A DNA stretch of 64,000 nt from Lutjanus erythropterus. Taxonomy: Eukaryota; Chordata; Actinopteri; Lutjaniformes; Lutjanidae. Shown piece after piece: positions 1 to 64,000 of the stretch (the first letter of the stretch is position 1; the number at the start of each line of letters is the position of its first letter). The notes under the pieces are model-generated. The model worked only from the letters and a program-made list of their open reading frames with translations. It did no database searches and was not told the origin of the DNA. The stretch spans positions 29,843,555 to 29,907,554 of the forward strand of contig CM034591.1 of NCBI GenBank assembly GCA_020091685.1. The letters run 5' to 3'. Made by a program: the position numbers and the translations under genes.

Positions 1-3000
1 ATTGGTATCAATATAATATCAATTTCAAACCCTACTAAAGAAATTCTAAAAATATTACAAAAGCTATTTCAGCATATGACTGCTGAGAAATCACAGTTTT
101 TATTAACACGGCAGTGCAATGTCCCACTGGTTTCTGACAGTATATTTAAAAGAAAACAAATCAAAAAGCAACATGTAAATAAGCGTGCAGGTAACGAGTC
201 TATAACAGTGTACATAAAATATTAAAGTTATCTCTTGATATGCAAAACAGCCACAGGATCATGCTCATATTACTGCAACATCTCCTTGGGATAACTAACT
301 GAACTGAATGCTGGGAAATAAGGTAGAGTATTATTTTATTAATGTAGTCACTCATTCATTAAATAACACGAATTCCTTGTGTTCTGTCATTACCTCTAAC
401 CTCATGTTCTGTTGGATTTTTCTCCTTCACACTTCTCTCTGTCTCACTCTCTGCTTTGAGTTCAATTTGGTAAAACAGTGCTTCTTTAATGTTCTTTCTA
501 TCACACATACATGCACACATACTTGCTTTCTAAGACTGTTTGACTAAGATCATTTTGTCAAAACGGTGCCTTATTCATAGTCTCTATAACACTTTATAAC
601 AGACATACATACATCTTACACACACACATGCACACACACACACATTCTCTCTTAGATCACTTAGCTGGTGTGAACATGGGAGTAGACAGAGGAAAGGGAG
701 CTGTCCAACACGGCTAGAGTTTATGTTCACAGGAGCCGTCTGTCTGTTCTGCAGCGGCAGGAATTCATAGGGACCAAATTACATTAAAAAGATGGATATA
801 AAACTTTAATGGAATGATAAAAAGGAAAGGAGGAAGCGTGGGTCTCTCTCTTTCTCTGTTCTGTCATTAGCCCTCTTTTCTTCTCTTCCTCTTTTTTCCT
901 CTCAATTCCTCATTTCACCTTTTTCTCTCCTCACTTTTCTCTCCATTTCTTATCTTCTTTTCTTCCCTCAATTCTCCCCCTCCGCTCTCTCCCCCTTTCT
1001 CCCCCCTCTCGTAAATATGTAAGGGCTAGTCTGTCAAACAGAAGAGGTGAAACCTACTCTACGCTCAAACATGAAAAGACAGAAAGAAAGACAGAGTTGG
1101 AGAAAGAGTGGGAAAGAAAGGGGTACGACAGAAGGAGGTAGGAAGAGGAAAGGAAAAATATATAAAAAAATAAATAAATAAATATATATATATATACACA
1201 ATACAAACATATGTCAGGTTAAGGGATTCTCTTCCACAAGGGTTGAAACACAAAGATCTGCACTATAAAAATGCACACATATATTAAGTTCTACTGTATA
1301 TGTCACTTTGTGTGCATGATTGCTTGCCTTAGGATTTTATGTGCCTAAATGAAGGAGAAGCTTGTTGTGGCTGAAACGATCATCACAGAGACAGAAAAGC
1401 CCATTTATGGGAGCAGATTAGTTGGACACACTGAATGTTGTTGACGAATGCTGCACTTTTACCACCGTATGCATGGTAAGTTTGTTGTTAGCTGTGTAGT
1501 CAATCTTCTGTTAGGGTAGCGTTGTTAGCTACCTAGCTAATGTCAATCATAATGTCAAATCCACATGCAATGTTTTTTTTCTCTCACCGCACATACGCTT
1601 GATCCCAGCTCTCACCAGCACCCTGCCAGCGCTTTTTCTAGCAGAAAAAAACATTATATGGACACAGGGGTTGACACAGGGCCTGACTGTTGGCCTTACT
1701 ATACATGAAATCATACTGAATGAAATGTAGAAGTGCTCGCTAAGGTTGTCATTTTTTGAGCCGTGTGGGTGAGGAGATTAGGAGGCGAATGCAGCCTTTC
1801 CTGTCACTGCTGAGATGATGAGAGGATGGGTTTATGGTGACAAATTACACATCAATGTTAGAAAAATCCAATCTGTCCACACTTGGCTTTCTCCCATCAT
1901 TGGTTTAAATCCCTAAAAGCTTCCATACGTATCATATATTCTATTATTAGGCGAAAAGATTTTCTATGCATGCTTTAAAATTATTTTAACATTTAAACAA
2001 TAGTATGTACTGTATATCCATGCATGGGTGTACAGTAGGATTATTTTTTTAGATGTGACATGTACTTGTGCTTAATTTATTGAGACCATTATGACACAAG
2101 GAACTGTGAAATGGGATGAATGTGTGCAAAAAACTGACATATTATTGAACAGAAAGGACAACAGATTGTTTCATTCTACATGTCCTCTGTTCAAATAATT
2201 AACTGAATGAGTGAAACACACACACAAAAAGATATTTTCCATACAGACTCATGACTTGGGCTGGGTGCAGTTTAAGTAGCATCCCAGTGTTTTGTGTTTG
2301 TGTTTTAATGATGCAGCACAAAAAATACTTAAATGCTTCTAGACTATGCGTTATTATTTATGCTGACATATATTTGCTATCGTGTCTTGTTTTGTGGACT
2401 CTCAACGTCACCAGAGATGGATGTCGGTAGCATAAAGAAAGACAGAAGTCAAACTGTCACAGTGTTGGTCTGTGTCGATGTGCTTTCAGGGATGAGTTTG
2501 TCTGCATGAAACTTCACAACTGTGTTTTATTGCTTGTGAGCATGAGGAGGTGTGTGATTGATAAGGAGGACAAGCAGGTGTGTGTGTATGACACATGTTC
2601 TCAGTGTGCGCGTGTGTGTGTGTATGAGGGGGCCTGCAAGAGGTGGAGAGAGAGGGATGGAGGTTTGAATGATGGGGCACAGTGTGACCGAATGGACACA
2701 TCTATTACAGTCCACACACACAAAAACACACAGAGAGGTACATCCACACTCGCTTTCACTCACGAGAAAACACAGACAGAAGCACAAATACTGTCCAACT
2801 TATCTCTAATGTTGAGGACATCTGTACTCTGAGTGTGTGTGTGTGTGTGTGTTTGCTAGAGGGAATTAAATTCCTAACAACAATGAGAAAAGCATAGGGC
2901 CATAATTTAATGCATCCTAAATGTCCGCAGTTATGTGTGTGCCTCAGTGTGTGTAGCTGTGCTTGTTTTCCTGTGACTGTGTATGTATATGTACACGGCA

Positions 3001-3890
3001 CATACATGTGTACATACACATTTCTGTGTGTGTACATGCACATGTATCCAATGTATGCAAATCTCAGCTGCTTAATGATAATGTATGTGATAATAGCGTG
3101 GTACTAATTAATTTATAACTTTGCACTGAGGAGGCTGTTCCAGTGGCTAATATGATTCTATTACAGCAATTAGCCCACAATGACACTGGCTAGGTCACTC
3201 ACACAGACACACACCTTACAGTATGCAAATCTCACTCTGTCAGTGTGTTTCAGCCTAACTTGCTTGTGCCCATGTTTCCACCACCTTCTTTTACTGTGTT
3301 CTGTCTCTATCTGTCTTCCTTATTGTTGGGATTATGTTAACTGTCTCTGCCAACGCCAAAAAATGAACACACTTTCATAAAATGAAAGCTTTTTGGAGAA
3401 TTTAAGAGAATAAAAGAAAACTGGGCAGAGTCTCTGTTTTTTCCCACCACAGGCCACATTTAATGTGCGAGGCCATTGTTTAGATTATCACCTAAAACCA
3501 GGAGATCTGTCAGACTCCTTGAATTTAACTTTGACTCAGCAGCACTGACGGCCAACTGACAGCAGAGGCCAGCTAACAACCAGCTGCTGCCAGCCACCTG
3601 CCAGCCAGTCACTTGCAAAACTCGACTGGACTGCTGACACAAGCATCCAGGCAGCACAATTCAGTATGGAAAAAAGATGCCAAAAACCACCGCCAACAGG
3701 TAGCCTATAGAACAGCAGTATCTGACCCAACCGCAAGTTTGTTTATGACCGCCAGTGGAATCATTTATGTCTTTTCTCATGGCTATTTATCAGTGGCTTT
3801 TCTCTTTTGCTGTTTTTACATAGTTTGTGTGTAAATGCATGCATGTTAAATTTTATGTGTGCACTTGTGTGTATAAGTATGCATACTTAC
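1..3890 (-). other. Usherin intron after window exon 20 (partial)
   Basis: No further exon recognised. It holds a pyrimidine-rich tract at about 841-1015, a purine-rich stretch at 1074-1160, an A/T run at 1155-1200 and short GT tracts near 2832-2852 and 2930-3050. The segment 3080-3190 is rich in TAATTA-like sites. Confidence 0.6.
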
Positions 3891-4033
3891 TGTCCTCTGT
3901 GGTGAGCAGGGTTGCCCAGGGGCCGACCGTTTGCCCGTGTGTGTGTGAAATCACCAGTCGAAAGGCATACTGTGTGTACGGTGACAGGCCCTCTATGTGA
4001 TGGGAAAAGGTGTCTGTTGCATTTTCCAGAAGC
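3891..4033 (-). CDS. USH2A: Usherin exon 20 of window: seventh FN3 module, second half
   Basis: 143 nt, phase 2 in and phase 1 out. The acceptor is CACCTCCTAG|G and the donor GACA|GTAAGT. It encodes HHIEGLSPYTQYAFRLVISH and ends WATLLTTED. It lacks the C-x4-C pair that the five preceding FN3 modules carry. The next exon was not found in 1-3890. Confidence 0.92.
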
Positions 4034-6114
4034 CTAGGAGGTGATGGACACAAACATAAATACAATTACATATTGTATACATACATACACTGTATGTAAA
4101 TTATGTCTGCCTTGCTTTTTTTGTAAGAAGAATCCCAAGCAAATTTTGATAAAATGACAACAATTTAAACATATTTGTCACCATTAGTCACTAGTTAGCA
4201 AAACTTACATTCACAGTTGCTATGGATGCCATTTGTCCCAGCCACATTCATTCTTGCTATGTTGTATTTTTATAATATTATTTGACATTTAGTAACACCT
4301 TCAATGGATTAATCGAAGTTGGGTTGTATTACCAGAGATTCAGCGCTGAACAGCTCCCCAGAGAGTGTTTTCTGGACTAGCAGTTCCTGTGGTTAGCTTA
4401 AGTAATTACTACATAGTATATCCTGATTACCATGGTTACAATGACATTTGCTAGCCAGATGTTTTACCTGCATGTTCTTGTTACACAAAGTTCAAATACA
4501 GACCAAACCTCTACGACCTATATGCATTGACCATTTCAGGATGAATTGGGTAGGAAACATTTTGCACATTTTGTGTATGGAACGTGGTTAGTCTATATTT
4601 AATTTTTTTGGTGATTGTGTCTCAAACATAAGATGTTTTATCTTGTTTCCAGAAAACACGTATCTGTTTTATGTATTTATGCATTTTTTTCTACTGTGCT
4701 CTTTGTAAATTAATTTTATTTAAGTGTGATCTTGTAAAATTGTCAAGGGACAAGTTTCATATGGTCACTGCACAGTGACTATCTTGGCAATATGCACAAT
4801 ATTTTCATGCCTTTTCATCATATTCCCATGTCATACCTGAACCCATATCATATAATCATACAAAGGAATCTAGGACAAAGTAAGAGAATATTGTCATAAA
4901 TGAGGGACCGTTGACCATTTAGCATCAGATGGATAGAAGGGATGAATGAATGAATAAATCAGGGAACAATGAGATTTCCATAGCAGAGGAGGAGGAGGGC
5001 ATGGCTGTCTGATATATAATACATGTAGCTAGTCATTTATTTATCACCACAGAATGAGAGCCTCCTCTTCTTGGATTAAATTGCAATTTGTTGTCAGGAA
5101 GCATGTAATGAATACATATCAGATGCACACCCTCTCTCTCTTTTTATTCTATCACATTTTTTCTGCCTCTCTCTCTCCCTCTGCCCTGCTCTTTGATTTT
5201 TTTGTCTTTTTGACTCTACCCCCGTCTCTCCAGCTCATTTCCTCTCTCTTTTTCTGATGGTTTGTCATATTGATGTGACATATTCAGCTGTGCTGTATAA
5301 TGTACCCCTTTATATCTACATGTGTATGCATATGTGTGTGTACACATTTTTAGGTGCATATATATGTGATATGTATCTGAGAGTGTTTCTGTCACTCTCT
5401 TAATGCTCTTTATCATCACATGCGTCTGTCTCAGACCACTTGCATGTCCAAACTAGTCCCCAAGTTTATCTGCTGTGCCGGTACATTTCATGCTCCCTCT
5501 CACCTTGTCACAGGCCTTTGTGGGGATGTCCTCATTTGCAGGCTGTAACGGAGTGGGCCTGGTGCGTTGGAGTGGGCAGGGGCGGACCAGGATACATTCA
5601 GACTGGTACTGGTTGCATGTGCCAGCATCGGAGGTGACAACCCATCTGGGGCTGTAAGGACAGAGAGAGGAGATGTTGAGAGAAAGACACGAGGGAGGAA
5701 CAGGTGATGAAGGTAAGGAACAACTGTCTTTCACACAGATGCACACACACACACGCACACACACACCCATAAAAGCACAGCATTATGACCCCACTCTCTC
5801 AAGAGTGCCCTCTTTCCTAGCTGAACATGACAGCATAGTGTTAGCTTTGAGAAAATCAGTAAAAACATCTTGATTCAGTACGATAGTCGTGCTCTTAACA
5901 GAAACAGAGGATGCGAGGAAAGACAGAATAAGAGAGAGAGATAAGGACAACAAATAGAAGGAGAAAATGAGAGTGACTGTAGTGTTGACTATGCGAAATA
6001 AGAGTAGGCCCTCCGATGTATAAAGTGACCCTTCAATCAAACACACTGCTCTCTGTCCACGACAAGAAGACTGATTGCTGAAGACATCTTATCCTAAAGA
6101 TGGCTTTCACAAAC

Positions 6115-6152
<38 letters not shown>

Positions 6153-9100
6153 CTGAAAAAAGCCTCAAAATGTTCTTGGTTGAGAATATTATTAGTTGTG
6201 GTTCACCAACATAAATCATCACTCTTATTCACATTCATTATCCCAGTACATACACAGAAGAACACATTTTTTAAAATGTGACAGAAGCACTAGCCATCCA
6301 CAACCAAAGACCCACTAAAACATGTCTGTATGTGGGCATTTTTGTTTAAGGCCCTCCTGTGACTCCACTTGAAGTTTAATCTCCACCTCACTTGCTCTCT
6401 CTTTTTGTGCATTTGTGTCTGTGTGTATGTAAGTCTTTAGGGCTAAAGAGTTCCTGACTCATTTCATATCAATCTGTCTGAAAGAAGGATAGCTTGGACA
6501 ACCAAAAAATGTATAAACAAAAGAACAGAAACAAAAAAATGAAGGCAACTGAAGAGAAAAAAAAGAAACAAAGGAATGTAGAAGCAAGACACAGCTTTAA
6601 GTGTTGCCTACATTCAGTATCTAGTTGTTCAGTCGGTGTTTCTTGTCACTATGCAACTGCACTCTTGATGTTTGCAAGATTAATGATTATTTTTTCTTTT
6701 AATTTGGTTTAATTCAGTATGCTCTTTTTTAAAGGCATACGGTGTAGCATTTTCCTAAAACAACAACAAATACAAACATAATGATTAATTATGAGCAACT
6801 ATAGGTGTGTGGCGGTGGGTGTATCTGCAGCATCAGAGACTCTGCCTGTATTTTCATATTTCTCATATTTTGTCATTTGCAGCGTTTCTGGGCTTCAGCC
6901 TCTTTGGCAGTGGTGTGCAACCCCTAGCCAAAAACAGTGAATAAGTTTTGTGGTCTCCACAAAAACATAGCGATCAATAGTTACGTTGCATTCTCTGTCT
7001 CTTTCCACTGCTCTCTGTCCGTGAGAGTTTTACACACATGCACAGAGGCCAAACAGATTGAGGATCACTTTGGCTGTATTCACACAAAATCTGGCATTGT
7101 GCAGCAGTATGGCCGTGTTTATATGTGCTTTCGAATGTAAAACAATGCTGTAAAACACTCAGAACTAAATAACTTTTTATTTCTCTGATTCCCTGCTTTG
7201 TTCTCATGAACACTGCTTGTTCTCTTAATTCCCTCTACACGTCAATCTCCATGTCTCTGGTTCATTGAGCCGGAGAGGAGGTGGCAATATTCAATGGTGC
7301 ATCTACAAACAATGTATTTTACCTTTAATATAAATAAATTATAGGATCAATAAGATAAATCCATCCCATCCATTTATAAATTTTTTTTCAATTCATATAC
7401 CTAGTTTTTACCTTCTAATAAAGAAGACCCTATTGCAGATCAGCAAAATGGTCATTCCCCAAGTGTGTGTGTGTGTGTGTGTAATTCTTGAAACATTGAT
7501 TTCTGCCTCTCTGACACTCACACACACACACACAGACACGCACACACAAAACACATACATCACAAAGACACACACTGTTGGTGAGCCTGTGTCTCTTTCA
7601 TGGTGTGTTAGCAGGTACAATATCAGAGGTGTCACTAATCGTTTTAAACTATGCACTTTTATGTTCACTTCTCTCTCTCTGCTCTCCTCCTCCTCTGCTC
7701 TTCTGTCTCTTGCTCCACTATCTCCTCTCTGTTCTTTCATAGAACAAGGACGCATCAAGACAGTTTGCCTTAAAGAAGTCTAAAGAGATGCCAGAGGCAC
7801 AGAGGTAGAAAGAGAGATAGAAAGAGAGGAAACGTCTGGTATTTAAAATTTATACTTTCTTATGCCTTTGTTTTGAACTTGAACAGTAGAACTTTCCAAA
7901 GTCTGTCTTTTGTTGTTCTCTGACTGAGACATGGGTGTGGTGAGGTGTGTGTGCATGCGTATGTATTCCAACACTTTTGTCAACATTAGCTAAAGTCGTA
8001 AAAATGTGTGACTATACTGTAGGTGTGTGTGTTTGTGTGTGTGTGTTGCTTCCTGGTTACCATTATCTCCAGACTGCTCTGATCAGCTTTGACATTTATC
8101 AGTATTCACAATCAGCTTCTATTCTACACAATTACTAACACACACACCACACACAAATGCTGTGTAAATCAGAAATATGTGTTCAGATCATTAAGTAAAG
8201 TCAATGATGTGTGTGTGGGTGTGTGTGCGCGTGTTTGTCACAGCTACTCATCGAATAATTGTTTTTTTTTTTCTTTTGCATTGCAAGCTATAAAAATGAA
8301 CCTTTCCAGTTCGCAGGAGCAGCAATTAAAATCAAAGTAATGAGATAAAAATGTTACAATGGCACTTGGCCTTCTGTGTAGAGTCTGAAACAAAACTACA
8401 ATTATAGCCACTTAAATCATAACACATACAATTCAGTGGAGGACAGTTATAATGGAGGCTATAGCCATACTATAAGGAACTAAACTCCTATCCCTAGCGA
8501 TGTGTCATGCAGTGACATGATGATAGGGATGTTTCTGTGTAAACAGTTACCACAGAGCCCTGTACCATGTAATTTGTTTCCACACTAAATTTCTTATCAA
8601 AACTAGTGCAAAACATTAGCCATGATTTTAAATCCAGTCTACAATTTAAAGTCATATAAACTTTAAAAATAAAAAAAAAATGTTTGACAACTATTGTTAG
8701 CTTATTTAGCATGGCAAAACACAGTCCACATTTTTATTATTAGCTGTCACTGTTTGCAAGGTCATCGATAAATTACCTTAAGAAATAAGTCATGTGACAG
8801 TGGCAGTATAATACTATATTAGTCCCTACATTACCTACACCTGACTGGCTGATATTCTGAAAACATCACATTTCTCCCCAACTATTTAATAAAGATCAGT
8901 TGTGCAGTTGCACATTAAAGGAATTTTATGAAGTGGGGTTGTTTGAGGTAATCAGAAGAAGATGACGGTGGGTATACCACCAGGTTGGAGAAGCAGTGGG
9001 AGTACTGGTGTAGGAAGCTAAACACTGTGCTAATTTTTAGCCATCTAAAAGACAGCCTATTCTGAGGGGAAACTACTGATATATAAGACAAATATCAGCC

Positions 9101-12100
9101 TCTCCAAAGCAACCAAAAACCAGTAATTTTACCTCACTGAACATGGAAGTTGCTGGTCTACTGCTGCCGAGATCAAATAGTTTGTTTGTGTTATTTTGTG
9201 ACTTCTGAAATTTTGAACTAATCCCTTAAAACATCAAAGTCCTCCGGCTGCCTCTTTAATGAGAAGGTGCCGACTGCTGTCTGCTGTAGGTAATACACTG
9301 ACTTTGGACGAGTACCTCACAAAAAATCACTTTAAAAAAGCCAAACTATCCTTTTAGTAAAACTCCTCATTTTTTATATTAAAGAGGGTGATAAGTCACT
9401 TTATAAAGTATCATATCAGTATGTATCTCAAGACATATGGATTTATGCAGACGGCTGTGTTCACACTGCAACCAAAAGCGTCCTGAATCTGATTTTTGTT
9501 GCTCAAATGTGACTCAGATATAACTTTTTTCATGACAGTGTGAACAGCATAAATCACATGCAATCTGATCTTTTCAATTAAGCCGCTTTCACATGTGGTT
9601 CCAAATCAGATATAGGTCTGATTTTTTGCAATGTGACTTCAGTATGAAAAGTCATGTCAGAATTCATACAACTTTCATGCCTTCAATGTCCTGCTGCAAG
9701 ACTCTTGTGGAAAGGCGCTGAGAGATGCAGTGAAAAGTAACCCTTGACATCCTGAAATTTTAAATGAAATCTGCTTCTGTGAAGCCACTGTGCTCATGAA
9801 TTTGCAGACTTCCACTGCACTTCCATTTCCACTGAGTGCTGCATGTGAAGTCATTTTGTTATTGCTCTTTTGCGCATGCAGGTCAGTTCAGGACTGTGAC
9901 CAGTTCACACTGGAATCCGATTATGGCCACATTTAAATAACAGTGTGAACAGCCAAACAAAAAACTCAGACCTGATCAATAAATCAGCATTGAGCAGTAA
10001 GAGTTGAAGTCTGAACGTAGACTAGATTCCTAGTGAAAATCAAGTTTATTAAGTGTAGGCTGATGGCGGGAAGTGAACCTTAATTGCATCTGTGTTTTTC
10101 TTCTGTGTATATGTGTGTGTGTGTGTGTGTTTGTATGTACCTGCTGGTGGCGTAGTAACATTCAGTGGCATGCTCTCAACACAACCCTGTGTGTTACAGC
10201 CTCTGATCCAGAAGTTGTAGCTGGTGTAAGGCTGTAGGTCAGTCACAGACAACCAGCTGCCTGCTGCTGTACTTCCATCCAACACACCATCTCCGTCTAA
10301 GAGGCAAAGACACACAAAGAGACATGTAAGGTCTTAGGCCAAGCATGGTGTATGTATTTGGTGAGGAGTGAGACAGTAAAGTCTTGCACAGATTGTTTTC
10401 AGGGCACTTTTATTTATGAGAGTCATCAGTGTGACAACAGAAAAGTGATTCACAAAAGACACATAGAACAACAGAGGGAAAACAGAGGAGAATGAGAGAG
10501 AGTTCAAGAGAGACGAGTACTGACTGAGATTAACTGAGAGTGATCAAAAAAGAGGGTCTCCATATTGAGGTTATGCAAGGATAGTCAAAGAAAAGGGATC
10601 AGAAAATTACACCATGTAAGCCTATCCAATATATTTAGATGGGCGCACACACACACACACACGCACACACACATACATATACACACACACGCATCAGCTC
10701 TGTGTGAACTGATGAAGGCCGTATGTATCAAAGAAACAAGGGGTTGTGGGTAACTAGAGCGAAACACCATCTCTCTCTTTCTTCCACACCTCTTCTATCC
10801 TTCTCTCCACTCATTTTAATCTGTCTGTTCCTCTGTGAGGCACAGATCAAAGTCCCTGACTGTGTGTGTGTGCGCGTGTGTGTGTGTGTGAGAGAGACAG
10901 AGAGCGAGAGAGCGCTTGGTGAATATGTGTTAGTTAAAGGATGAGTGTGGGTGTGTGTTCTGCTCCTTTTCTCATCTTGTTCAATTTTCTTCTTCGCCAC
11001 TTTCTTTCCATGTCCAGTTCTTCTCTTCTATTTTGTTAGTCTCTTCTGCTGTTTTGTTGTATATCTTATGTTTTTTGTTTTTTTTTTAACCTGCAATCTC
11101 TTCTAATACATCTATGGAAATATGAGCTTCTCATCTCTCCTTTCTCTGTATACTATTGTTTACCACTACTTGTCTTTGTTCTTCCTTACGTCTTCATACT
11201 TCTGTTTTGCTCTGGACTACTATATCATCTCCTCTCTCAAGTCACTGGCAATATAAAAATCTTGTCTTTTCTGCTCCACTCTGGTTTGATTACTCCTTTC
11301 ACTTTCCCATTTCATGCCTGACTGTCAGTCCTAGTTGTCACTGCTGGTGAGAACTATCTCCACTCAACTTTTAAAAGAACTTTCACTGGAAAGCAGCAGT
11401 GATTTATTAGATTATTATACTAACATGATTCTGGGGAAACAAGCAATATCATAATGATCCCTATATAAGGAGGAAATTTGTATGCATTTATTGCCCCCAA
11501 TGAGCACTTTTTTTGTCAGAGAAAATGTGCCATCAATAGTGCTGTCAGTAACAGTGGATCCTGCAGTGAACCCTGTCCTAGCTGTCTGTTTGGTTGTGGG
11601 GAAATTATTAAGTTACCATAAGTAAGTTACCATACGGTACAAGGATCTCAGAAACAGCATTTTAAGATGTAGCAGTTAGCAGTTGCATTAATCTCAATCT
11701 CGCCTTGAGGAAGTAAAAGACTTTTTTTTTTTTTTTTCTTACAGTTAACATTTTAAATGACTTTTATTTGATCCAGCACCATTTAACAAATAGTTTTCTA
11801 AAATCAAAATCCTTTTCTTAAAGCGGTACAAGTAAGTGTAATTTAGACACGTTTCCATCTATTATTTTTGTTCACCACAGCACTAAGACGTCTCCAGGTA
11901 AAGTTGCAAATGACCCAAGAACTGATGACAAGAAATGTTTGTAATTCTAGTGAGCTGAGAGTCTGGTGTTGCTTTTGATGTGTTTAATCACAGCACAATT
12001 TTGCATTTCACAGACCTTGTTCACGGCAGACATTTTGACTTGTCATACGAGTAAAAGCACAGTTGAAACACATTTTGTTGAGGATAGTTCAATTCCATTA

Positions 12101-15100
12101 AGGGTTCCAGTTGCTGTGTTATGTTGTTGATTGTTGATTATGGCTGTGCTTTACCTGTTCTGACACGTCAAAATGTCCGTTATGAAAAAGGTCTATTTTC
12201 TCTGTCAATGACCGACATAAAAACTTTTTAATGTTGCTGAGCTTTTTCAAGATACCTTTTATTGATTTTTATACCTATATAGCTTTACATTTTCATTGTC
12301 CCTCCCATAGACTGTTTATAAAAATGGATGATGCGTCTTCTTCCTATAGTACAAAAATGAAGTCTGGAAACGTTATGTGGAGCCAGAGTCTGCGCATTTA
12401 TATAACAAATGAAATAAATTGAATTAAAACCAAAAAAGAACAACTGAACATACATCACCGTGATAACAACTACTTATGACAGAAATGATCTTTATCAAAA
12501 ATGTATTTGATGTGTACTTTGATTTTTAGTTTGGTCCATGTCCCACCTGTTAACATGGAGGGGGTGGGGTTTATGACTTCACTTTAAGGGAGCTGCCATT
12601 TCATTGATCTTTATGTCAATGGTCCTACTTACAAACTGTTTCAGTTTATTGATCACAATGCATGTCACTTTTAATTGCAAATGAAAAGACTGAAGTTGTA
12701 ATTACTGAAGCAAAAGCGAGGAGCTCTGCACTGGCACTAAATGTCAAGGCCCAACCCAGAAATCTTTGTGTGTCTTTTGATTGTGAGCTGAATTGTGATT
12801 GTTAAACAAATCCCTTAATTTGATACTAATGTCTGAGCAATGCTCAGGTATGGCTTCTTACACAACCCCTAAATCTTATCTGGTTGATATGATTTACTTA
12901 ACAACGTGTATAATGTACAGTGTACATACATTTGTAAAGCTACACAGAAAATGTGGCCAAGCTTCAGGGCATAATCTACATTTTTGTTTGCCTAGTTTGC
13001 AAACGTCAAACGTCAAATCAAAACAAATTAAGACAGAATATGGTGCCCTACATTTATCTGTTGTCTGGTAAATATGTGAAGCTCTGTATTACCTGTACAT
13101 GTGCGAAGGAATACAAAGCTTGTGTTTTTTATATGTGTACTGCTTGGTATGTACACTCAGGTTAATATTCATGCCACATCTATGTTTGTGTTTGTCTGTG
13201 TGTGTGCAAGAGAGAGCGCACGGATGTGTTACCTTTGCTTTTGTAGTACAGTGTGTAGCTGAGGTTCCCATTTGGTCTAGGAGGGGCTGTCCAGCGGGCC
13301 CGGAGTGATCGAGAGCTCTGATTGGCCAGTTCCAGCAGTATAGGGCCATCTGGGGCCATCTCTAATGTACGCATCTCCACCTGATTTAGAGAAAAAAAGA
13401 CAAGATACAAAAGCACACTTATTTTCTGTTGTTGTATATAAGAACAAACACACATACTAAACTGTAGACAATATTTTACTTTTTTTTACTATAATTCCAT
13501 TCACATTCATCCATCCAATTGCCACAGATGTAATTTTGAAATATAAAAAAAAAACATATTACAAAATCTGCACCTATTTGATAAGGGTCATAGTCATGGT
13601 GATGTATTTCACTGACTGGATTAATTAAGGTGTTAAAATATCACATTTAACACCAGTTTTAGTTTAAATGAAACCGCTTTACGAATCTGGCCTGCATTAA
13701 TTCTGCCCCTAGTTTTCTGTCCTCTTTCTTTTATCTCTACTGGTATCTTTTCTCTCAATCTACTCACTCTTCTCCTTTTCTCTTTCCATCATCACCCCGT
13801 TCTCTTCTTCTGTCTCATTTCCTCCTGTCTCTCTCTTCTGTGACCCTCTCCTCTGCTGCCCTTCGCATCCTCACTTTCCACCTCATCTCTCACTTTGCTC
13901 TGACCATTTACTCCATCCTCATCATTTCACTCTTTTATCCCTAAACTCCTTCCTTCCCTGACTTCTTTCTTCTCCTTTTCCCGTCCATCCTGTCATCTCC
14001 TCCTCTTCTCTCCTTCACCCTGCTCTTACCCCTCCCCTTCACACCTTCCTCTCCTCCTGTTCTGCTGTGTCAGCCATTCTCCCGGTGTTTGACTAAACAT
14101 GGCATCCGTATTGGAAAAATGCCCCAAAATATGGCCTGTCGTCAGAGACATCGTTGAGCGTGGAGTGGCATTTCCTACCAAATGTCACCGTCGCCACACC
14201 AACCCTCGTTATTGAGCCGAGAGAATCGATCACCTTTATGATGCCCAGTGACACACACGCACGCACACGCAAACCACATACACTTTGTAAATGTCTGAGC
14301 AGGCGTTCCCACATGTGTACCTATGTTTTTGTGTGTTGGTTAGTTACAGCAATAATCTGCATCATAAAAATATCCGTTTTGCTGTTTAAGCTGTCTTGTT
14401 TCAGTTGATGTGATAAGATTCATCCAACAGATAAGTTTTATGTGTGGAGAAAATATTGTGCAGACACTTAAGCTCAGAGTCTCTAAAGAAATTTCAAGGG
14501 CTTTCAAGGACTAGTGTGACCAACACTGCAACACAACAGCAATGGCTTATAAACTACGTAGTCTTCAAAGATCTCACAGAGGATCCTGCAGTTTATTATA
14601 TTAATAAATAAAATAATTAGAGTCTTCTCCACTGAGCAATTCACTGACCATTGGTCCCTTGCCACAGCCCCGTGCTGTGCAGGCCTGTAGCCTCAGTATG
14701 TGTCGGCTCCACGCAGAGAGTCCCTCGACCACAAAGGACCTCAGGGAGGAACTGGAGTTTAAAACGAGAACTCCATCCAGCCACAGGCCGTAGCTGGTTA
14801 TAATGCCTGTCAAAAGAACACATCTGATTATGACACATATGAGAAGAAGAGGAAAAATATGAGCAAACATGAGCAAACTGCCTGACAAGCCTGACATCTT
14901 TGCCAGACCACTAGTGACCAGAGCCTTTCTTAGTCAGTAAACAAGTTTCAGTGTTTACTGTCCCAAAAAAAGTTTTGGTACAAAAGTATCTCTGTATAGC
15001 ATGTAATTTTCCTTGCACGTAAAAATGACCAATGTGTCGCATTCATTCTCTGCCCTGAATCACCTCCATCATGACTACATTCCAAACACAACATCATTAC

Positions 15101-18100
15101 CCTGACACTAATGCTTAACTATAAAACAAATCCTTTCTATAGAGCTACATTTCCACTACATGATGTGGCTTGACTCTACTCGACTTGCTTTTGATACTTC
15201 AACTTTATTTTCCACTGTAGATGCTACTGCCTCAATGTAGGCGTAGCTGACTGTAATTGAAACGCTACGAAAGAAGTTGAGAAATAACACACACACCTTC
15301 TGTGTCCTGCAGCCTTTACTCACAGACAAACTGTAACCTAAGATGTACATTTACTGCAAGACTGACAACTTCACTTTACACTTCTCAGCTCGCTGAACTA
15401 CACGCTCACTACACGTACATATAGGAGCTACGCTATTCTGATTGGATTTTGTGGATTGACATTTTTGAGTGAATAAAAAAAACATTGTGGTCATTATTGA
15501 TGGCAATTGGCTATTCAAAAATGCTTGTGTAGGATGTCCTGTGTCATGCAAGCAACCAGTGGTGTGATGTGTTTTCACGTTGGATTTTAGTATTGGCTCA
15601 GCTCGTTTGGAATCTCTACTGAGGTGACACATAAAAGTATCGGGCACTATCCTTGATGGAAAACCAAAAAAGAGCGAGTAGAGTCAAGTCGAGCTATATC
15701 ATGCAGTGTAAATGTGGCTTATTACTTTTTTAAATGCATTTATTTAAACATGATAGCGTGGTAAAAGAGGAGAGATGACTGGTTGCTCTGTGTACTCAAC
15801 AACAGATGAATAATGTGTTGGGTGCTCTTGGAAAACCAGGAAAAAATGGGACATAATCAGGAATACTTTACTAAAGGTGTGATAGTTTGACACATCTCTT
15901 TGAACATGTTCACACACTGTCGGCATTAGTCACTCACACACTGTGGGAATGTGTCCAAACTATAAGGAGTTCCAATCACAAAGTGAGCTTTGCTACCTTG
16001 GGATATAGTCTGGGTCAATGGATTACAATGCAAATGAAAACTGACTTGGGGGTGCCAGACCTGCCAGTCAAAGTGATCCAGTGATGAAAACAGCACTGAA
16101 ACAACAAATGTAACCATAGGTGTTACAAGGATAAAGGCTCTAAGAAGGACAGTGGTACTAGAGTCAACACACACACACAAATGTGGGTGCAAATAGGTGT
16201 GCACACACAAACTCATCCACATGGACACGCACACAAGATACAAACACACAGTAAGATGGGAAGTCACACATGTCCACACACACACACACACACACAATAA
16301 TTACATTACATTACACCCACCTAATAAAAAAAATGAAACCGTACGGTGCCAAATGTGCTTTTTCTTAATAAAAATGCATACAAGGGGCTCAAAAGATCAG
16401 CGCTAAGAACTAAGAGTCTATTCTGCTTTAATCATGTGTGGGTTTTATTATTGCTCAATACAGATATACACACCTATCAGGGAAATGAAGACACAAAAAC
16501 CCCACGGACGCCAACTACATCTGGGGAGCTCTTAATGTGGCCAATCACATGCATGTGAGAGCGCGTGTGTGTGTATTTGAGTGCGGACGTCTCCGTGTGC
16601 TTGTGTGTGTGAATAAGCCCATATCAGTATAGGTTGTAATAAAGACAGGTTGGGAAATGAAGCAGCGAATGCATAACAGGCTTATTTCCCCTCTTTGTCT
16701 GCGTGTTGCCCCGACCTAATCCCCGAGAGGATTATCCCCCACAAATCCCTGCGGAATTGGGGAGAAGGGGAGGAGAGAGAGACACAGAATCTCAGTCCTC
16801 TGGAACCCATCACCATCATCATCGTCATTGTTGCCGTCCGTTTATGAAAAAAAGAGTAAATGGGAAAAAAAAAGCCAGTGAGCTCTTCTCCCCTTTTAAG
16901 CAAAAATTAAAGCTTTTTAAGCATGAGATAATCGGGTAATCATGATTAAGTGTCTCCTTGTTATAAATTTCTGTCATCAGATGAGAAAAGCTTTAAGTAA
17001 TTTATCCAGGCTAATATGCACACACATCACAGGGTTTATGGTGCGAAATGCACTCATGTGGCATTAAGCGTAAAACACACACGATTCACATTACACACAC
17101 ACGCATTATGGAATTACACATACTTTAACGAGCGTGGCAGTAACATTTGGTAATATGTGGCAGTGCGTTGTATGTTAGAGACAGTGAAATGGGGTGGGAA
17201 ATCCTCAGATGATGGTTTTCATCACTCAATTCATTTGGTTTCATAAGATGTGTGCCTGTTAATCAAGTCCTTGATAATTTACGTTAGTGTTATATTTTTT
17301 AAAAATACACTATATTTTCAATCTTCTACGTAGTCGATAATGTTGCCAATAACTAGAGCTGCAACAATTAATTGAATAATCGATTAGTTGAATGAAAGAA
17401 AATTAATTGGCAACATTTTCGTAATCAATTAATCGTTCTGGTCATTTTTTGAGCAAAAGTGCCAAATATTTGTTTGTTCCAGCTTTTTAAATTTGCAGTT
17501 TTCCTTTGTCATTTATGATAATAAATGTCTTCAGGTTTTGGCCTGTTGGTTGGGCAAAAGAAGTCATTTGAAGATGTTACTTTGGATGATTTGGAAAATT
17601 ATGATGCGCATTTTTCACATATTTTGAAATTTTATAAACTCAGCAAATAATTGATGAATCAATTAATTGTGAAAATAATCGTAAAATTAATCACTAATGA
17701 AAATAATCGTTAGTTGCAGCTTTACTTGAGCTGAACCTAGACAAGGACATCTCATTACATGGATGTGATACTTTATGTAATGATATTTCATCCTGGAAAT
17801 TTTCATGTTAAAGTGTTTCATTGCCTTTTCTAGAGTATTTTCAAGCATTCTGAGCCTTTATGACGGACAGTGGGGTGAAGACGGAAAATGAGGGAGAGAG
17901 AGATGCAACAGTGGTCCCCAGCAGGACTTCAACTCACATGCTGTAGCTCATGATCGACGTTTGACTTAAACTGAAATATAGGGAAAAAACAGATGTGGCT
18001 TTTGAAAATATGTGAGAGCGGGATGTGGCCTGAAGTAGGGATGGGTATTGAGAAACTAGAACAAAGCTGTACCGGTTCCTTAGTGGTCAGTACGGAAATA

Positions 18101-21100
18101 TCGATGAGCTCCTGGACAAACATTTCTGCTGTCAGTATTTATGTAACGTTACATAAGCAGCTGATGGGGCAAATCGTTTCAAAGTTTGGCCACACTTTAC
18201 TAAATCTGATGAAAATGCAGCTAAATGCAAGAATTTGACTTCTTACTTTTGCAAAAAATAATAATAAAACTGTTGTATCTTTTCAGATTTTTTTCATGTC
18301 ATGTTTTTATTTTTTGCACCAAATAATAGCAAGTAGTACCAATAAGAGTATTGATATGTATTGTATCAATAATCAGTATCAGTATTGATATCGGTATCAT
18401 TAAAATCCTATTGATACCCATCCCTAGTCTGGAGTAAGAAGTTGCTTATTACTATTATAGACTATATTTTAAGGTTTTGTAAATGTTTGTGTAATACCAG
18501 TACTTAAAACAGACGTATACTGATTGATGATGCATCACTCGTTGCTCTGTTACACTCAAACACATCAGTATATTGTGTAGTTAAATGCTGAGGACATTTT
18601 GATTCATCTACTTCAATTTCAAAATTACGCTGTACAGGAAATCCTTCTGCTGACAACTTTAAAACATCTGCCCACAGAAAATAGTAATGCACACATATTC
18701 AAGCCAATAGCCAGATTTCAAATTCACAAATATTCTTGGTCCAGGTCTGTGCAAGGGATTTTAATTGGCTGCACATAAATTAGTTGAAGGTAAGAAGAAC
18801 AGAGAACAGTGAGAGAGAAAGGCAGTCACTGTGAGTCTCTGCGCTTCCAGCCTGCAGTTCTCTATTCAGTCAAAAGGGAGCACTTTTCATCCACTTAAAG
18901 AAGGCTGGTGAAGCACTGCCCTCTCGCTCCCAGTCTCCGTTAGGCTCTGTCTCAAATTGTATGTTCTCTCCCTCGTCTTTGTCTTTTCCCCCTTTCCCTC
19001 TAAGTGCTTTATGCCCTCTCTTTTTGGTTTCTCTTCCTGTTTTCCTTTTATCTAACTGTTTTATCTCCATCTCTTGCACACTCATCTGATTCTCGTTGCA
19101 CAAAGCAAAATGTTCTCCGTTTCATAGCCACATGTACGGGATACCTGTGCAATGGTACAGGACATCAAATCTGTGATAGACTGGGTTAGGGTAAATGTTT
19201 GTATTCACTTCACCAGTTCAATGATCATCACATGCCGTCATTTGCATCATGATTTTTCTTAATGTCTCTCCTCTCTATGTTTTAACTTTCGCAAATTTTC
19301 AATCACTGTTTCAAAAATAAATATTTAAATTATTTAAAAATCACTGTCATATGGATAAGCCAAAGCCTGTATATGTTTAGCTTAAATCTGACATTATTCT
19401 AAATCTCACTGTTAATAAAAGGTTAGGTATATTTCAGTGATTTTCGCTTTGTATCTGCCTGTATGTGTCTCCCCTCACCATTTGGAGTGTCAGGAGGTGT
19501 CCAGCTGACGTTGAGTGCATGTGGGGACAGTGGGGTGACCAGCGGAGCAGGAACGCCCTCTGGGGTGCTCTCCTCAGTTTGAGCCTGGCTGGGAGGGCTT
19601 GAGGTACACCCGCCTCCTGTGCAGGCCTTGACATGAACACACACATACCAACACATTAATGCGTGGATGGATGTGACGTTGCAAATCAAAAACATGAAAA
19701 GGAAAGTGACTCACAGTGACTGTGATGGTGTAAGTTGTTCCAGGGGTGAGGTTGCGGAGTGTGTGGTCTTCAAAAAGTTCTGAGCTGTTATAGGCTAACA
19801 CAGGCTCTGCACCACCGTGTGACAAGAAAATGGAATAGACCTCCAAGGCACCATTGACCTGAGAGGGACGTGACCACCTGTAGATGGAGAGAAGAATCAA
19901 AATATATTTACTACAGTGATGTACTTAAGTTCAGATTTTGAGGATCAAAACATGACTTTAATATCCCAGTTTTTTTGTGAGATACTTTTACTAGATTCAG
20001 AGGTAAGCAGTATACTTTTTTTCACTACTTCAGTGTCAATTTACAGGTTAAAAATAAAGCTAGTATATTTTAGCTGTATCTACAAGCAAGTTTTTTTCTT
20101 ATTTAACTACATTGTACAGCTTGATTATCTTATTCTGTGAAGAAAACTTCTAAATTGTGTTTTATAATGGATATTTAAACAATATGTTTTTATTTATGTA
20201 CTATAATTCCAAAATAATGGCCAACCTTTTTTTTAACACAGACAGCTATTGTTAAATATACCGTATGTCAACATGTTACCAGGGATGCCTGAGTTTCATT
20301 GGTTGCACATATGAATTGTCTGTTGCAGAATTTGACTTGGTAAATACTGTTTTATTTACCAGTACTATTACTATAATACTAATATTATTACTTTGCATGG
20401 TTTTATAGATTTCACATCTTATATTTAATTGATCCATATTGTTTATTTGCACTGTTTCCACTGTTTTACACATTTTACACTTAATTTTATACTTAATTGA
20501 TGCATAGTGATGAACCCAGTTCTCACATACTTTTATTAGTATTTCTAATATATTCATTCTTTTTTGTATTATATATTTTTTTTAGCTATTCCTTATTTTT
20601 TATTCTTTTTCTCTGCTGTGAGATTGAAATATCACCACAGGAATAAAGAGCTACCAACCTACCTAAAATTGTGTCTATATATTGACATACAGTGGACAGG
20701 TATTTATTGTACAACAGCACCATTAAGACTGAAAGATTAAAATGAGGTTGTGAGAGAGTATCTGCGGGCTTCCTAGGCAGTGTTTTTGTCCTGTGCCTGC
20801 AAAAAATTGCTCTGTTTGTGTGTCTGCATGGGTGAGTGTATGTACACGTGTGTGTGAGCCTTTCTCATTGTGTTTCCATCTGCAAGTAGACAGAACACAA
20901 TGCTGAGAGCTGAGGTTTTCTACACAAGACACACACACACACGTCTACTGTACACACAGTTTCCTTTGTAAGATAGAGGTGTCTCCTTTTCTATATTTAG
21001 AACAGGAAGGTCATCCCCAGCAGAGAGAGAGGGAGGGAGAGGACAAGAGACAGAATTTATAAATAGAAACATGTCGACTCTCCATTACAAAATGTAAGAG

Positions 21101-22202
21101 AGGGAAATGTGAACCTAATGTTAGCTATGCGATCTAAACATTTTTGTCTGCTTCATTAATACTAAAGTCTTGTTGTACTATTGTTTTTTTTTTTTTATGA
21201 ATTCTAATAAGCGACTGTAGGAGCTGAATGTGATTTGTGCCTGTTGTTGATGTTGGAGCGATAGTCAAGCTATGACAGAATAATTTAATGTAAAAAGTTG
21301 TACAGTAATGAGGAAATCAGATGTAAATTTTAATGTTCCTAAGGAGTGGGGCTGTTTAATTTCATCCTAAATTTGTAAATTACAGTGCTTTTAATTATAC
21401 AGGGAAACAGGGGAGAGCCAGTGATTTACATATGTTTTTGTGAATTTGTCAACAGACCTTTTCACTTCATACAAAATCCAAAGTATCTGATAATTTTCCT
21501 AAGATTTTAAGAATAACACAGCAGGTAAACAATTCCTCAATAAAGGAGCATTAAACATGTTTTATAAATAGTTCTGCAATTCTAACAAATCCCTGAGAGT
21601 AACCCAACCCTCCTTGCATGGTTGCAGAGGGAGGCCATTTTAAAAAGTGATGGATTCCTTTCTTGGTTCCTCCCATTAAAAGCCAGTTTTTGAATGACTG
21701 ATGAGTGTGTGTTAGCACACAATTAGCCACTGTGGCTAATCTATCACATTTATTATAAGATTTATATGCTGTCGATTGGCTGCATGATGTATGTCCACTT
21801 TTGAAAAACTAAATCAAAGGGGAGTTGTAATAATCTGTATCATAATTCACTATGGTAATGGTTTTAGAAAACCATTGGTCTTAAAAGTGTGTTATGAAAT
21901 TAGTGTGAAACACATGGGTGCTATTTCAGCACCTTAAATTGAAAACCATGTATTTGAGATGTAGTTGGTTCAAATTCTCCATCACAATCTATGAAGTGTC
22001 AACCTGTCTCCAGCACCTTCCTCCCTCCTTCCTTTCCTGCTGTTCTTTACATTGCACTCCCAACAAAGAATACTGTTGGAGCTATCAAATAATACTAACA
22101 ACATTTAATAGTTTTCACCTCTGTCATGTGTTCCATCAGGTTTTCTGTGTGTATTGTGACTGATACATGTCTAAGTGTGAGTACTTTTGCAGTTCTATCT
22201 GC

Positions 22203-22249
<47 letters not shown>

Positions 22250-23123
22250 TGTTTGTGTCAGGTAGTGTTAGGTGAGGTCAGGGAATAAATCTGCTGATAT
22301 TGTTTTGTTGGCATCCTGCAGCCTCCTGAAACCTTTCTCACAGTCTCTGCCACACACACACACACACACACGCACATACAGAGACACACACACACTCTAT
22401 CTCACTCTCTTCTTAAATATGTCATATATTTCCCTCCGATCTTTCCTTTACAACTCAAAATGTATATTCCTCTCTTTTATCTTTCGTCATGTTTTTTCAC
22501 ATTTATTCATTCTTTCAGTCTTTCTCAGCTTTTCTCACAGACACAATATAGCAGTATTGACCAAGTATGATCTCTCAACCTCTGCCTCTTACCAATGTGC
22601 TAACAAGGCAATACGCAGCCTTCCCACACCTGGTGAATATATCGCTGAAAAACATTTTAAAGGCTCAGGGTATGATACATATCCCTGTTCTGCAGACAGC
22701 AGTACTCTCATGGATGATGTATTACACCAAGTAATTTGTTTTTCATGCTGTCAACTGTCAATAGACTACAGATAGGAAAACAAGCTTTTTTACTTTAAAT
22801 GGCATTTCAGGCCTCACTCATGGATGAAATGATGATAATACAACCTATTCTGATAAAGTTTCTATGTAAAACAATAATATTTTTTAAATATTACAGCAAA
22901 CACAATGTTGAAAAAGAAATCAACATGTTTAGGGAGAATAGTTTCTACTGTTTCCATTACCTCTGATGACAGATTGCATCCCATGAACACAAGATGATCA
23001 AAGCATTACCAAGATCATCACATCTTAACCTCCCACACACACTCACCATTCCTAGCCTTCATGTTATGTCTTTTCCATCATCTCACTCACACGCTGTCCA
23101 TTGTTTAAGTGCATGTGGATATG

Positions 23124-23166
<43 letters not shown>

Positions 23167-23273
23167 ATGCACATGAGTGGCACTGTGCCCTCCTGCAGTG
23201 AGTCCCACTGTAAGTGACAGTCAGGACACTAATGGCTTTCACACAGATTGACTCTTACGCACACACGCACTCA

Positions 23274-23332
<59 letters not shown>

Positions 23333-25128
23333 CAGGAACATTTGCACATGAACATGATGGGAAAAGTGCAGAGATCTATCTTCCTCTGTCCCCTTCCTCT
23401 AGAGGTGAAGGGTCAAGTGCAGACGAATATTCTGCATAGTAAACACAACTGCAGAAGGTCACTGGTTCTGCCTCCCTCTCTTTGTATTTTACACACAGTA
23501 ACTTTCTTACCCTGTCCTTTTTCAGTGATGCTGAATAACTGAACACTCACTTTCTCTTGCATTTGTGAGCAAACCTTTGTTAAAAACATCAGTGACACAC
23601 ATATAGACTATAAGGTTGTCAAAAGTATCAGTATTTCAATACTTTTTCAATACCACACGATTTAAAACAATACAATGCTAACATTCAATGGTATCACACG
23701 TACCAAAGATACAGTATTAACAAAAAACGACCTAAGTGCTCATTCAAGACCTCACTTCAGTTTAGTCTTATTTCTTGCCTGAAATTTGATGTGCAGCAAA
23801 ACCAGTGAGTCTTGACTTTTTCTCTGCCAGCACCTACGCACAGGTTGTTAATTAAAATAAAAACATTATCCTATTTGGCATGCCTAGTATTTTTTTAAGT
23901 TCTGTTTAAAATTCTGCTATCGCGACCACCCTAATAGACTGCATGTGGACCAATGGGAGCATCCGAGTGAAGAGAAGACCAGTGCTCTTAAGCAACCTGG
24001 TTTGTTTCATTCACCCACCGGTAGCAAACCGACTCATGAATGACGATTTTGGCTCTTTTAATTTCTTTAATTTTCAAAATAAATAAAATAAAGAGAAAAT
24101 GGCGCTCTTGCAAATCCATATTCAGCACCACAGACAGCAATGATTTATCAATAAACAGTACACTTACATTACTGATATTTCAGAGCCATGGTCAGGATCA
24201 TAGATTCTAACTGCCACAAACATCAGTCCAATAAAGGATCAATGAATCAGACAGACTAGACTAACATGTTCAACTAAACAAAACCTCTGCCCCAGTACTT
24301 CCTCTGCTAGTAGAGGATGGAGAGAGGCTTTAGTGGCTTTAGTGAAAGTTAATGTTTCGTTTAGTTAATGTGATCTCCATGGTGGAGAGCAGGTCATATG
24401 GCTCAGTTTCAGCAAGCAACACCTGAAGTTTGTCAACATCCTCCTGGATCCACATTCTTCACATATATATTATAATTCTGCTCTCAAACGTGATTTTACT
24501 GTTCTCCTCTGTACACATGACATCCACTGCATGTCTGTGCATTCAGGGAGGGGAATCCCTCCTCTGTGGCTCTCCCTGATATTTCTTCATTTTTTTGGTT
24601 TCTCTTTCTGGAGTCTATAGGACAGGGAGGTTCACACACTATACAGATTGTAAAGCACCCTGAGGTAAATTGTGATTTTTGATATTAAACTATATTAATA
24701 ACATTTGACTTGACTTTATCAGATGTGTTATGAAGCTTTATAAGCCCTGCTATGTGTGTCTGTCTGTCCTTCTGTCTGTTTATGTCTTTGTCACTACCCC
24801 TTGACATGGGCCTGGCACTATTATCTCCTGATGAAAGGACTTTGAGAATATGTGCATTCACATATACACAACACATGTTAAAGTGCATATATTTACAGTA
24901 CATACGTGTATGTGTGAGTGTGTGTTTGTGTGTGTGTGTGTGCGTGTGTGCACTTACTCCACCAGAATAGTCCGTGAGTCAAGCAGGGTAAGAGTTGGTG
25001 CTTGTAGAGGCCCAGGAGGAAGCTGAGAGGTCAGCATAGTCACTTGTGAACTGTTGGTGCAGCCCACTGAAGTGCATGCACTCAGTACAAAGACATGGGT
25101 GGAATATACACCAAGACCTGGAGCACAA

Positions 25129-25182
<54 letters not shown>

Positions 25183-26173
25183 CAAGACAGCAAGGGGCAG
25201 AGAAGCATAAAAGTAAGTGCAACCACAATGGTGGCTCAATACACAGTCTATGGCTCAAATACATAAAACAAAACCTTGAATTACATCATAAACCTAAGCT
25301 GCTCTCACAACTTGTCATTGTGAGGGGATTAAACCCTCATTTAACCCCCGACCCCTGAATTCTCTCTCTTTTTTACAGAAACAATCCTCTGGGCCCCCTC
25401 CTCTCTCCATTTAGCTGTTTCTCAATCGTTGTTTCTCTTTCAGTGTCTATCTTTGCCTCAAAACTCCTCTCCATCTGTCTCACTGTTGCAATCTCACCCT
25501 CTGTAACACGATCTATTCTTGCACATACTGTATAATTACTACGTCCATAATCCCTCCAATCACTGTGAACATCAGACACTCGGCATTATTAACCCAGCAT
25601 GGATGATATGTGCTCTCATGCATTCATTAACTTACAAAGACACACATATAAAGTGTTGGGCAGTGTGATGTTTTGCTGTGTGTGTGTGTGTGTGTAAATT
25701 CAAAATGAGTGATAATCTATTCTGCTCATATAAAGTGCCATATAGGATGACTCTCCTGTGTATGTGAGTCTGTGTACATTTCTGCATACTATATGTGTGC
25801 ACATGTCCCATTGAAAGTGTGTCTTGTGTATGCATGTGTGTTTGTGTGTGTGTGTATTTATTTGCATCCTGGTGCAGCACTCTAGTCTCAGTGGTGTGAC
25901 ATGTGTTTCGTACCTTCTTTAAGTCTCTTTAGTGAAAGCTTTCAAAGCAAAATGTGTGTATGCATGTGCGCTAATGTTTAGTGTTCTTTGTTTCTCCGCT
26001 GCTTCATTTTCATGTGTGTGTGTGTTTAGCGTTCTTTTTCAAAGTGCTATTCCCTTGGTGAAGACTGCGATGCTCTTTCCTCTTTCAAATGCTAATCCCC
26101 CACTCCATTTTGCTTTTCTTCACTCTTCCCCTTCTCTTTACACCGAGGCCCCATCCCTCAACAGTCACACATG

Positions 26174-26245
<72 letters not shown>

Positions 26246-29200
26246 CCTCTTTACCAGTGATGTTGTGTTGTCTGTCTTTCCCCCTGTAGACCATTTGGTT
26301 GTTGTGATAGAGGAGGTACTCTCTAATGCCTCCATTGGGCCTATCGTTGGGACAAAAAAGTTAAATGAGGGTAATATTATCATGTTATATTTAACATACT
26401 ATTTTGATGTTAAACTCTCTGTTGTGTTCAATCAAGGCATCTTTAATCACAGTGAAAATGTGTATGCTAAATAAAAGCAGACACAACAGTATTTGTTTAT
26501 TAATTTTGTGATTCATCTTACTAAAACACACAACATCACCTCACTGCTGTCTTTCAAAATCATTCTAACTCTAGGGCCTGACCAATAATGGATTTTTGGG
26601 GCCCATGACCAAACTGGTAATGGGGAGTTAAAAAAAAAAAAAATCGATAGTGATATATCAGCCAATTTTATTGACAGAATATAATGTACGGAATATAGAG
26701 TATATACGTAAACAAACATTTTTTGCACAATCCCTCAACAATAAACTTTACTGTGCTAAATGATACCAGGACTCTAAAATGATAGACCTTCACCTACATT
26801 GGATTAAAATTATAAATAAATAAACAAACCTAAATTGAGAAAAAGCATCAAATGAACATAGAATGCTGTCATTAAAACTAACAAATAAAAACAATCTGTA
26901 TTATCTTCTGTCAGAAAATAGGGGCACATCAGACAACATATATTTCGATACTGTATAGCTGTGACAATATTGGGCCGATATCAGTCAACAGATATATCAG
27001 TCAGGCTCTAGGAAACATGCAAACTCCACCCAAATTTTCAGGATAGCCTACAACTTATAACGTTTATATCACATAAGGCTGCAAATTACGCACAAAAAAC
27101 ATTAGATTGGACAAAATGCCAAACAGGCCTCTCTAATGACCTAAAAGTAGGAATAAAATTTATCTTCAAAATACGACAACTCTCTTAACAGAGAACTGTA
27201 TTCCCCTAATTCCTCTAATCTTTGAAGAATTTCATGAAACCATATCCCTTTTCTTTTTGTGTACTGCACAACGTACAGCAGTAACCTGTCAGTACAGCTA
27301 AAAAGCACAGCGAGTGCTTGGCAGCACTGTTTACAGAAATTTGTTGCTCATCAGTGTGGATACTCCCAGCATTACGCTTGTTGTTATAGTTATCCATTTT
27401 GGTGTGGAGGCCCCTTACAATAACATGTTATTCATCAGTGAAGGCTTTATGACAGATCAGGTGTACACTTACTTATATAGCAACTTAAAACTTGTACATA
27501 AAAAACATAACAATGACCAAATATAAAAGTGTTTTGGATGTGAATCTGTGTATTGTGATGTTACCTTGCTGGAGGCTCCCAGGTAACATAGAGAGCTGAG
27601 GGGGATGAGACTGCAGCTGGAGGAGAGATGGCATCTGGAGCTGCAGTTTTAGGAAAATAAAGATATTGATACTGGGTGTGTTACCACAATTATAGTGGTT
27701 GGTATGAGGAAAGTAAGTGATACATTATTTTATCCTAATTTCCAGAACTTAAATTAAAATAATTTAAAGTTAAATTTTGAACATTCAGTATTATGTATAT
27801 ACTTTACCATATTAAACTATTACTATATAAACTGAACAATGAAATAAACTGTGGTGAGTCATTTTTTAAAACTTATCTTTCTTGAACAACAGACATTTTG
27901 TGAGTTTGAAAAATGGACTTTGGCAAAACAGAGTTGTAAATAAGTTCTGTCTCCAGTCTTTGTAACATGGTTCAGTGTCTTAACTCTGCGCTCAGTGAGA
28001 ATCAATACAGTAATCTGTTTTTTTTCTTTTACTTCAGATTGATTTTTGCCGTCTCTGCACTGACCCCTGCCGTCACATTATCTCCCCAACAAGGCCAGTT
28101 AGTCCAACACAGATTAATGTAGCCACTAACATATGAAGAAAAACCTCTCTTTTCCTCTTCTACTTCATCTTTTCTTATACACATAATCTTCCCTCTATGA
28201 CATCCCAGATAAGATAAATGTTACTACGTACTACCTGCCTTTCAGTCAGTTGCAATGTGCTCCACTGTTTTAACAATTTGGATCTTGCCCTATCCAGATA
28301 TTTTACTCTTTCTTCTCCTGTCACAGCTGCTGTTTATTTAATTATAATTCATCCTCTTTTCTTGTCTCGCTTTTCTTCTTCCCTGTTCTTAGGAGCTTAA
28401 AATCTCCATCACTGAGAAGACAGGTTGAGCGTGTCTGAGTGTGTGTCATAGTGCAACTGTGTGTCCAGATGCAGAAACATAAATCAATTCTACTGGTATA
28501 CAATGGAGAAAGACAGGTGTTTTGTTCATGGGTGTACGGATGCATGTGTATGTGCATATATACATATCTGTGTTTGTGCTTTGCAGCCTTACCTTCCTCC
28601 GGGGTTGTGAGGCTTGATCTCAAATCATCATCATCACCACTGTCATTATGAAGACTCTCAGTGCAGCCAACGGGACTACAGGCACTTACAGTGATAATGT
28701 ATCTCGTGGATGGAGTGAGACCCGGCAGCACACCTGGAAAGGAGGAGAAGAAGAGAGGAGTGAGGCAGACAGCACAGACAGAGGCAACTTTGTTAAAAAA
28801 AAGATTATAACTTTGGAAGATAAGCAGTTGATTTGCTCAAACTGCTGTGGCCTCACATTAGCTCTGGCTGAACCAGAATGAATTTTTGTAGACTACATAT
28901 GGGCATGTGAACATTGTTGGGGAAACTACTTCAAAATTGTAGTTGTCTGACTACTTCAAAATCAAAAGTTGTTAAACTATGTAGTTTCTATTGAAGAAAA
29001 ACCTTGTCTTGATGCTCTGACGTTTCCCTTCATGCCAACTCCCATTAAAAAATTCATAGGGCCACTCAGAACAAAAAAGTGGCATGGCCCATTTCAAAAG
29101 TAATCAAATTACTCCAAGCAAGAATTGTTAATGAGAGGAAAGGAGGGTGAGGTAAAAAAAAAATCCCAAATCTTCTTGGAGTATTAAATGGAAGTTAAAG

Positions 29201-32200
29201 GTGCACAGATACAAGGAAGCAACAAAGTAAGTAAAACCTTGGAAGTAAGGCTTTGTTTGTGTTTGATTTAGCGACTAGGGCAGGCCAGTCCTCACTTAGT
29301 CAGCCTGAGGATCTTTTTTGTGGAAACGACCAGAAGCAACTGTTGAGTTGGAATTAGGAAAATGATAAATTTCAAGGGAAGACATCACAGTCGCAAACCA
29401 CGGGTGATTTGTATCAAATAGCAGGTGACACTGTCATTGAAAGACAATCCTGGCCAGTGAGCTGTGGCACAGTGCCATACTGTACGTTAAAAAAACATCA
29501 TAGGAATAATATCAAGATGTAGTTTGTAATTAACTACCTAAACTACATGACCCACAGTACTTAACTACTGAAAAAGCTACTGAGATTTGAATGTACTTAA
29601 ACTACCACCCAACAACTGCAAACTGTATTTAAACTAGTAATTTAACTACATGTAGTTAACTAAACCCCAAAACAGCATGTCAGCACTGTTTTAAGATAGA
29701 CATGAAAAAATGTGAACCTATCTTTTAACTCTTCTTTGTGCTAACCCCTCCTTACCTGGCTCACTGCCTTTTACCGTCTCCTTTTACTGTGAACCCGTTG
29801 TCACCGAAGTATGTATCAGCATTCTTCAACAGTGCAATTTAAATGCTTTACTTGTTTCCATGCGCCGCTGTTGCTAAGCAAACTTACAGCGTTTGGCAAA
29901 CAACACAAGTCTTTTCTAATTGTAAAGCTTCAGTCGTCCCACTCTGATGTTTTTTGTCCTCGCCGTCTCTGCCCTCTCCACTCCTCACCGTATTTCCTAA
30001 GTCATTCTTTCACGTCCCCTCTCGTCTCTTCCGCCCCCTCCAACTCTCCTCACCCTCTGCGTCCAGTCACCCTGTACTTGTCTCTTTCTTCCTTTCTCTC
30101 TCCCTCTCTCTGTTACCCATGTCTTTTAATTCAATTAGGGGCCAGGGCCCCACTCCGCTGCCATTACACCCTCATTTGCTTTCTGTGTTTTTTAGCCGTT
30201 GGTGTAATTCTGCAGTCAGGTGTCGAGGCCGTCATAAATTAACAAGAAGCCTTATCACGGTGGACTTAATGTCTGGCAAAGAGAGAGGGAGGGAATGGGG
30301 AGCAGCGAGAGAGACACCGAGAAAGACGGAGACAGAGAGCTCATCTTCATATTTGCCTGGAGACATAGCAGAGTGGATGAGAGGAGGGACGAATAGCAGC
30401 AGCGGACGCAGACATCATCATCATCATAAAAGATGAAGTGAGGGAAGATCGAAAAGTGAGCAACAGAAAGAGGGAGAGAAAAAAAGGAGCAATGCCAGGG
30501 TATGACATCATCGGGGTAGTCCTGAGTGTCTTGTTCCAAATGGAGACGGTCTTCTGAAACTGGGGACTTGCCAAGGAGACATTAACAGGGTTGCCTAGGA
30601 CAGTGTGTGTATGTGTGTTTGTATGAGACACAGAAGTAAAGTGAGTGAAAACGGCAGTGTGAATATGTTTCCAGTAAGGGGCAAAATGCCCTTACAGGTC
30701 TCATAAGAAGGTGGCAGGAAACCAGCTGCTGGACGTTAGACAGGACAGCAGTCGCAAGTTAAAACAGCTGTAAGGAACATTCGTATTGTGTTGATTTGGA
30801 GGCCCATGTGGACAAATCCGGTAGTGTTTCCACCACTTCAAGCAAAAAATATGAAAGATCTCTCCTGCTACTTTTTAACTGGCTATCGTACAACTCACTT
30901 TAACTATGCTGGGGAAAATGTAAACTCTTCCTTTTTGAGATTAACTACACAGAAATAGCCAATATTCTCGCTGATAGTGTGGTTTGCTTATGTAGGTCAT
31001 AGGTCATTGGTTTAGCCAAGACATGAATTGATACATTTGATGAACTGCATCTATAAATATTTTAGACAATCAAACCTTTACCTGTGAAATTTCCATTAGC
31101 CAGGTACGTGGCTTTGACAGGTGGTTCTTCTGGCTGGTCTCTATTGTAGGCCTTCAACTCGTATCTGTCAATCAGCCCTCTGATGTTGCCAGTGGGTGGC
31201 AACCAGCTCACCCGGGCGCTGAAGCCGTTCAAGCTCAGCACTGTGGTAGGAGGTGGCACAGAACTTGGTACTAGTGAGAAGAGAGGGAGGCAAAGTAAAA
31301 TGAGAGAAGAGAAGAGAAGAGAAGAATATTGTGGATCAAGGAAAGAGATAAAAAAAACTATAAGCAACAATAAATACTACAGCTATATACTATAATTAAC
31401 CCAAGCAATACATAATACAGACAAAATAAAAATAAAAAAGGAATTAGGTTAGGAATAATAAATGTCAAAAAAAGATATCAAATAAAAGCAAAAAAAAAGG
31501 AATATATAAAAGAAAGAAACCAAAACAACAGGTTGAGAGCACATGAGGTTAAAGAAAAAGCATCCCCCATCTCTCTGTGTTTTAATAGGCCCAGTAAATC
31601 ATACCTCACCATTAGCATAAATAGTATTTATGAGAGTAGTAACTTTTTCAGCACTGATTTAATACAGCCAGCCATTCATTCTGGGCTATATTTCACAGCA
31701 ATCAGCCTCCCTCCTTCTCTATAGCACTCCCCTTCTTTCTCTCTCTGATGCCCTCAGTAGTTCAGGATGGTCCAGCTCCTTCGCACCCTTCCTCCCCTCC
31801 TCTTTGTCTATATCACTGCCTCAGAAAACACCTTGATTTTCTGTCTCCATCCATAATTCCATCCATCTTTGCATCTGTCCCCTTCCTCACTTATTCTGGA
31901 CTTAGCCAAAGAGCAGACTGGCTGCCAGGGATATTACAGGTACAACCTTGCAGACCAGACATTTGTTTTATGAACATCTTACACATTATTTATTAATGTT
32001 TAAAATACATGTTCTGTCTATATGTTGTCTATATTTCTCATCATTTCTGGTTTTGTGCAGGAATGCACAGTGCATTAGGACATAAAACAGAATTGAATAA
32101 AGTGCACAATTGGGGTCTCGCTTCATCTTGTATCCACTGCAACCTTTTTGTGTTTCTTCTGTCAGTCATTAACTTCCTCTTTTCTCACAACGTTGCTTCT

Positions 32201-32972
32201 TCACTTCAACTATTCCCACATCTTCCAGATTTTATCTATCCTTTTCTTCTTTCTGTCATTACCTACTCACTTTGCATCTTGCCTCATCTCCTTCCCAACA
32301 CTTGCCCTCTTACTGTCCAGCTTTCTCTTTCCTCCCTGTTTTCACTCTTTCTGCCTCCTCCCACCTTTCCTCTCAGTCACTGTCCTCCATCCTCCTCTTT
32401 TTCCCCTCAGTTCTTAATGTTTTAGCACTCCCTCCCTCCCTCTCCTTCATTCCTCTCTCTGGTCATAGCATGGTATACTGAGACCTGCCAGTGTATCGTT
32501 CACTACTAACGAGCAGCTTTATATTACACGAGGGACCACACAGGCCATTCTGGGTTAACAGCCTTTTACTGGGATGCCCTTTATAGAGGCCTTATCAATC
32601 TCTCATACCGCCAGGCACATGTAATATCACTGGCTTTGGATAAGTCTCACATACTGTACATTATAGTAGTGGTTTTACATCCAAAATCTGTTGTGGACAA
32701 AGATAAACACTATAGAACAAAGTCTACCTGAGGGAATATTTACCCCGTATCAAATGTGCCAAAATGAATAGAGTAAAAGATGTTTAATTTCAGTCAATCA
32801 GGGGAAAATCATACATTTTGTCAGTGACTTTATAAATTAAATGCAAATAAAAACACTAAGTAAACAGCTCATGAACAAACATACAAGTAAAGAGGAACTC
32901 ACACTCAAACACAACACGCTAATACATCAAACTTTTGGATACTCAAGGGTCTCACCATTTCTTGTATGATTG

Positions 32973-33004
<32 letters not shown>

Positions 33005-33193
33005 GTGTGTGTGTACATGCATAAATGTGAGTGTGCATTACTGTTATGACATCATCATCACCATGTGCATGCCACAGACTGCTAGAAAGATGAGAGACTT
33101 TTTACCTTTGCTTCGGCTGCGTCCTCTCTGCCAAGGTCCAGCTGCCCAACCTCCTGCAGCCAAGGCCACAAACCTGTACAAGTACTCTTAAAT

Positions 33194-33258
<65 letters not shown>

Positions 33259-36200
33259 ACAAAGGAGGAGGGGTTTGGGATGGACATGGGACCGGGGAGA
33301 TACATATTTTTTACATTAAGAGAAAATGTATTTGAAAATATGCTCAAAAAAGATGAATCACATGTTCTCTGCATTGCCAAAAAATAATATCACATTAAAT
33401 TCGACACATTAACCTTAAAAATTAATAAACAACATCTGGTGTATTAGTGACTGATACAACACATTTCTTGCTTGCCAGCTTTTTGTAATTTGAAACCACT
33501 GCTTATCTCCAACATTTGAGTTGATTTCTCTGATTTAACCTAAGCCTTATGCCTGTAGAGTGAGGGAGCAGGTATGAAGAAATTAATTTATTGAATATAT
33601 CAATATGATTCAAATGTGGTCTGTTAAAGGGTCATAATTTCCAACTATAAATCTACATTTCTTGGATGGTTAGCTTATGGTCACCTCTATATGTCAGTCA
33701 AATAATGTTGAAGCATAGTTAAATCCCCAGTGTAAGCTTAAATCAGAGGACTTCACTGCACACCCTATTGACAGGTGTGTAAGAGCATAAACTCATCTGA
33801 AAAGAAGAAAAGGAAGCGTTGGACTTCAGTACACAGCACGTGTGATGAAAATGTCACTGTTGCACACCCTTCGCAATCTGAAGAATTGTTCTTGTGCTGC
33901 AATCTAGATATTTTGGATATGAAGTGGTGCACAGGGAACCCCCCTATTAGAATTTCACTACTGATAAATACTAAACTTTTGTCATTCTCATTTGTAATTG
34001 CCCTTTAGTAATAAGCTTGATTGCTGATTGCAAATTGACTTGGGTGCTCCTTTGATTAAATGCCCTTTTTTAATTGGCTGTTGTAACAGAGACACGAGTA
34101 TCAATGTTCTTTGTATTGTTTGTGTGCCACGTCTGACGCAGGTCTATCACAAAAGATTGTGTTAGTGTTGACAGCGTGCCAGAGTTCCACACTTCCTTTT
34201 CAGTCGAGTGCTGTCTCTGTGCTCATGTGGTTATGTATATGTCTGTGTATACTGTGCATTGTTACCAGTGAAAGGCTGGAGGCTAAAATCTGTGGCATGT
34301 GTCTTCCTTCCACTATACACCAACACTGAATCGTTGCCTCTGCAGTTGTACCGGCTTTCACTGGTGGGACAGCCATGTAAGTAGACCCTAACAGAACGGT
34401 GGGAGGCAACAGCGAGGTCAACACTTTGACTGACAGGGGGGTTTGTTTCATCACTTCGTATGGTAAGACCCCTTATGCAACCTCCTAGGCCTGCAAAAGA
34501 GCAAAGGAGAAGAGAAAGAGACCGGAGGAAATGAAAGAGAGAAAAAGGGGGAAGGAGAGAACAAGGGGAAAGGGGAGGAGAATGTGAGAAGAGCGCATCT
34601 TTCTGAAAACTTTGTTTAATGCTTTCCTCCATTTTACATTTCAAATTGTTTAAATAAGCTCTCATCCACTCTCATATTAACATCAAACTCTTTCCTTTAT
34701 CTCCTGAAGATAATTAGGCCACCAGTATTTTGAAATTTAACTGAATTTGCTATGTTCTTAAACTTAAACTGAATAAGATACTGCAAGCAAACACCAGTAT
34801 AATCACATTGATTCATGCTGCTCTGGCCAGACAGAGCAAGTTACAGATGAGATGTTAACTGCCATGTTTGACCAGTGTCAGAAAACGGTTTATGAGGACA
34901 GTTTAGCTGCACAGCCTGTGTATACTACACCAAACACTTTTTCTTGTTCAAACACCTGCCATTTTGATTGTGGGAATGTACTATTACTATTGTTGTGTAG
35001 ATATACCTCACCATGTTTGTGACTTTGGATGTCCAGAGCAGGATGTTTGAGCTCCATGGGCACGCCCCCTAAGTATAACGGCGAATCAACTCTCAGCCTC
35101 ACTGCTTCTCGCACTCCCCTCGTCTCCTCTGCCCAGTCATTGACTGAAGCAAAGATGAGCGAGCCGCGTTTTGCCAACGAAAGCGGTTTCCAGTCACCAT
35201 CACAGTAGCTAAGCCCCACCCACATGCTGAGTTCAGTCATATGACCTTCAGAGACAACAATGAAGGACAGGAGACCAGCTTCTAGCTCCACCTAAAAATA
35301 CAAACCAAAAAACACAAAATATCACGAGTTGATCCCTCTGTCATGCTTTTCTAAAGTTTTTTTCAATATTTAAAAGACAATTTTAAATGCGTCTCTGCTT
35401 CTTACCAGCATGTAGTCTTCAGTTTGTGTGTTGTATGTAAAGAGCAAAAGTGCATTGAGCTGGTCTGTTCTGAAATCCATAGAAATTTCAAAGTCCTGTC
35501 CTCCACTGAATACATCTCTGCCCATCTCCAAGTAACCTGAAACACAGAGGAAAAAAACGACTACATACCATTTTATTACAAGGCAAAGGGCTAAAGAAAG
35601 AAAGCAACTTCTTTGACTGTGCTGAACATGTAAAGACATTCTGTGCCTTTTTTTTTCCAAATACAAAGTTTGAGTCCCACTCAAAACGTGTGGCATGTTT
35701 AAGGTTAAAATGTTCTGTCACACATTGAAAAGTGACAGACAAATAAACGATCGGATGAGTAGGCATTTCGCCAAGCAATAATGGAGGAAATGTACACTGA
35801 TGAACCTGATCTTTCACACGGAGACCAATTAACTTATCATCATCATATTTATCAACATGAAACAACAACCTCATTATCACCAACATCAGCAGCAAGCATC
35901 TTATTAAGATATACAGTGTTGGCAGTGTATTAGGAGGGATAGCATTCACTCGAAGTTTTATCAGAACATAGCTTACTCATGAAAAAAGACACTCTGCAAT
36001 GCTATTACCCTGCTGCATACAGGAATATTTCTATATCATAGCACACAATATTACACTATGACCTTGATGGGCATAAATCTCAAACAGATAAGTGAAATAA
36101 AAAAATCATATAACTAATCAAATAACCTTTTCGGTCATCACTAACAATCAATACAATCCTACCATGACCCAGAAAATGGGCTCCATCCACAGTTTGAACA

Positions 36201-39200
36201 GGACATCCCTCCCAGTTTTCATACATTGACTCTTTCTTTGTGGCTGTTGCCCAGTCCAGAGATTTCCATTCAGCTGAGGGGCCGTCAGTCATTTTAAAAC
36301 TCACGTCTCTCAGGCAACCGGAAAAACCCTGCTGCACTAGCTGGGCATCACCTGGTGAGACAGACAGGAATAAATAACATAACTTGAAAAGTTTTTACTC
36401 CATGCTTCTGAACTGCCTAAAAACACAGAGCTCAAGTTAGTTCATGTTGTCATAGGCTCAGCCTGGTGACTTTAAAAGGTTTATGTCCCTTCCTAAATTA
36501 CACTTGAGGATGATAAAATATGCCAATGTAATTCAGGGCTGTAGCACTAAATGACAGGGGAGAAGACAGGGAAGAATTTTGGCAAAGTACTAGTTCCTCC
36601 TTTGGGAATCAATAAGTTGTAAGCAGTGTTGGGACTAACGCGTTACTGTAACGCAGTAACTCAGTTAACGTTACTACATGATGCGTTACTCCGTTACTTT
36701 ACGTTATTTTTTGTGTAGTCTCGGCTAGAGACTGAGCTGCAGCCAGAGCCGTGTAGTCCTGAATCTTCCTGTGTGTGTGTGTGTGTGTGTGTGTGTCAGC
36801 GGGGAGACGGGAGAAGACACGCCGTGTGGGCGTGTCTGTTTACAAGACTGGTATCATCATGGCGTCGGCGGCGGAGCCCAAGTCAAGTTTCTTTACATGG
36901 AGATATTCTCACTACTTGACCTTTGTCGAGCACAAAGACAAGAACGTTTTAGTTAAATGTAAGTTCTGTCTTGGATCAAAGATCTTATCTACTGCCCAAA
37001 ATAACAATTCAAACCTGTTGAAACACCTACAGAAACAACATGCTGCGACGAAGCTAGTAGCTAAGAGTACAGACACAGACTCTGATGCCACTTCACCTCC
37101 ACCACCTCAGCAACAGCGGCTGGATTTTAACCGAGGGACTGACTGCTCCTGCTAACCAGGAGTTGATAAAGCCATTGCAAGGTATGTTGTAGAAGACATG
37201 CAGCCAATTTCTATTGTGGAGTCGCCCGCTTTCAGGAAGCTAGTTAGCATGATACCGGGCGTCACACGGCAAATGGGACGAAACACTTTTTCTAAGTACC
37301 TGGAGAGTGAATACGCAAAAATGGAAACCGAGTTAAAGAAAACTTAACTCAAAACTTAATGGGAGACCTTTTTTTTCATAGTAACTAAAAAGTTACTTTT
37401 CACAGTACTGCGTTACCTTTTGGTGTAAGTAATCAGTAAAGTAACTGAGTTATGCCTGACTGAAATCAGATATTCATCATTTCATTTAGTTCTGCCACTA
37501 GGGGGTTTCTGTCTCATTAAAATAATACCAAAAGGCGTAGATTGATAATGTCGTAAAGTAGAAATATATCATGGGAGTTGTTGTCTTCATTGTTGAATTG
37601 TGTTAAAGTCACATTCACCAACCAAAAATATGTACAGTCTAACCCTCATTAACTAACCCACCCTTTTTTTTTTTTTTTTTTTAAAGATTATTTTTTGGGC
37701 CCTTTGCCTTTATTATAACAGGACAGCTGAAGACATGACAGGAAGAGAGAGAGAGAGGGGAAGACACACAGCAAATGGGCCGGAGGCAGAAATTGCAGCC
37801 ACCGCAGAGGCCCGACAGCCCCAACACACGCTCCACCAACCGAGCCACAGGGGCGCCCCTCATCACCCTTACTGATACATCCAACTACATCCAGCCACAA
37901 ACAATCATGTACGGGAAACACTGAAGTTTCAAACAAAAATACATTAATAAGGCCATAACTAAAAATTCATTCTGCATGTGATTTTTGGTGTGTGCCAGCT
38001 CCTTTGAGTGGCACAGGCTCACCCTGACACACCTGTGGCCACGCCGTCGCTCTGCTGTCTGAGCGGCTGCGTTTCAAGCCGGTTAATGATGAACTGGAGT
38101 CAGAGCTTATAACTGCTCTCAGAGGTTTCACCTGTTCAGCAGTTGTAATCGCCACACATTTTCCCCTCACTGTAAACCAGAATAAGTTAGCAGTACTCAA
38201 AAAAATCAAGGCTATCAGTTGCCACATTTTTTTTCAGTTCATAATCTCAAAAGTTGGAGGTTATCAGAGCTTAAATATTTGGAGTTAGTATTACATGTAC
38301 TTGATTACAGTGAAATTATTGATTAAGCCAACTCAAAGTAAATACAACTTTCACTCACCTCCCTCCTTTCAATAAATTAATATAAGTTAATGGAACTGAA
38401 TACTTTTTATTAATTGTTTCATTTTCAATAAACTTTACATAAATTGAAAATTATGAGTTTAATAAACACAAAGAAAGAAAATTCTACTGGCACTCAACAT
38501 TTTGAAGTTAGTAAAACTTCTAAACAAATTTTAAGTCACTACTTATTAAGATTAATTTGAGCAGTGAATTTCTTGTTGACTCAGTAATAAGATGGCATGT
38601 CAGAGTTGGACATGTTTGTCTTTCATATCATATTTATACTGTATATTATGTAAAATGTTTGCTAACAGTAGTTGACTCTCAGTATAAACTTTAAAAAAAT
38701 GTATGGGTTGCTGACACGACACTTTCCCCGTTCATTTGTTCTTTGCTTAATTCATGTTGTAAACGTAAAAAAGGATCAAATCTGCCTCTTCTAAATCCAC
38801 TCTTGATATTTTGATAACCAGCCTTTATTTTCTGTTTTTAGATGTTAGGGCAATAGGTCTTTATTTCTCATGTTTTGTACAGTCTTTCAAAATTTGTTCT
38901 CAAGCCACAAACTCAAACTTAAACAGTTTCAGTAGTGACATGAAGAGGCAGGACCATATTTTATTACATTAAGATTCATGATTTACAAAGAAAATACAAA
39001 ATAAATGTAATCTTTTTTTTAAATTTCACTCAGAAAAATATCAAAAATGTCTTTTGAAAAACAACACTGGCAACATTGGTTTAGTGTCATTTTCACAAGT
39101 TGAAATGTAGAGTTTAGTGTTAGGCACAGGTCCCATAAAGTTCTCACTAAATGATTACCTTGTATATATTAAGCTTACTGCTATCTGAAATATTATTTAG

Positions 39201-42200
39201 GGTTTTATTGATCTTAGTAAACATCTAACACACTTCAAACGCTTTTTGACAGTGTTTTTTGGTTGTGGGACACAGCAGTTTGTTATGAAGCAGTTCAATC
39301 ACCACTGCTGCCCTGCTGGATGAACACAGCTGATGGAGGCCCAGAGGTAAGTGAGGTCTGCTTGTTACCACAAAGTTTCTATCTTGATTTTTTTGGCTAG
39401 CAGGATGTCAAAGTGAGTGGATGAATCAGCATTCATTTAAAAAATAACAACACCTTGAATTTGCATGCTATTTTACATACTGTTCTAGAGTTCTGTGACA
39501 TCATTCCGATGTCATGAATAGAATCAGGTGCTCAGAATTCTGGCCTCATTCCCCTGCAGGCAGCCTTTGGAGAGGTAAGACCTCTTTACAGCTCTGATAA
39601 AACTACTTTTTGATTTGACCTTTTCTCTTTAGGTTGAACAGTGTTGTGTTGTGGGAAAGTACATTTATTTCCCCTGCGTTATTCTGTCAAATAAATTTGT
39701 TTTTTCATTAGTTACACACCAAATACCATTTCAGTCAGATGTACATCTTTTGCTGTAATCAGGGGACGCAAATGTACTTTTTGTGTTGCACAAAACAATT
39801 TCAACAACTACATTTTGCTGAAATTTAAAATTATTTCATGTGTATTTCACTAAATATGAATTCTCAATTCTTTTTGTTGCTCCTGTGAGCACTTTGCTTG
39901 ATGACAAAGTAGTTTTTGTCTTGTCATGTTACAGAAAAAGTTTCTCTTCAACTGATTTTGGAAAACGTTGTTCAGAGAGTCATGTTGTGTTTTCATTTTT
40001 CTCATTATTGTCCCTGAAAGTGGTCATACTGGTAACTGCATTAGTTGCAACAACAGCTAATGATAGTAATGATTTTGGATGTTATCATCATTAACATCAT
40101 GAATAGTTGATTTTCATTAAAACTACATTATGGTCATTCATCTTTGGAGTGATATCTTAAAACTGGTGGTGGACAGAGTACTGACAATCTATACTACTGT
40201 TGGGTTGCTAAAATATTACTCATTTACTAGAAAAATTACAGGTGTCAGAGTAAATAAAAATACAAAGTATTTGTTGCAGAAACTACTCATAGTATTAGTT
40301 ACTTTTTCACCATTGATGTCACAGTCACCTCTCCAAACTAGGTTTACAGATTTTGTGCATTTTCCTGAACCAATAGCTGAAAATGCTAACAATTGATTAA
40401 TTAATCATTTATATGATACAAAACATGTTTTGTAACTGAGGTGCAGTGACTGCCATGACTGTTGATTAAATATCCACGAATGCATTTTTAATTAGTTAAA
40501 TTCTTAATAGCAATTGATTGATTAATGATTAATCATTAATATCCGTACTCCAGCCTTTAGTTTGGTTTAGTTTGTGTGTCTTTGTTTTCACTGGATTGTT
40601 TGTGAACAGATCACCTGGCTGGTTAATAAAATGTAGATGAAATGTTTGGAAATGAATTCAAATTGTACTCAGTACTCAATCATGATTTTTTCATTTGTTA
40701 CATACCAAATACCATTACAGTCAGGTTTGCATCTTTTGCTATGCACTCAAAAAAATGTTGTATTTACTTTATGTCAACAAATTCCACTAAACTGAGTTGT
40801 GTTAGACATAATTGAATAATATTCTTTAACATGGCAATAACTAACTTATATGCAAAAAGACTGTATTAAGTAATCTCAACATTATCTGCTCAACTTAATA
40901 GGTCAGTGTCCAGTTAACTAAGCAGACAAACATATATTCAACATAATGTCTTCATTGAATATGTTTATTAATACAACTTAAAGATATTTCATTACACTGA
41001 TTTAAATCACTTTTGAAGTATAACTTAACTGTTGGACCTCAACTGTATTTAGTGTTATTCCTGTGAGCAGTTTGCTTGATCACAAAATACTTTTTCTTGT
41101 CATGTTGCAGAAAAACAGTGCTTTCATTGTAGCATAGTCATGACAGTCATGGTCTGTTTATTATTATTGTTATTATTATTGTTGCTGTCATTATATAGGA
41201 AAACCCCTGGATGATGAGGGAAAAAAGCCATTTATATAATTTATTTTCAAATTTTTGGTTCAGAGAAGATCTTAAAATAAAAATGTCTTTTATGTAAACT
41301 GCGTAACATGCAAACTACACATTTGTAGAAAATTGTACAGTTAATTCTCATTTTGTATATTTTCAGACAGTTTTGGAATCATTTTCCTCGTCCCTATAAA
41401 CAATCATTTGTGACATAATAAGAAGGTTAGATTGACTGTTATGATTTTTTTAACATCTACACTGTAATAATATCTTTTTTAATTAAAAAAAAAAAGTTTA
41501 CACAGTTTAGTTACTAAAGATTAAAATCTGGACATTTTTTTAAAAGTAATTTTTCAGATTCATGGTATTTTGAATCAAATTTTTCTTTTTGAAGGGCATA
41601 AAATGTATCATACTAATTTAAACATTAGTCTTGAGTGATGTCTTTAGTACCTGTGCTTTTATTGTAAAAATTATATATAATGACACATACAGACCAGAGG
41701 AATTTTGCTTGGTTCATTTTAGCTCAGATAGAAAGACTGATTAAGATAGAAAGAATTTGTTCAGTTTCTTAATTGAAAAAATATCGTGATTACCAGTGAA
41801 ATCACCACTGTGTGTGTTTGTGTCTGCAGTTCATCACCGTCGGTACAAGCCAAGAGAGAGAATGTTTCGTTCCGTTCCTGAAAATCCCCCTGCAAGACCT
41901 TGGTCTTCAGGAGATACAAGGAGGGGTGTGAGACCTCCATCTCCTGGAGACCTCGTCCTTCCCACGATATCGAAGGAGCACAAGCGAAGGGGTGAGAGCC
42001 CTTCGACTTGTGGTAACATCGTCCCTTTCTTGATCTGGGAGGAGCACGGGCGAAGGGGTGAGAGACCTTTGTTCTGTGGTGACAACAGCCCTTCTATGGT
42101 TGTGGAGGCCCTGGGACGAAGGGGTGAGAGACCTTCGTCTCCCGAAAACACCGAGCCTTCTACCACCTGGAGGAAGCATGAGCAAAGGGGTGAGAGACCT

Positions 42201-45200
42201 TTGTCTCATGGAGACACCGGCCCTTCAGCCACCTTGAAGGAAGGAAGGGGTGAGAGACCTTCATCCTTCAAAGACAACCAGCCTCTTACCACCAGGAGAC
42301 AGCAGAGACGTAGAGGTGAGAGCCCTCCGATCTCTGCAGACAACAAGCCTTGTACCACCAGGAAGGCTCCCAAAAGCAGAGGGAAGAAGAAATATCTATC
42401 ACCCTCAGGAAGCATCTCCTCTGATTCCCGAGACTTGGAATTTGAGGAGTTTCCATCTCTCTTCTGTGTGTCGGAGGAGCCAAATCAGACTCCTGAAAGG
42501 TCTCGCTCTCCTTCTGTTCAGGATGAGGACAGAGAAAGTCAGGAGGATGAAGAGACAGGAACACCAGAGCTGGATGAAGAAGAGAGTAAAAGACAGGCCC
42601 GATTATTTGTCCAGCGTTGGGCCAAGAGAATGGCGGAAAGAGACAGAGTGTGGAACGAAGAATATGAAAGACAAGAGAGAGAGAAAAAGGTGAAGGAGAG
42701 AGAAAAGCAAGAGTGGCTGGAAAGACAATGGGAGGACTGGATGGCACAGGAGAGAAAAATATGGGAGAAGGAGCAGAGGCAACGAGAGAAGTGGGAGAGG
42801 AAGGAGAAAGAAAGGCAGGAGAAAGAGGAGAGAGACAGAGAGAAAAGGGCAAGGAAGGAGGCAGAAAGACAGGAGAAGCAGGAGAGGGAGAGAGAGAAAA
42901 GGGAGGAGAAAGAAATGCAAAAGATGGAGAAAAAGGAGAGAGAACGACAGGTGAAGGAAGAGAAGGAGGCGAGAAAAAGACAGGAGAAGGAGGAGAAAGA
43001 AGAACTTAAGAGGGAGAAAAAAGAGAGAGAAAGACAGGAGAAGGAGGAGAAGGAGGAGAAGGAGGCGAGAAAAAGACAGGAGAAGGAGGAGAAGAAGGAG
43101 CGAAAAAGACAGGAGAAGGAGGCGAAAAAGGAATATAAGAGGGAGAAGAAGGAGTTAGAAAGAAAGGAGAAGGAGGAGAAGGAAAGAGAGAAAAGGGAAC
43201 GGAAGGAGGCAGAAAAACGGACGAAGGAGGAGAGAAAAAGACAGAAGAAGGAGGACAGAGAATGTCAGGAGGGTCAGGGAGCAGAGGACAAAAAGGAGAG
43301 AAAAAGGCAGGAGAAGGAGGAAAAAGAAAAAGCAAAAAAAGAGAGGAAGGAAAGAGAAAAGCAAGCCAAAGAGGAGAAAAAACGGCAAAAAGAGGAGGAG
43401 AAAGAAATGCAGAGGAAGGAGAAAGAGGAGACAAAAAGACAGGAGAAAGAGGAAAGAGAGAGGAGACAGAGGGAGGAGAAGGACAGAGATAGTCAGGAGC
43501 AAGGAGCAGAAAAAGAGAGAAGGAGTCTCTTCACAAGATTCTGCATGTGTCTGCTCGAGTGTGAGAGGGAGGCCACAGTAGAAGCCCTGAACAGGAGCTA
43601 CGAGGACGAGTGGTTCATTCTGCTTAATGGTAAGAAAGTTCATTTTCATTCTTTTGTATAAAGTTTCACATGTTGTAGGAGCATGCTTTACCTATCACAC
43701 TCACTTTTAATTGCTTCTAATCATGCAGGGTGAGAAAAAATACTTTAAAATGTATTCAGTAAGTGTGGTCAGTAACATAATCCAAGTATCAAAATATTAG
43801 AGTAATGTTGGTTACTTTTGGATTACCTCAGTATTATTATTATTATTCTTATATTAGCCCAACAGTGTTTTTAGGGCTGCAACTAACAATTATTTTTGTA
43901 ATCTTTCAATTGGTTGATTATTTTCTCAATCAGTGAGTTGTTTGGTACATGAAATGTCAAAAAATGGTGAAAATTGTTGATTAGAGTCCAAGGTGACGTC
44001 CTCAAATCTCTTGTTTTTCTTACAGTATTGTGCATACAAAATTTGGTAATAACACTATTGCCTACTTAAAACTGATTTTTTTCCCATGAAATGTGGTGGA
44101 GTAGGCTACAAGTAGAAAGTGACAAACTCATAATAGGCTACTCATGTAAAGTGCCTCTAATTTGTGGGATACTTAAGTACAAGAGTAATGTACATTTCAC
44201 CACTGAAAAAAGCATAACTTCTAAGTACTTGGTTTGTTTAAGTGAACTCAACTCAAGTACACCGAGTTTGGCAGATTTTTCAACCCCAGAGTACAAGTAA
44301 CTTCTGTCATGATTATTTTCATTATTGATTGATCTGTCAACTGTTTTCTCCATTATTATTAGTTATTTGGTCCATCAGATGTTAGTAAGTGGTGAAAAAT
44401 GTTGATCAGTGTTTCCAAAAGTCCAAGATGATGCCCTCAAATGTCTTGTTTTGTCCTTGACTTAAAGATATTCAGTTTACTGTCAGAGAGGAGTAAAGAA
44501 ACCAAGAAATATTCAAGAGGCTGAAATCTGAAAATTTGGGCTTTTTTTATACTAAAAAATGAATGAAAACAATAAATAAGTTATCAGAATAGATGCAGAT
44601 TAATTTAAAAGTCATTCATTAGTAGATTAATTGTTGTAGTGCTTTATGTTCGTTGTCAGGCTTATTAGTTTGTTCAGCTGTACCGTCCTTTGTTGTGTGC
44701 AATTTATTGATCGACTGATTGATTTAAAGACAAAAGTCTTTTTTTGGCGTCCATAATGAAATGAGTGTTTTAAAACTGTACTCCTACTAATAATTCCCAA
44801 TTTTATTAAATGTCTGTCATCTGATTACATGTTTTTTATCTGTACTACTGGAATACAGTCACCTTTTTTTGTATCCTGATTATGTAATCTTATTACATGC
44901 AGTGCATTTCTTCCCAAGCCTGTTTATAATAATGTCTACTATATATGAATATTTGATATTTACTTTTAAATAAGCAAATGCATTCACATTAGTTTCATGT
45001 GTTCTGTAAAACATAAGAAATGATACAAATAGGATCTGTACAACTGGACTCCAGACTAAACTTTTCGTATGTTTTCAGTTTCAGGACTCAGCATCCTACA
45101 GCAGACCCAAAGGATGAGGAGGGAGTATGACAGGAGGAGGCAGCTGTGGGTGTGTAAAAGAAGAGCAGAACGGCAGACGGAGGAGCTGGAAGAGAGGCAA

Positions 45201-48200
45201 AGGCAAAGACAGAGAGAGGGAGAGAGTAAAAGAGAGAGGAAGGTGTGCAGCACTCCCAGATTATTCAAGAGGGCACAACAGGCATTTAAGCTTCGCAACC
45301 GTGTAAACGTCTACCAGGAAAACATTCCAGAAGTGTCAAAACTGAGGTAAAGCATTACGTGTTGTCCTTACCTAACCTAACCTAACCTAACCCTTACTTA
45401 ACTTAACCTTACTAAACTAACCAAGGCTACCTAATCAGCCTAACTAGGCTAAACCCCTGATGGTAACAGGGGATGACATGCAGCAAAGGGGCTCTAGTAC
45501 AGAGGGCAAAGCCTCCAACTTAGTCCTCCAATCTTTCTGCTTTGACCAAAACTGGACTGTGGCCATAATGTGCCTTAAAATGGCCAATTTAACCTCTCTG
45601 AACCTCCATGAGACCTCTGTCAGCATCCAAAACCAAAGATATCACCTATGCTACTGCAGAAGCTGCCTCAACAGAGGCCAAACTCTCCTCTCAGCTCTCC
45701 ATCACTCCCTCCTCCATGGTGGACAAAGCCTCCTCTGACTGAAGCCTTTCTGACCTCCAAGAGACCTCCTTCAGCATCAGAAAGTAAGTCCCATCTTCAA
45801 AATACGATGATGATTTAAAATTTCTCATGAATTGGCAGGACAATGCAGTATATTTATTCTGGTGAACAGGATGAAACCTGGAAATGTCTTTGCTTTTCTT
45901 CAGGTGGGCAAAACCTCTCTCAAATCCTCCATCAGTCCCTCCTCCACAGAGGGCGAATCCTCCTCTCAGGCCTCCGTCAGTCCCTCCTCCACAGAGGGTG
46001 AATCCTCCTCTCAGGCCTCCGTCAGTCCCTCCTCCACAAAGAGCAAATCCTGACTGAAGTCCTTCAGTCCTTCAGGTCTTACCAAAACCTATTCGTGGCC
46101 TTACTATACCTTAAAATGGCCTCTGTGAGACCTCCTTCAACATCAGAAAGTAAGTATCACTTTTAAAATACTATGATGAAGTAAGATTTTTCATGAATTG
46201 GCCTGACAACACAGTAAGTTTTTCTGGTGAACAGATGATTAAACTATGTCTTCTTTTTTCTTTACATGAGCTCAGTCCTCAAAAAGTCCCTCCTCCACAG
46301 AGGGCAAAGCCTCTCCTCAGGCCTCCTACCTGACAACTCCTGCCTTCCTAGTAATCTGGGATCAGTAAAGAAAGCAAGTCTCATCTTTAAAATAGTATGA
46401 TGAACAAAGATTTTTCATGCATTGCCCTGACAATACAGTAAGTTTTTCTTGAGAACAGAGATTGAAACCTGGAAATGTATTTCCTTTTCTTCAGGTGGAC
46501 AAAACCTCTTTCAAGTCCTCCGTCAGTCCCTCCTCTGCCACAGAGGGTGAATCCTCCTCTCAGCCCTCCTGACTGTGGTCTTACTGCACCTTAAAACTGG
46601 CCCCCATGAGACCTCCTTCAGCATCACAAAGTAAGTCCCACTTTTAAAATACTATGATAATTTAATTTTTTTCATTCATTGGCAGGACAACACAGGAAGT
46701 TGTTCTGCTGGACAGAGAATTGAACTGGAAATGTCTTTTTTGTTCTTTAGGTCAGTTCTGTCCTCCATCAGTCCCTCCTCTGCCACAGAGGGCGAATCCT
46801 CCTCTCAGCCCTCCTCTCAGGCCTCCGTCAGTCCCTCCTCCGCCACAGAAGGCGAATCCTCCTCTTAGCCCTCCTCTCAGGCCTCCGTCAGTCCCTCTGC
46901 CGAAGAGGGCGAATCCTCCTCTCAGCCCTCCGTCAGTCCCTCCTCCGCCACAGAGGGTGAATCCTCCTCTCAGGCCTCCATCAGTCCCTCCGCCACAGAG
47001 GGCGAATCCTCTCAGCCCTCCGTCAGTCCCTCCTTTGCCAAAGAGGGCGAATCCTCCTCTCAGCCCTCCATCAGTCCCTCCTCTGCCAAAGAGGGCGAAT
47101 CCTCCTCTCAGCCCTCCATCAGTCCCTCCGCCACAGAGGGCGAATCCTCCTCTCAGCCCTCCGTCAGTCCCTCCGCCACAGAGGGCGAATCCTCTCAGCC
47201 CTCCATCAGTCCCTCCTCTGTCACAGAGGGCGAATCCTCCTCTCAGGCCTCCGTCAGTCCCTCCTCTGTCACAGAGGGCGAATCCTCCTCTCAGGCCTCC
47301 GTCAGTCCCTCCTCTGCCAAAGAGGGCGAATCCTCCTCTCAGCCCTCCATCAGTCCCTCCACCACAGAGGGCGAATCCTCCTCTCAGCCCTCCTCTCAGG
47401 CCTCCATCAGTCCTCCTCTGCCACAGAGGGCGAATCCTCCTCTCAGGCCTCCGTCAGTCCCTCCTCTGCCAAAGAGGGCGAATCCTCCTCTCAGGCCTCC
47501 GTCAGTCCCTCCTCTGCCAAAGAGGGCGAATCCTCTATTCAGGCCTCCATCAGTCCCTCCGCCACAGAGGGCGAATCCTCTATTCAGGCCTCCATCAGTC
47601 CCTCTGCCACAGAGGGCGAATCCTCTATTCAGGCCTCCATCAGTCCCTCCGCCACAGAGGGCGAATCCTCCTCTCAGCCCTCCGTCAGTCCCTCCTCTGC
47701 CAAAGAGGGCGAATCCTCCTCTCAGGCCTCCATCAGTCCCTCCTCTGCCACAGAGGGCGAATCCTCCTCTCAGCCCTCCTCTCAGCCCTCCGTCAGTCCC
47801 TCCTCTGCCAAAGAGGGTGAATCCTCCTCTCAGGCCTCCATCAGTCCCTCCTCTGCCACAGAGGGCAAATCCTCTTCTCAGGCCTCCATCAGTCCGTCCT
47901 CTGCCAAAGAGGGCAAATCCTCTTCTCAGGCCTCCATCAGTCCCTCCTCTGCCACAGAGGGCGAATCCTCCTCTCAGCCCTCGTCTCAGCCCTCCGTCAG
48001 TCCCTCCGCCGAAGAGGGTGAATCCTCCTCTCAGCCCTCCGTCAGTCCCTCCGCCGAAGAGGGCGAATCCTCCTCTCAGCCCTCCTGACTGTGGTCTTAC
48101 TGCACATTAAAACTGGCCCCCATGAGACCTCCTTCAGCATCACGTAGTAAGTCCAACTTTAAAAATACTATGATAATTTAATTTTTTTCATTCATTGGCA

Positions 48201-51200
48201 GGACAACACAGGAAGTTGTTCTGCTGGACAGAGAATTGAACTGGAAATGTCTTTTTTGTTCTTTAGGTCAGTTCAGTCCTCCATCAGTCCCTCCTCCACA
48301 GAGGATAAAGGCTCTCCTCAGAAAAACTCTTCCCTGCACTCAGACCTGCAGCTGCTATATTTGATTTATATCACTTGATGAAAATAAATAACAACAAAAC
48401 CAACATTAGTTTCATTTCATTTATTCACATTTACGAATGTAGATTTTATTGATATTTTATCATGTAAGAAATTAGTGATGTTGCTTCTTGCCACTTAGAC
48501 AAACTCTTTAAAAAACGGCTTTATATGGTCGCATACAGCTAGGTGAGAGATGAAACTAAAAAACACTAAAGTAGATGCATGAGAGGACCCTATGATTTGA
48601 TGAATATGAAAATGACATGAATCATATGTTAAGTCACAAGAACTAAACCCAACCAAACAGCCATGTGAGCTTTTGGTATTTGACAGCATCTCCACCACCA
48701 AAACACTAAAGAAGAGTGTATTTTGGGTGTTTGTCACAGTTGACAGGTTTGTACAAATTTCTAACAAGCAGCACTGAAGCTGCTCTGGAGGCTCGTAGTG
48801 GCCAAACACCAAACAATGATATTTTTCCTTTGAATTTTCACCCATCTTTATTTCTCAGATATGATATGAGAAACTCTTCTCTGACCTGCAAGAAAACCAT
48901 GAACAGTAACAACAGGCATCAGTGTCCAGGGCAGATCATTTATATTTTGACCTGGATCTACATTAAGAACCAGGATGGAAGATTATTGAAATGCTTTATA
49001 TTTTTTTAAAGTTGCTACATCACAAGGTAGAAACTCTGCTTTACAAGTAACAGTCAAAATTCAGTCTCTAAAATGAAAGTACTTGTTATCCATAATGTCC
49101 ACTTTTAGAGAGTTAAAATATTTAACATTTAAATATTGAATTATCGTGTTGGCAGCATTCTGATATTGTAGCTGGTGACGGTGGAGCTCATCTGACCTAC
49201 TTCATACACTGATGAGTAGTTTAACCTCTAACAATGCATCATATTTTATAATATAATGTGTTCTGTATGAAAAATCTTAATCTTAGTCACACGGTCCAAT
49301 GTAAGCACCTTCTTTGTCTGTGTTGAAACACTTTTCATTCCATTTATCTGCAAAGTTACTTCTAATTCAAGTCAGATAGTTAAAATCTACAAGAATAGTA
49401 GCCTAGTCTCCCGAAAAAATGGAAAAAGACTTTTGCTTTGAATGCAGATAATGCCAGACTTAAAAAAAAAAAAATCTTAAATAGCATTATTAGATACTAC
49501 AGCAGTGATGTGATTACTTTGAGGTGTGCTTTTAATTGAGATACAGTGGGTTAATATGAAGTTTGATGAGTTTTTGTAATGGGTGGGGGCAATTGTAACA
49601 CTCTGATTTCTGTTTCTGTTATGTTTCTAATATCAAAAGATGTGAAAAATAGATGTGTATTACAATTACCCCCAGTCTTCCCTACATTAAAAGTACATTA
49701 GGAAGTGACCTTTTAATGGTATGAAGACTAAGAATGATTACACAAAGCCAAAAAACACTAGAAGACATATTTCAATGTATATGTGGGCATCCAGTGTTGG
49801 TGAAGGCACTTCGAAAGCAGATTATTGGTTGGTTGGTTATTGGAAAGAGGTTATTGGTTAAAAATGAACACAAACAACCTATGCTTATATAGCTGTTGCT
49901 AGCTAGCATATGAGATTTTATCATGGCTGCAAGATCCACACAAGCCATGTCTCCCAGTGGAAGCACCATGTTTATCTGTGTCGACATCATACATTTCCAT
50001 TGGACAATGAACATATTTAACTAAATTTAAATGTAAAATTGCTTTTAACTCAATTCAAATCATTAAAATCTAATTACTACTAGAATACATGCCTAGTCTT
50101 CTGCAAAAAAATGAAATGGACTTGTGCTTTTAATGCATACAATACCTGACATCTAAAAGAATTTGAACCATATACAAAAAATTTAATGTCACTATTTAGT
50201 CAGTAACCTGGATATGCAGCCATGTTGCAAGTACTGGGTGCAAGTACCTCCACCACCTCATCAACAGCGGCTGGATTTGAACTGAGGGACTGACTGCTCC
50301 TGCTAACCAGGAAAAAGTTGATAAAGCCATTGCAAGGTATGTTGTAGAAGACATGCAGCCAATTTCTATTGTGGAGTCGCCCGCTTTCAGGAAGCTAGTT
50401 AGCATGATACCGGGCGTCACACGGCAAATGGGACGAAACACTTTTTCTAAGTACCTGGAGAGCGAATACGCAAAAATGGAAATCAAGTTAAAGAAAACTT
50501 AACTCAAACTTAATGGGAGACCTTTTTTTTCGTAGTAACTAAAAAGTTACTTTTCACAGGACTGCATTACCTTTTGGTGTAAGTAATCAGTAAGGTAACT
50601 GAGTTACTTTTGAAGTAGAGTAACTAGTAATGGTAACTAGTTACTGGTTTTCAGTAACTAGCACAACACTGGTTGTAAGTTTATCAAATCTATTTAAATG
50701 TTAAAAATGATAAACAATAACCCATAATAATTGTTTAAATGAGAGTGGGTGATGTTGAACCTACCTGAATCCTCTCTTAGCAAAGTAAAGTCTTCAGGCA
50801 GCCCTCCAATGAACACCCCTGTGTTTTCACCAATAATGGTGCTGCCGCTGGAAGCTGATGCGCTTCCTGGTGGTGGTGGTGGAGGAAGGATGGTGGTGTT
50901 ATTGAGGGAGGGAAAGAGTAAATATGAAATCAGAGCATTTAGGGAACAAAGAGGGATGGTATACATTAGAATAAATGGATGGACAATATAAGAGAGAAAC
51001 GGTAAGCAGAAGATAAAAGGCAAAGAAAAGACCATCTAAAAGAAAGGTTAAGCTCGTGCAGTTTCTGTCACGATTTACCCAGAAGAAAGAAAATGCATAA
51101 CATATCTGAGAACAACTGAGTGTGTTTGTGTGTGTGTGTGAAGCAGTACTTTTCTCATCAGACACAGAGTGGCTGGGATTAACCTGACTAATACCTCCAT

Positions 51201-54200
51201 GCAGAGCCGGGGGATTTACATACATAGATACACACGTACATGTACATACAGTCCATTTTAGTCTCACACTGCATGTGCACAACCTCACATGTATAAACAA
51301 GCATAAATACACTTGCATTAACTCTCACACACCCACACACTGAGTAGATACACACAGTGGTCAGTATGAATGTAAGAAGAGTTACCTCTGTATTGATTGT
51401 TTACAACGATTGTTCCCACGGCCCCTCGCCTTGTTGCTATGATGCTGTGCCATTGTCCATCGTTGTAGCGGCGGCCTCCATCACCCTGCACACTCACAGC
51501 CACCGCTGAGCCCTACACACACAAACACACAAAAACCCACATTACAGACAAGATTTTAAACACAGATACATAAATGGTGTTGTGAACACATCCAGTTTCT
51601 TGTTTCCTAACTCTGACCACCGGTATCGCCACTACGTGTCTTACAGTAATTGCTAAGGTAAATCTATGACCCCTGGCTAAATAAAGACCACTTTTCAAAT
51701 CACAGCGCAATCAAACATGCTTACTTTGTAATATTTTGAATTATCGCTTCTTTATCCCTCTGTTGTGCGAACAAGGTTAGACATTAAGGATCGATGACAC
51801 ACATATCATACACACGCCACCCTCAAAAGGACACGAACATGCACATATAATCATCAAAGTGTTGTTACAGGGCTTTTTGCTACCTATTAAGTATGACATC
51901 ATTGTTGTGATCAGCTTTTAGCAAGTAGGCAAAGAGTAATGTAGTAAAACAGTAAGAGTAACGGGTATTGCACACTCACACAAACAGCATATATCCACAC
52001 ACAGACACACACACACACACAGTGATGAAGATTTAATGATGAGATCAATAAATGTATGAATGCCAGAGTATATCAGCCTCTGACATCTTTACTACCTTTG
52101 CTAGACAGCTCTACTTAACAAGACAACATGGGAGGAGTCTCTCTGCGGCTTTCTCTCTCACCCTCTTCACACACAAACACTCTGAATCCCTCGCCTGAGA
52201 GATACTGGCAGTGGAAGCAACTAACACTCAACTCTCCCACAAACTATGACTGAGGCACCCTTGAGCAAGGCACTTAGAACATAAATGGTGGGAGAATATC
52301 CACTCACTGGGGATGGTGGTGGTCCCTGAAGCCACTGTTGTGTGAGAATGCCCAAATGCCCAATCTCTTTAACATACAGTAATAATACCCCCCCCCCTTT
52401 CTTCCACCTACAAAATAAATCTAAACTGAGGTCTTCTTCTGTTTGTGACCCTAATTCAAGTCTTTGTTTCACCCAGACTTGATTATTCCAACATTTTGTT
52501 GTCTGGTTTGCCACAGATCAGTACTGAAAGTCTTCAAATGGCCCAGAATGCTGCAGCTAGAATTTTAACTAAAACCAGAAAATTTGACCATATTACACCA
52601 ATTTTAGCTACACTTAATTGGCTCCCTATCCATGTCAGATCAGACATTAAGGTACTCATCAGGACTTATAAAATTGTGAACGGGCTTGCCCCTTCATATC
52701 TGTCTGATCTCATTATATGTTATTATTCCATCTTGTGCACTACACTCTTAGCATACAGGGCTCCTGTCTGTCCCCAGAGTTAAAAGAAGTCAGCAGGCTG
52801 CAGGGCCTTTTCCTATTGTGTCCCTTTCGTTTGGAATAACCTTCCTGCTCACATCAGACAGTATGACTCCTTGCCTTGACTTTTAATCAGTGCTTATTCT
52901 TCAATTACTTTGGGCCTCTCACCTGTTACCATTATCCTTCCAGTGGGTCAGTCTCAGTCTCAGTGTATCTATTAGGTCTGGTACTTGTAGTCCATGTTTG
53001 TCCTGCTGACAAGATTACTATAAACTTTCTGAAAGCCACTGCATGTCTCTAACCCTCTGTTTGTTTGTCTGTGTCCCACAAGCTCAGCTGTGAGCCTCTC
53101 TCTCTCTCTCTGTCTCTCTCTAGTTGGCTCTTTCACTTCTTTTTTCACTCAGGCTTTTCTGTTCTCGATCATCTGGGACATCTCTTTCTCAAATCTGCTA
53201 ATTTGTTTTTTGTAATATAACATTTTAAAAATAAAGCTGACTTTATTGGACAAGCTGAGTATGGGCTGAGAGAATAAACCTGGAAAGAGTTCTACGCTGT
53301 CTGGACTCTCACAGTCCCTTTTCCTGGAGTCATCCCCTAATTCCTACTCGCCTTCATATGCAATGCTGTTGCAGCTGGGAGAGGCCTTATGCTACCAGGT
53401 ACTAGTGGCAATATCATTTAACTTCACTTTGTGAATACCTCCCTGGAAAAAGTCTGGTTGTTTGCTTAAAATCCGCCTGCCTGTGTTGAAAGGTGGTGCT
53501 CCAGTTTGTGAAACCCTGTCCCTGATCAGCCAAGGCAAAGTCACATGCCTTCAAGAAAAACTTTGTGACAGGAAGTCATTTCAGATTTGAATTTAAGAGA
53601 CATCTGCATTTGATTAAAGACAGGAAAGGAGCTATAGTCCAGAGTGTACCATTTTTTGTTTGTTGAGTAAAAGAGCACACCAAAATATTAAAGCCAGTAT
53701 TAAAAATACTCATACAGGGCAGAGTCAGCATAGGCTCTGGTTCATTTCCATACACTTGCAATATACAGTTTTAGCATCTATTGTTGAAAATCATCATGTT
53801 TTCTTCCTCACATGCTGAAGAAATGTGCAATTACAACTTTCTAGATTGCAGTAAGAGCCACCAGTGTTATGGAACTAAGAGTGAATCAAGATGTGTGGCT
53901 TGTAGCATTGTTAGCCATTTGTCAGCCACTTGTCTGCATCCTGCAGTGAAACCTAACTAGCCAGTGTTAGAGGATGTGCTGAGTGTGTCTACATGTATAT
54001 TACAGCCTGTGACAGACACTGTAGCTACCAGTAGCTACATATACCTCTGTATACTGAGACAGCCAGTGGTGTATACAACACTACTCACTTGCATCAACTG
54101 AGTGTAACTATATGTGCGTGTTTGAACATGTGTGTGTTAAGTAGTTTGTGACGGTTAACTCCAGTGTTTTGGTCGATCTCTTCTACGTGTGACAGGGAAT

Positions 54201-56035
54201 GTTTTTGAGTGCTCATGTGCTTCAGCGTACTTTGTGTGTGTGTGGTGCACATATTTATGAGCATATCACTTTCCTGTGTCATGCTAAATTACCCCCCCTG
54301 CACTAGTAATCCCATTAGGCTAGCTCAACAGGCTAATAGGGGGAAGTAATGGGCCCAGCTATATGTATCTAGGGGAACACTAATAAGCCGTGACACCACT
54401 CCCACTGTTAATTACCTCAAACTAGCCTAAACAAAGGAATCAACCCAGTTGGAGAAGACACACATACACTCCATCACACATCCAGCATAACACAAAACCA
54501 CACACACACACACACACACATTAACACTGCAAGTCAACAAGGATGTATTCAGTGACATATACCCCTCTGCACACACAGATACGTCCCATGTATACATTCT
54601 GATGAAGTCTTTTTGATAACAAGTACTGGATAGTGATAGTGATGAGGAAGGAAAGTCTAAGTGTGTGTGTGTGTGTGTGTGTGTGTTTGTTTGAGTGTGT
54701 AATTAGTTGGTGGCCTCATGGAAGTATGTGTAATCATCTCCCATCATCACTTTCATCATCGAAGTCGTTGACTCTTTAACCCCTCTACATGTGTCTGTAT
54801 GGATGGATAAGGGAAGCAGGGCTGTGTGTGTGTGTGTGTATGTGTGTGTGTGCGCAAGGGTGCAAAGCTTAATTAGCTTGCAATTGGTATTCACGCGTGG
54901 TGACTGCAGGGAATGAGTTAATTGCAGTCCAATTCAAACGTTGACACACTTTCAAAGTTTTTTCCCCTCTCCCTGTCTCCCTGACAGAAACCAATGAGGG
55001 GCTACAGATCACATTTATTAGATGAGAGCAAGTGAGAGAGAAAATGAGAGAGAGACAGAGGGGAGGAGAAAGAGAGAACGAAAGAGAGACAGAGGTAGAT
55101 CAGAAGGAAAAAAGAGAAAAAGACAGGTGAAGGGTAGCAAGTAAGTAAAGTGAGCAGAATGGAATCATAAAGTAAGATATGAAAACAAATGAGGGATTGA
55201 AATTATGAAAAAGATAATTGATCATAATTCTCCCATATTTTTATTTTTTTCCTTTTCATTATCACAACCTGTTTCTGGCACTGTACAGTTAGTATAAGCC
55301 CTACAACTTTAAAAGTGTACTGCTCCACTCAGACAACAATAAAGCCACACGTGACGCAGAAGAAAGCTGCTCCTGCCTGCTGTATCCGGTTCTCTGCATA
55401 CAACCGTGCTCACTCTTTGTCCTCCTCAGTGAGACAGAGAAAGAAATGGAGACGTACTAAGAGAACGAAATAGTCAAGCAAAGTTCAGACGTCGTGGAAA
55501 GAATTCACGGTTTTTACAGAAAGTTTTAAAGGAAAGGGGCACATTTTTTCTAAAAGCAGCCTAACTAAAATGCCCTAAGGAAAACTGATTGTAAATATTT
55601 ATTTTCTGTGTTATTGTAATCAAAATTGAAACTGGATGAGAAAAAGCCAAACACTGTAGTCACATTGTGTTTTCCAGCTGTTAGTGATCTACAGGAATCC
55701 AGTGTAAAGGTGGGCAAGTACATACAGTGTGTAAAACAGCTGTGTGTGTCCCTCAAAAATATAAAAAGCAATACTCAAACTACTCTAAAGTAAAAAAAAA
55801 CAAAAAAAAAACTGTTATTATAACTATATAATTATGTATATCAGTCTTGAATATCTTTTTTTTTGCCCTCACATTTTTAAAAAGTATACAAAAATCTTAC
55901 ATACCTGTGGGTCAAATAAAAAGTAAGGGCGGCCATCTTTGATTTGAACAGCCAGAAACTCTTCCTGATTTCCTGGAGAGAAGGCACAGAGCAGCAGGCC
56001 ATCTGGGGACCGAGTCTTGAAACTCAACTCAGCAC
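3891..56035 (-). CDS. USH2A: Usherin, internal part of the gene (20 exons, complement join)
   Basis: Usherin is a giant extracellular/transmembrane protein of hair-cell ankle links, photoreceptor periciliary membrane and basement membranes. The exons found, in transcript order (high to low coordinates), are 56035-55905, 51512-51386, 50866-50765, 36351-36163, 35536-35406, 35291-35012, 34490-34266, 33186-33106, 31270-31082, 28733-28593, 27640-27565, 26340-26255, 25117-24958, 19877-19715, 19626-19479, 14806-14649, 13380-13233, 10296-10141, 5651-5504 and 4033-3891. They total 2982 nt and every splice phase matches, giving about 994 codons without a stop. Domains by window residue: LamG1 about 1-150, LamG2 about 184-345, a short FN3-like module about 360-420, then six FN3 modules to 994. 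Five FN3 modules carry C-x4-C (such as ACTSVGC, ACTGGGC), and the LamG2-FN3 junction contains NCRGNDSVLVYSG; both fit my memory of usherin. N-terminal LamN/EGF-like and C-terminal FN3/membrane/PDZ-ligand exons lie outside. Domain order excludes ordinary laminins, neurexins and FN3 receptors. Confidence 0.95.
4034..5503 (-). other. Usherin intron 19
   Basis: AT-rich sequence with a pyrimidine-rich patch at 5122-5250. I see no gene or clear transposon in it. Confidence 0.6.
5504..5651 (-). CDS. USH2A: Usherin exon 19 of window: seventh FN3 module, first half
   Basis: 148 nt, phase 1 in and phase 2 out. The acceptor is TGTCCTTACAG|CC and the donor CAAG|GTGAGA. It encodes PDGLSPPMLAHATSTSLNVS, then WSAPAHSNAPGPLRYSLQM. 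Confidence 0.92.
6112..6152. repeat. (CA)n microsatellite
   Basis: A nearly pure CA run of about 40 nt, intronic. Confidence 0.95.
9454..9954. mobile_element. Short inverted-repeat element (MITE-like)
   Basis: The left end GGCTGTGTTCACACTG and the reverse complement of the right end, GGCTGTTCACACTG, match except for a 2-base gap. The interior repeats phrases such as AATCTGATTTTT and ATGTGACT in both orientations. It has no coding capacity. I infer a non-autonomous DNA transposon; I did not find a clear target duplication. Confidence 0.55.
10141..10296 (-). CDS. USH2A: Usherin exon 18 of window: sixth FN3 module, second half
   Basis: 156 nt, phase 1 in and out. The acceptor is TTGCCTCTTAG|AC and the donor GCAG|GTACAT, followed at once by a CA tract. 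It encodes LQPYTSYNFWIRGCNTQGC (C-x4-C pair) and LNVTTPPA. Confidence 0.92.
10297..13232 (-). other. Usherin intron 17
   Basis: CA tracts at 10645-10692, a GT tract at 10861-10890, a T run near 11724-11740 and otherwise ordinary AT-rich sequence. Confidence 0.6.
10645..10692. repeat. Imperfect (CA)n microsatellite
   Basis: A CA run interrupted by CG and TA steps. Confidence 0.9.
13233..13380 (-). CDS. USH2A: Usherin exon 17 of window: sixth FN3 module, first half
   Basis: 148 nt, phase 0 in and phase 1 out. The acceptor is TTCTCTAAATCAG|GTG and the donor AAAG|GTAACA. It encodes VEMRTLEMAPDGPILLEL, then SLRARWTAPPRPNGNLSY with the conserved Trp and PNG turn. Confidence 0.92.
13381..14648 (-). 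other. Usherin intron 16 with a long pyrimidine-rich tract
   Basis: From about 13715 to 14085 the plus strand is mostly C and T (repeated TCTCCTCCT, CTTCTTTC); the transcript strand is therefore purine-rich. No coding sequence is seen. Confidence 0.65.
14649..14806 (-). CDS. USH2A: Usherin exon 16 of window: fifth FN3 module, second half
   Basis: 158 nt, phase 1 in and phase 0 out. The acceptor is TCTTTTGACAG|GC. The donor ATG|GTCAGT is non-ideal but gives the only frame-consistent join to exon 17. It encodes GIITSYGLWLDGVLVLNSSS and later LQACTARGCGKGPM with the C-x4-C pair. Confidence 0.88.
15147..15715. mobile_element. MITE with imperfect terminal inverted repeats of about 25 bp
   Basis: The left end ACATTTCCACTACATGATG aligns with the reverse complement of the right end ACATTTACACTGCATGATA, and both continue into GACTTGACTCTACTC-like sequence. 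There is no transposase. I infer a non-autonomous DNA transposon. Confidence 0.65.
17355..17724. mobile_element. MITE of the GCTGCAAC...ATTAATCGATT type
   Basis: The ends AGAGCTGCAAC and GTTGCAGCTTT are inverted, with subterminal TAATCGATTAGTTG and AAAATAATCG motifs. This is a repeat type I recognise from many teleost introns; related copies lie at 43872-44645. Confidence 0.7.
18036..18426. mobile_element. MITE with TAGGGATGGGTAT termini
   Basis: The left end TAGGGATGGGTATTGA and the reverse complement of the right end TAGGGATGGGTATCAA are inverted. The flanks GCCTGAAG (18028-18035) and GTCTGGAG (18427-18434) agree at 6 of 8 positions, which suits a decayed hAT-type 8-bp target duplication. 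Confidence 0.75.
19479..19626 (-). CDS. USH2A: Usherin exon 15 of window: end of fourth and start of fifth FN3 module
   Basis: 148 nt, phase 0 in and phase 1 out. The acceptor is CATGTCAAG|GCC (weak pyrimidine tract) and the donor AATG|GTGAGG. It encodes ACTGGGCTSSPPSQAQTEE and then VTPLSPHALNVSWTPPDTPN. The intron before it is only 88 bp. Confidence 0.92.
19715..19877 (-). CDS. USH2A: Usherin exon 14 of window: fourth FN3 module, middle
   Basis: 163 nt, phase 2 in and phase 0 out. The acceptor is CCATCTACAG|G and the donor CACT|GTGAGT. It encodes WSRPSQVNGALEVYSIFL (conserved Trp and NG turn) and LTPGTTYTITVT. Confidence 0.92.
22204..22245. repeat. (GT)n microsatellite
   Basis: Pure GT run of about 42 nt. 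Confidence 0.95.
23126..23163. repeat. (GT)n microsatellite
   Basis: GT run of about 38 nt. Confidence 0.95.
23277..23329. repeat. (CA)n microsatellite
   Basis: CA run of about 53 nt, only 113 bp from a GT run at 23126-23163, so the two could form an inverted hairpin. Confidence 0.95.
23611..23933. mobile_element. hAT-like MITE with 8-bp target duplication
   Basis: The left end TAAGGTTGTC and the reverse complement of the right end TAGGGTGGTC form short inverted termini. The flanks ATAGACTA (23603-23610) and ATAGACTG (23934-23941) match at 7 of 8 positions, as expected for a hAT-type 8-bp duplication. There is no coding capacity. Confidence 0.75.
24958..25117 (-). CDS. USH2A: Usherin exon 13 of window: end of third and start of fourth FN3 module
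   Basis: 160 nt, phase 1 in and phase 2 out. The acceptor is TTTGTGCTCCAG|GT and the donor GGA|GTAAGT. It encodes STHVFVLSACTSVGCTNSS (C-x4-C pair) and then the linker LPPGPLQAPTLTLLDSRTI of the next module. GT/CA tracts lie just outside both splice sites. Confidence 0.92.
25131..25179. repeat. (CA)n microsatellite beside the exon 13 acceptor
   Basis: Pure CA run of about 49 nt on the plus strand; GT on the transcript strand. Confidence 0.95.
26182..26242. repeat. (CA)n microsatellite beside the exon 12 donor
   Basis: Pure CA run of about 61 nt on the plus strand; GT on the transcript strand. Confidence 0.95.
26255..26340 (-). CDS. USH2A: Usherin exon 12 of window: third FN3 module, middle
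   Basis: 86 nt, phase 2 in and phase 1 out. I inferred this exon because exons 11 and 13 do not join in frame without it. The acceptor is CAACGATAG|G and the donor ACTG|GTAAAG. It encodes RPNGGIREYLLYHNNQMVYR followed by GKDRQHNITG, the FN3 C-C' strands with the usual PNG turn. The donor is followed within 12 nt by a GT tract of about 60 nt on the transcript strand. Confidence 0.9.
26341..27564 (-). other. Usherin intron 11
   Basis: It contains the inverted-repeat element 26571-27011 and otherwise ordinary AT-rich sequence. Confidence 0.6.
26571..27011. mobile_element. MITE with CTAGRGCCTGAC termini
   Basis: The left end CTAGGGCCTGAC and the reverse complement of the right end CTAGAGCCTGAC match at 11 of 12, with GATATATCAG motifs inside. 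This resembles a common teleost repeat. No clear target duplication was found. Confidence 0.65.
27565..27640 (-). CDS. USH2A: Usherin exon 11 of window: third FN3 module, start
   Basis: 76 nt, phase 1 in and phase 2 out. The acceptor is AAACTGCAG|CT and the donor CAAG|GTAACA. It encodes APDAISPPAAVSSPSALYVT followed by WEPPA, the A-B strands of an FN3 module. Confidence 0.9.
27641..28592 (-). other. Usherin intron 10
   Basis: AT-rich; nothing recognised. Confidence 0.55.
28593..28733 (-). CDS. USH2A: Usherin exon 10 of window: second FN3 module, second half
   Basis: 141 nt, phase 1 in and out. The acceptor is CTTTCCAG|GT and the donor GAAG|GTAAGG. It encodes LTPSTRYIITVSACSPVGC (FN3 E-F strands with the C-x4-C pair) and then an extra acidic run, NDSGDDDD, from a GAT repeat before the LTTPEE linker. 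Confidence 0.92.
28734..31081 (-). other. Usherin intron 9
   Basis: It contains the element at 28911-29674 and, at about 29800-30260, a lower-repeat segment with ATTTAAAT, TTAATTCAATTAG and TAAATTAAC motifs that could be a conserved non-coding element. No exon was recognised. Confidence 0.55.
28911..29674. mobile_element. hAT-like non-autonomous element with possible 8-bp target duplication
   Basis: The left side has TTGGGGAAACTACTTC and the right side ...TTAACTAAACCCCAAAACA, loosely inverted, with many internal AACTAC/GTAGTT subterminal repeats. Flanks GCATGTGA (28903-28910) and GCATGTCA (29675-29682) match at 7 of 8. There is no coding capacity. Confidence 0.6.
31082..31270 (-). CDS. USH2A: Usherin exon 9 of window: second FN3 module, first half
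   Basis: 189 nt, phase 1 in and out. The acceptor is TTCTCACTAG|TA and the donor ACAG|GTAAAG. It encodes VLSLNGFSARVSWLPP (FN3 B-strand with conserved Trp), then RGLIDRYELKAY (C-strand Tyr) and ANGNFT. Confidence 0.92.
31271..33105 (-). other. Usherin intron 8
   Basis: Pyrimidine-rich patches at 31685-31880 and 32260-32460, and a GT tract at 32972-33015. No exon was recognised. Confidence 0.6.
33106..33186 (-). CDS. USH2A: Usherin exon 8 of window: end of first FN3-like module
   Basis: 81 nt, phase 1 in and out. It encodes EYLYRFVALAAGGWAAGPW, the F/G strands of the short FN3-like module after LamG2. The acceptor is unusual: only CCATTTAAG separates the exon from a (CA)n tract of about 60 nt (33195-33254), so there is no normal pyrimidine tract. 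The exon is kept because its phase and sequence fit both neighbours. The donor is AAAG|GTAAAA. Confidence 0.85.
33187..34265 (-). other. Usherin intron 7
   Basis: Begins (at its acceptor end) with a GT/CA tract; the rest is AT-rich with nothing recognised. Confidence 0.6.
33195..33254. repeat. (GT)n microsatellite at the exon 8 acceptor
   Basis: Pure GT run of about 60 nt on the plus strand (CA on the transcript strand), only 8 nt from the exon boundary at 33186. Confidence 0.95.
34266..34490 (-). CDS. USH2A: Usherin exon 7 of window: end of LamG2 and start of first FN3 module
   Basis: 225 nt, phase 1 in and out. The acceptor is CTTTTGCAG|GC and the donor ACTG|GTAAC. It encodes GLGGCIRGLTIR, the terminal LamG motif, then a linker with two cysteines and NCRGNDSVLVYSG leading to LQPFT. 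This junction is one of the most usherin-specific stretches I recognise. Confidence 0.93.
34491..35011 (-). other. Usherin intron 6
   Basis: 521-nt intron; purine-rich on the plus strand at 34500-34590, giving a long pyrimidine tract before the exon 7 acceptor on the transcript strand. Confidence 0.65.
35012..35291 (-). CDS. USH2A: Usherin exon 6 of window: LamG2, main part
   Basis: 280 nt, the largest usherin exon in the window, phase 0 in and phase 1 out. The acceptor is TTTTTAG|GTG and the donor CATG|GTGAGG. It begins VELEAGLLSFIVVSEG, has YCDGDWKPLSL (the DGxW signature, with Cys) and SPLYLGGVP, and is separated from exon 5 by only a 114-bp intron. Confidence 0.93.
35406..35536 (-). CDS. 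USH2A: Usherin exon 5 of window: LamG2, first part
   Basis: 131 nt, phase 1 in and phase 0 out. The acceptor is GTGTTTCAG and the donor CTG|GTAAG. It encodes FEISMDFRTDQLNALLLFTY, the opening strands of LamG2. It has the same length and relative position as window exon 1 in LamG1, as expected for duplicated LamG domains. Confidence 0.93.
35537..36162 (-). other. Usherin intron 4
   Basis: 626-nt intron; nothing recognised beyond splice sites. Confidence 0.6.
36163..36351 (-). CDS. USH2A: Usherin exon 4 of window: end of LamG1 and linker to LamG2
   Basis: 189 nt, phase 1 in and out. The acceptor is CTCACCAG|GT and the donor CATG|GTAGGA. It encodes QGFSGCLRDVSF, the terminal GCL motif of a LamG domain, then a Trp/Cys-containing linker (ENWEGCPVQ) and the FLGHG start of the second LamG domain. 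Confidence 0.93.
36616..36623. repeat. Target site duplication, left
   Basis: GTTGTAAG directly before CAGTGTTG; identical to 50672-50679. Confidence 0.85.
36771..36796. repeat. (GT)n microsatellite inside the left hAT unit
   Basis: GT run of 26 nt upstream of the transposase fragment. Confidence 0.9.
36859..37330 (+). pseudogene. hAT transposase fragment with BED zinc finger (broken)
   Basis: The ATG at 36859 opens a frame to the stop at 37153-37155. Residues 34-61 form a BED-type finger: C34-x2-C37-x18-H56-x4-H61, preceded by an aromatic-rich FFTWRYSHYLTF. The homology then continues in other frames: VVEDMQPISIVESPAFRKLV, typical of the region following the BED finger in hAT/ZBED transposases, is reached only after at least two frameshifts (near 37130 and a 4-base deletion near 37160 relative to the right copy). 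The RNase H-like catalytic core and dimerisation region are missing, so this copy cannot make an active transposase. Confidence 0.85.
37095..37452 (+). repeat. Direct repeat, left copy
   Basis: About 358 bp nearly identical to 50246-50606. By eye there are roughly 11 substitutions and 3 small indels, about 3% divergence. Confidence 0.88.
37661..37862 (-). mobile_element. tRNA-like SINE, minus strand
   Basis: On the minus strand it starts GGGGCGCCCCTGTGGCTCGG TTGGTGGAG, resembling a tRNA 5' end with an A-box, and ends in an A run (the T run at 37663-37682 on the plus strand). The GGACAGCTGAAGACATGACA phrase is familiar from a common teleost SINE-like repeat. The B-box is degenerate. No clear target duplication was found. 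Confidence 0.65.
39560..39574 (+). other. Possible 5' mini-exon of the nested gene
   Basis: ATTCCCCTGCAG|GCAGCCTTTGGAGAG|GTAAGA has good splice signals on both sides of 15 nt. With the donor at 39351-39352 it could be the 5' untranslated part of the cargo gene. This is inference from splice motifs only. Confidence 0.25.
41830..43629 (+). CDS. Nested cargo gene, first coding exon
   Basis: The acceptor TGTGTCTGCAG lies at 41819-41829 and the donor AATG|GTAAGA at 43629/43630. The open frame runs upstream to 41796 but without an ATG, and the acceptor cuts it, so I take ATG 41862 (purine at -3) as the start; coding length 1768 nt, phase 1 out. It encodes the RRGERP repeats (about residues 40-160), an acidic stretch with SRSPSVQDEDRESQEDEE, and then long runs of EKEERxxxKRxEKEE that should form a charged single helix or coiled coil. 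The purine-rich strand makes spurious long ORFs in the opposite frames. Confidence 0.75.
41830..48388 (+). CDS. Nested cargo gene: repeat-rich, coiled-coil, Ser/Pro-tailed protein (unrecognised)
   Basis: I do not recognise the family. A consistent model is exon 41830-43629 (coding from ATG 41862), exon 45079-45346 and last exon 48267-48378 (stop), with poly(A) signal 48383-48388. Phases match (1, then 2), giving about 715 aa. Seen in order: a basic N-terminus with six to seven RRGERP-type repeats (window 41985-42340), an acidic Ser-rich segment, a K/E/R-rich predicted coiled coil of about 300 residues, a Cys-containing segment FTRFCMCLLECEREATVEAL, an Arg-rich helix, and a Ser/Pro tail. Alternative acceptors at 45902, 46500 and 46750 would join other tail exons. 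The open 590-codon frame and intact splice sites argue it is or was recently expressed. It is antisense to usherin and sits inside the hAT-bounded element. Confidence 0.7.
41985..42340 (+). repeat. Coding tandem repeat of about 63-66 bp (RRGERP units)
   Basis: Six to seven units share GRRGERP(S/L)SxGDxxPS: for example HKRRGESPS, HGRRGERPL, LGRRGERPS, HEQRGERPL, GRGERPS, RRRGESPP. Units differ by whole codons, so the frame is preserved. Confidence 0.85.
43630..45078 (+). other. Nested gene intron 1 with MITE copies
   Basis: It holds two segments of a teleost repeat of the GGGCTGCAACTAAC type, one starting at 43872 and another about 44300-44645 (TGATTATTTTCATTATTGAT...GATATTCAGTTTACTGTCA), with unrelated sequence between. 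Confidence 0.65.
43872..44645. mobile_element. MITE (GGGCTGCAACTAAC type), two partial copies
   Basis: Starts TAGGGCTGCAACTAACAAT and ends TTAATTGTTGTAGTGCTTTA, loosely inverted. The interior has the typical ATGTCAAAAAATGGTGAAAA and CCTCAAATGTCTTGTTTTGT phrases. It is the same type as the element at 17355-17724. Confidence 0.65.
45079..45346 (+). CDS. Nested cargo gene, second coding exon
   Basis: 268 nt, phase 1 in and phase 2 out. The acceptor is TATGTTTTCAG|TT and the donor CTGAG|GTAAAG. It encodes VSGLSILQQTQRMRREYDRR and then an Arg/Gln/Glu-rich helix with little aromatic content, ending YQENIPEVSKLR. It continues the charged character of exon 1. Confidence 0.75.
45367..45391. repeat. 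(CCTAA)n short array
   Basis: Four to five CCTAA units followed by degenerate CTTAA/CTAA units to about 45445. It resembles TTAGG-type telomeric repeats but is too short to claim a telomere origin. Confidence 0.6.
46751..48146 (+). CDS. Alternative tail exon of nested gene (minisatellite exon)
   Basis: The acceptor GTTCTTTAG is at 46742-46750. If joined to the exon ending at 45346, the Ser-rich frame (SISPSSATEGESSSQ) reads until a TAG at about 46867. The PPSVPPLPKRANPPL frame is open much longer (to about 47400, where a one-base loss shifts it). Which frame is used is not certain; the short isoform ending at 48378 avoids this exon. Confidence 0.4.
46770..48085 (+). repeat. 48-bp coding-type minisatellite, about 27 units
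   Basis: Unit of 48 bp (CCCTCCGTCAGTCCCTCCTC then TGCCAAAGAGGGCGAATCCT then CCTCTCAG), with 45- and 42-bp variants that differ by whole codons. I counted about 27 GAGGGYGAATCC-type cores. In one frame it reads PSVSPSSAKEGESSSQ, in another PPSVPPLPKRANPPLS. Confidence 0.9.
48267..48378 (+). CDS. Nested cargo gene, terminal coding exon
   Basis: 112 nt, phase 2 in. The acceptor is TTGTTCTTTAG|G. It encodes SVQSSISPSSTEDKGSPQKN followed by SSLHSDLQLLYLIYIT and a TGA stop. Joined directly to exon 2 it gives a complete frame. The poly(A) signal begins five bases after the stop. Confidence 0.6.
48383..48388 (+). terminator. Poly(A) signal AATAAA of nested gene
   Basis: AATAAA just after the TGA at 48376-48378. 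A very short 3' untranslated region is implied; further AT-rich sequence follows. Confidence 0.5.
48389..50245 (+). other. Cargo region downstream of the nested gene
   Basis: AT-rich, with an internal duplication: 49345-49460 resembles 50025-50165 (shared AAAATCTA..AGAATA, GCCTAGTCT, AATGGA). No gene was recognised. Confidence 0.5.
50246..50606 (+). repeat. Direct repeat, right copy
   Basis: About 361 bp matching 37095-37452 in the same orientation. It keeps the four A bases lost in the left copy, but its transposase frame is also shifted relative to the BED-finger part. Confidence 0.88.
50246..50671 (+). mobile_element. Right hAT unit (with 3' terminus, 5' end missing)
   Basis: It begins inside the transposase remnant (CCTCCACCACCTCA) and runs to the right terminus. 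The last 65 bp, absent from the left unit, carry the GTAACTAG subterminal repeats and end CAACACTG. Confidence 0.87.
50672..50679. repeat. Target site duplication, right
   Basis: GTTGTAAG directly after ...CAACACTG; identical to 36616-36623. Confidence 0.85.
50765..50866 (-). CDS. USH2A: Usherin exon 3 of window: LamG1, third part
   Basis: 102 nt, phase 1 in and out. The acceptor is (CCA)nCAG|GA and the donor TCAG|GTAGGT. It encodes a Ser/Ala/Gly-rich loop and then GVFIGGLPEDF, the usual LamG 'lyiGGlP' strand. The intron that follows is the 14.4 kb one holding the hAT-bounded composite element. Confidence 0.92.
50867..51385 (-). other. Usherin intron 2
   Basis: 519-nt intron; short GT/CA tracts at 51118-51140. 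Nothing else was recognised. Confidence 0.6.
51386..51512 (-). CDS. USH2A: Usherin exon 2 of window: LamG1, central part
   Basis: 127 nt, phase 0 in and phase 1 out. The acceptor is TGTGTGTAG|GGC and the donor AGAG|GTAACT. The peptide contains YNDGQWHSIIATRR, the classic LamG 'DGxWH' signature, and ends VVNNQYRG. Confidence 0.92.
51513..55904 (-). other. Usherin intron 1 of window
   Basis: It contains a LINE remnant (52440-53260), CA/GT tracts (52001-52020, 54500-54520, 54660-54686, 54824-54852), a purine-rich stretch at 55030-55130, and two patches (54290-54430 and 54865-54960) rich in TAATTA/AATTAG motifs. Confidence 0.6.
52440..53260 (+). mobile_element. Non-LTR retrotransposon (LINE) 3' remnant
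   Basis: 52445-52783 is open and encodes SPRLDYSNILLSGLPQISTE, then QMAQNAAARILTKTRKFDHI and LNWLPIHVRSDIKVLIRTYK, the conserved tail of the reverse-transcriptase ORF2 of fish LINEs. After a frameshift at about 52775 it continues RVKRSQQAAGPFPIV. The 5' part, endonuclease and polymerase motifs are absent, so it is a dead 5'-truncated copy. An AATAAAG-type end near 53232 may be the 3' tail. The exact LINE clade is uncertain. Confidence 0.8.
55905..56035 (-). CDS. USH2A: Usherin exon 1 of window: LamG1, first part
   Basis: 131 nt. The acceptor is ...GGTATCAG and the donor CAG|GTATGTAAG. The first two bases complete a codon from an exon outside the window, and the exon ends in phase 0. It encodes the LamG beta-strand pattern AELSFKTRSPDGLLL followed by FLAVQIKDGRPYFLFDPQ. 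The start of the LamG1 domain must lie in an upstream exon that I did not find between 56036 and 64000. Confidence 0.92.
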
Positions 56036-57462
56036 CTGATACCAGTTGAGATCGGAAACAAGTGTGGAGACAGAGAGAGACAGAAAGTAAAATAATGAGT
56101 TTTATTTAATTTGTTCTAAACAGTACTTTCAATACTTGTCAACTTTTAACATGTTGTTGAAAAATAATTCATTTACAATATGATAAAATGGATTAACTAC
56201 ATAATATGTCCCTTCTCACTTTTAAAACTCTTGGACTCTGCTGGACCTACTGAGGGGAATAGTCGTGTCCCAGTGTTAAACCTGACCATTTAGATAGAAC
56301 CCAGTGTTTACCATCTAATTTAAAGAGGGTCTTTAAATTTCTGATCACTTTCAATACAATCAAGGTATGTAGTATTTTTACATTTCCCTCTTTCTGAATT
56401 AACACTTTAATTTGTCCAAATCTATAAGCTGTACATCGTAAACCCCCTGAACACCACTTGCACAACACTACAGAGTTCGTGCCGGAGTCTGCAGTCAACA
56501 ATGGAGTATATCTTGGGTGATCACCAGGGGGTCCACAATGCCTAGTTTTTCAAAACTTAAAATATGTGAAAGTACACATCAGCATGAATCCAACATGTTA
56601 TTAGCAAAGATAAATCAGCCTATTTGTTGTTTTTTTAAAAAAAGGCATTTAATTATCTAATTTAGACAACATTAACAAAAGGCTATCCATAAATCTTTGT
56701 GCAATCATGTGAGCTAGCAAACCTTCCAAATCAAGATGCAGCACCAATCCATAACAGTGACCCAATTAACTTTGTATAACTGAAACTTATTGGGCAGTTA
56801 GCTGTATTATTATCCCAAGTGTACAGACAGTCTTGTCAGATCCTTTTGTAACTCTGACATAACCTCCACCTCAGAAACTACCAGCAAAAATGCAGCGGTT
56901 AAGGCAGTTACGCACCTGACATAAGCCATGCTACAACTGCCGCTGATTTAGAAGCTACAGTAAAGCGTTCATGAGAGAAGACCAAAAACATTCAATGCAA
57001 TTCAATATACTTGTGCTGACTGATTTAGGGGAAACATTACAGGCTTTGGCACATAATTCTCTTCTGTTTTCAAGTTAAAACACCTTTATATGAAGATCTG
57101 ACGGTCAATTCAAGAGGACTTGCTAAATAAATCACAAGAAAACTTTAAAATGTTTAATACATATCCAGAGTTTAACCCATTTTTTCTACATCTCTCAGAA
57201 AAAAAGCCCAATTATACTATTTCTGAATACAATAAAGCCTATAATATCCTAAACAAACTGAAACCATAATGGATTTGAGATGTGAGGAAACAACAGTTAT
57301 AAGAAATATAATTAAATCTTTGAGCAGGGCAGTAACTGACCAAAAAGTTGCATCTACAGTGTCATTTAAGCTGCCCTGCGTCATTCATTAATGCGTACTG
57401 TGAATCAAAGGTTCAGCAATGTGGGAAACTTGTGGGTTCTTAGACCAGCAGGACCTCTAACA

Positions 57463-57557
<95 letters not shown>

Positions 57558-60500
57558 AGAGCACAGAATTCATCTAGCGTGCTGTCTTGTCATGTTACTA
57601 TGGATCAGAGATTGGATCTTAATCCACTACTAGATCCACATAGCGACACAGAGAATGTGGTTTTATGTGTGTGTGTCTGCGAGTATGTGTGTGTTTCCTC
57701 CGCTCTGTGTGTCTCTAAAGGGAACAGAAGTGTGGGAAGATCTGAGGAGTTGAATGGAGGCAGTCCAGGGTTCATCAGAAGCCGGTGTTAGCAAAATAAT
57801 TAGTGTGCGAATTCACTTAACATGGAGAAAAGTCAAACAGTTACATGGAAAGCTCAAGATGAATACAGATTTCAGAGTTCTGAGTTTTCACACCATTTTC
57901 AATGAAAAATGTCCTTTCTGTGATGTTACTTTGGGTCTTTTTGTATCTAGATCTATTGTTATGCTAGATTTTTACATATAACCAAAAACACTGACATGTA
58001 CTTGTCAAGTCAATTCAAGTCATATATAGCCTGAAATCTCAGTTATCTCAGACAGCTTTACAATTTGTGCAGCAGTTTCAGGATCAGGATTCAGGCCAGC
58101 CCATCTTGACACGGACCGTGTAGGTCTATAAGCAGAGCCACAGTAAGGCTGTATTCAGACATAATCAGGTGTTCACCCATAGGCTTGTGCAGCAGTGGGA
58201 GGGGTGTGTAGGGGTGTTCATTTGTGCTTAGAAACGGAAATATTGCTTTATTTCTCTGATTAACCTGCTTTCTCTCTACCAGCACTCCCTCTTCTCGGTC
58301 AGTCTCCAGATTGCATGACGACAGCTGTGCACTCGCTAGCTCTCTCTTTCTCTCCCTTCCCTCTGTCTCTCACAAACCAAAGGATGCTTCTTGGTATCGC
58401 TATTTTGTGGCATAAACTGAAAGCCAGACCCAGACATCAAAATTGGGTACACAAAATTAACCAAGCAACGATGCAACTGGGAGATTTTTTTTAGCATTGC
58501 TAACCCAGCTGACTAGATCAGTCTGATCACCGGTTTACATGACCGACCACCGCAGCTTGTGGTTCTCCAAAGGTGAATGTTTAAATTCTTCGCTGCATTC
58601 CACCGCTTTTTTTTTTTTCAGGATCCCCAACTGCTCCCGCTTAAACACACTGAATGACGTTTTCGCCACAGTGCCTGATTATGTTTGATTATGTCTGTAT
58701 GCACACTTTTCTACACACACACATACATTTAGCAGGACAAAGGCAAAAATGAAAGCCAAAAGCCTTCCCAGGGGAGCTCAGGGGAGTTAAGGGGGATGCG
58801 CAGTGTGAGACAAAATAAAAAATAAGGTAAATTCATAACTCTGTCAAATCTTAATACAAAGACATCTAACACATATTCATAGTATAAGGATATCTTCAGT
58901 TGCAAACAAACATCTGATTGGAAATCATAAAAAAAGAGGAACCTTCAAAACTTCATCACATGTTTAAGTTTTTTTCAGTATCCAAGTAATCCAGTGATAG
59001 CTGTCTGTAAATCCATGGCTGTACTGCAAACAGGAACTTCTACCAGCTAATTCAGCATACTTTCAATGGTGCCAGTTTTCCAAATGTAAGCAAAAATAAG
59101 CTTTAACAACAGGGCTCAGAGTCAGAGTCCTCTTATATCAAATTGGTATCATATATGTATATATATTTCCTCTATTTTCACACAAGTCAAATTTCACTGA
59201 ACTGATTAAAAGCAGAATGACACCAGAGAACTTATTTCAAATAGTAGGACGTCACTTCGTACAGGACTGTGGGTAATTGTGGGAATAATTATTACTGTGG
59301 TGGGGGAGGAAAATTATCCTGATACTGTATGTGCTTTAGACAGGATTCAAATCACTGACCAGTGTAGGTGATGCTATAATCACCCCGCCTCCCATAGAGA
59401 AATAAATCCAGTCCTTATGGGGCTTAAGAATGATTCCTTTTACATTTGCCAAACATCATCTTATATTAAGACGTGGCACACATGCTTTACATTTTCATTT
59501 CAGTCTAGGATACAAGTGATTTAGAAGATGAACTGGCATACTATACATGTGACAGAATGACAGGGGAAAACTGAGGAGTGAAAAGCCCCTTGGATATAAA
59601 GGAATGTAAAACTGTCCCATTTTGGCACAGCACATATGCACTGCATACGAATCGTGCATACAATCAATAATTTTACCTTGCTTATTTATAAACGTGTCTT
59701 CGTGGAAATAAATGTACAATAACTGTAATAGTAGTACAGAGCTAAGACAAGACAAAGATGGCCTTTACATTGGACTTGCATTCTGTACATCAGGCAGGCA
59801 TCTGTCATTTACATTCATGACCTTGTCACCAGAGAGATGAGTGAAGTCATGACAGATACCTGACATTACATTATCCCCCTTTAACCTTCTCTCTGTGTCA
59901 TACTCTCCTGATCTCCCATACCTTCATGCTTTCTTCCCTTTGCTTTTAACCTTCTTCTTCTTTTTCTTGACCTTTTCATTCTCCTTTTCTCCACCTATTG
60001 CATTTGAATATGTTTTCTATCCTTGCATCTTCAATTTTCTTTTTACCTCTTTCACTCTCAACTCTTCCCATGTGTCCTACTCCGCCCCCCCCTTTACCTT
60101 TTTAACTCTGGTGTAAACAGTTATTTATTGGAAAACAGACTGCAGATAACATAAAACTGTGCTTTTTTATGGTTGACGAGGACATGGGACGTACACATTC
60201 TATCACACGCATACAAACTCACTGTACACAAGGGACAGGCCCATGGGACCCTAAGACACAGTCACATGATTTGACTACTTTGGAGAAGTAGTATAACTAT
60301 TATTCCTGCCTCATCAGGATAGGAATTCATGTACATTTCATTAGGGCTGGGATGATACACTTGGCTCTGATAATTTCATAATATTACAATACTTATGTGC
60401 TGAATTGATACACATTTCAACTCTGAAGTATTGTGGTTCTATATTACAATTTACTGCAATTTTTGTTCGCTTTTTTTTTTTTACTATACCATAAAATAAA

Positions 60501-63500
60501 AATAAATAGAAAAAATAAAAATATATAAATAGGTTTTTGTATATTTAAACACGTTTGGAATTTGGAATTTGAGTTTTGACCCACTGAGGTTGCTGTAGCT
60601 GGTTCACATTGAATCTGAAAATCGTTTCTGGATTGAACGGCAAAACGGTGTGCAACAGTGTTCAACGGGCTTTGAGATACATGTTCTCTCGTTTGGTAGG
60701 TGTGAACCAGTTTTTACCCAATCAGCACCAATGTTTGGATCAGTTTTTTTTAAGATGGTATTATCCCAATTGCAATGCTAATTTTTGTTTCCATCTAAAT
60801 GGTAATTGCTAATAAGCCCTACTATATTTGAAAAAAAGTTGATTTTCAAAAGATTGTTTCAAGAATCTTGCAAAAAGAATCATAATCAATTTTTTTCTCC
60901 TGATCCCTACATTCCATACAAAACAGCTGTGTGCAACAGTCGCATACATTAAATGGTGAATGATGACACATTTTATCTTCATATAAAGGAATGTTATGAA
61001 ATATCCAGAACTCTGCTGTAATGTTTTGTGCTCTTCTCAAATGTCTTAAGCTGCTACCCCAGAATGTTTCCTCATGTCATGCGATTCTTATAAGGAAACT
61101 GCTTTGAATAAATTATTCAACAGGTCACAGTTGCCAAACAAAAGTAACGGTATTATGGATAGCTGACATAGTTCTGGCCTATCTGCAATGGTAGAGAAAT
61201 AAGGTGACTATCAGTGTGTCTGCATACAGCATATGCGTGATTATCTATGATCTCTGTTTCATAAGAGAGCATTTTGTATATTCTTATAATAACTTCTAAA
61301 AGGGATGCATGTAATTTAATATTACAGAACTGTTCAGTACGTCTGTGTGAATCTGTTGCGATAGGGAAGGACACACTGTCAACACATACTTGGCCACAGT
61401 GTTCGGTCCAAATGTACAGCATCTAAGTGACACTGCTCATGCTCAGCATTACTTCCTTCAGATTTCCCCACAGGACTTGTGCTACTTCACACTGACAACC
61501 ACTTTGGAGCCATCAAGAGACAAACCTGAGCACACATCATGACAGGTGTCTCTGTTACACATGGAGAGTACATGCAAGCACACACACGCAATCACACAAA
61601 ACATCAGCATGCACTTGTGCACCTGAGAGTGCAAAGCCTCATGGAAACACACACGTTTAATATACAGAAACTTTTTCCACAATGGGTTTTCAAGCGTCAA
61701 GTACTATATTTGTCAATGCTTAATGTTTAACAGCTAATAAACACTTTACTGTAAAAATGTAAAAACAACCGGATCACTTAATTATAATTACATTTCATTT
61801 ACCATAATTAAACTATTTTCAAGGTCCCACCTGATTGTCTTTTGTAATGTACACATTTTAACCACTGGCCAGTGGAAGAACACACTATTATATTCTGATA
61901 TTTCTTGTGCAGTAGTGGAAGTTTTGGCCATGGACCATAAATATACACACCAAATGTCATGGCAATCTGGCTATTAGGTGTGAAGATATCCTGCTATGGG
62001 GCAAAGCATTGAAAAGGCTGACCGACCGACCAACTGACCAAACATCACCATCCTTAATGCTCACAGCTCGTGATGCAAAGACATGCCAACATGTATAATC
62101 CATATTAAACATTTTAAATATCATGAATTCTCAGACCAGCTTCTCTTCTAGCCAGAGCACAAAGAGTACGAAAAAGGAATACTTTCAGAGACGTGTCAGA
62201 GATCATCAATAAACATTACCTGTGTTGTTTCACAGTGCTGTTGTGTGAAATATGATTTTTTTTTTCATGAGTGATATATTACTTAATGTGCTGTAAAGAA
62301 TACATTTTATGACCTACAAGCACATAAAACCAATTATACCCACACCATCAACTCTGGAGTTGTTAAGAGAGAGAATTATATTGTTTAAATTGAGTCTTTT
62401 GTAAATTAAAAATGATTAAGGACTATTTTAAATTGAGTTTATTGTTCATCCGTAATGTACTGTTCCCCTCTCACTGTGCGTAAGAGGATTTATGTTATAT
62501 TGCACAATACGTACCGGTAACACGCAGCAATATTCAACCATTTACAGTTTTAAGTATAGTCTTATTTATTAGGTAGTATTGTTTCAAGTGTATTGTTTCT
62601 CCTCTCTCTGTCTCAGTAAACAGTGGAGGTTGTGTGCAATCATCTACACAACATAACCTGAATAACTCCAGTCATGTTAGCTCTGTGCTGGCATTAATCA
62701 GAGCCTGGCGTATTAATGAGAGCGCGGCAGCTAGCTAATTACACCCATAGATTCTGCAGCAGCCCATTAAATATACAAATGACAGAATTAAAGAGCCCAG
62801 CCTCTTCTGATTAATCTTTAAATGGGGAAAAACTAATGATGTCTGTGCAAACTTTCCCTTCACACATTTCTCCCCCTCTCCTCTCAACGTCAATGCCTGG
62901 CAATCAATCATATTAATTAAGGAAAAATAATTTGTATCATTTAACATTTCCCTCTTTCCTGCTCACTTGCTGCAGTGGTGCAGCAGCAGCGATGTACTGT
63001 ATTAGACGTGTCTGGAAATTATCCAAGTCTATTTGTTCATGCATTTATTTTTTTCTTCTTTTTTTCTAAACTATGTTTGTGATGTTTCATCTCTCTTAAT
63101 TTACTTTGGGTTGTAGAAATACATCTGGATTAGTGAAAATTTGAGCAGGCCATCAGCCTCATTCCAATCAACCCATTTCATGCTCAAACACTGAAGAATA
63201 ACAAATGAGGAGAGAGGACTATATAATCTGTTTTCAACCAGTATCCATTTAAATGGATCATGAAATAATATCCTGCTCCACTTTTAACTCAGTTCTTTAT
63301 TCAAAGATGAATAAGGAGAGCAGGAAGTCACATTGTAGGGCTTTAGATACAGATGCATTACAGATAAGATAAATGGACTAACATGCATTTATGGAAACAA
63401 GCACTTACAGGGTATTCATAATCACAGCATGATTGCATATGGTTATAATCCTGTTTTATCTAAAGTAAGACTCAGTGTGGTAAATATTGACCTCAAGTGC

Positions 63501-64000
63501 CGTAAATTCATTCAGCATTAAAAGGCATCGTTAATCACAAGTGAGCAGACTTATCGTGTATGGAAACATTAACTTCTATCACAATAACTGAACACGGAAA
63601 ACAACCTATTTAGCCAAAAATAATTTAAGTAAAGTGGCCATAAAATTACAGATGAAAGGGCAAATATCATGTGATTTTACATGGCCCTGCTCACAGATGC
63701 ACCCTTAATTCACGTTTAGGAAATGAGACGTCCTGCACTAAGAACCTGAGTGAACGATTTATGGAAACAACAAATTATTAATATTCCTAGAACAGTGCAT
63801 AATGCCGATGGAGAAAAACGATGACCTGCTGTCTCCATCACTGCTGCCGTTGGGAAAAAAAAAGAACCTCATATGTTAACTTTTCTCAAGACTTGAAAGA
63901 ACCTCAGTTCTTAGCAATGCATTATCAACATTTTGTTTTTTTTAAATGAAAAATGAGGTCTTGCTATATGAACCTGAACAAAAAAGACTATGCAAAGATT
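56036..64000 (-). other. Usherin intron upstream of window exon 1 (partial)
   Basis: No further exon was recognised in either strand. It holds a very long CA tract (57465-57551), a pyrimidine-rich patch (59880-60095), a probable repeat starting TTAGGGCTGGGATGATACA at 60342, and a homeodomain-site-rich patch at 62690-62840. A short or divergent exon could have been missed. Confidence 0.5.
57465..57551. repeat. (CA)n microsatellite, longest in the window
   Basis: Almost pure CA run of about 87 nt. Confidence 0.95.

Follow-up and report, generated by a model that had tools for sequence, protein, structure and literature searches.

A 14-kb composite bounded by two hAT fragments in an usherin-like intron of Lutjanus erythropterus, best read as a macrotransposon-like insertion

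Introduction

How did more than 12 kb of foreign DNA come to lie between two transposon fragments inside an otherwise short intron of a fish gene? The locus is located in a 64,000-nucleotide stretch of the Lutjanus erythropterus assembly GCA_020091685.1 (contig CM034591.1), hereafter the window. To date, macrotransposition is known from Ac/Ds in maize, and short hAT captures are known from vertebrates. The original prediction for this locus was that a gene was carried into a usherin intron by a hAT-bounded unit, and the present analysis addresses the host intron, the two hAT fragments, the enclosed DNA and the other copies of the hAT family in the genome.

Results

Host gene and intron

The composite element interrupts an intron of a LamG gene on the minus strand, a putative usherin (USH2A) according to the original prediction. 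A Pfam scan of 10 minus-strand ORFs identified LamG above the cut-off in three, a weak fn3 match below the cut-off in one (E=0.0089) and nothing in six, including the two intron-flanking ORFs when scanned singly. The flanking exons, when joined over the intron, keep the reading frame and generate a LamG match across the junction (PF02210, E=0.00023, 22.1 bits versus a cut-off of 22.9). The intron is 357 bp long minus the insert and 14.4 kb with it, an approximately forty-fold enlargement.

Ends and target-site duplication of the composite element

The outermost hAT ends consist of CAGTGTTGGGACTAAC, starting at 36624, and GCACAACACTG, ending at 50671, and are flanked by identical copies of GTTGTAAG. 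The element proper is 14,048 bp long (36624-50671); the predicted span of 36616-50679 identified the right locus but includes both copies of the target-site duplication (TSD). As expected of a hAT element, the composite displays an 8-bp TSD and short terminal inverted repeats (CAGTGTTG / CAACACTG). The inner junctions at 37452 and 50246 were examined for hAT termini, and none were observed at either position, as had been predicted. The inner segment between the hAT pieces measures 12,793 bp, in line with the predicted ∼12.8 kb. Foreign DNA is enclosed by the outer ends of two hAT pieces with a single TSD, the arrangement of a macrotransposon.

The exact TSD supports an origin of the outer ends in one hAT insertion event, as originally proposed. 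A coincidence of a common repeat had been named as an observation that would overturn this view. On both strands of the window, GTTGTAAG occurs at just two sites, the two TSDs, compared with a mean of 3.14 in shuffled sequences. At the base composition of the window, a given pair of ends would agree by chance in all 8 positions in ∼1 in 46,000 cases; the original prediction gave ∼1 in 65,000.

Table 1. Features of the composite element and its host intron (window coordinates)
Feature	Position	Strand	Description
Host exon before intron (part)	50765..50861	-	Donor after 50765; stretch used in join
Host exon after intron	36140..36351	-	Starts at 36351; stretch used in join, far end undefined
Left TSD copy, GTTGTAAG	36616..36623	.	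Exact 8 bp
Left hAT fragment	36624..37452	+	829 bp; left end intact; 3' side truncated
hAT overlap, duplicated in right fragment	37095..37452	+	358 bp; matches 50246-50606
Left inner spacer	37453..37623	.	171 bp; no close second copy among matches listed
Cargo	37624..49823	+	12,200 bp; internal fragment of larger unit of about 14-17 kb
ORF, 623 aa	41790..43661	+	First Met at residue 25; repeat-rich, highly charged; dispersed gene family
Coding-like tandem arrays	45926..48086	+	45926-46051 and about 46762-48085; 45/48-bp units
Right inner spacer	49824..50245	.	422 bp; 49848-50181 is a dispersed repeat
Right hAT fragment	50246..50671	+	426 bp; right end intact; 5' side truncated
Right TSD copy, GTTGTAAG	50672..50679	.	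Exact 8 bp

Two fragments of one short hAT family

Both fragments belong to one abundant family of short hAT elements, whose exact-TSD copies are 865-995 bp long. The left fragment has 39 other long matches of 89-97% identity (40 scored of 161 candidates). Among 27 other family copies examined, both ends are present in 25, and the flanking octamers of these copies agree at 8/8 positions in 14, 7/8 in 3 and fewer in 8. The family is non-autonomous and makes 8-bp TSDs, as stated for hAT elements in the original prediction. An ORF in the left fragment (36763-37155) has a sub-threshold match to a BED zinc finger. For a candidate remnant of a hAT transposase, the scans gave zf-BED at E=0.00073 and the Hermes-type DNA-binding family DBD_Tnp_Hermes at E=0.0018, both just under the curated cut-offs.

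The fragments are arranged in direct orientation, each without its inner end; the left fragment stops about 65 bp short of the end of the short element, and a 358-bp segment is shared by both. The two copies of this overlap differ by 6 substitutions at 336 non-CpG sites. At non-CpG site 34 (G/T 33/13 in 46 other copies), the fragments carry different alleles, and at site 245 both carry an uncommon T (7/46 other copies). A likelihood comparison of two copies versus one at non-CpG sites, with the mutation rate set by the analyst and alleles seen once counted as private, yielded an LLR of 0.2. This value lies in the tail of both models: it is reached by 6% of different-copy pairs, and 3% of simulated same-copy pairs drop as low. 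The left fragment has 2 private substitutions over 774 bp and the right fragment 6 over 426 bp (one-sided P ∼0.03), mild evidence that the two pieces may have different histories. The window's own loci and L015, a near-duplicate of L014, were set aside in both comparisons and in the raw overlap comparison below, as were shorter partial copies in the private-substitution count. The raw overlap was also considered as a sign of two copies, given that 5 of the 12 left-right differences are polymorphic in the family, but this sign was withdrawn because 4 of the 5 polymorphic sites are CpG sites.

The enclosed DNA

At least five relatives of the cargo unit occur at other loci of the assembly (two on C10 and one each on C1, C3 and C7). 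All five align to the cargo only with large gaps, and the divergence from the best relative per segment is 1.2-4.4% (substitutions only). The larger unit has a right boundary common to three copies (C1 and both C10 copies); a comparison of the unit termini among copies noted no TSD and no convincing inverted repeat. The predicted coding-looking frame is indeed present inside the element. However, instead of a single, unique gene captured from the host, the cargo (37624-49823) is a truncated piece of a dispersed, multi-copy gene-family unit.

A Pfam scan of chosen cargo ORFs, including the 623-aa frame, identified no family at or above the cut-off. The uncorrected pN/pS of the 623-aa frame against the five relatives is 0.72-0.82 over its first 971 bases (133-971 for C1), and the frame contains many small indels in four of the five relatives and a stop in three. 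Evidence of selection on this frame is weak. In the window copy, the peptide of the tandem arrays continues through a stop and a change of frame, and the C7 relative has an open frame of at least 560 aa there that runs to the edge of the compared stretch.

The cargo is joined to the hAT fragments through two spacers. Positions 37488-37597 of the left spacer resemble a dispersed repeat (77-82%). Among the matches listed in the assembly, the left spacer has no copy above 82% identity and 164 bp of the right spacer none above 86%, together 335 bp of inner flank with no listed copy above 86%. The right spacer has one 97% match of 234 bp on C18; its other listed matches are at 72-86%, save short pieces. 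No listed match in the assembly spans either inner junction.

Two further arguments about the cargo were set aside. Insertion of an ordinary transposon into a resident hAT was discarded as a simple reading because the cargo ends (37624 and 49823) are cut-offs within the larger unit and not shared termini and because no transposase is known to leave a 358-bp target duplication. Dating the cargo as older than the hAT insertion was withdrawn, since 1.2-4.4% does not clearly exceed double the private divergence of these pieces (2/774 and 6/426).

Smaller composites of the same family

Two other composites of the short hAT family possess exact 8-bp TSDs, one of 3,140 bp on C10 (TTAATCAG) and one of 4,077 bp on C6 (AAAATAGC). 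In the C10 composite, extra DNA past an internal hAT right end was read directly; the C6 composite probably has the same organization, judging from a 97% alignment across this segment. Among the matches listed, six loci, C10 included, show the hAT right end joined to the same flanking DNA. The flank DNA is also observed at loci without a hAT end and is thus dispersed in its own right. An exact outer TSD was sought at four composite loci and was absent at two (L009 and L022, among the C1 rows, with exact CAACACTG only). These composites support the conclusion that the short hAT family moved longer units by their outer ends elsewhere in the same genome.

Discussion

The whole unit is best read as one hAT macrotransposon-like insertion into the usherin-like intron, a reading that we consider moderately probable. 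At the donor locus, a 12.8-kb stretch that already contained the truncated gene-family unit would have been located between two short-hAT fragments, one retaining only a left end and the other only a right end. These two outer ends would have been paired by a hAT transposase that came in trans from an element outside the window. All 14 kb would then have been excised and inserted into the 357-bp intron in a single step, with duplication of GTTGTAAG. This reading is favored by the confinement of the exact TSD to the outermost ends, the in-frame exon join with its LamG match, the 8-bp TSDs of the family and the 3,140- and 4,077-bp composites. The private substitutions (2 versus 6) and the allele difference at site 34 count in the same direction. 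Relocation rather than copying is suggested by inner junctions that no listed match spans and by 335 bp of spacer without close copies among the matches listed. Against it, the LLR of 0.2 does not favor two copies, T is shared at site 245, and the overlapping pieces sum to nearly one full hAT, like a single interrupted copy. Moreover, two of the four composite loci lack an exact outer TSD, the composite flank is itself dispersed, the other composites are 3-4 kb long versus 14 kb here, and neither a donor locus nor an empty site was found in this assembly.

The main rival is gap filling, which we regard as unlikely but well ahead of any other alternative. A resident short hAT would have generated the TSD, and a break inside it would have been repaired from both sides with template switching, adding 12.8 kb of filler; the two repair tracts would overlap by 358 bp of hAT, a step that is an extension proposed in this analysis. 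In its favor, the two pieces with the duplicated middle read as one nearly complete hAT and have the uncommon allele at site 245 in common. The overlap divergence (6 at 336 non-CpG sites) is similar in magnitude to the divergence between the cargo and its closest relatives and is therefore compatible with a copying event of that age. PMC8277862 reports 208 hAT elements among 370 Pack-TIRs and attributes most single-copy ones to gap filling. However, the 12.8 kb here exceeds both the 5,000-bp screen limit and the largest human case (3,585 bp) given there, and the breakpoints described there leave a gap (median 4.6% of TE size), in contrast to a 358-bp duplication. Gap filling should also leave source copies, but among the matches listed the left spacer and 164 bp of the right spacer have none above the identities given in Results, partly countered by the 234-bp match on C18, and all five relatives align to the cargo with large gaps.

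Another rival is homologous integration, in which a resident intron hAT recombined with an extrachromosomal circle, or with the partner in an ectopic crossover, that bore the cargo and 358 bp of hAT. Direct orientation and a clean 358-bp overlap on either side of the cargo are predicted and observed. A locus where cargo and hAT are neighbors was sought in the compared stretches of the five cargo relatives and two distant paralogues, and none was observed there; all 69 hAT matches were produced by a TG run only, and no hAT ends flank the other cargo copies in these stretches. This result, which covers part of the search suggested in the original prediction for cargo between hAT ends elsewhere, counts against such integration, which we consider improbable. 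Less credible still is that two unrelated hAT fragments flank an old intron with a chance 8-bp match, or that the assembly is in error. The assembly was used as deposited, which leaves some room for the latter; the confinement of GTTGTAAG to the two ends in the window, the ∼1 in 46,000 chance, the otherwise short intron and the in-frame exon join stand against both.

A macrotransposon-like insertion of this size with an exact TSD, if true, would be a natural vertebrate case and would give short hAT copies a direct way to shift gene-sized DNA between loci, here enlarging a 357-bp intron to 14.4 kb. A broader proposal, offered tentatively, is that one short hAT lineage repeatedly builds composites (3.1, 4.1 and 14 kb) and moves them by bypassing internal ends, so that segments of gene families are dispersed and introns remodeled in a natural vertebrate counterpart of maize Ac macrotransposition. 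The 3.1- and 4.1-kb composites allow the idea to be tested inside one genome.

The closest known systems are the Ac/Ds macrotransposons of maize, whose mobilization through outer ends was noted in the original prediction. PMC3260210 cites mobilization of up to 100 kb, and PMC9910405 describes Ac macrotransposons of 10.3 kb and 28 kb with an 8-bp TSD footprint. As in maize, the outer ends of two hAT pieces bound a large segment; unlike in maize, both inner ends are lost, and the fish element is known from sequence with its transposase source only postulated. Pack-TIRs, which include vertebrate examples such as a frog hAT whose 291-bp insert reached three chromosomes, with three TSDs, likewise enclose non-TE DNA between hAT ends (Pack-hAT). 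As defined in PMC8277862, they contain 100-5,000 bp of internal DNA with a unique best parental copy of at least 90% identity and 80-120% of the filler length. The fish insert differs in its 12,793 bp, in having five gapped relatives and spacers without such copies (by BLAST here, BLAT there) and in its 358-bp hAT duplication. Teratorn, the piggyBac-herpesvirus composite of medaka (PMC10175614), is similarly a teleost DNA transposon of composite build and very large size, but it belongs to another superfamily and carries other cargo; the chosen cargo ORFs here match no Pfam family at or above a cut-off.

Outer ends of the element and its host intron

The perfect 8-bp duplication that the original prediction placed at the outermost hAT ends was confirmed in the 14,048-bp element, where identical GTTGTAAG flanks are the sole copies of this octamer on either strand of the window. 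At one given end pair, an 8/8 match is expected by chance in ∼1 of 46,000 cases under the window base composition. The host intron measures 14,413 bp and would be reduced to 357 bp by removal of the element and one copy of the target-site duplication (TSD). Joining the exon that ends at 50765 to the one that starts at 36351 preserves the reading frame, and the joined protein contains a LamG match (residues 7–51) that spans the join and scores slightly under the curated cut-off. LamG exceeds the cut-off in three of the ten minus-strand ORFs scanned, of which one lies on the low side of the element and two on its high side; the other seven yielded one weak fn3 match and no match in six, including the intron-flanking pair. 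The putative name usherin is that of the original prediction.

Features of the element and of related composites (plain positions refer to the window)
Feature	Position	Length	Remark
hAT left end	begins 36624		GTTGTAAG immediately before
hAT right end	stops 50671		GTTGTAAG immediately after
Open frame	41790-43661	623 aa	within cargo
Composite L002 (1451-2388) + L085	C10:32459926-32463065	3,140 bp	exact TSD TTAATCAG
Composite G000	C6:38283535-38287611	4,077 bp	exact TSD AAAATAGC

The hAT family and its composites

The family reference copy is 938 bp long. The left hAT piece of the element lacks about its last 65 bp and the right piece about its first half, leaving an overlap of 358 bp. BED and Hermes DNA-binding remnants are matched slightly below the curated cut-offs. 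Among the best 40 of 161 candidates, the 937.6-Mb genome, in which the window occupies C1:29843555–29907554, contains at least 44 matches to the left piece, with at least 39 long matches elsewhere at 89–97% identity. Both ends were found in 25 of 27 other copies examined; their TSDs agree at 8/8 positions in 14 (865–995 bp long), at 7/8 in three and at fewer in eight, and two of the 25 (L014 and L015) have common flanks and are not independent.

Two composites, hAT units with extra DNA beyond an internal right end, are also enclosed by exact TSDs. The C10 composite retains its inner right end, unused, and its true right end lies 2.2 kb farther out. This distal end is ∼76% similar to the right end in the window over 109 bp and therefore derives from a related hAT variant. 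Read on the opposite strand, the additional 2.2 kb resembles a coiled-coil protein. L002 and two other hAT loci, L009 and L022, have a common right flank and different left flanks; a pattern search found no comparable distal end for L009 and L022 among the C1 matches listed. A hAT end is fused to the L002-type flank at six or more loci including L002 (best 40 candidates), and the same flank occurs without a hAT end at other loci among the matches listed. The C6 composite, whose interior is known through one alignment and a 201-base stretch, has its left end at 38287611, preceded by AAAATAGC, and a pattern search located CAACACTGAAAATAGC on the same strand at its other end (38283527–38283542). 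In another hAT copy (L003, C1:48608474–48612308), the adjacent ends lack matching 8-mers; this copy is a possible further composite.

The cargo is a fragment of a dispersed unit

The inner 12,793 bp comprise a 171-bp spacer, a 12,200-bp cargo and a 422-bp spacer. Among the best 40 of 7,053 candidates are at least five relatives of the cargo; C10 carries two of them, and C1, C3 and C7 carry one each. Alignments start exactly at 37624 with four relatives and end exactly at 49823 with four. The relatives remain alike beyond both cuts, and the window cargo is therefore an internal piece of a longer unit, which measures 14.3–16.7 kb in the four relatives measured and has a sharp right boundary common to three. 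The predicted cargo gene stands as a 623-aa open frame, located within a fragment of a dispersed multi-copy unit.

At least 49 matches to the dispersed gene family come from 27 scored candidates, and most of the distant matches are at 65–72%. Its members at L039–L048, L083 and L084, on several chromosomes, include charged tandem-repeat proteins, with identities of 81–91% for close relatives, 77% for one and ∼66% for distant ones. Pfam scans of selected cargo ORFs returned no family at or above the cut-off. The cargo also holds a second repeat set, and the tandem periods are mainly multiples of three. In the window copy, the second array peptide crosses a stop and a frame change, which makes function doubtful. 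A telomere-like CCTAA-type array lies inside the cargo (45366–45422).

Origin of the element

The evidence fits, and somewhat favors, a single insertion of a macrotransposon-like unit. The main rival, gap filling of a resident hAT copy, is rather unlikely; one study describes it as the usual origin of single-copy Pack-TIRs (PMC8277862). Recent copying should leave source sequences, whereas a cut-and-paste move need not. No match crosses either inner junction among the 40 matches listed per junction. The left spacer has dispersed-repeat matches alone, at up to 82% among the 40 listed. A dispersed repeat in the right spacer has a single 97% match, 234 bp long, on C18 (window 49848–50081 versus L050, C18:12684280–12684513), which points to a recent relation; its remaining listed matches, short pieces excepted, are at 72–86%. 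Homologous integration of a circle would yield identical anatomy and is improbable, and chance or artefact is more improbable still.

The two pieces may represent one hAT copy or two, and both readings were assessed with panels picked by similarity to these pieces. In the overlap, they differ at 15 alignment columns, compared with a pair median of 14 (first panel, 28 sequences), and four of the five differences at positions polymorphic in the family fall on CpG sites. Over 336 non-CpG sites and 46 other copies, the log-likelihood of the same-copy model exceeds that of the different-copy model by 0.2, a value reached by 6% of different-copy pairs; 3% of simulated same-copy pairs fall that low. 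Private substitutions number two in 774 bp of the left piece (26 other copies) and six in 426 bp of the right piece (46 other copies; one-sided P 0.027).

In the titles and abstract openings of the open-licence papers listed, one on Teratorn included, no vertebrate hAT macrotransposon was found. Short hAT captures are already known in vertebrates (PMC8277862), and macrotransposition is documented for maize Ac/Ds (PMC3260210, PMC9910405).
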